IMG/VR virus record: IMGVR_UViG_3300021081_000014
Coordinates: 1-30,135 of that record
Reading direction: 5' to 3' (one strand)
Length of the DNA stretch: 30,135 nt
DNA from: a virus
In this document: positions 1 to 30,135 of the stretch, one piece after another
Numbering within the stretch: the first letter of the stretch is position 1
Layout: each line of letters starts with the position of its first letter
Program-made: the position numbers and the translations under genes
Notes under the pieces: model-generated
The model's input: only the letters and a program-made list of their open reading frames with translations
Database searches by the model: none
Told to the model about the DNA's origin: nothing

Positions 1-27
1 TTCGGTTACAAATGATTCAAAACTCAT
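1..27 (-). CDS. 5' end of a minus-strand gene leaving the window
   Basis: An ATG at 27 opens a reading frame that stays open to the edge, encoding MSFESFVTE and continuing outside the window. A TAnnTTTG-type promoter box (49..56) lies 22 bases before the ATG, and a palindromic site shared with the scaffold promoter lies further upstream. This context makes it the probable first gene of the next late operon. Nine residues are too few to assign a function; lysis or host-attachment genes often follow tail genes, but that is only inference from position. Confidence 0.5.
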
Positions 28-48
28 GATTTATGGTTTTTATTTTTA

Positions 49-56
49 CAAATGTA
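49..56 (-). promoter_or_regulatory. Putative -7 promoter box (TACATTTG)
   Basis: On the minus strand this reads TACATTTG, matching the Bacteroidetes -7 consensus TAnnTTTG. It stands 22 bases upstream of the ATG at 27, a normal leader length. The AT-rich element 59..74 and the palindrome 76..99 lie directly upstream, where a -33 element and operator would be expected. No clear -33 TTG box is seen at ideal spacing. Confidence 0.5.
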
Positions 57-58
57 AC

Positions 59-74
59 AATAAAATATGTTATT
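59..74 (-). repeat. AT-rich 16-base motif, copy 1
   Basis: The minus strand reads AATAACATATTTTATT. The identical 16 bases occur at 21334..21349 on the plus strand, and a 15/16 match lies at 28855..28870. All three are intergenic or at a gene end and close to possible promoters. This copy ends two bases before the -7 box at 49..56. In DNA this AT-rich some similarity is expected by chance, but a 16-base exact match confined to three intergenic spots suggests a promoter or operator element. Confidence 0.4.
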
Positions 75-75
75 C

Positions 76-99
76 TTATTTAGTCTAAATAAAAATAAG
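76..99. promoter_or_regulatory. Palindromic operator candidate, copy 1
   Basis: Positions 76..92 form a perfect palindrome, TTATTTAG-T-CTAAATAA. All 24 bases from 76 to 99 recur exactly at 15152..15175. In both places, reading the minus strand, the palindrome precedes a TAnnTTTG box and then an ATG. This points to a binding site for a dimeric regulator controlling minus-strand late transcription. A partial related element (6-base arms around CTA) is at 145..159. The regulator is not identified in this window. Confidence 0.55.
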
Positions 100-203
100 C
101 GAATATATAAAGCGCTGATGTGTTTTTAATTGTATCTATTAAGAATTATTCTAAATAATAAATTCATTAAGGTTAAATCGCTGATTTTTTGTAAATTTGA
201 GTT

Positions 204-428
204 ATGGCTATTTTTATTTTTATCCTTGTAATGTTTACTATTTTTGTTGGTGGCGGTTGGCTTTTAGGCAAACTACTAGGTGGCTTTTTGTTTCCAGACA
301 GAGAGGAAAAAGATAGAAATGTTTTTATCGATAAATCAGTTCATCACCATTATCACGAACACAAGAACATTTCGATTATTGATGATGTAACCAAAAAGAA
401 AATTTTTGAACTTAAAGATCAGAATTGA
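204..428 (+). CDS. Small single-pass membrane protein
   Basis: This encodes 74 residues. Residues 2 to about 30 are strongly hydrophobic and glycine-rich (GGGWLLGKLLGGFLF), a single membrane segment with no lipobox. A charged soluble tail follows with a histidine cluster, HHHYHEH, near residues 47 to 53. It is the first of three plus-strand genes with touching ends, the only ones against the general direction, so a cargo (moron-like) cassette is plausible. A TAAATTTG box at 192..199 is only 4 bases from the ATG, so either the message is leaderless or the in-frame ATG at 231 is the true start; the box may also be chance. I do not recognise the family. A lysis or superinfection role would be guesswork. 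Confidence 0.6.
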   Translation: MAIFIFILVMFTIFVGGGWLLGKLLGGFLFPDREEKDRNVFIDKSVHHHYHEHKNISIIDDVTKKKIFELKDQN

Positions 429-724
429 TGAATAACCTAAAATTTTACTTCATAATCATAAAGCTATTTTTGAAAGGATTCAGAATTTCTGAAATTCAAA
501 AAATAATTGATGATTATAAATACAAAACCATGATGTTAGAATTTAGATCAAATGCATTACTGTTTGGTTTTGACGTCAATAATTATACAGATCAAGAAAT
601 TATTGAAATGACGAATAAAGCATCAAAAGAAATTGCTAAATGTGGTGTTTCAGGGCATGAAGCTGGAGTTGCTTTTAGACAATTACAACAATCAATGATT
701 GAGTTTAAACCTGAATTTAATTAA
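428..724 (+). CDS. Hypothetical 98-residue protein
   Basis: The ATG at 428 overlaps the TGA of the upstream gene (TGATG), a sign of translational coupling; a TTG one codon earlier is a less likely start. The first 20 residues are hydrophobic and basic (NNLKFYFIIIKLFLKGFR), possibly a membrane-associated helix. The rest is soluble, with an acidic helix-prone middle and a C-terminal half containing SGHEAGVAFRQLQQS. I do not recognise the family. It sits between two other small plus-strand genes in one short operon. Confidence 0.6.
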   Translation: MNNLKFYFIIIKLFLKGFRISEIQKIIDDYKYKTMMLEFRSNALLFGFDVNNYTDQEIIEMTNKASKEIAKCGVSGHEAGVAFRQLQQSMIEFKPEFN

Positions 725-865
725 ATGAAAAAACCTTATTTAGATCAATGGCAAAGAAGAATGATAATAGAAAATTATGGTTTTTCTGGACCGGCATTTA
801 ATTTGAATATACAACTTAAAAAGTTTATAAGAGATATTGAAAAACAATTATTTAGTTTTACATAA
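725..865 (+). CDS. Hypothetical 46-residue protein
   Basis: The ATG directly follows the TAA of the previous gene (TAAATG), and the frame runs 46 codons to TAA at 863..865. The product is basic and begins MKKPYLDQWQRRMIIENYGF, ending in a helix-prone IQLKKFIRDIEKQLF. It has no cysteine cluster or membrane segment. Being the third gene of a tightly packed plus-strand set supports it as real despite its size. The function is unknown. Confidence 0.5.
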   Translation: MKKPYLDQWQRRMIIENYGFSGPAFNLNIQLKKFIRDIEKQLFSFT

Positions 866-938
866 AAAGCCGTGTCCACATCCCGTAGCTTTATGCAATG
901 AGGGCATATAAAGATGAATTTACCTAGTGCTTTTGAAC

Positions 939-971
939 AAAAAGCCTCTAAAAGTAATTAGAGGCTTTTTT
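939..971. terminator. Bidirectional intrinsic terminator
   Basis: An 11-base stem, AAAAAGCCTCT (939..949) against AGAGGCTTTTT (960..970), surrounds a 10-base loop. The stem has A-runs on the left and T-runs on the right, so it makes a U-tail in both directions. It separates the plus-strand cassette ending at 865 from the minus-strand tail gene ending at 978. Confidence 0.85.
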
Positions 972-977
972 TATGCT

Positions 978-3035
978 TTAAATATAACTTACAAATCCTG
1001 TATCGGTTTGGATTAATCCTGGTACCTCAACTTCACTTCCACTGAAATCATTACCTCCAGATGTTTGGGAATTGTAAACGCTTCCTGTTTTGATCATTGT
1101 TGCCGTTAATACATACAAGTTTGAGTCTTCCAATGGACCTTCAGTATTGAAATCTCCATTTTTTACATAGCCAACACCATTTAAAGTAACAGTTTCGTGT
1201 GATAGAGCTTGTTTTACCTTTCTCCAAATTTCTTTCGTTACAGGCTCAAAAACAAAATCATCACCTTCATAAATTTCTGAACTCAATAAAATTGAAGTGG
1301 TATCTGTTTTATGGGTTTCATTTTCTTCTGGATCCTTTCCTTTGATGTATGTAATTGGAATATAAATCATATTGGTTATTCCTGTAGCATAAAACATATC
1401 CGTATTAGTAGAATTTCGATATTTTATCTCCAATACTTTCTCATGCTTAATTTTACACCAAATCAATTCACTTAAATAAACAATTTCGGTGAATCTTGGA
1501 TCTGTTTTATTTACTCTGACATTAAAATATTGATCAATATAACCAACCATATCAATAGTGAATTCATAAACCTCATAATTGAACCTATTGAATATTGTTC
1601 CAGATATAATATTGGCATCAACTCCAGTGTAATTGTTTGTGAAAACAATCACATCAGCACCTTTTGATTCGTCAAAAATAATTTGTTCAATTAAAAACCA
1701 TGAACTATCGATTTGTATATAGTTACCAATTTGCGCCCATTCCGGTAAAGCTCCATTTAAAACATAGGTTCCGTTTACTACATTTGTATCATAGTTGTAT
1801 GTATTTCCAGATAAGAAATAAACTCCTGTTTTTCCGCTTCCAACATTATACTTTATTGCCTCTCGTTTATCTTTAATTCCAATGTTGTTTGTCATTTTTA
1901 CTACTGGAACATCAATTTCTGTTAAATCTTCCTTTACGATAGTAGCAACATTCGTTGCATAGTTTGATTTAAATTGAGTGGTGATAATATTGGCACTCTG
2001 AAACATTTGGACTTCTTTATAAGCCAAACAAGAATCCTTTGCAAAAGCTTCAAAACTCAATGTATTTTCATCGTTTTTGTAATTTTCACTATCTCCAAAA
2101 GTAATTCTGTTTGCAAAACGAAAAGAATTCGACTTTGAAATATAAGAAAATGGAATATTGGAACCTGTAGATGGGTTCGGATCCGTTTCAAAATCATCAA
2201 CCGTAAAAGGTTTTGAAAAAGAACATCCTAATTGATCTTTAACATACAATGTAAAATCACCTGCAGCAAGTCCGGAAAATGTATTTGAACTTTGCCATGT
2301 TGAATTATCAAGTGAATACTGTAAAACTAAACCATTATTATTTACACCTACAGCAACTACTGTAGCTCCACTTGGACTATTTGTAATTTGAGTCGTAAAA
2401 TTTGAAGCATTTAAAGCAGATGGAGTAGTAACTGATTGTGTAATTGTTAATCCATTTGAATCTTCAATAATTAAATTAAAAGTTTGTCCTCTTACCCAGT
2501 CAAAAGTAAATGGATTAAAAGTATTTCCTGTCAATGAAATAGGCGAAATTATTTTAGTCGCCAAATGATTTGTAGTAACATTCAATCTTGCGTGTCCACA
2601 AGCATTTGACGCTTGACTAAAATGTAAATCAGTAATATTGAAAGGAGGTAATCCAGCTTGGTTGTCTACAGTAATGCTTACGGCATCTGTATCTATTGTA
2701 TAGCTAAAAAAAGCATTAGGATAGTTGGCGGTAATTCTAATTACTCCTAATCCTGTATTGGGTAATCCTGGATAATTATCTACTGTAAATAATCCAGTGG
2801 CATTATGATCTAAATTAAAAGCATTTTTATAGTTTGTAGAAACAAAACCTATATACCTGTCAGGATGAATTCCATCATCTGGCAAAAATGGAGGTAAAGT
2901 AACTTGTCCTGAAGCTAATCTACTTTCTTTGAATATTTCATATAAATTTAAGCCCAAAGAGCTTTCGTTTATCTGAATTACATCATTTTCATATGGTACT
3001 GCATTGAACTGAATTAATATATTTGAATTTGCCAT
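978..3035 (-). CDS. Tail tip / fibre-like structural protein with SprB-like repeat
   Basis: This 685-residue protein is the last gene of the tail operon, two genes after the tape measure, where distal tail and receptor-binding proteins lie. The N-terminal 200 residues are rich in Asn, Thr and Gly and look beta-rich. Residues about 220 to 280 resemble one SprB-type adhesin repeat: a YSLDNSTWQSSNTFSGL core, then AAGDFTLYVKDQLGC. Such repeats are typical of Flavobacteriia gliding adhesins. The C-terminal 400 residues have no domain I can name and end in a Gly/Ser-rich stretch. A bidirectional terminator lies directly after the stop. Host-surface binding is inferred from position and the adhesin-like repeat. 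The gene could instead encode a baseplate wedge with an embedded adhesin domain. Confidence 0.65.
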   Translation of the reverse strand: MANSNILIQFNAVPYENDVIQINESSLGLNLYEIFKESRLASGQVTLPPFLPDDGIHPDRYIGFVSTNYKNAFNLDHNATGLFTVDNYPGLPNTGLGVIRITANYPNAFFSYTIDTDAVSITVDNQAGLPPFNITDLHFSQASNACGHARLNVTTNHLATKIISPISLTGNTFNPFTFDWVRGQTFNLIIEDSNGLTITQSVTTPSALNASNFTTQITNSPSGATVVAVGVNNNGLVLQYSLDNSTWQSSNTFSGLAAGDFTLYVKDQLGCSFSKPFTVDDFETDPNPSTGSNIPFSYISKSNSFRFANRITFGDSENYKNDENTLSFEAFAKDSCLAYKEVQMFQSANIITTQFKSNYATNVATIVKEDLTEIDVPVVKMTNNIGIKDKREAIKYNVGSGKTGVYFLSGNTYNYDTNVVNGTYVLNGALPEWAQIGNYIQIDSSWFLIEQIIFDESKGADVIVFTNNYTGVDANIISGTIFNRFNYEVYEFTIDMVGYIDQYFNVRVNKTDPRFTEIVYLSELIWCKIKHEKVLEIKYRNSTNTDMFYATGITNMIYIPITYIKGKDPEENETHKTDTTSILLSSEIYEGDDFVFEPVTKEIWRKVKQALSHETVTLNGVGYVKNGDFNTEGPLEDSNLYVLTATMIKTGSVYNSQTSGGNDFSGSEVEVPGLIQTDTGFVSYI

Positions 3036-3039
3036 GTTT

Positions 3040-5301
3040 TTATCTGTTTGATTTTAATAATTTCCAAGCTCCTTTTCCATTTGGTTTTAAATTGAAAAGA
3101 AATCCTTTTTCTTTTTCGTTGTCTTCATTTATAAATTCTACTAATCCATAGAAATTTTTAACTTCTTTTCCTAAAATAACAGTAGTACCTTCAACCATTT
3201 GCATGATATCAAAATTACACACATGTTCGAATTCAATCCATTCAGGAAAGAATCTAGGCTTCATTAATTCTGAGTTTATTATATTTCCATTCTCTGAATA
3301 TTCGTTTCCATTACCAGGAGTGTTGCTTGGATTATTTACATAAGTCGAATCGGTTCTTAATTTTGTTTTTAATTGACTGTTGGCCGTAGAACTACCATAA
3401 CGAACATAATCTGTCAAATACTTTTTAAAACCACCACCAAACCACCAAGAATGGCGAATCAAACAATTAAATGGTGAAAAACGTAAATTAGTTGCGGTTT
3501 CTGGACTAAAAATACCTGTTGGTTCTTTTTCTAAATCATCCTGCCATTTTCTTTGTTCGAAAACAGTCGATTTACCTCGTTTCAAATCACTTAAAAAAAT
3601 ATCATTATCGTATGTAGTATCTTCGGTATCGTTTAGCGATTTTGGTTTACGTCTTGCGAATTCAGGACCATAAGTATCAGTTCTGTATTTTGATATTTTT
3701 GAGTATTTATTGTTGCCTCTATTTATGATTGTAGTGTAAGTAGCTCTAGTATTTGGTTCATCTAATCCGCAAGCCTCTTCATAAGTACCTCCCTGCTCGT
3801 TACCAAATTCCAAACCAGAATAATAATACTCGGTTGCAACTGATCTTTTTACATTTTTCACTTGAAACGGCAAACGTATAGTCACATTGTTATTGTAGAA
3901 GTATGATAATTCCTCAACTCTAACGCGTTCCTTATATCCGATAGTCTCAATACTAATTCCAACATTCCAAACAGAATCTAATGAAGAAACAGCATCTTTG
4001 AATGATGTGGTCAGTGGTTTAAATAGATTTTCTATTTTCGGTTCTTCGCTTGGAATTGGTAATTTATCAAATTGACGAATCCAAAAACCGTGATATACTC
4101 CATTTAATGATGCCGGTCCATCTACTGGATATCCTAAATCAGTTCTTCCAAGGAAATCAGAATAAAAAGCTTTTTCTTTATTGGTGTTAATGTTAACCAA
4201 ACGATCTAATAATTCATGATACAGAATAGCTTTTGTGGTTGATTTCTCTACAAAAGAATCTTCATCTACATACAGTTGACCTTCCATATTTGACAATTCA
4301 ATATTTAACCTTGCATTATTGTCATTGTGAAAGTCAACATGTTGCCATGCTTCCAAGCATAAACTTTCTCCAGCGTCAACTTCTACAATTCCATCATAAT
4401 TAATAGAGAATGTTTTATTGTCATTGGCAATCATTTGATTTCTATTGAAGCTTAGAATTTCTACTCTTGATGGACTATCATAATCAATTCCATTTTTAAA
4501 CTTAGTGATACTAACTTTGAAATGAGTATTGGAGTCAATTTCGATTTGATCAATATGGTATTTAAAAGTTAATTTTGGAATGGTAATATGTAATTGTCTT
4601 TTTCTGTCTGAATTAGCAAAGAACATCATTCCGGTATTTCCAAAACTCTCATCACCTAAAGCATCATCTAAAACAGTTTGTGCCGCTTCATGAGATTTAT
4701 TTACTAAAGCCAATGGAATCCCCGCAGTTTGGTTTCTTACATTACCATCATTACTCTCACAATGTAGCTTTATAAAATTATCAGTACTTTTAATTTCCCA
4801 TTTGCTTTTTAGAAAAATTCTTCTACCATCCAATGCTATAGTTATAGGTTCTAATTCTGGAATTGGTTTTCCGTCTATGGTAGTAGTTCTATCAACCTCA
4901 ACTTGCTCGGATTCCCTTGATTTTAATAATTGCTCGATACCTCCAGAATTGAACTTAATTGCAATTTGATTATTTTCTTTTTCCCAAGTAGAAAGATCTA
5001 GGTAACCGGAATAAGTCAAAGTCCAAATGTCTGTTAACGGATGCTTTTCTTCACGTTTTAGTTTTATTTCTGCATTTATACCTTCAATATCATATACCAA
5101 TTGTATAAAATCTTTACCATTGCCCACGTATTTTGATGAATTAGAGAACCTGGAAACAATTCCGTGGTATTGTTCATGTCGTGCCAATTCTTTTTCATCA
5201 GAATGCCATCCAATAGGTTCAGTTATTACAACTGAACCTTGGTTTTTATTACTTAGGGTATATCTAACCCTGTCGAAGTATGCTGGATTAATATTCCCCA
5301 T
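3040..5301 (-). CDS. Tail-tip / baseplate structural protein
   Basis: This 753-residue protein lies directly downstream of the tape measure gene (2-base gap) and 4 bases before the SprB-like gene. In siphophages that slot is filled by distal tail, tail-hub or Tal-type proteins. The sequence is a soluble mix of beta-rich segments, such as WTLTYSGYLDLSTWEKENNQ, with no membrane segment, coiled coil or enzyme motif I can identify. Residues about 180 to 350 contain further likely beta-strands, possibly a carbohydrate-binding-like module, but I cannot name it. Function is from gene order and size; sequence recognition is weak. Confidence 0.55.
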   Translation of the reverse strand: MGNINPAYFDRVRYTLSNKNQGSVVITEPIGWHSDEKELARHEQYHGIVSRFSNSSKYVGNGKDFIQLVYDIEGINAEIKLKREEKHPLTDIWTLTYSGYLDLSTWEKENNQIAIKFNSGGIEQLLKSRESEQVEVDRTTTIDGKPIPELEPITIALDGRRIFLKSKWEIKSTDNFIKLHCESNDGNVRNQTAGIPLALVNKSHEAAQTVLDDALGDESFGNTGMMFFANSDRKRQLHITIPKLTFKYHIDQIEIDSNTHFKVSITKFKNGIDYDSPSRVEILSFNRNQMIANDNKTFSINYDGIVEVDAGESLCLEAWQHVDFHNDNNARLNIELSNMEGQLYVDEDSFVEKSTTKAILYHELLDRLVNINTNKEKAFYSDFLGRTDLGYPVDGPASLNGVYHGFWIRQFDKLPIPSEEPKIENLFKPLTTSFKDAVSSLDSVWNVGISIETIGYKERVRVEELSYFYNNNVTIRLPFQVKNVKRSVATEYYYSGLEFGNEQGGTYEEACGLDEPNTRATYTTIINRGNNKYSKISKYRTDTYGPEFARRKPKSLNDTEDTTYDNDIFLSDLKRGKSTVFEQRKWQDDLEKEPTGIFSPETATNLRFSPFNCLIRHSWWFGGGFKKYLTDYVRYGSSTANSQLKTKLRTDSTYVNNPSNTPGNGNEYSENGNIINSELMKPRFFPEWIEFEHVCNFDIMQMVEGTTVILGKEVKNFYGLVEFINEDNEKEKGFLFNLKPNGKGAWKLLKSNR

Positions 5302-5303
5302 TT

Positions 5304-8300
5304 TTACCAGTTAGTGTTTCCCATTTTCCATAGGTGGTGATTAATATCAAACGGCTTGTTATTGTTATTTGATGGAAACTTTTGAGATTTGATAGCCTGA
5401 GTGTTTCGTTTCAATTCATCTAATGTCTCCTTACCGTATCGATCATTATATTGACTGTTTTGAAAATCATTTATCCTTTGATTCTCGTTACTGAAACCAT
5501 TCAAAATGGAAGCTCTCATGTACCTGTTGTACGCTTCAACTGATTCAAATACGCGATCATCTTTTTTCAAATGTGTCAGAGTTGGTTTGTTTGGAGTAAC
5601 TCTAGGATTTGAACCATCAGCACTGGAAATAACCTCATGAACGAATCCATCACCAACCCATGCAGTCTCAGCTGGACCACCTTCACGACCTTTTTTATAT
5701 TTTGGTATTGGTGATGCCAAAGCAGCTCCTAACTGAATTGCTCCGATTGTTGCGGCGATAGCTACCGCCCAAAATGTAGGTGCCGTTGTGGCTGCGGCGG
5801 TTATAATAGCCAAAGCAGTTTGTAAAGCAATTTTGGTAACTGTCAAAGCTTTTTCAAATTCAGCCTGCTTGGTCATTTCTTTACGCTTTTTAATCTCTAA
5901 TGCCTGTAATTTTTTATCGCGTTCTTTTTCTAAAAGTTCTTTTTGACGAATATCATTACCAGCCAACTCCAATTGTTTTGCATAGTATTCATCAACTTTG
6001 CTAGATTCATCGTCAATTTGTTGGATTTTAGCTTCTGAAAATGCAGATGCTAATTGTCCTAAAGCATTAGTCATATCCTCAGAGATATTCAATATCTCTT
6101 CTGCTTGCTCTTTAACGGTTTGAGTTTTTTCTTTTTCGTTACCCTTAAAATTATCTAATCCAAGTTCAGTTAATTTTAACCTGGCATCAGACAATCTTTT
6201 TTCAATATCTAGGATGATTTTATTTGACTTTTCAGAACCATCACTTTGGGCCTTAAAAGCATCTAATTCAGTTTGTAAATTATCCGCTTGAAGTTGGGCA
6301 ATTGCAATTGCATTTTTTTTCTTAATCTCAAATATTATTCTTTCATGTTCTCGAATAGCGGCTTCTCTATCTTTTAATGCCATATCCTCCAAATCTCCAA
6401 CTTCGGTAAAACGTTTGTTTTCATTTGCCAATTCTTCATTCATGGCAATTTCTTGTTTCTTTACACCTTCATCTAGATTATCTTGGTAACGTTTAAGGTC
6501 AAATTCACGTATTTTGGCTATTTCTTCAGATGTTTTTTTATTGATGTCAACAATTTTATTAGCAGCTTCATTAGCAATGAAAGTTTTTTGATTAGCATTT
6601 AATTTATCTGCTTCCAAAACAAATTTATCTGCATCCAAAGAATGCTTTTTTGTGAGTTCGGCTAATGATATCTGTTTTTTATTACTCACTTCCAATGCTG
6701 CAATACGAACTGAATCTATTTGATCTTCATCTTTGGCTATTTCTTCATTGATTTTAATGGAGCGTTCTAATTTTTGTTTTTGTAATTCATAAAGAGAATC
6801 AGAAAGTTTTTTTGCTCTTACCAAAGCATCTTTAATTTCTTTATCTGTTGGGCCAGTAACAGTTGTGGATCCGGTTGCAGCAGCTGTAGCTGGTTTGTTT
6901 TTTAAAGAAATCTTTTTAGCTTCTGCCTGTTTCATTACTTCATCTTGCAATGCGATAGCTTTTAACAATCTTTCTTTTTCAAGTTTTAAATCTTTACCAC
7001 TAGGGCCAGTAATATTTATTGCGAAAGGATTAAAATCTTTAAGAGCTTTTTGATTTTTTAAAAATTCCTCATATAAAACTTTTCTTTGATTGAATGCAGC
7101 TTTTCTTATTGCCTCAGCTTGACCTTCAGCATCAGTAGACCCAAAAGACATTGCAAAATTGAATTGTTTTTCAAAAACTTTTGCACCATCAGCAGATCCT
7201 TGTAGTTTGGCTTTTTCAAATAAATCATCCCATGAAGTATTTAAACGAATCATTCCTTCCAAAGCACTTTTTGCACCATCAATCCAAAATTTAAAGAAAT
7301 CAGATATTGCTCCAGATCCTTCACCAATTGAGAGAACCAAACTGTCATAAGTACTTTTAAGTTGTTCGGTTTTTCCATTTACCGTATCCATTCTTATTCC
7401 AGCCTGTTCTTCAGCTGTACCAACCTCACCCATTTGTTTGTTCAATTCTTTTAAACGGTCAGTATGTTCAATTACATTAATGGCGGCAGTAGCATTTTCA
7501 ACTCCAAAAACCTTAACAATAGAAGCATTATCTTTCAATAATGGCTTGAGCATTTCCAATCTTTCTTGAATTGGAATAGTTTTATCTTTCAATTTATCCA
7601 TTGAAATTCCCAGTCCGTTAAGTTCTTCCTGAGCTTTCCTTGGAAGAGCATCTGGAGCAGATAACTTCAATAAAACATTTCTAAGTGCAGTTCCAGCATC
7701 AGCTCCTTTAAGTCCGTTTTCAGCCAATAATTCAACTAGGGCAGCACTTTCTTTAATATTTACGTTTGCACTTCTTGAAATTGCACCGAACTTAAGTAAA
7801 GCTTCAGTTAATTGTGGAATCTCAGCAGAACCAAACTTGGCACCATTGGCCAACGCATCAATAAAAATTTGAGCTTGGTCCGCACCTGCTCCAAATTGAT
7901 TCATTGCATCAGTTAAAGCGGTGGCGGCCGCTGGTAATTCCATTCCAGCAGCTTGAGATAATGTTATTGCAGCTTCCGTAACTTGGTTTAACGCTTTTAC
8001 ATTAGATAATAATTCTGGTTTTGCCCCTGCTATCAATTTATAAGCTTCAACAACTGCAATAGCACCTCCGGCAACTGTTTTACCTAAATCAATTGCAGCG
8101 TTTTTTAAGAAATCAAGATCTTTTCCAGAAGCCCCGGTAATAGCACTTAAGTCAGCAACTCCTTGTTCAAACTTTTTAATCGTTTTGTAAGCATCAGCTA
8201 ACACCGCTGTAAATGCGGCAGCTCCAGTAACTACGCCAAAGGCACCAACTAAATCTTTAAGTGTATTTTTTAATCCAGTTAGAGTTGGATAATTACCAAC

Positions 8301-8867
8301 GTTTTTGGTGAAATCGCCAACGGCTTTATCAGCTTTTCTAACTTTAGTATCTAATGCTTCGTATTCTTTGGTCGCGGCTTTTACAGCTTTTGAAGATTCA
8401 CCTTCAGCAATTATTAAATCACGTAATTTTACTTTTGCTTCAGCTCTGGCACGGCTCAATTTATCGTAAGCTCCCGTAAGACCTAAACGATCTAATGCCT
8501 CCTGTTTTATAAGTTTGTTAGTTTGGGCCAATAAAAGACGCTCCTCAGTTAGTTTTCTGTTGGTAGATTCAGTTGCAAGTTCATTTTTCTTTTTGGTGGA
8601 AATCAAAGCCAATTCCAATTGGTTTTGTTCTTTCCAAACTACCAATGTTTTATTCGCTTCCTCATTTACCTTCTTTTGATTTTCAATATATTCTTTTTGA
8701 GAATTTGAAGCTCTAAGTAAATTATTTGCGTTGTTTATAGCCAAAATACCATCAGTGAACTCTTTATTCTTACCAATGGCCATATCCATAATTTTGGCAT
8801 ACTCAGCGCCCCAATTTATGGCATCATCGGTTATTACATCTTTTCTGGTTATTGTACCTTCTGCCAT
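5304..8867 (-). CDS. Phage tail tape measure protein
   Basis: At 1187 residues this is the longest gene in the window. Residues about 45 to 200 are charged and helical. Residues about 230 to 430 match the TP901-type tape-measure core: FEQGVADLSAITGASGKDL, then TEAAITLSQAAGMELP, and GLKGADAGTALRNVLLKLS. A long coiled-coil region follows (about 690 to 1000, rich in Lys, Glu, Gln and Ala). A hydrophobic Ala/Ile segment lies at about 1007 to 1052, typical of tape measures that insert in the host membrane. After this comes GGPAETAWVGDGFVHEVI, like the VGE/HE motif seen after such segments. The protein sets tail length and helps DNA entry. By the usual rule of about 0.15 nm per residue, the tail would be near 180 nm (inference). 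It sits between small tail-assembly genes and tail-tip genes. Confidence 0.93.
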   Translation of the reverse strand: MAEGTITRKDVITDDAINWGAEYAKIMDMAIGKNKEFTDGILAINNANNLLRASNSQKEYIENQKKVNEEANKTLVVWKEQNQLELALISTKKKNELATESTNRKLTEERLLLAQTNKLIKQEALDRLGLTGAYDKLSRARAEAKVKLRDLIIAEGESSKAVKAATKEYEALDTKVRKADKAVGDFTKNVGNYPTLTGLKNTLKDLVGAFGVVTGAAAFTAVLADAYKTIKKFEQGVADLSAITGASGKDLDFLKNAAIDLGKTVAGGAIAVVEAYKLIAGAKPELLSNVKALNQVTEAAITLSQAAGMELPAAATALTDAMNQFGAGADQAQIFIDALANGAKFGSAEIPQLTEALLKFGAISRSANVNIKESAALVELLAENGLKGADAGTALRNVLLKLSAPDALPRKAQEELNGLGISMDKLKDKTIPIQERLEMLKPLLKDNASIVKVFGVENATAAINVIEHTDRLKELNKQMGEVGTAEEQAGIRMDTVNGKTEQLKSTYDSLVLSIGEGSGAISDFFKFWIDGAKSALEGMIRLNTSWDDLFEKAKLQGSADGAKVFEKQFNFAMSFGSTDAEGQAEAIRKAAFNQRKVLYEEFLKNQKALKDFNPFAINITGPSGKDLKLEKERLLKAIALQDEVMKQAEAKKISLKNKPATAAATGSTTVTGPTDKEIKDALVRAKKLSDSLYELQKQKLERSIKINEEIAKDEDQIDSVRIAALEVSNKKQISLAELTKKHSLDADKFVLEADKLNANQKTFIANEAANKIVDINKKTSEEIAKIREFDLKRYQDNLDEGVKKQEIAMNEELANENKRFTEVGDLEDMALKDREAAIREHERIIFEIKKKNAIAIAQLQADNLQTELDAFKAQSDGSEKSNKIILDIEKRLSDARLKLTELGLDNFKGNEKEKTQTVKEQAEEILNISEDMTNALGQLASAFSEAKIQQIDDESSKVDEYYAKQLELAGNDIRQKELLEKERDKKLQALEIKKRKEMTKQAEFEKALTVTKIALQTALAIITAAATTAPTFWAVAIAATIGAIQLGAALASPIPKYKKGREGGPAETAWVGDGFVHEVISSADGSNPRVTPNKPTLTHLKKDDRVFESVEAYNRYMRASILNGFSNENQRINDFQNSQYNDRYGKETLDELKRNTQAIKSQKFPSNNNNKPFDINHHLWKMGNTNW

Positions 8868-8869
8868 GG

Positions 8870-9454
8870 CTATTTACTTTTAGTGTTTTGTTTTTCTATA
8901 ATGGCAATTTTGTTTTTCACTTGTTTTTCTAATGCATGGAATTTTTCAACTGAGATTGTGTAGAAGTCAAAATCATAACCCAAAATGGAAGAATAACCGG
9001 CCATAACATTTATAATTGAGCTTACAGCATCTTCTTTGTTTTCAATTTCTTTTGGCAGTTGGTCCTCAAACATTTTAATTTTTAAAATGATTCCGGAACT
9101 TTCTCTTTCAATTCTGTTTAAGTCTTCGATATAATTTTCATCACTTAATTTATATCCGAAGTCCAGAAGCATTTTAATTACCTCATCATTTTTGTCAAAT
9201 CGTAATGCATCTACAGCACATTTAATGAGGAAATGTTTTTGTTTCAAATATTCGATCTCTCTTGATAGATTGAATATTTTTTTATTGTCCTTGGATCCGT
9301 ACTTTTCTTTATATTCTTCAAATAATGGAAACCAGATTTCAATTAGTTCGTCAATTGGAACATCATCTTCATCAGATAAAAGACTGATATTATTTGTGTC
9401 AATTATTTCAACACAAGTAACCATTGGTAATTTTCTAAGTGAGTTATAAATCAT
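8870..9454 (-). CDS. Hypothetical tail gene upstream of tape measure (possible assembly chaperone)
   Basis: This 194-residue acidic, helical protein contains stretches such as DEDDVPIDELIEIWFPLFEE. It ends 2 bases before the tape measure start, the position normally held by the tail assembly chaperone or its frameshift extension. No family is recognised. The preceding 91-codon gene ends 4 bases upstream in a different frame, and its last codons contain T TTA AAC. A -1 slip there would not enter this frame (see rejected items), so a fusion is not supported by the classical rule. Chaperone function is inferred from position only. Confidence 0.6.
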   Translation of the reverse strand: MIYNSLRKLPMVTCVEIIDTNNISLLSDEDDVPIDELIEIWFPLFEEYKEKYGSKDNKKIFNLSREIEYLKQKHFLIKCAVDALRFDKNDEVIKMLLDFGYKLSDENYIEDLNRIERESSGIILKIKMFEDQLPKEIENKEDAVSSIINVMAGYSSILGYDFDFYTISVEKFHALEKQVKNKIAIIEKQNTKSK

Positions 9455-9458
9455 AATC

Positions 9459-9734
9459 CTATTGGTTTAAAATAAAATTTGGGACATAAACTCTTCTTTC
9501 ACCGAAATCCTTTAAAAAACTTTCTTTTGGCCATTTTGCATTTTCTGCAACAATTGATTTATCACAAAAATTTGTATAGAAGAAATCATCATCTTCATCA
9601 ACTATTTGGTATAACTGCATATCATTTCTTGAAGTAGTGTAGTAATCTCCTTTTTTGGGTTTCCATTCTAAGAAGTGATAATGTTTCAATGAAACCACTT
9701 CTAATTTTTGTTCAATTGTCAGTTCTGTTTTCAT
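9459..9734 (-). CDS. Hypothetical tail-operon protein
   Basis: This 91-residue soluble protein has an aromatic, beta-prone middle (GDYYTTSRNDMQLYQIVDED, then FFYTNFCDKS). Its ATG overlaps the TGA of the upstream gene by four bases (ATGA), so translation is probably coupled. It lies between the major tail protein and the tape measure, where tail assembly chaperones or tail completion proteins occur. I do not recognise the family. Confidence 0.6.
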   Translation of the reverse strand: MKTELTIEQKLEVVSLKHYHFLEWKPKKGDYYTTSRNDMQLYQIVDEDDDFFYTNFCDKSIVAENAKWPKESFLKDFGERRVYVPNFILNQ

Positions 9735-10180
9735 AATCCAAGTTGTTTTCGATAGTAATTAATTGTGAATGGCTTTAGTACTGTTTTTATGAATGCTCTT
9801 AAATCTTCATCGCTTAATCCAAAAACATCATGTGAAAGCCAATCCTTACTTGTTAGAATGGTGTTGTTTTTTGAGTCTGTAGAAGTGAATGAAACTACAT
9901 TATTTTCTATTTTCATTATAAAACCTCTAAGCCAATCACCAGTATCATCACCAGTAAACGGATCTCCTGTTTGTTTACGACCTCCAGATAATGCTTCGGT
10001 TGCAGCGGAATAATATCCTAATGCTTTTCCGTAAATATCTTCGCTATCAAGGGTAATCCTGTTTTTATTTAATTTTAGTAAAGTAGATTCATGGTTTTTT
10101 ATTTCAATAAATATGGCATCCTCTACATCTGATGGAGTTATTTTATCGCATTTTGCCAATTGAGTATTGAAGTTTGCCAT
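9731..10180 (-). CDS. Hypothetical tail-operon protein
   Basis: This has 149 residues from the ATG at 10180 (MANFNTQLAKCDKITPSDVE). The frame stays open upstream to 10237, but those codons lie inside the intrinsic terminator at 10192..10227, so the longer start is rejected. The protein is mixed alpha/beta, with DWLRGFIMKIENNVVSFTST and a C-terminal RAFIKTVLKPFTINYYRKQL. Its length and place among tail genes would suit a minor virion or tail-completion protein, but no family is recognised. The stop overlaps the next start (ATGA). Transcription must read through or escape the terminator directly upstream. Confidence 0.6.
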   Translation of the reverse strand: MANFNTQLAKCDKITPSDVEDAIFIEIKNHESTLLKLNKNRITLDSEDIYGKALGYYSAATEALSGGRKQTGDPFTGDDTGDWLRGFIMKIENNVVSFTSTDSKNNTILTSKDWLSHDVFGLSDEDLRAFIKTVLKPFTINYYRKQLGL

Positions 10181-10191
10181 GATTTTTTTAT

Positions 10192-10227
10192 AAAAAAAGG
10201 CCGTAATAGCGTTACCACTATACGACC
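10192..10227 (-). terminator. Intrinsic terminator downstream of the major tail protein unit
   Basis: On the minus strand, GGTCGTATAGTG, loop, CGCTATTACGGCC can pair over about 12 bases with one bulge. Seven T's follow directly (complement of 10192..10198). It sits between the stop of the 59-residue gene (10250) and the start at 10180, inside the late tail operon. A leaky terminator here would give more major tail protein than downstream tail proteins. Confidence 0.75.
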
Positions 10228-10249
10228 TCTTATACAATAAGTTTGTAAT

Positions 10250-10429
10250 CTATTCTATTGGAGCTTCTTTTTTGGTAGCTATTTTAAAAGCTTTTTTAAG
10301 CTCCACTAAACGTTCTTTTTCTTCAATTCCTCTGAACACCCATGTGTTTTCGAATTCTGCCTTGAACTGCTCAAACGTCCTACTATAATTTTCTTCAAAC
10401 GTTATGGCTTTGTACTTATTACGAGCCAT
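10250..10429 (-). CDS. Hypothetical 59-residue protein
   Basis: ATG at 10429, stop TAG at 10250..10252. The product begins MARNKYKAITFEENYSRTFE, is highly charged, almost certainly helical, and ends KKEAPIE. It starts 3 bases after the major tail protein stop and ends just before an intrinsic terminator. It is thus in the highly transcribed unit with the major tail protein and might be made in quantity. The small charged helical form would suit a chaperone-like partner, but this is inference. Confidence 0.6.
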   Translation of the reverse strand: MARNKYKAITFEENYSRTFEQFKAEFENTWVFRGIEEKERLVELKKAFKIATKKEAPIE

Positions 10430-10432
10430 GTT

Positions 10433-11296
10433 TTATGGAATCGTAATTGATAAACCTCCAACGCTTTCGTATGTAGCTTCTGTTTGAATTACAATTCCGT
10501 TAAGATCTACAACATTTCCAGCCACAAATCCAGTTCCGGTAAATTCATAAACTCCATCGGGATCAGCGCCAACAAACGTATGTGTAACGGCAGCTCCAGC
10601 AGCAGTTTTGAAAGTCAAGTCTGCAGTTTCAAAAGAAGTAACTACATCACCCGCACATCCTGCATCAACTGTAAACTTCACTGATGTAGCGGAAGCGCTC
10701 ACTTGGTGAATTCTTACATCGAAAATACCGTTCAATTCGATTTGGCTCCAAGTTGGTTTTAAGATAACACCATTGTTTTCAAACTCTTTGTAGTCTGAAT
10801 ATTCTAAAGTAACTGGCGTATAAGCTGGTTTGTCTGGCATTGCATCTACACGTTTTCCAACTGTGATAGTAACTAATTGGCCTCTCACTTTAACTCCATC
10901 TGGAGTAGTTCCTTTGATTTCTTGAGCATCTGTAAACTCATAGACTCTCATTTTCTTATTGTTATAAGAAGTCAAAGCGTCATGAGAACATAAGCCTAAA
11001 AAGCAATTAAACGTTCTGATTTTTTTGCCGTTTTTAGTTTTGTACTTGGAATTACCTTCGAAGAAAGTATCTTCAGTATCAGCAACGGCAAGTTCTTCAA
11101 TCTCGTAAAGAGGAATGATTTTCTTTTCGTCTCTGTCTGCTTTCCAAGCTGCCAATGATTTGGCTTCTGTAACGGTGGCAAACTCTTGTTCGTCAGTCGC
11201 CAAAGCGTGACGAATAACAACACCCTCAAGACATTGTTCGTTTGCACCGGTATTTTTGTTTCCTACGCCCTCTTGTGAGCATTCTACTATTACCAT
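10433..11296 (-). CDS. Major tail protein (probable), with C-terminal Ig-like domain
   Basis: This 287-residue protein lies at the usual place of the tail tube subunit, after connector genes and before the small tail genes and tape measure. Residues 1 to about 195 form the putative tube domain (KKIIPLYEIEELAVAD, then RGQLVTITVGKRVDAMPDKP). Residues about 197 to 287 are a separate Ala/Thr/Val/Gly-rich beta domain ending EATYESVGGLSITIP, resembling the Ig-like decorations found on many tail tube proteins. It is followed by a 59-residue gene and a terminator, consistent with high expression. The identification rests on order, size and the two-part architecture; no catalytic motif is expected. 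Confidence 0.7.
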   Translation of the reverse strand: MVIVECSQEGVGNKNTGANEQCLEGVVIRHALATDEQEFATVTEAKSLAAWKADRDEKKIIPLYEIEELAVADTEDTFFEGNSKYKTKNGKKIRTFNCFLGLCSHDALTSYNNKKMRVYEFTDAQEIKGTTPDGVKVRGQLVTITVGKRVDAMPDKPAYTPVTLEYSDYKEFENNGVILKPTWSQIELNGIFDVRIHQVSASATSVKFTVDAGCAGDVVTSFETADLTFKTAAGAAVTHTFVGADPDGVYEFTGTGFVAGNVVDLNGIVIQTEATYESVGGLSITIP

Positions 11297-11307
11297 AGTA
11301 TGTATTT

Positions 11308-11859
11308 TTATTGGTTACAATTAAATTGATATTTTAAATCTCCATTTATTGAAAATGTATGATATGGCTGCAAATCGTTCAATTTTATTTGCTCGATATT
11401 AAAATCTTTCAGCACGTTTTTCAATCCTTTTTCAACTCCGGTGATCTCTAAGGCTCTTATTTTTGATACAAGTTTTATGCATATATCTTGAACTTCTACA
11501 TCTGATCGATAATTTTCTTTTACAAATTCATCACCAGACTTAAAGATTCTGTTTAAATTAAGCATGAATACAATCTTCACTTTGGAAATGAATAACTTTC
11601 CATCTTTGCTGGTGTGTTCGTCAGAATCAATGAAAAATACATTTCCTCCAGGTGCTTTTTTATCATCATAATAAACTTCTCTTCGTTCACTATTTGAAAT
11701 ATGGACCTCTGGAATAAAAGACTTTCCATCTTTTGCTAAAACTTTTTGAACACGGCCATAAAAATCAATATTTTCAAAACCTAAATGAATACTCAAAGCA
11801 TCCTGTATGATTTTGATTTTATGATCAATTCCTATTGATGGATAGTTATTATAGTTCAT
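11308..11859 (-). CDS. Head-tail connector / tail terminator candidate
   Basis: 183 residues from the ATG at 11859 (MNYNNYPSIGIDHKIKIIQD); a TTG two codons earlier is less likely. The ATG overlaps the TAA of the upstream gene (TAATG), so the two are probably coupled. It has a helical N-terminus, then a beta-rich middle with EVYYDDKKAPGGNVFFIDSD and KLFISKVKIVFMLNLNRIF. The size and place, between another connector-type gene and the major tail protein, suit a tail terminator or head-closure protein. No sequence family is recognised. Confidence 0.55.
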   Translation of the reverse strand: MNYNNYPSIGIDHKIKIIQDALSIHLGFENIDFYGRVQKVLAKDGKSFIPEVHISNSERREVYYDDKKAPGGNVFFIDSDEHTSKDGKLFISKVKIVFMLNLNRIFKSGDEFVKENYRSDVEVQDICIKLVSKIRALEITGVEKGLKNVLKDFNIEQIKLNDLQPYHTFSINGDLKYQFNCNQ

Positions 11860-12440
11860 TACCAAACTGGTTTTGAATCAACCAAGACTTCAAACGGAAA
11901 TATTACTTTCTGTGCTTTTGTAATGGCCATTCTAAATTTATATTCAATACCTTTTGCAACATAGAATCCTTTGTCATTTCTAACACCTTCCAATTCTAAT
12001 TTCAAGTTTTGAAAACTTAATTTAGAGTTTCGTTCCAAAAGATTACTTCTGGATGATGAAATGAAAAGTTCAAGCATTTTAATGGCAATACTATATCCAA
12101 TAGCATCATCAAACAATCTTGGTTTTGAAATGATAAGATTTGAATAATCGACGGTATCATCATAAGATGTGTGCATGTCAAAAATCAATGTTAAAATTTC
12201 CTCTACAGATTGTTTTCTAACAGTAGAAAGGAAGCCGTTGAACTCATCGGCTTCCATATCTATTTTATTAACTGCTGCATAAACATTATCTACGGTAACT
12301 AATTGGTGAAAAGAATTTACTTTTCTTCCTGAATCTGCGGTTAGAACCTCCTCATCTAACTCGATTGCAAGATCAGTGTCTAAAGATTTCTCCCAGCCAA
12401 TTCTAGTTTCTAACGTCTCTATGCTTATATCGCTGTACAT
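11859..12440 (-). CDS. Head-tail adaptor candidate
   Basis: This 193-residue protein directly follows the major capsid gene (1-base gap), the slot of head-tail adaptor (gp15- or gp6-like) proteins in siphophages. It begins MYSDISIETLETRIGW, is largely helical and acidic, and has a later beta-prone segment (GFYVAKGIEYKFRMAITKAQ). No family is recognised. The role is inferred from order and length. Confidence 0.5.
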   Translation of the reverse strand: MYSDISIETLETRIGWEKSLDTDLAIELDEEVLTADSGRKVNSFHQLVTVDNVYAAVNKIDMEADEFNGFLSTVRKQSVEEILTLIFDMHTSYDDTVDYSNLIISKPRLFDDAIGYSIAIKMLELFISSSRSNLLERNSKLSFQNLKLELEGVRNDKGFYVAKGIEYKFRMAITKAQKVIFPFEVLVDSKPVW

Positions 12441-12441
12441 A

Positions 12442-13998
12442 TTATGCTACTGTTGCTACTACTGAAACTGTATCGCTTGCAATTGTTCCTTCAGAATCAG
12501 TTGCAGTCAATTTGAATACATAAGTACCGGTGATTAAACCTGTAGCATTTGTACTCAATGCTGTTGGCGCACTAAATCCAGCTGTATTTGGTCCAGAAAC
12601 TTGACTCCAAAGCAATGATGCAATAGTTTTATCTCCGGCCGCTGTTGCAGTACCTAATAAAGCTTTTGTTGCCGCACTTGATGTTGTATCAGTTCCTGCA
12701 TTTACTACTGGAATTTCAAGGATATCTTTCAAAATTTCCTCTTTAGCATTGCTTAGTTTGTTAACCAAAGTGATTAACTGAACATCTGTCATTTCAATTG
12801 TTGCGGCTGGTTTAGATTTAACATCTGCATCATTCAAAGCGTTCACAAGATTAGCAACTGTTACAGTTGAATCATCGTAGATTGTGATTGTTGCATCATC
12901 TTCGGTTTGACCTTCTGTTTGCTGAGCTTCTTCAACATCAAGTTGATATATACTTCCAATGTTATTTGGAATAGGTATAACCAATGCTTGAGATGATGTG
13001 AACTCTGCGAATGGTTCGTTTTCATGCCATTTTTTAAGCAAAATAAACGTATCCGATTTGGCATAAGTTACGGCTTTGTTTTGGCGAGTTTCCTCAGCAA
13101 GCATACCGTAGAACAATTTACCAACATTCACTTCAGAAGTAAATATCACTTTATTTTCAGCCCAAGGAGTAAGAACTGTTCTAGATCCATTTTTCTCATT
13201 TACAACAATTCTATCTACAATTATGATGGTAGGTAGTTTGTTTTTTTGCATAACAAGATTTGCTTGTTCTAAGTTTAATGATGGAATGTTTACATTTTGA
13301 CCTGAAAAGTTTTGAGAGAATCCGTAGAACTCTTTAACTTGCTGGTTGCTTGAAAAAGTGTTGAATGTAGAATCACTCATTCTGATATAACCTGGTCTAT
13401 CTCCGTTTGCTTTAGCGGCTTGCATTACTCTTTGGATATCTGAAATAGGTTTTGCATCTACATCTGACCATTCAACTTCAGATCCAAATTTGTTTTCATC
13501 TTTATAGTTAAGGTCAATTCTAACACCTAGTCCAGTGTTATTATCCATATCTATAACAGAAACACCTTCAGAAAGAATTTGAAGAGCGATGTATTCCAAC
13601 TTTTCGTGAATACCCATGATACAACGAGGTGTATCTTCGAAAATTTTAGCTACCAAAACAGATGCTTCAACTCCTTTTGATTTAAGTATGTCAATATCTG
13701 ACATGAGTTTTTCACTCATTTTCATTTTCATACCTAATTTTGGAATGTCACCGGTTGCAGTTCCGAAAGAACCTCTTCTTTTTAATGGTAATGGAGAATC
13801 CATTGCAACGACATCAGCAGAAACAAGTCCACCATCAACGTTTAATGATTGCCATTTTAGATCAGTAGATAGTTCTGGCGTGAACATATCTTTATACGAG
13901 TAAGTTGCAATGGTTTTTTTACCGTTAACTCTTTCCTCTATTGCTTTTGCGATTTTCTTGAAATCGGCCGCCCATTGGATAAATAATGATTCTAGCAT
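12442..13998 (-). CDS. Major capsid protein with C-terminal PKD/Ig-like domain
   Basis: 518 residues, following scaffold and decoration genes and preceding connector genes. Residues 1 to about 345 are the capsid core: an N-terminal arm with YSYKDMFTPELSTDLKW, then a long body including YIRMSDSTFNTFSSNQQVKE and TIIIVDRIVVNEKNGSRTV, as in gpE/HK97-type major capsid proteins of this size. Residues about 350 to 425 form an acidic, Thr/Asn-rich linker. Residues about 430 to 516 are a PKD-like beta domain: VVNAGTDTTSSAATKALLG, then ASLLWSQVSGPN, TGTYVFKLTATDSEG and a final Thr/Val strand. The domain is translated in the same frame without a visible frameshift, so every subunit should carry it, presumably on the capsid surface. 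Capsid identity is strong from order and size; the PKD match is strong by sequence. Confidence 0.85.
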   Translation of the reverse strand: MLESLFIQWAADFKKIAKAIEERVNGKKTIATYSYKDMFTPELSTDLKWQSLNVDGGLVSADVVAMDSPLPLKRRGSFGTATGDIPKLGMKMKMSEKLMSDIDILKSKGVEASVLVAKIFEDTPRCIMGIHEKLEYIALQILSEGVSVIDMDNNTGLGVRIDLNYKDENKFGSEVEWSDVDAKPISDIQRVMQAAKANGDRPGYIRMSDSTFNTFSSNQQVKEFYGFSQNFSGQNVNIPSLNLEQANLVMQKNKLPTIIIVDRIVVNEKNGSRTVLTPWAENKVIFTSEVNVGKLFYGMLAEETRQNKAVTYAKSDTFILLKKWHENEPFAEFTSSQALVIPIPNNIGSIYQLDVEEAQQTEGQTEDDATITIYDDSTVTVANLVNALNDADVKSKPAATIEMTDVQLITLVNKLSNAKEEILKDILEIPVVNAGTDTTSSAATKALLGTATAAGDKTIASLLWSQVSGPNTAGFSAPTALSTNATGLITGTYVFKLTATDSEGTIASDTVSVVATVA

Positions 13999-14001
13999 GG
14001 T

Positions 14002-14406
14002 TTAGTCTTGTGTAAATCTGATTAATACTAAGGCCGTTTTCGCTCCTGCAGGTGTAGAAAAACCACCTCCATTTACAAATGCCAATTCGTTAACCGTTCC
14101 ACGAACCATAATAGCCGCAAAAGGTTTGTCTTTTAGAATGCTGGATACCAAAACACCTTTGTAAGTGTGTAATGATGGTAAAGCCACATAAGCACCATCC
14201 GTAACATTCAAAGGTTTTAATATTCCTGTTGCTGTCTCTTCGATGATTAAATGCCCTGCATTAATTTGACCTGTTGGAGTGTATCCTGATACATCCAAAG
14301 TCTTTCCTCCTGGAATGCCTTCCAAATTATTGACAATAACAATACTGTCAAATTCGGTCTGTACATTTACAGGAGTGCTGTTTAAATTTGCTGTCGTTCC
14401 TGACAT
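14002..14406 (-). CDS. Capsid decoration (head stabilisation) protein
   Basis: 134 residues immediately upstream of the major capsid gene (3-base gap). It is a small beta-rich, Gly/Thr/Val-rich protein with GHLIIEETATGILKPLNV, then LHTYKGVLVSSILKDKPFAA, resembling lambda gpD-like head decoration proteins, which have the same length and gene place. It would bind capsid three-fold positions and stabilise the filled head. Only two of about ten siphophage virion genes here have names supported by sequence, and this one is supported mainly by order plus size. Confidence 0.65.
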   Translation of the reverse strand: MSGTTANLNSTPVNVQTEFDSIVIVNNLEGIPGGKTLDVSGYTPTGQINAGHLIIEETATGILKPLNVTDGAYVALPSLHTYKGVLVSSILKDKPFAAIMVRGTVNELAFVNGGGFSTPAGAKTALVLIRFTQD

Positions 14407-14430
14407 AATTTTTTGTTTTAAAGTTGATTT

Positions 14431-15096
14431 TTAGATTCGAAATCCATCAATAACTGAGTCAATAACCTTTTCATCAGAACCTTTTGGAGTTCCTCCCGCT
14501 GGAGCTGGTCCAGAATAAGATGATGAATCTGCAATTGATTGTGTTAATTCAGAATACTCAGTCTCAAGACCTGCAACTTGTGCCGCAATCTCATCCTCAG
14601 TTGTTTCTGGACTAACAGTAATTCTTTGTAACCATCTTTCTTTTAATTCAGGTTTCATCACTTTTAGAACCTCAGATTTTTCAAATGACTGTTGAGCCGT
14701 TAGTTTCTTAGTGTCTGTAATTTTACCTGATTTAATGGCTTCTAGGTCAGCAGTCATTTTTTGATTTGATTCAATCAATGCTTTTGCCCATTCTGGAGTA
14801 TCTGTTGGCGCAGGAGGTGTTGGTGGAGTTGGCGGTGTAGGAGGTGTTGGTGGATCAGCTGGCTTTTTTTGATTTGCCTCTAATGTCCTAACTCGATCAT
14901 CTTCCTGTGCTACTGATACAAAATCAATCACTTCATTGAAATCATTGATAATGGCATCAATTGCCGTTTCATCCGCATCATCTGCTGGCTTTGGTGCAAG
15001 TTTAGCCGCATAAGCGTCTAGCCTTTTTTGAGATAAGTTCGCCTTAGGGAATAATACCTTAAGTCGTGCCTTAATTACTTCTGGTTTAACTGCCAT
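14431..15096 (-). CDS. Scaffold-like protein with proline-rich linker
   Basis: 221 residues from the ATG at 15096 (MAVKPEVIKARLKVLFPKAN). The frame is open to 15198, but that extension lies in the promoter and palindrome region, so it is rejected. Residues 1 to about 80 are helical, followed by a (TPP)n linker with four perfect TPP units. Then comes a helical region, EWAKALIESNQKMTADLEAI, and an acidic, Ser/Gly-rich C-terminus. A helical, charged protein just before decoration and capsid genes is typical of a scaffolding protein. It is the first gene of the operon controlled by the palindrome at 15146..15175. A head protease fused to the scaffold is not evident. Confidence 0.65.
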   Translation of the reverse strand: MAVKPEVIKARLKVLFPKANLSQKRLDAYAAKLAPKPADDADETAIDAIINDFNEVIDFVSVAQEDDRVRTLEANQKKPADPPTPPTPPTPPTPPAPTDTPEWAKALIESNQKMTADLEAIKSGKITDTKKLTAQQSFEKSEVLKVMKPELKERWLQRITVSPETTEDEIAAQVAGLETEYSELTQSIADSSSYSGPAPAGGTPKGSDEKVIDSVIDGFRI

Positions 15097-15130
15097 AAAA
15101 AATAGTTTTAGATTGTTATAATGTTGATGA

Positions 15131-15138
15131 CAAATATA
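15131..15138 (-). promoter_or_regulatory. Putative -7 promoter box for the capsid/tail operon (TATATTTG)
   Basis: The minus strand reads TATATTTG, an exact match to TAnnTTTG. It lies 35 bases before the scaffold ATG at 15096 and 7 bases after the end of the palindrome. The -33 position falls inside the palindrome, so a bound regulator would compete with or recruit polymerase. The upstream terminator at 15188..15215 makes an independent promoter necessary. Confidence 0.6.
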
Positions 15139-15145
15139 GTAAATA

Positions 15146-15175
15146 TTATTTTTATTTAGTCTAAATAAAAATAAG
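15146..15175. promoter_or_regulatory. 29-bp perfect palindrome, operator candidate (copy 2)
   Basis: Positions 15146..15174 form a perfect palindrome with 14-base arms around a central T at 15160. The 24 bases 15152..15175 are identical to 76..99. It overlaps the -33 region of the scaffold promoter. Being intergenic, repeated and at a promoter marks it as a regulator binding site rather than a terminator: it has no GC-rich stem, and a real terminator lies separately at 15188..15215. Confidence 0.65.
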
Positions 15176-15187
15176 ACATTTTTACAT

Positions 15188-15215
15188 AAAAAAACCACTC
15201 GGTTAGGAGTGGTTT
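15188..15215 (-). terminator. Intrinsic terminator after the terminase/portal unit
   Basis: The stem AAACCACTC (15192..15200) pairs with GAGTGGTTT (15207..15215) around a 6-base loop. On the minus strand the stem runs into seven T's (15188..15194). It ends the transcript from the terminase and portal genes just before the scaffold promoter. Confidence 0.85.
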
Positions 15216-15356
15216 AATTTTGCATATTATTATGATAGATAATCCTTTTTTTAAAAGTAGTCTCCTAACCCCGGAGGACATAATAAAATACAATTTCGTA
15301 TATTATTTTTGGTATTTTAATTCTTTTGCTTCCATGATTCAAAGATATTTATTTTT

Positions 15357-15605
15357 TTATATTTCATATTTTATTTCCTGTATTCCATTAGGATAAAGAA
15401 TAATCCTGCTTAATGGAATTTGATTGTTTTGGTTTTTATAAAAATCTAATAACTCATCATAATAATCAACCTGATATCTTCCTAAAGAAAGCTTTTTTAT
15501 ATAGCATACTGGATAAAAACACCCTTCTATTTTATCAGGATCTTGCAAACCTATTTCTATAGGATGATAGTAAATATCATTTGCTTTTATATATCTTAGT
15601 TTCAT
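15357..15605 (-). CDS. Hypothetical protein after portal
   Basis: 82 residues (MKLRYIKANDIYYHPIEIGL), 3 bases after the portal stop and the last gene before the terminator at 15188..15215. The 140 bases between its stop and the terminator hold no gene. It is rich in Tyr and Ile, beta-prone, with two cysteines. No family is recognised. The place would suit an accessory head protein, but this is only inference. Confidence 0.55.
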   Translation of the reverse strand: MKLRYIKANDIYYHPIEIGLQDPDKIEGCFYPVCYIKKLSLGRYQVDYYDELLDFYKNQNNQIPLSRIILYPNGIQEIKYEI

Positions 15606-15608
15606 AAT

Positions 15609-17036
15609 TTAAACTACTGGAGGTACTGTATCTGCTTTTTTATCAGTAGCTATTCTGTCTAATTCCGCTTGAGTATCTTCGCCCATGGCCAAATATTCAA
15701 CTCCGGTTTGTTTGCTCATTACTCCAGCTCCAACAGCAGTAGAAACAATGTCAACAGCTTCTTTTAAATCATCTGGAAGAATAGAATTGAACTGAATATC
15801 ATAAAACAATTGTTGTGATTCAGTTTTAAGGCCGGTATTAGTGGTTGTAACAATACCAGAAATAAAAATATTTATTATTCTTTCAACCATCGTTCTATTT
15901 TGGCCCTCATTAGCAGATGCTTTTATCATCGAATCCAAGAACATTAATTTCAAAGCCACTCCGGAAACAGCTCCAATACCTTTTACGTTATCAAATGAAA
16001 GATTAGGTGTTGATGTGATTTCGTGAATGTCGCTTTTAAGAGTTTCAAGCTCAAGTTTATTGGAAGCTGGAGAAGTTGTCGCTTCAAGAAATTGAACATC
16101 ACCTTTTATTTCTTTTCCATCATCATCAAGTTCGATTGGAATAATCCACGCCTTACCGTCTTCGTCTTTTTCAGGTGCATTTTGAACCTTACCAAAAACC
16201 TTAAGCATTGGATGGCCAGAATAATCATTTGAAGCGCCTAGTTTTGAAACTGCAACCTCATATCTATCAATCATATCTTGAGCATCAAACCATTCTGGAT
16301 CATCTTGCTCCATGTAAACTATTGGAATCCTATCAAATCCATGTTTTTGCACAATAGGAGCCTCTGAACCAATCATTTTATATGTATCTTGACTTGTGTA
16401 AATCCAAGTGTTTTTGCGCTCTTTTCCTTGATCGTCTTTGTCTGTGAATTCCCAAGTAAAGAATTTCATATCTCCAAATGCATCAAAATAAGGGTACATA
16501 CTGCCTTTTGAGCTTTCTAAAATATTACACTTGATTTCAAATTTTTGGGCTGCCAATTTGAAAAAAGCAAGTACCTTTTGAAAGATAGATCCTTCTTGTA
16601 TTTCTGAAATGTAAAAAGAAATAGCAGCTTGAGTTTCTGACTTTTGAAGTGTTTTAACCTTGGTAATTATCGAATCAATTCTGTTTACCTTCCACATTTT
16701 TTTAAGAAGCTTATCAATAACTGATTCTTTTCCCTCTTCAAAACTTGGAATCAATGTAACCGGCTTTCCAAATTCAAAAGCAACGGATGTTGTTACAATC
16801 TTTTTTTGGAATGGAACTGGAATACGAACTCCTTTAACCGTTTTTGATTTTTCGGTACCTGCGTTGATTGGTTTGTCTTTTTGGATATTTCCAATTTGAG
16901 ACTCTCGAATCTTACGGTCGTTTTTTCTATACTCTTTGATAATATTTTCAATCACTCCAGGATCTTTCCCTTGTGATTTTATTATTCCCAAAGCTTTGGC
17001 AGGATCCGTAGTTAATAATAAAAGTATTTCTTCCAT
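15609..17036 (-). CDS. Portal protein (SPP1 gp6-type)
   Basis: 475 residues directly after the large terminase (6-base gap). Residues 60 to 95 carry the portal-like start GVRIPVPFQKKIVTTSVAFE. Later segments such as DRIPIVYMEQDDPEWFDAQD, then NDYSGHPMLKVFGKV, and NLSFDNVKGIGAVSGVALKL match the SPP1 gp6-type portal pattern (the last is the conserved stretch before the C-terminal helices). The dodecameric portal sits at one capsid vertex, binds the terminase during packaging, and later joins the tail. Its length is normal for the family, and the C-terminal Gln/Ala-rich helix (SKQTGVEYLAMGEDTQAELD) is typical of the portal barrel. Confidence 0.88.
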   Translation of the reverse strand: MEEILLLLTTDPAKALGIIKSQGKDPGVIENIIKEYRKNDRKIRESQIGNIQKDKPINAGTEKSKTVKGVRIPVPFQKKIVTTSVAFEFGKPVTLIPSFEEGKESVIDKLLKKMWKVNRIDSIITKVKTLQKSETQAAISFYISEIQEGSIFQKVLAFFKLAAQKFEIKCNILESSKGSMYPYFDAFGDMKFFTWEFTDKDDQGKERKNTWIYTSQDTYKMIGSEAPIVQKHGFDRIPIVYMEQDDPEWFDAQDMIDRYEVAVSKLGASNDYSGHPMLKVFGKVQNAPEKDEDGKAWIIPIELDDDGKEIKGDVQFLEATTSPASNKLELETLKSDIHEITSTPNLSFDNVKGIGAVSGVALKLMFLDSMIKASANEGQNRTMVERIINIFISGIVTTTNTGLKTESQQLFYDIQFNSILPDDLKEAVDIVSTAVGAGVMSKQTGVEYLAMGEDTQAELDRIATDKKADTVPPVV

Positions 17037-17042
17037 GATGAT

Positions 17043-18494
17043 TTATAGATTTAGTTTTTTAAGTTCTTCTGGTGTTGTAGTAAAAGTTTGAGACGAACCA
17101 TTCCAAGCCATGTGGCCATATCTGCCACCGTCCCAAAAGTGATTGAATGCATCAATCGGTTGATTTATAGCAATTCCGTTTATTTCTTTCATTCTGTAAT
17201 TTTCTTTTTCTTTTTTTGCTTGAATGTAGAACTGATTCTTTACGATGTGGATCTTCTTTTTCTTCATTGAATTAAGCCAATACATAACGCCTTTTGTTTT
17301 ACTGACTTTAGAAACCTTCCAACCTCGTTTTCTAAGACCTTTCACCATTTCAATTGTTCCTTTATTCTCGCTTACATGCTTATCAGAAGAATCGGCTGTT
17401 ATTGGAAGTTCTTTTTCAATTCCGATAGCTTCCATATAATCAGATATTTCTCCAGGAGTCTCAATTGGTTCGTAGCACAATAATTCAAGCCAGATGTTGT
17501 AATCATCTTCAGCGTGTTTTACTAATGTGGTTGGATCAACTGTAAATCCAAAATCCATTCCGTAACTATAACCCATATCTGGAAACTCATCAATCCATTC
17601 AACGTGATTAAATATCACGCCTTTCATTGCGCCTCTTAATCCTAATCCATATACTTTCCAGTTGAACTCATTGGCAGTTCCGGCTTCAATGTTTTTTATG
17701 TTTGGAGGCGGTTGGTTCTTTTCTGTGACTATCTCACCATTGTAATATATCTCACCATCCATTACAACATAAGAATCTGATTCCCAAGGTTCGTATCCTT
17801 TAATCTTATTTAGCTCTCCAGGAGAAATAAATTGAAGATTGTTTTGATATGTTGTTCTTAAGAATCCAACATCTGGACGTGAAAGCACATTATCAAAAAA
17901 CCAATGCTCAGTTACACTTGGATTATAATCGGCCCACCAAAATATACGGCAACGCATTTCAGACTGATCAAAAACATGTTGCTTCAAGAACATTATTTCA
18001 TTGTAAAAAGCATAATCACAACCTCCACCATGTTTACCGTCTCCAAGGAAATAGATTGTACTTTTCCCTATTTTGAAGCTTTTAATCTCTTTAGCATTAT
18101 GAAAAGGGTTTGGTAAATCAAAATCATCCAATCGCCTTTTGAAATCATCATACAATGTTGTTTTAAATTCATTGTATGTTTCACGGTATATATTTATTGT
18201 ACATCCAGTTTCTTGATGTTTTTCTAAGCAAAGCCAAATAATTATATCAATTCCGGACCATGTTTTTCCAGATCTTGACGAACCTTCTAAAGCACAACCT
18301 CTAAATCCTGATATTAATTCTCCTTTTGCATTATAATTTTGTTGGAGTATAGCAGAATGAAGAAAATCATAGTTTAGGTTTTTATCTTTTGTATTATTAA
18401 GGCCTGATTTCAGAATGTCAAGATCACGTAAGCGATAAAGCTCCTCAAGCTCAATTATTTCAGCATCACTTAATTTGCTCCAATCGATACTCAT
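17043..18494 (-). CDS. terL: Terminase large subunit
   Basis: 483 residues. The packaging ATPase has a Walker A motif GSSRSGKT (71 to 78) and a Walker B-like segment with catalytic Glu in YAFYNE (161 to 166); Asn replaces the usual Asp before Glu, as in some PBSX/SPP1-type terminases. The nuclease domain shows the expected acidic residues: YGMDFG (Asp 314), TADSSDKH (Asp 367) and a late Asp in IDAFNHFWDGGRYG (about 448). It cuts concatemeric DNA and pumps it into the prohead. The start overlaps the stop of the small subunit by four bases, indicating coupling. All motifs needed for activity are visible. Confidence 0.93.
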   Translation of the reverse strand: MSIDWSKLSDAEIIELEELYRLRDLDILKSGLNNTKDKNLNYDFLHSAILQQNYNAKGELISGFRGCALEGSSRSGKTWSGIDIIIWLCLEKHQETGCTINIYRETYNEFKTTLYDDFKRRLDDFDLPNPFHNAKEIKSFKIGKSTIYFLGDGKHGGGCDYAFYNEIMFLKQHVFDQSEMRCRIFWWADYNPSVTEHWFFDNVLSRPDVGFLRTTYQNNLQFISPGELNKIKGYEPWESDSYVVMDGEIYYNGEIVTEKNQPPPNIKNIEAGTANEFNWKVYGLGLRGAMKGVIFNHVEWIDEFPDMGYSYGMDFGFTVDPTTLVKHAEDDYNIWLELLCYEPIETPGEISDYMEAIGIEKELPITADSSDKHVSENKGTIEMVKGLRKRGWKVSKVSKTKGVMYWLNSMKKKKIHIVKNQFYIQAKKEKENYRMKEINGIAINQPIDAFNHFWDGGRYGHMAWNGSSQTFTTTPEELKKLNL

Positions 18495-19111
18495 TTTCCA
18501 ATTCCTTTCGCTTCCAACTTTCTAATTCTTTCATCACGATCTTCGCTGGAAAGCAATACTTTATTTTTCTGATCATTATCTTTTTCGTAGAATCCAATAT
18601 GCTTATTGATTTTTTCAATGGTCCATTCTTTACCATGAAGTTTTAATTCAATTTCACCGTAACGGTTTTGCTTGATGGATTCAACACACATCAACTGATC
18701 TTCTGTTAGTTTATCAAAGGTTTTGAAGCGTAATTCAGTTCTTCTTTCGATGGTAGTTGAAACAACCATGTTTTTGCCTTTTCCAGTGGTGGTGGTTACT
18801 GGAACATCAAACTCTACATATTCCACATACTCATCAATTCTAGAATTTCGAAGAATGTTTAAATGTCGAAGCATTTCTGTAGATGTAATCTCGAACTTCT
18901 TTTCAGCAATTTTAGCAACCTTTGATTGAAGTTCTTTTATCCTTGCCCCAACATTGCCCTTTTCGCTAAGCAAGCAAGCCTTACTATTGACAGTAGAATC
19001 TTTCATTTTTGAAGTATTGTAAGCCTCACGATAAGCAGCAGACTTATCTCCCAAACGTATATACGCCTGACAAAATGCTTCTTGTTTTATGGTGAGGTTA
19101 TTTGACTTCAT
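18491..19111 (-). CDS. terS: Terminase small subunit
   Basis: 206 residues, overlapping the large subunit start. The N-terminus carries the Terminase_2-type DNA-binding motif: LTIKQEAFCQAYIRLGDKSA, then AYREAY and a second helix before SEKGNVGARIKELQ. The middle (about 70 to 150) is the oligomerisation region, and the charged C-terminus (KDNDQKNKVLLSSEDRDERI) probably contacts the large subunit. It recognises the packaging site on viral DNA. The length is typical of the family. Confidence 0.88.
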   Translation of the reverse strand: MKSNNLTIKQEAFCQAYIRLGDKSAAYREAYNTSKMKDSTVNSKACLLSEKGNVGARIKELQSKVAKIAEKKFEITSTEMLRHLNILRNSRIDEYVEYVEFDVPVTTTTGKGKNMVVSTTIERRTELRFKTFDKLTEDQLMCVESIKQNRYGEIELKLHGKEWTIEKINKHIGFYEKDNDQKNKVLLSSEDRDERIRKLEAKGIGK

Positions 19112-19243
19112 TTATTGATATTTTGGTTTAACTCCTGACAACTTCAAAGAAGCTATTTCGATGGCCCGTTTTTGTTTTCTTGATAAAGTAGGTTTGAATG
19201 TAGATTTTGATTCTTCTAGTATTTCTGATTTATCGTCTCTCAT
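19112..19243 (-). CDS. Hypothetical 43-residue protein
   Basis: ATG at 19243, stop TAA at 19112..19114, immediately before the small terminase ATG at 19111. The product is short and charged (MRDDKSEILEESKSTFKPTL, then SRKQKRAIEIASLKLSGVKP). The ATG overlaps the upstream TGA (ATGA). Tight packing on both sides supports it as real. The function is unknown. Confidence 0.5.
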   Translation of the reverse strand: MRDDKSEILEESKSTFKPTLSRKQKRAIEIASLKLSGVKPKYQ

Positions 19244-19389
19244 GGTTTTTGGTTATTTGATTTGTGTTCCCGAATTTGTTTTTGAAGCTCTCTAATTTTA
19301 TCATTCATTGATTCTTCATTTCTTGCATTTATCATCCAACTTTCACGAATGGATATAAGTTCGTCTAGTTCTGATTGAAGTTCTTCCAT
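19240..19389 (-). CDS. Hypothetical 49-residue coiled-coil protein
   Basis: ATG at 19389, with the stop overlapping the next start (ATGA). It consists of two helical, Glu/Leu-rich segments (MEELQSELDELISIRESW, then NDKIRELQKQIREHK), probably a short coiled coil. It lies two bases after the stop of the 81-residue gene. No family can be named. Confidence 0.5.
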   Translation of the reverse strand: MEELQSELDELISIRESWMINARNEESMNDKIRELQKQIREHKSNNQKP

Positions 19390-19391
19390 GC

Positions 19392-19637
19392 TTATCGAGT
19401 TCTAAAATTATTTAATGGTCTTGAAATGAATTTGCTTTTTGGTTGATCATAAACAATAGATTGTTGTTTAATTTTTTCCGCAAGTATATTTAGTTCATTG
19501 GTTGAATTGATTGTTTTTCCGCAAGCTATACCGCATTTTTCAAGCGCATCTTGAATATCATTTAAAAAAACACATGCAATTTGAACGTTTATTTCTCCTA
19601 TGTCTGGATTACCATCTCCAATTATCATTATTTTCAT
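19392..19637 (-). CDS. Hypothetical 81-residue protein
   Basis: It begins MKIMIIGDGNPDIGEINVQI and ends in a basic tail (FISRPLNNFRTR). Residues 9 to 60 look like a small alpha/beta fold with two cysteines. The small-gene cassette between the structured RNA and the terminase has five-base or smaller gaps, indicating one transcript. The function is unknown. Confidence 0.55.
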   Translation of the reverse strand: MKIMIIGDGNPDIGEINVQIACVFLNDIQDALEKCGIACGKTINSTNELNILAEKIKQQSIVYDQPKSKFISRPLNNFRTR

Positions 19638-19642
19638 ATAAT

Positions 19643-19864
19643 TCAGTTCACTTTTATATGGCCAATACTGATTAAATGTTTGATACCATTTTCAACATCG
19701 TCTCTTTCCTTTCGGCTCAACGGGCTTTTCTTCTCCTGGATTAATCTGAATTGAAAGATTAATTCATTGTACTCTTGAATAAGTTTTTCGGTTCTGGCTT
19801 TTTGAACTTTTTTTATCAAAGCCTTTACACGAAACCAGCTTTTAATTTTTGCTATGACATTCAT
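19643..19864 (-). CDS. Hypothetical 73-residue basic helical protein
   Basis: Strongly basic and helical: MNVIAKIKSWFRVKALIKKV, then a Lys/Glu-rich central helix and RKERDDVENGIKHLISIGHI. Its ATG at 19864 overlaps the upstream gene's stop by one base. It could bind nucleic acid or DNA-associated partners from its charge, but no domain is recognised. Confidence 0.55.
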   Translation of the reverse strand: MNVIAKIKSWFRVKALIKKVQKARTEKLIQEYNELIFQFRLIQEKKSPLSRKERDDVENGIKHLISIGHIKVN

Positions 19865-20049
19865 TAGAAAATTATTTTAGTTTTAGACAATTCAAAGTCG
19901 TTGTGATGGGTGATATCTTCACCTGCTTGGACCATATAAATAATATCATACTTTCGGATGTGTATTTCAATTATCATTCGAGGCAATTGTTCAATATCGT
20001 GTTTTAGATACACCATATCTTCTATGTTGAAATTATTTGGAATAGTCAT
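19864..20049 (-). CDS. Hypothetical 61-residue protein
   Basis: It begins MTIPNNFNIEDMVYLKHDIE, then QLPRMIIEIHIRKYDIIYMV. The opening FNIxDxVYLKxDxEQLPR pattern is recurrent in small Bacteroidetes phage and mobile-element proteins and looks like a small SH3-like barrel. No function is known to me. The start and stop overlap both neighbours by one base (TAATG). Confidence 0.55.
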   Translation of the reverse strand: MTIPNNFNIEDMVYLKHDIEQLPRMIIEIHIRKYDIIYMVQAGEDITHHNDFELSKTKIIF

Positions 20050-20219
20050 TATGCCTCGATGAATGATTCAACAAAAACATCTTGCTCTTTTAAAATGATC
20101 TTACGGAAATCGTTTTCTTGAGTTTCTGCAAAATCAATTATTGCATATCCAATAAGAGTAGGATCTACAGTTTCTTTTCCGTTTACGAATATTCGGCCAT
20201 TTACAATTTCGATTGCCAT
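20049..20219 (-). CDS. Hypothetical 56-residue protein
   Basis: ATG at 20219, stop TAA at 20049..20051, overlapping the next start. It starts MAIEIVNGRIFVNGKETVDP, a beta hairpin-like opening, and ends with an acidic helix. It is the first protein gene after the structured RNA region, 20 bases beyond the end of the closing stem of that RNA. Confidence 0.5.
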   Translation of the reverse strand: MAIEIVNGRIFVNGKETVDPTLIGYAIIDFAETQENDFRKIILKEQDVFVESFIEA

Positions 20220-20238
20220 AATTTTTTTGATTTAATTT

Positions 20239-20458
20239 GAAATAAAAGCAGTTCACATCTGATTTTTTATAGAGTACTTTCAAGGAAAATTCAAACTCTA
20301 CTTCTACCCAACGCTATACGGCTCAGATTGTCTACGTTCTATTGGATAATTACTCGAAAAATCCCCATTAATTCACGTATCATGTAATGATTTCACGAGC
20401 CTTATTAAACCCGAATGGTTCCATGTCCAGACTTATCTGGGTAAACTGCTTTTATTTT
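20239..20458 (-). ncRNA. 3' multibranched domain of the structured RNA
   Basis: A 14-base stem (20240..20253 with 20444..20457) encloses about 190 bases. Inside, on the minus strand: CCAGA/TCTGG around TAAG, ATGG/CCAT, an enclosing ACCC/GGGT, GGCTC/GAGCC, ATCAT/ATGAT, GGAT/ATCC, and TAGAGT/ACTCTA. The 3' arm ends AACTGCTTTTATTT, so the closing stem runs into a U-rich end and may also define the transcript 3' end. Confidence 0.6.
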
Positions 20459-20469
20459 CAAAATTATTG

Positions 20470-20608
20470 TTAGAATAACAGGATTCGAACCTGTATGAGA
20501 GTAGTCCTTTTTAGTTCAACTTGTTTAGCCTCTCTTATGTGAACTCATTTACGGGCAATTACGGAGCGTTGTCCAACCGTCAGCGTTTACCAATTTCGCC
20601 ATATTCCA
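20470..20608 (-). tRNA. tRNA-like element 2, no anticodon arm (139 nt)
   Basis: On the minus strand: a 7-pair acceptor stem TGGAATA/TATTCTA, a D arm GCG-AAATTGGTAAA-CGC as in class II (Leu-type) tRNAs, and a canonical T arm ACAGG-TTCGAAT-CCTGT. The 80-odd bases between D and T arms hold no normal anticodon stem-loop. Instead AGTTCA/TGAACT and GAGAG/CTCTC pair in crossing order, a possible pseudoknot. CCA is not encoded. It is either a degenerate tRNA or a tRNA-like domain of a larger RNA. Confidence 0.45.
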
Positions 20609-20612
20609 ATTT

Positions 20613-20678
20613 GTGACCTCCCGTGTTATGTAACACAATCGCCTTTACGCAGCTTCGGTTTTTCTTGCTCGAGGTCAC
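20613..20678 (-). ncRNA. Long hairpin within the structured RNA region
   Basis: GTGACCTC (minus-strand 5' arm) pairs with GAGGTCAC over 8 bases, closing a 66-base element. Inside its 3' half GTGTTA/TAACAC forms a 6-base hairpin with a 2-base loop (more likely 5 pairs with 4). It starts 4 bases upstream of tRNA-like element 2. Confidence 0.5.
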
Positions 20679-20693
20679 TTATTTCACTTTTCA

Positions 20694-20764
20694 CCACCTA
20701 TCCTACTTGCAATTAGGAAACAAATATTACTTATTACGTAATTCATAATATTTGCTTTCGGTGG
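20694..20764 (-). ncRNA. Three-way junction within the structured RNA region
   Basis: On the minus strand an outer CCACC/GGTGG stem encloses two adjacent hairpins: CAAATATTA/TAATATTTG (20746..20754 with 20721..20729) and TCCTA/TAGGA (20714..20718 with 20701..20705). Linkers are one to a few bases, a compact three-way junction. No protein reading frame explains these matches. Confidence 0.55.
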
Positions 20765-20784
20765 CTACTTTCCTTTGTTTGTTG

Positions 20785-20904
20785 TGGAGAAGAACGGACT
20801 CGAACCGCTGACCCTTATTACTGATTCCTAAGTCTTACGACTCATACGGACTGTACACATCCTAACAGTTTTTCTTTGGCTCTAACCAACTGAGCTACTT
20901 CCCC
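20785..20904 (-). tRNA. tRNA-like element 1, no anticodon arm (120 nt)
   Basis: On the minus strand: acceptor GGGGAAG/CTTCTCC (one G-U), TA, D arm GCTC-AGTTGGTTA-GAGC identical to ordinary bacterial tRNAs, and T arm AGCGG-TTCGAGT-CCGTT. The 68 bases between lack an anticodon stem-loop; instead there are ACTGT/ACAGT and GAGTC-GTAA-GACTT, the latter capped by a GNRA tetraloop. CCA is not encoded (A then CAAC). It is too short for a group I intron, so a tRNA-like domain is favoured. Confidence 0.5.
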
Positions 20905-20907
20905 GTT

Positions 20908-20940
20908 TTAAAAAAATCCATCCAATTAAGAATGGATTTT
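20908..20940 (-). terminator. Intrinsic terminator after the secreted-protein gene
   Basis: AAAATCCAT (20913..20921) pairs with ATGGATTTT (20932..20940). On the minus strand it ends in a run of seven T's. It lies 20 bases after the stop of the secreted-protein gene and only a few bases before tRNA-like element 1, so transcription of the RNA needs read-through, antitermination or processing. Confidence 0.75.
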
Positions 20941-20960
20941 GATATATTGAATTGGCTTTT

Positions 20961-21323
20961 TTAGCAATCTGATCTGATGCTCCTAGCTCTTTTATTTGTG
21001 AGGTAAACTAAATTTTCATTGCACTTCTCCAATAGCTTTTCTTTATACTGTATTGAAGTTAATTCTTGTGCCGAACTGCGCCAACCTACATCTAAAGAGG
21101 CTGTATTTACGGTTTTTGGTTCGTTGAAAATTTTAAAAATTGCTACATCTTGGAACGATGCAACTTGGTATTCATTTACTACAATTACATCATTAATTTG
21201 GAATGAAAATTCCTTAACTAATTCTGTTTTTTGCTTTTGCTCCAGTTTGGCAGTAGTTGTTGCCGTGACCGTTAAAGCCATCATCCCGATGACCATAATT
21301 GAGAGAAATCTAAGTGTTTTCAT
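20961..21323 (-). CDS. Small secreted protein with signal peptide
   Basis: 120 residues from the ATG at 21323 (MKTLRFLSIMVIGMMALTVT, then ATTTAKLEQKQ). The frame is open to an ATG at 21341, but the later start gives a clean signal peptide: Lys, Arg, a 15-residue hydrophobic core and a likely cleavage after ATA or TTA. The mature part is small and soluble, with DVIVVNEYQVASFQDVAIFK and a C-terminal ARSIRSDC. No lipobox is seen at the cleavage point. An exported protein in a phage early region could affect the envelope (for example superinfection exclusion), but this is speculation. It stands alone between a 140-base intergenic region and a terminator, so it may have its own promoter. Confidence 0.6.
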   Translation of the reverse strand: MKTLRFLSIMVIGMMALTVTATTTAKLEQKQKTELVKEFSFQINDVIVVNEYQVASFQDVAIFKIFNEPKTVNTASLDVGWRSSAQELTSIQYKEKLLEKCNENLVYLTNKRARSIRSDC

Positions 21324-21333
21324 AGATATCAAA

Positions 21334-21370
21334 AATAACATATTTTATTATATAATAGTATATTTTATTA
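21334..21370. repeat. AT-rich motif, copies in the promoter region of the secreted protein
   Basis: 21334..21349 is identical over 16 bases to 59..74 (minus strand). A second ATATTTTATT follows at 21360..21369, and a third at 21412..21421. The cluster lies in the gap upstream of the secreted-protein gene. Tandem copies suggest a regulator or a promoter element rather than chance. Confidence 0.4.
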
Positions 21371-21464
21371 CAATAAATTTAAAATAGTTTCAAACAAATC
21401 AATCTGTTAGGTATATTTTATTTGTTTATCCAGCGAGTGTAGCAAGTTAACTCAAGTACTGATT

Positions 21465-22079
21465 TTACTCGTTTTCTAATTCTTTACATTCTTTAGCTTC
21501 TTCTGCCATAATAGGAGACAGAACTTCCCAACATTCTTTACAGAAGTTTTCTTCTGAATCATCTTGTTTCATTTCTTCATAGTTGAATTTTTGACTACAA
21601 CCGATACATTGAACAATATCAATATTCGGCTCCCAAAAAGAAAGATTTCCACGAACGTTTAGTATTGGCTTTTCATAAAGCACTGGATTAGCAAGTACCC
21701 AATTATAAATTGGTTTTTCGCTTAAAACAAATACACCATCGCCAACATAATTTCCTGCTGTTTTTTCGGCCCAAATAGAATGGTGATTTACAACACAATC
21801 AATGATATCAACTTCGCCAATGATGGCAGAAACAGGAAAAGATTGATCTAAATATTTTACTAAAGTATCCTGATCCAAAGATTTGAATTGTTCATCTGTT
21901 AATAGTTCCCATCCTATTTTTGTTCTCACATATTGAGCTGAAGCATGAATATAAATTTTGCCACGAAAATGAGTTTTCCATTTCCTATTTTCGATATCCT
22001 TTATTCCTAATAATGGATTATTTTCTCTAGGTGTACATACAAGAGAAGCCCACGGTTGTTTTATTGATAGTGCTTTCAT
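21465..22079 (-). CDS. ASCH-domain protein with C-terminal zinc ribbon
   Basis: 204 residues. The N-terminus MKALSIKQPWASLV is the classic start of phage ASCH (ASC-1 homology) domains, which have a PUA-like fold and bind RNA or nucleic acid; KWKTHFRGKIYIHAS continues the pattern. Residues about 158 to 190 hold two CxxC pairs, CIGC and CKEC, a likely zinc ribbon. The exact role of phage ASCH proteins is unclear; an RNA-binding, translational or nucleotide-modifying role is possible. The stop is followed by the intergenic region with AT-rich repeats; the start overlaps the next gene upstream by four bases. Confidence 0.8.
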   Translation of the reverse strand: MKALSIKQPWASLVCTPRENNPLLGIKDIENRKWKTHFRGKIYIHASAQYVRTKIGWELLTDEQFKSLDQDTLVKYLDQSFPVSAIIGEVDIIDCVVNHHSIWAEKTAGNYVGDGVFVLSEKPIYNWVLANPVLYEKPILNVRGNLSFWEPNIDIVQCIGCSQKFNYEEMKQDDSEENFCKECWEVLSPIMAEEAKECKELENE

Positions 22080-22375
22080 TTGGAATTGTTTTGTAAATAA
22101 TTTAATCTATCCCATTCAGATGCAATTAGAGCAGCTGCAATAATCAATCTTTCTTGATATGGTCTTTTACATAATTTGGTAAACCAATCTTGATCCCAAT
22201 TTAAAGGAATTAAGCATGATCTTATTTCTTTCATTGACAAAGTATTTGCCGCTTCAATCAATTGGCCTTTGTTATACCATTCTGGATGATTAGCATGATG
22301 TTCCGCTGTAAATCCATGATTTACTATTTGCTTTTCATTTCGCTCGATGGCGATTAACTCTACTCCTGTTTTCAT
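22076..22375 (-). CDS. Phage protein with ERxxQI...HG(F/W)..EHH pattern
   Basis: 99 residues: GVELIAIERNEKQIVNHGFT, then AEHHANHPEWYNKGQLIEAA, ending RLIIAAALIASEWDRLNYLQ. This ERxxQI...GW..EHD...GEL..AA...WPWD...L..A.ALI.AEI.RL pattern is a common small phage family, sometimes labelled as an N-terminal part of a dATP/dGTP diphosphohydrolase. The Glu/His residues could bind metal. I cannot confirm the activity. It overlaps the ASCH gene (ATGA), suggesting a joint unit. Confidence 0.6.
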   Translation of the reverse strand: MKTGVELIAIERNEKQIVNHGFTAEHHANHPEWYNKGQLIEAANTLSMKEIRSCLIPLNWDQDWFTKLCKRPYQERLIIAAALIASEWDRLNYLQNNSK

Positions 22376-22383
22376 AATTATAT

Positions 22384-22587
22384 TTATTTGTTACTTAAAT
22401 GAAATTCACGATTAAACCAAATCTTTAATTCTAGTCCAAAGAGGCAAAGTCTATAACAATAACTCTCTGGACCAACCCACCAAACAGCTAATCCAAAAAC
22501 AACCCAATCACAATTGCGTGAATATTTTCTTTGCTTCCATCTATTAAAAAATGAAATTCTATCGAAAGTTATTTTAGGCTTTTTCAT
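22384..22587 (-). CDS. Hypothetical 67-residue Trp-rich protein
   Basis: It begins MKKPKITFDRISFFNRWKQR and has a hydrophobic, aromatic core, WVVFGLAVWWVGPESYCYRL, that might touch the membrane but is short and mixed for a true membrane segment. No family is recognised. Flanking gaps are 4 to 9 bases, so it is in the same transcript as its neighbours. Confidence 0.5.
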   Translation of the reverse strand: MKKPKITFDRISFFNRWKQRKYSRNCDWVVFGLAVWWVGPESYCYRLCLFGLELKIWFNREFHLSNK

Positions 22588-22591
22588 GGAT

Positions 22592-22756
22592 TTAGTTTTT
22601 TACTATTGCAATATTTATTATTTGGTCCTCGTTGTAGAAATTGCCTTGACAAAGTTTTGCGATGGCCGATTGAATGTTTTTTGCAATAACTGGAACTTGA
22701 TCTACTCCTTGTTCTTGCTCTGTATCTAAGTGAAGTGTAAAAACATATTTTTTCAT
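22592..22756 (-). CDS. Hypothetical 54-residue protein
   Basis: ATG at 22756, stop TAA at 22592..22594. It begins MKKYVFTLHLDTEQEQGVDQ and ends NEDQIINIAIVKN, a beta-alpha-beta pattern. It starts one base after the upstream gene. No function is known to me. Confidence 0.5.
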   Translation of the reverse strand: MKKYVFTLHLDTEQEQGVDQVPVIAKNIQSAIAKLCQGNFYNEDQIINIAIVKN

Positions 22757-22757
22757 C

Positions 22758-22943
22758 CTACTTGTTTTTTAGATTTTCAATAAACTCCTCGACTGCGATT
22801 CTGTCGCTTAGAGTTTCGATTTTTACAAGGGCATAATCTCCTGATTGTAAACAATCGTCGTTGTCGTCTTGATCTTGATCTACTAATTCAAAATTGGTAT
22901 TTCTATAACGATCTACTGATACTCTTAATATTGTTAATTCCAT
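22758..22943 (-). CDS. Hypothetical 61-residue acidic protein
   Basis: It begins MELTILRVSVDRYRNTNFEL, followed by a run of Asp (DQDQDDNDDC) and a helix near the C-terminus. Such acidic small proteins in phages may be DNA mimics, but no family is recognised here. It starts one base after the upstream TAG. Confidence 0.5.
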   Translation of the reverse strand: MELTILRVSVDRYRNTNFELVDQDQDDNDDCLQSGDYALVKIETLSDRIAVEEFIENLKNK

Positions 22944-22944
22944 A

Positions 22945-23181
22945 CTAAAAAAGTGTTATTTGTTGGTTGATTTTAATTTCTTCTTTTACGGTTTCCCATA
23001 AATGTGGGTGCATTTCCATGTATTTTTTAATGTACTCCAATGGCTACCGGTCCACAATCTGTAAATCAATAAATCTTTGTTTGAATTTAACCACCGGAAT
23101 TTCTTCTCCGGTGGCTTTTACTGCTATTAAAATGCTGTCAATTCGTTTGTAGAAATAACAGTCATCTACATGAGGAATCAT
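22945..23181 (-). pseudogene. Small gene interrupted by an in-frame TAG
   Basis: ATG at 23181 encodes 45 residues (MIPHVDDCYFYKRIDSILIA, ending DLQIVDR), then TAG at 23044..23046. The same frame continues for 32 more codons (PLEYIKKYMEMHPHLWETV, ending QQITLF) to TAG at 22945..22947, ending one base before the next gene. The combined 78-codon frame fits the space exactly. Most likely the gene has a single-base nonsense change (TAG from CAG, TAC or similar). Alternatives are amber read-through, or two separate small genes, the second starting at the ATG at 23019 or a TTG at 23040. It starts two bases after the DnaN stop. Confidence 0.5.
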
Positions 23182-23183
23182 GA

Positions 23184-24296
23184 TTAATTGATCATTACAG
23201 GCATTACTAACATCAAGGTGCTTTCATTTTCATCATCACCTGAAATTGGCGTTATGATTCCAGCTCTATTTGGTGCCGACATTGCAATTTTTACTTTATC
23301 GGATGTTAGATTTGAAAGCATTTCAGATAAGAATCTGGCATTGAATCCAATTCTTAAATCTTCTCCATTACCTATGCAAGTCAACGTTTCAGTTCCTTTG
23401 CTGCTATAATCCTTATCTTCTGATAAAATGGTTAGTGAATTTCCTTTTTTGTCGATAATGACTTGATGTGTCATTCTGTTGGCAAAAATTGAAATCCTTT
23501 TCAAGCTTCCCAATAATTCAGTTCTATTGATTTCAATTGTGTTTGGGTTTTCTTTTGGAATAACATTTTCATACGGTGGGTATTTTGCGTCGATCAATCG
23601 GCACATCATAACCGTATTTTCAAAAACAAAAGAAACGTTGGTACCATTGAAGCCAATTACTACATCAGAATCTTTTCCAGTTAATGCAGCAATCAAAACC
23701 GTTAAAGGCTTTTTTGGAACAATAAGTTGCATTTCGGATTCTGATTTCATATCCGATCTCGTGTATTTTACCAGTTTATTTGCATCGGTTGCCACAAATA
23801 CCAAGGAATCCTTTTTGAAGTCAAGGCAAACACCTGTTAACATCGGTCTTAAATCATCGATTCCTGTAGCAAACATTGTTTTGGTGAATGCTTTGTTTAA
23901 AACATGAGCTGCAATTGAAGTAGTTGTTTTTTCTTCAAAGGATGGTGATTTTGGAAACTCACTGGCGTTATCCACGGCCATGTTGTAATTTCCAGAAAGA
24001 GATTCAATCTCCAATTCTTTTTCGGAAACTATAAGTGTGACTGCTTGGTCCGGCAATGCTTTGATCATTTCCATGAAGATGTCCGAAGAAACGGCAAAAG
24101 CTCCATCTTCGCTACATTCGGCTTCCAGTTCAATTTCAAGTGTGATATCCAAATCACTGGCCACAATGGTAAGTTTCTTTTCAACTACTCGAAATAAGAA
24201 ACATGATAGAATTGGCATTGGAGTATTGCTTGCAATTACTCGTTTTAAAACATTTAGATTTTTAGCCAATAATTGGCTTTCGATAATGATTTTCAT
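23184..24296 (-). CDS. dnaN: DNA polymerase III beta subunit (sliding clamp)
   Basis: 370 residues, a full-length bacterial-type beta clamp with three repeated domains. It begins MKIIIESQLLAKNLNVLKRV, has the usual PMPILSCFLF and DLDITLEIELE segments, ATGIDDLRPMLTGVCLDF at the start of domain 2, IDAKYPPYENVIP near the domain 3 border, and a C-terminal TLMLVMPVMIN like the LLMPMRL end of bacterial clamps. The ring-shaped dimer holds polymerase and other enzymes on DNA; its binding groove takes QL(S/D)LF-type peptides. A phage copy implies control over clamp traffic, perhaps a preference for phage replication proteins. No phage polymerase is visible in the window. It lies between PcfJ-like and the interrupted small gene. 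Confidence 0.95.
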   Translation of the reverse strand: MKIIIESQLLAKNLNVLKRVIASNTPMPILSCFLFRVVEKKLTIVASDLDITLEIELEAECSEDGAFAVSSDIFMEMIKALPDQAVTLIVSEKELEIESLSGNYNMAVDNASEFPKSPSFEEKTTTSIAAHVLNKAFTKTMFATGIDDLRPMLTGVCLDFKKDSLVFVATDANKLVKYTRSDMKSESEMQLIVPKKPLTVLIAALTGKDSDVVIGFNGTNVSFVFENTVMMCRLIDAKYPPYENVIPKENPNTIEINRTELLGSLKRISIFANRMTHQVIIDKKGNSLTILSEDKDYSSKGTETLTCIGNGEDLRIGFNARFLSEMLSNLTSDKVKIAMSAPNRAGIITPISGDDENESTLMLVMPVMIN

Positions 24297-24321
24297 AAGA
24301 TTGTATTGTTTTTTAATTAAT

Positions 24322-25620
24322 TTATGCGGATTGTTTTAAAATTGTTCTGATTTTGGAAAGGTTCTTTTTTACAACAGCTACTATTTTTTCATTGTGTGGC
24401 GAAGGATCATTATTAATTCCTCGAGACTGTTTAATATTTAGTTTTGGAAGTTTAAGCTCGATAGTTTCGGTACGCTTGCCGTCCACTTTTGCCGAAAGAA
24501 TTAAAGAACTTTCTTTGAGGTAATATTCATTGGTATAAACACAATGCTTGAGTTCGTCACCTTCATCCTTGAATTCGTCTACACTTTTCAAAACAGTGAT
24601 TGATATATTTCCGCTGGTAATCTCTAATTCGAAAAACTTCCTAGTTCTTTCCACATATTCAACAATAGCTTTCTCTAGTTTTTGCTGTTTTCGTGTTAGA
24701 TTACGTTCTGCTCGTTCCTGTTCTTCTCTTTGTTGAATTTCCTGCTTTTTTCGCATTAGAATATCATGTGCTTTTTTTAAGTTTTTAGGACAAACGTATT
24801 TTGCATTATGCAAATCTTTTTTGAAATAATGGAGCAAGTCCAGGTAATCTAAATAAATGGAGGAATCATTGATTTTATACTTATTTCTAATAACAATCTT
24901 AAATGACGGCCAAAACATATCTATCCTATGTCGATAGTCTAAGTTTAAAAAAATATTGTATTTTGCTTTTAATAGCGTTTCAAATCTTGGATAATTTGGT
25001 AAATGCTCAATTGCTTCCAACATACTAAAACCTGAAAGGTTTTGATTGATACCATATTTTGAATATTCTCGTTTGAAAACTGAATCCGGATGATATTTTC
25101 TAGCATAAACATCATACTTATCTCTATTCCAATAAGACTGTCCTCCTTCTCTTATTTCCCAATCTCCGCTCCAGCAATCAGCTCCCCAATTATTGATATG
25201 GCGCAATCCAATTTTCTGAACTTTTCCGGTTGGCATTATCCAATCTTCCAAAATAGCATGAAGAAAATGATTGACCGGTTTTCCTTTTTTGTACTTAGCA
25301 ATCAATTCAAAATTTTCTACTACCTGATTGCCATCAACAACATGAGTAATGGCAAAATAATTGGTAAACTCGCTTGTTCTTTTTTTGGTTACTTCTATCT
25401 CTAGATTGGTATTGCAATGTGGACAAGTAGCTCGTTTTCTTTTAATCAATTCAAGTGAAAAAGTCTCTCCACAATCCAAACAAAAGGCCGATGATCTGTT
25501 GGCATAGCCTTTGTGAGGTAAACATTCTTTATAAGCCCATTGTTTTTGGCTTTCCGTTATTCTTGGCAGTTTTTTACTTAATTCAACTACCAAATGATGT
25601 AGTTTAGTTCTTGGCTTCAT
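24322..25620 (-). CDS. PcfJ-like protein
   Basis: 432 residues. Residues 47 to 69 form a zinc ribbon with CLDC and CPHC pairs. The C-terminal part (about 340 to 420) shows the PcfJ-type pattern DEGDELKHCVYTNEYY, then TETIELKLPKLNIKQSRG and INNDPSPHNEKIV; the HCV and the QxRG.NN stretches are the conserved elements. A charged coiled-coil segment lies at about 290 to 330. PcfJ proteins were named from conjugative plasmids and occur widely in mobile elements and phages; their biochemical role is not established. Here the gene adjoins the PcfK-like gene (2-base gap), the usual pairing. Confidence 0.85.
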   Translation of the reverse strand: MKPRTKLHHLVVELSKKLPRITESQKQWAYKECLPHKGYANRSSAFCLDCGETFSLELIKRKRATCPHCNTNLEIEVTKKRTSEFTNYFAITHVVDGNQVVENFELIAKYKKGKPVNHFLHAILEDWIMPTGKVQKIGLRHINNWGADCWSGDWEIREGGQSYWNRDKYDVYARKYHPDSVFKREYSKYGINQNLSGFSMLEAIEHLPNYPRFETLLKAKYNIFLNLDYRHRIDMFWPSFKIVIRNKYKINDSSIYLDYLDLLHYFKKDLHNAKYVCPKNLKKAHDILMRKKQEIQQREEQERAERNLTRKQQKLEKAIVEYVERTRKFFELEITSGNISITVLKSVDEFKDEGDELKHCVYTNEYYLKESSLILSAKVDGKRTETIELKLPKLNIKQSRGINNDPSPHNEKIVAVVKKNLSKIRTILKQSA

Positions 25621-25622
25621 AG

Positions 25623-26033
25623 CTAACCGAATAAGTCGATTTGTTCCGTTGGTATTTCGTTCTCTTTCTTGATTATTTTTTTCTTGGTCAATTTATCTTT
25701 TGCTTCGGAAACAACCTTGTCAAGTGCATCTTGTTTTGCTTTCTTGATATCATCTTCCGTAAGTTCTACAGAATGATTGACGATCACTTTACCACTAATT
25801 GGTTTGATGTTTTTAATATCATCCTCATCATAATAGTGAACGGCCCAGCCGAAAACGTCACTATCATCATATCCTACACAACCACCACTTTTAGCACATT
25901 GCATAACGTAGTTACAACATTCATCAAGGTTTTTATTTTCTTTTTTGTAGGTAACAGCAAATAGATCATCTTCTAATGCTCGTTTATCAAGATAGGATTT
26001 GATAGTTTCTTTAAATGCGTTTGATGCTTTCAT
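25623..26033 (-). CDS. PcfK-like protein with clamp-binding tail (AcrIIA9 family candidate)
   Basis: 136 residues. The N-terminus MKASNAFKETIKSYLDKRAL, then CCNYVMQCAKSGGCVGYDD and VFGWAVHYYDEDDI, match the PcfK-like family, to which the Cas9 inhibitor AcrIIA9 has been assigned. Residues 95 to 125 are charged and helical. The last residues are EIPTEQIDLFG; QIDLF fits the beta-clamp binding motif QL(S/D)LF, and the clamp gene lies two genes downstream. Whether it inhibits Cas9 is unknown; many family members are not tested. It may instead be a replication or conjugation-related accessory protein tied to the clamp. Confidence 0.8.
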   Translation of the reverse strand: MKASNAFKETIKSYLDKRALEDDLFAVTYKKENKNLDECCNYVMQCAKSGGCVGYDDSDVFGWAVHYYDEDDIKNIKPISGKVIVNHSVELTEDDIKKAKQDALDKVVSEAKDKLTKKKIIKKENEIPTEQIDLFG

Positions 26034-26061
26034 AAAAATTTAAGTTTTAGTGATTAATGAT

Positions 26062-28698
26062 TTATGCACTTTCGGCTTCCAAAACATCAAACAGCGATGG
26101 AACATTGATTTTGTACTCGATAGATTTCAAATAAAACAAACCATCATCATAATAGTTTGGATTCAATTCTGCAGATATCGCTTTTCTTTCCATTTCAAGT
26201 GCTTTAAAAGCTGTAGAAAATAAACCTCCAAACGGATCATCTATTTTGTCGCCTTTCATTGTAAATCTGTTTATCAGCCTTTCGATGATATCCAATTGCA
26301 GCGGACAAATATGTTTTTCCTTTTTTCGGTTGGCTTGATTGGCGTTTAAAGTGTTCATTCTGTTTACATCGGTCCAAACCATATCTGTTGGAGAAGTTGG
26401 CGGAATAGTCATAAACAAACGGCTCAATTTTCCAGCTTTCTCTAAATCTTGACAAACTTTCAAATGCTCTTGGAAGTTGTAAATGTTTTCTTTATCGTGT
26501 TTTCTCCAAGAGTTAAAAACAGTTTTCATATCAGCAATTTTCAATTCATCATAACTCATAAATCGGTTGCCATCGGATTTCCAATAAGCGTGAGCGTCAA
26601 GTTGCCAGTTGTCAATTGGATATTCTTCTTTGGTTTTTACGCAAGGTTCATCTGCATAAGCGTTATTCATTTCGCTCGGACGTTTTCTGAACAACAAAAC
26701 ATACTCTGGAAGTCCAACCCCCATTTTGGTGGCATCCTTGCATTGCTCGGACCATCCAAGGCGATAGGTTTGATTGTTTTCTCTAACAACATCGGTTGTA
26801 ACGGTGATTTTTCCAACCAAATAAAATCCGTGCTTTACAAAATGTGCTACGGTTTTTCCACTGAAATCATCAATTGTAGTAAATGAAGTTCCGTTTTGGT
26901 ATGAATAACGGATCCTGTCTTTTACGTGAATAGCGGCAATCTTTCCCGGCTTCAATGTTCGAAGTAAATTCGGAGTAAGGAAATCCATTTGTTTGAAGAA
27001 TTCTTCATTTCCGTTGTTATGTCCAAAATCATTGTAGTTGTCTGAATACTCATAATGATCACCAAAAGGAATTGAAGTCAAAATCATGTCGGTTGAATTA
27101 TCCTCCATTTCCTCATGGATTTTTACGGTATCTTCATTGAATACCGTTGCATTTCCTATCGTAGCACTTCTTCTGTTTTCAAAAATTTGTCTTTTCATAT
27201 CTGCAGTTATTTTGTCAGTGTTAAGCCCGAATTCACGAACTATATTTATCATTTCCGTTTGAAGTTCAATGTGATTTACCCATTTTTGTTTTAGCGTTTT
27301 AAGCACCTCCACTTCATTGTTTGTAAAAATGGCATACACATTTACCTCTTCGGTCTGTTTGAAGCGATAGCATCGGTGAATGGCTTGGATAAAGTCGTTA
27401 AATTTGTAATCGATACCCACAAAAACCATATTATGGCAATGAGTTTGAAAATTGCAACCGGAACCCGCTATTTTTGGTTTGGTATTTAGGATCTGAAATT
27501 TTGAATGTTTGAAATCAATCAAAAGCGTTTCTTTTTCCAAATTGGTTTGAGAACCGTAAACAGATCGTAAATCAATGAAAGCATCTTCTTTGAATTTCTT
27601 TTCGATTGCCATTCTTTCGGCTTCTAGGTGGCTCCACAAAATCCAGTTGCTTTCTGGAGCTTTTTCTTGAACCAAATCAAATGCTTTTTGAACTCGGATA
27701 TCTATTGTAGATGATTTTTCTCTAGAAGTGTCAATCAATGATTTTGTAGTGTCTTTGAATAAAACAATCTTTCCTTCTTTGTTGGTAACAACTCCTGTTG
27801 GCGTGTTATCGATTTCAACTTCATGGAAGTTTAGTTTTGGTAGATTATAACCGGTATCATCATAACCAAGATCCGAAGGTTTGTTTATAAAAACCGCCCA
27901 AGAAGAAACCCATTTCCAAAACTCCTCTTTTTTGCTTTCGTAAAGCGTAAGATGTCCAGCCTTTGTACTGTCTCTTTGAAAGAATCGAGTTAATGCATGA
28001 CCTCTGTCAATTACTCCTAGATAGTCTGCATAATTCAGGATCTCAATAAAATCGTTTGGCGTTGGTGTGGCTGTAGCAACAAATCGATAATTGATTTTGG
28101 CGAAATGCTTCAAAACGTAATTTGTGGTTTCAGTTTTTAGATTTCTAAGGATTGAAGCTTCATCGAAAGAAACACCGCCAAAGTAATCCGGATCTATATC
28201 ACCTTTTCGAACACGCTCATAATTGGTGACATAAATTGCTAATTCTGAAATATAAAATACATCATCTTGAGACTCTAAAGCATAAACATAATCTTCAGCT
28301 ATTTCTGTAATATCATCATTACCATCGTTAATTGATTTTATAGCTTTTAACTCTAGTTGCTTAACTCTTACACTATCGGTATCAGTGATGTATTTTATTG
28401 GAAATTTAGCGCCTAAAAGTTCGTTATCATCCCTAAACTCGCCAACAACTCCCAAAGGCATACAGATCAAAAAAGGCTTTCCAGTTAACTCAATGATCAA
28501 TCTGGCAATTTCAAGCTGCATTAATGTTTTTCCCAGTCCAAAGCTTGCAAAAATCGCTCTACGACCTCCCGAAATTGCCCAATGAATAATGTCTTTTTGG
28601 TGAGGTAAGGCGATTGGATTTATTTGTGATTTGTCGATTTCAGTACCAAAAGTACCTGCAACAACTATTTTGTTTTCTAAGAATTCTTGGTATATCAT
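26062..28698 (-). CDS. Helicase-DNA methyltransferase fusion
   Basis: 878 residues. The N-terminal half is an SF2 (SNF2-like) helicase: Walker A FGLGKT (53 to 58), DEAS (179 to 182) as the Walker B, VATATP (207 to 212) as motif III, and QAIHRCYRFKQ (438 to 448) as motif VI. The C-terminal half (about 520 to 850) is an amino-methyltransferase of beta-class order: TSIPFG (541 to 546) as a divergent motif IV, where SIPF stands for the usual (D/S/N)PP(Y/F), then motif I in KIDDPFGGLFSTAFKALE with NPNYY. It probably methylates adenine or cytosine amino groups on phage DNA while moving along it, protecting against restriction. Fusions like this are found in phages and mobile elements. No cognate nuclease gene is nearby. 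It lies downstream of a structured leader. Confidence 0.88.
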   Translation of the reverse strand: MIYQEFLENKIVVAGTFGTEIDKSQINPIALPHQKDIIHWAISGGRRAIFASFGLGKTLMQLEIARLIIELTGKPFLICMPLGVVGEFRDDNELLGAKFPIKYITDTDSVRVKQLELKAIKSINDGNDDITEIAEDYVYALESQDDVFYISELAIYVTNYERVRKGDIDPDYFGGVSFDEASILRNLKTETTNYVLKHFAKINYRFVATATPTPNDFIEILNYADYLGVIDRGHALTRFFQRDSTKAGHLTLYESKKEEFWKWVSSWAVFINKPSDLGYDDTGYNLPKLNFHEVEIDNTPTGVVTNKEGKIVLFKDTTKSLIDTSREKSSTIDIRVQKAFDLVQEKAPESNWILWSHLEAERMAIEKKFKEDAFIDLRSVYGSQTNLEKETLLIDFKHSKFQILNTKPKIAGSGCNFQTHCHNMVFVGIDYKFNDFIQAIHRCYRFKQTEEVNVYAIFTNNEVEVLKTLKQKWVNHIELQTEMINIVREFGLNTDKITADMKRQIFENRRSATIGNATVFNEDTVKIHEEMEDNSTDMILTSIPFGDHYEYSDNYNDFGHNNGNEEFFKQMDFLTPNLLRTLKPGKIAAIHVKDRIRYSYQNGTSFTTIDDFSGKTVAHFVKHGFYLVGKITVTTDVVRENNQTYRLGWSEQCKDATKMGVGLPEYVLLFRKRPSEMNNAYADEPCVKTKEEYPIDNWQLDAHAYWKSDGNRFMSYDELKIADMKTVFNSWRKHDKENIYNFQEHLKVCQDLEKAGKLSRLFMTIPPTSPTDMVWTDVNRMNTLNANQANRKKEKHICPLQLDIIERLINRFTMKGDKIDDPFGGLFSTAFKALEMERKAISAELNPNYYDDGLFYLKSIEYKINVPSLFDVLEAESA

Positions 28699-28703
28699 TG
28701 ATT

Positions 28704-28802
28704 TTAGTTTAAAATATTTATAAAATAAAAGATCCCATCATTTGGCCGTATTGTGAGAAGGGCTTCCATGATAGGATCAGTACAATATTTTAGGTATTTC
28801 AT
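28704..28802 (-). CDS. Possible 32-residue leader peptide overlapping the structured RNA
   Basis: ATG at 28802 and TAA at 28704..28706 give a frame beginning MKYLKYCTDPIMEALLTIRP. It overlaps the hairpins of the leader RNA, so it may be a leader peptide or a chance frame. The small size and the strong alternative explanation keep confidence low. Confidence 0.2.
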   Translation of the reverse strand: MKYLKYCTDPIMEALLTIRPNDGIFYFINILN

Positions 28803-28825
28803 AATGCTTCTCACGTCATTATTAC
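28722..28825 (-). ncRNA. Leader or small RNA with two hairpins and complementary loops
   Basis: Minus-strand transcript, expected to start a few bases after the -7 box at 28831..28838. Hairpin 1: ATAATG/CATTAT (28817..28822 with 28801..28806), loop ACGTGAGAAG. Hairpin 2: an 11-pair stem, GATCCTATCAT with ATGATGGGATC (28768..28778 with 28731..28741), one G-U pair. Eight loop bases of hairpin 1, GTGAGAAG, are exactly complementary to CTTCTCAC (28753..28760) in the loop of hairpin 2, so a kissing or pseudoknot contact is possible. Hairpin 2 is followed by TTTTATTTTAT, like a terminator. It could be an attenuator for the helicase-methyltransferase or a free small RNA. I know of no matching RNA family. 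Confidence 0.6.
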
Positions 28826-28830
28826 TTTTA

Positions 28831-28838
28831 CAAACATA
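28831..28838 (-). promoter_or_regulatory. Putative -7 promoter box for the helicase-methyltransferase leader (TATGTTTG)
   Basis: The minus strand reads TATGTTTG, matching TAnnTTTG. An ATATTTTATT element (28838..28847) directly precedes it, like the arrangement at 49..74. The first base of hairpin 1 (28822) is 9 bases downstream, so the transcript would open almost at the hairpin. Confidence 0.55.
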
Positions 28839-28854
28839 ATAAAATATACTATTA

Positions 28855-28870
28855 AATAACATATTTTACT
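28855..28870. repeat. AT-rich motif, copy 3
   Basis: Plus strand AATAACATATTTTACT, 15 of 16 bases identical to the copies at 59..74 and 21334..21349. An inverted ATATTTTATT (28838..28847, minus) lies 7 bases away, making an imperfect inverted pair upstream of the leader RNA promoter. It overlaps the TAG stop of the NinG gene (28869..28871). Confidence 0.35.
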
Positions 28871-29579
28871 ATTTTGTTTTTAATTTTTTTTTATCGAACT
28901 CACAAAAGATCTGTTCGTAAATTCCAAGTTCCAGATTTATTTTATTGCGAAGTTCTATCCGTTCATCCAAAGAGTAATACTTATCATCCTTGACGAGCTT
29001 CAATTTGATTTTAGAAGCTTTTTTACAGAAGTCATGTAAATCTTCGTTGGTGTAATTAAGCGTTGACATTCGCCTTAAATCTGATATGAATTCGAGATAG
29101 TTTTCACCGTATTCATTTTTAAGCCCTTCCCGAAGCAATCCATCATCATTACCAAAGTGATTTGATTGAGCGCCTTGCCGGTGAATGTTATGAAGATTGA
29201 ATCTCATGGTTTGATTACCTCCCCTGGCAAAAACATGTCCAGCATGAACTTGATTTGGATGATATCCACGGGCCAAACAAGGAAGTCCCTTATCAATAAG
29301 CCTAATTATAATATTTATACAAGTTTGAAGCTTTTCATTCCAGTTGATCGCTTTAGTTTTTTCTTGGGTTTCTTTTTTCTTGATTTCCTTTTTAACTTTT
29401 TGCTTGCCTAAATTCATAGCCTTTTGCATAATTATTTTGCCTCGCTCATCGTTCAGAATGAAGCCAGGATAACAACTAGGACATAAACCGTATTTCAATC
29501 GCTCTGTGTTGGTTAAAGTACCGCATGATTCAAAACCTAATGCTTTTCCAGTCGCCTTGCATTTTTTTTGCTTTATCAT
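28869..29579 (-). CDS. ninG: NinG-like recombination endonuclease
   Basis: 236 residues of the lambda NinG (Rap) type. The N-terminus is a cysteine cluster (Cys 7, 19, 33, 36, with CPSC), probably binding zinc. A Lys/Glu-rich helical linker follows (58 to 76). The core has DKGLPCLARGYHPNQVHAGH, then FARGGNQTMRFNLHNIHRQG: the HAGH, N and HxxH residues form an HNH-like nuclease site. Rap is a Holliday-junction and branched-DNA endonuclease in lambda recombination. Its place among replication genes fits. Length is near the family's usual 200 to 240. Confidence 0.88.
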   Translation of the reverse strand: MIKQKKCKATGKALGFESCGTLTNTERLKYGLCPSCYPGFILNDERGKIIMQKAMNLGKQKVKKEIKKKETQEKTKAINWNEKLQTCINIIIRLIDKGLPCLARGYHPNQVHAGHVFARGGNQTMRFNLHNIHRQGAQSNHFGNDDGLLREGLKNEYGENYLEFISDLRRMSTLNYTNEDLHDFCKKASKIKLKLVKDDKYYSLDERIELRNKINLELGIYEQIFCEFDKKKLKTK

Positions 29580-29675
29580 AGTTGGATTTTTAATGATTTC
29601 TAAAAACTGGTATTTTGTATTTAAACAATAACTTTGAAATTCTTCTTATGAATCGGTCAAATCTGCTTTCTTTTT

Positions 29676-29882
29676 TCATGATTTTACTTTTTTTACTGGT
29701 TTTAAAATTTGTAGAGGTTTCTTTAATCCTTTTTCAATGATTTTAGTGTCTCTAGCTCTTACAGCGTTTAACTGCTCAAGATGCATTCCGCAATTATAAG
29801 TTGTTCCGTTGGCACGAACACTGCTTTGCCATTTCTGGGTTTCCGATATCCATCGTACACCCGTGTAATTTTTTTCAGCCAT
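29676..29882 (-). CDS. Small AP2-like DNA-binding protein
   Basis: 68 residues. Residues 5 to about 50 resemble an AP2/ERF-type DNA-binding domain: YTGVRWISETQKWQSSVRAN, then GTTYNCGMHLEQLNAVRARD; GVRW, KW, a three-strand sheet and an Ala/Arg helix are the hallmarks. AP2 domains in phages usually occur in homing endonucleases; here it stands alone, with a basic tail (KPLQILKPVKKVKS). Whether it is a regulator or a remnant is unknown. Its start lies within the last codons of the preceding gene (8-base overlap). Confidence 0.6.
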   Translation of the reverse strand: MAEKNYTGVRWISETQKWQSSVRANGTTYNCGMHLEQLNAVRARDTKIIEKGLKKPLQILKPVKKVKS

Positions 29883-30102
29883 TTTTTAGAGTATTTGTTT
29901 TTGGAATGGATTCTGAGATATCATCAGAAATTAGTTTTTTGATTGATTTATCAAACGAATCACTTATTTCAAGGAAAGGCTTTAATACCGTTCCGATATC
30001 TCTCAATTCGACTGGCATTTTGGTTTCCAGAAATTCAATTCCTAACTCGGAAACTTGCTGTTTTATGGAAATTAACTTATCAACTATGTTATTTTTCTGC
30101 AT
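29875..30102 (-). CDS. Hypothetical 75-residue protein
   Basis: It begins MQKNNIVDKLISIKQQVSEL and is mostly helical, acidic and soluble (LRDIGTVLKPFLEISDSFDK). It overlaps the AP2-like gene by 8 bases, so the two are probably translated together. No family is recognised. Nothing further can be seen in the last 33 bases of the window. Confidence 0.5.
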   Translation of the reverse strand: MQKNNIVDKLISIKQQVSELGIEFLETKMPVELRDIGTVLKPFLEISDSFDKSIKKLISDDISESIPKTNTLKNG

Positions 30103-30135
30103 TTTTTAAATTGTTTTAAAGTTGATTTTACTTTG

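Follow-up and report, generated by a model that had tools for sequence, protein, structure and literature searches.

The window, a stretch of 30,135 nucleotides from a virus (IMG/VR record IMGVR_UViG_3300021081_000014), encodes on the minus strand between positions 20904 and 20237 an array of two tRNA-like elements (TLS1 and TLS2), two small structured domains (B and C) and a 220-nt 3' domain, called D. The RNA and the terminase operon share one orientation. The features of the locus are, from 5' to 3' on that strand:

20910-20940, minus strand: terminator-like hairpin and T run, 5 nt before TLS1 (sequence; relatives)
20785-20904, minus strand: TLS1, tRNA-like, acceptor GGGGAAG/CUUCUCC (G3:U70, A73), D and T arms complete, anticodon arm absent (RF00005; structural parse; relatives)
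20810-20878, minus strand: 69-nt insert replacing the TLS1 anticodon arm (structural parse)
20693-20765, minus strand: domain B, a three-way junction with closing stem GCCACC/GGUGGU and second hairpin UCCUA/UAGGA (compensatory changes in L122, L123, L294 and L288)
20613-20678, minus strand: domain C, a hairpin with closing stem GUGACCUC/GAGGUCAC (sequence; comparison with L122)
20470-20608, minus strand: TLS2, tRNA-like, tRNA-Leu-type D arm, anticodon region replaced (RF00005; acceptors of L122 and L294)
20237-20456, minus strand: domain D, the conserved 3' domain, with P1 closing stem, hairpin, pseudoknot, P6 and apical hairpin (model R1; covariation)
20052-20219, minus strand: small gene of 56 aa, starting 18 nt after D (tblastn against the D loci)
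18491-19111, minus strand: terminase small subunit (phrog_51, 2.9e-21; Pfam Terminase_2)
17043-18494, minus strand: terminase large subunit (phrog_2, 2.4e-21)

A first-pass annotation had read the minus strand from 20908 to 20235 as a large structured RNA, possibly of a new class, that holds no credible protein gene. The absence of a credible gene was borne out, and the RNA assignment is upheld by strong covariation, described below, and by the lack of any Rfam 15 family other than tRNA that matches the window RNA. The minimum free energy of the whole region has a z-score of -2.6 relative to 20 shuffles. With cmscan, the full RF00005 model of Rfam is matched twice on the minus strand, with 39.9 bits at 20904-20785 and with 37.1 bits at 20608-20470, and each match has a long insertion in its anticodon region, in agreement with the proposal of two tRNA-like elements devoid of anticodon arms; ARAGORN in default mode calls no tRNA in the window RNA. 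Most of the secondary structure proposed at that stage was also found. The 14-pair closing stem corresponds to P1 of D, which has 15 pairs (20456-20442 with about 20256-20242) and covaries in 27 distinct sequences; the three-way junction is domain B (20765-20693); the 8-pair hairpin is present and closes 20678-20613; and the upstream terminator is the hairpin and T run at 20940-20910. By contrast, the GTAA cap assigned to one hairpin was not confirmed (it is UUAA in the nearest relative, L134), and the two crossing helices proposed within the second element stay putative.

Related loci, designated by L numbers, were first reached via the terminase large subunit, and were collected by pattern scans of viral contigs, through the neighbouring small protein, with TLS1 strings and by a genome scan. 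A short motif, CGTATAGCGTT, then a hairpin, then TATAAAAAA is conserved upstream of the terminase in several of them. About 30 loci have a homologous domain D, nearly all beside terminase genes of flavobacterial phages. The collecting pattern used for some of these loci fixes only the GCGTT and TATAAAAAA columns and leaves the covarying helices free. L009, L011, L012 and L008 were collected by terminase. TLS1 and D are linked from both sides: L264, L294, L332 and L337, picked by a TLS1 string alone, contain D according to the model. An apparently complete copy lies in a prophage of the Flavobacterium sp. UMI-01 genome, where D is flanked by the small gene and a terminase small subunit, while a large protein of another family takes the position of the terminase large subunit; two further D loci were found in Flavobacterium genomes. 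The genome-wide pattern scan gave mostly chance matches, from which L215 alone was kept, by covariance model. A BLASTN search of the region against isolated phages gave no match, and the nearest isolate, Cellulophaga phage Nekkels_1, is without D. That phage carries an unannotated 165-nt tRNA-like element whose anticodon region is replaced (L019:4412-4576).

Domain D is a conserved RNA structure. RNAalifold, given 16 sequences, recovered four elements without guidance, namely a hairpin, a long-range helix, the inner helix and the closing stem, with 13 pairs changed on both sides; to these were added a pseudoknot helix and two more hairpins, one small and one apical. The resulting model comprises 55 pairs, and 93.4% of its 850 cells are paired, as compared with at most 43% when the structure is slid by 1-3 columns. 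Changes on both sides of a pair account for 77 cells versus 23.4 in shuffles, and every cell of the pseudoknot helix pairs (100%), two-sided changes included. The window copy scores 213 bits against covariance model R1, and the covariance model of D found loci beyond its training set. In 12 loci outside the D model, double changes affect 38 of 47 pairs (135 cells versus 43 in shuffles) with a covariation score of 0.656, and the alignment of these loci, being fitted to the D model, is biased towards it; the slid controls nevertheless score far lower (at most 0.152). Covariation in homologues had been named beforehand as a test of the structured RNA, and for D it is strong. The invariant helix 47-52/59-64 given by RNAalifold took the place of a CUCG/CGAG helix considered for D at one point. 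Rfam 15 has no match to domain D.

The 5' tRNA-like element was delineated in the relatives by a structure-only parser, applied upstream of D, that looks for acceptor, D and T stems and places sequence demands on the T and D loops only. The TLS1 acceptor, GGGGAAG/CUUCUCC, shows small variations in L012 and L134. G3:U70 is present in 13 of 13 D-linked TLS1 (parsed loci, none of them picked by TLS1 string), and the bacterial alanine identity set, A73, G2-C71, G3.U70 and G4-C69 (PMC9976931), is complete in nearly all of them. The D stem (GCUC, ACGA, AUGU) and the T stem (AGCGG, AAAGG, GCUGG, AUUGG) vary with compensation. Identity is 85% in the TLS1 body and 41% in the insert, versus 39% for shuffled inserts; insert sequences are unrelated between most relatives, and the stretch that replaces the anticodon arm measures from 16 to 74 nt. 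It amounts to 16-20 nt in L011, where it forms a five-pair stem with a four-base loop, and in L123, where it is a UUCG hairpin; in L138, a locus without D, 14 nt in total separate the D and T stems. Several TLS1 also have inserts in the D loop. An attP origin of TLS1 was considered and rejected: the 5' string of TLS1 occurs in only 2 of 150 Flavobacterium genomes, in the UMI-01 prophage and in L519, a locus with an element of the same kind, so TLS1 was not copied from a host tRNA gene. A body of the TLS1 type at L140:2328 has G3:U70 together with a regular UUU anticodon loop; if alanylated, it would misread Lys codons.

TLS2 has an insert of about 80 nt in place of its anticodon arm, and its acceptor is fully different yet still paired in L122 and L294. 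The slot before D, which TLS2 occupies in the window, holds ordinary tRNAs elsewhere: tRNA-Phe (L099, L115), tRNA-Tyr (L112), tRNA-Asn (L051), tRNA-Lys (L215) or tRNA-Leu (L128). Leu-type anticodon-less elements whose acceptors differ fully but pair stand there in the window, L114, L132 and L294, and another lies slightly further upstream of D in L122. In about 17 loci, D begins some 2-26 nt after a tRNA or tRNA-like element. That ordinary tRNAs and non-decoding elements share this slot is as expected if shape, not decoding, matters. The TLS modules retain the acceptor and the D and T arms, yet they are unable to decode; these observations speak for conservation of the tRNA shape without decoding.

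Modules are swapped between phages. Domain B recurs in L099, L135, L122, L123, L294 and L288, where each of its two stems shows compensatory changes; these pairs were checked by hand, as a pooled alignment of B proved misaligned and was discarded. A different hairpin domain stands in its place in L105, L115, L116, L128 and L215. Domain C recurs in L099 and, placed after TLS2, in L122, where GACCUC/GAGGUC becomes GACCAC/GUGGUC; its presence at different positions indicates that the modules are shuffled. The terminator-like hairpin with its T run lies 5-20 nt 5' of TLS1 in about 15 of 22 loci, and read-through or an overlapping promoter must be supposed. Just before this hairpin, at 20954-20941 of the window, many loci share the string CAATTCAATATATC, a possible promoter or regulatory element.

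On the other side of the array, the small gene lies downstream of D on the same strand in 26 of the 29 D loci (tblastn). Its product begins with the motif IEIxNGRxFVxGxETxDPxLIGYAxLDFAE; the window copy has no match in Pfam or PHROG, and in some loci the protein continues into a FUR-like domain (E 0.002-0.05, below the Pfam cut-off). The motif is joined to differing C-terminal parts, some of them FUR-like (window 20219-20052; L116:1418-1753; L264:4057-4464).

Anticodon-less tRNA-like genes similar to these are widespread in viral contigs. A search of such contigs with a fixed D arm and a free acceptor gave 93 elements with paired acceptors whose anticodon regions were either too short or too long, although some few in the second group are ordinary tRNAs with a long variable arm; none of 296 Bacteroidota genomes matched a long-gap pattern. 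The 93 elements cover all acceptor types. A rule confining anticodon loss to identities that ignore the anticodon was consequently abandoned, all 3:70 pair types having been found, and the alanine signature was kept as an observation on TLS1 only. Some elements have paired acceptor and T stems, about 8-11 nt between the D and T arms and no anticodon arm (L494:6685, L510:973, L508:3692, L492:1566, L315:1390). Others have, where the anticodon arm would be, a recurrent insert that is conserved among them, AGGAACCTCTTCACGGTGAAGGACCAAATGCC..., while their acceptors differ but pair (L390:2473, L413:8642, L400, L408, L411, L415, L424); those of L413 and L390 directly follow a normal tRNA. In T4-like phages, a 121-nt tRNA-like gene whose anticodon region is replaced (L268:8906-9026, Aeromonas phage Aeh1 96385-96505) is annotated as tRNA-Val, as tRNA-Leu or not at all, depending on the record.

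The explanation I prefer, tentatively and with confidence slightly short of even, is that flavobacterial tailed phages make from this locus a modular noncoding RNA of the late phase, in which tRNA modules are handled by tRNA enzymes and D is the effector. The array would run from a 5' non-decoding Ala-type module through exchangeable small domains to a second slot, filled by a real tRNA or a non-decoding Leu-type element, and then D. The host tRNA machinery, with RNase P and RNase Z as a minimum, would recognise the acceptor and elbow parts and cleave the transcript, leaving D to begin immediately behind a tRNA 3' end; TLS1 might possibly also receive CCA and be alanylated. D would then act late in infection in a GOLLD-like manner, perhaps with the neighbouring small protein. 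Alanylation of TLS1 is plausible because its acceptor carries the complete bacterial alanine identity set (PMC9976931). Several points count against this explanation. No tRNA-like element lies directly upstream of D in L008, L009, L025, L067, L068 and L073, so such an element is not obligatory for D; with the terminator-like hairpin immediately in front of TLS1, an ordinary promoter has no space; and the near-invariant TLS1 acceptor exceeds the need of a mere processing signal.

Alternatively, TLS1 could mimic a charged tRNA-Ala without decoding: the host AlaRS, for which the anticodon is dispensable, would alanylate it, and it would serve as a decoy or carrier, its partner being AlaRS itself, EF-Tu or a host defence enzyme directed at tRNA acceptor ends. 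I regard this as rather unlikely, although it has more than the alanine set in its favour: the acceptor stays constant while the D and T stems change with compensation, and the T half of TLS1 matches phage tRNA-Ala genes. The other anticodon-less elements of D loci are Leu-type, and leucine is another tRNA identity that does not require the anticodon. Toxic alarmone synthetases that inspect acceptor stems do exist (PMC11559606). However, L012 has G4-U69, L105 has U73, the first element of L115 cannot be parsed as Ala-type, and shared descent of TLS1 could account for part of the constancy; the anticodon-less elements of viral contigs show every 3:70 pair, so alanine charging cannot be the general reason for anticodon loss. 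A different role for D, as a cis-acting leader controlling the small gene and terminase operon with the tRNA-like elements as upstream cargo, would fit the spacing of 11-25 nt between D and the small gene in most loci, but this spacing is 64-586 nt in L116, L215, L008, L025, L073 and L114, L288 has TLS1 and the small gene without D by the model, and D has no obvious expression platform; I consider such a role improbable.

The constant place of D beside terminase genes, even where the large subunit belongs to another family (L215), could also suggest a packaging RNA acting with the terminase like the pRNA of phi29. This is quite improbable, given that the small and large terminase subunits of these phages are of the ordinary kind and that Rfam gives no pRNA match; the position of D may reflect the late operon only. 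Least credible is that the tRNA-like elements are ordinary phage tRNAs with introns, or decaying pseudogenes. ARAGORN with introns allowed does call TLS1 a tRNA-His with a 25-nt intron and a mismatch in the anticodon stem, and the first-pass annotation had named ordinary tRNAs with introns as what would refute it. This refutation fails: only 14-20 nt lie between the D and T stems in some family members, and L011, L123, L136 and L138 have too few bases there for an anticodon arm. Introns cannot explain the missing arm because the inserts are unrelated between most loci and as short as 16 nt, and no Rfam intron, self-splicing introns included, is matched in the window. Also against this reading, the acceptor, D and T stems are maintained, any variation in them being compensated, whereas the inserts are random.

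The modular noncoding RNA adds to flavobacterial phages, beside their packaging genes, a covariation-supported family that is absent from Rfam 15 and in which tRNA bodies are kept by selection after decoding has been lost. Some phage tRNA calls of undetermined type may accordingly not be decayed tRNAs. It is possible, if somewhat doubtful, that chargeable non-decoding tRNA modules form a previously unrecognised class of building blocks from which phages make large noncoding RNAs, the window RNA being one lineage and the elements of other viral contigs being others, and that host tRNA processing or charging is hijacked to mature, stabilise or arm the RNA. The apparently complete UMI-01 copy would make it testable what GOLLD-like phage RNAs that contain tRNAs do.

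A literature search for anticodon-less phage tRNAs found none in the collection searched. As in a decoding tRNA, acceptor, D and T arms are present in the TLS modules, but the five-pair anticodon stem with its seven-base loop is not. The acceptor and T arm of TLS1 are nearly identical to those of tRNA-Ala genes of cyanophages and enterococcal phages, from which TLS1 differs in having 16-74 nt instead of the anticodon arm and sometimes an enlarged D loop. tmRNA has an Ala-type acceptor with G3:U70 and no anticodon, as does TLS1; TLS1 departs from tmRNA in its complete D arm, which has GG; furthermore, no tag reading frame was identified, and Rfam gives no credible tmRNA match, only a chance match of 13 bits (cut-off 47) to permuted tmRNA in L294. 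ROOL is likewise a large phage RNA often found near tRNAs, but in the window RNA the tRNA modules belong to the array itself. Membership of GOLLD or ROOL, raised by the first-pass annotation, was not supported: GOLLD has no match at gathering threshold in the window or its relatives, and up to E = 5 neither family matches the window or the full RNAs of two relatives. GOLLD has a universally conserved 3' region and a less conserved 5' region, sometimes with tRNAs in the linker (PMC12286853), and a mycobacterial copy has a pseudo-tRNA inside (PMC6582537). The window RNA differs in that its tRNA-like parts are several, non-decoding and conserved, in its flavobacterial hosts, and in matching GOLLD in neither sequence nor structure in Rfam. 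It shares the phage context, the large size, the conserved 3' domain and the variable 5' part with tRNA inside. GOLLD thus remains the best analogue in layout, with membership not supported, and the window RNA perhaps works like it.
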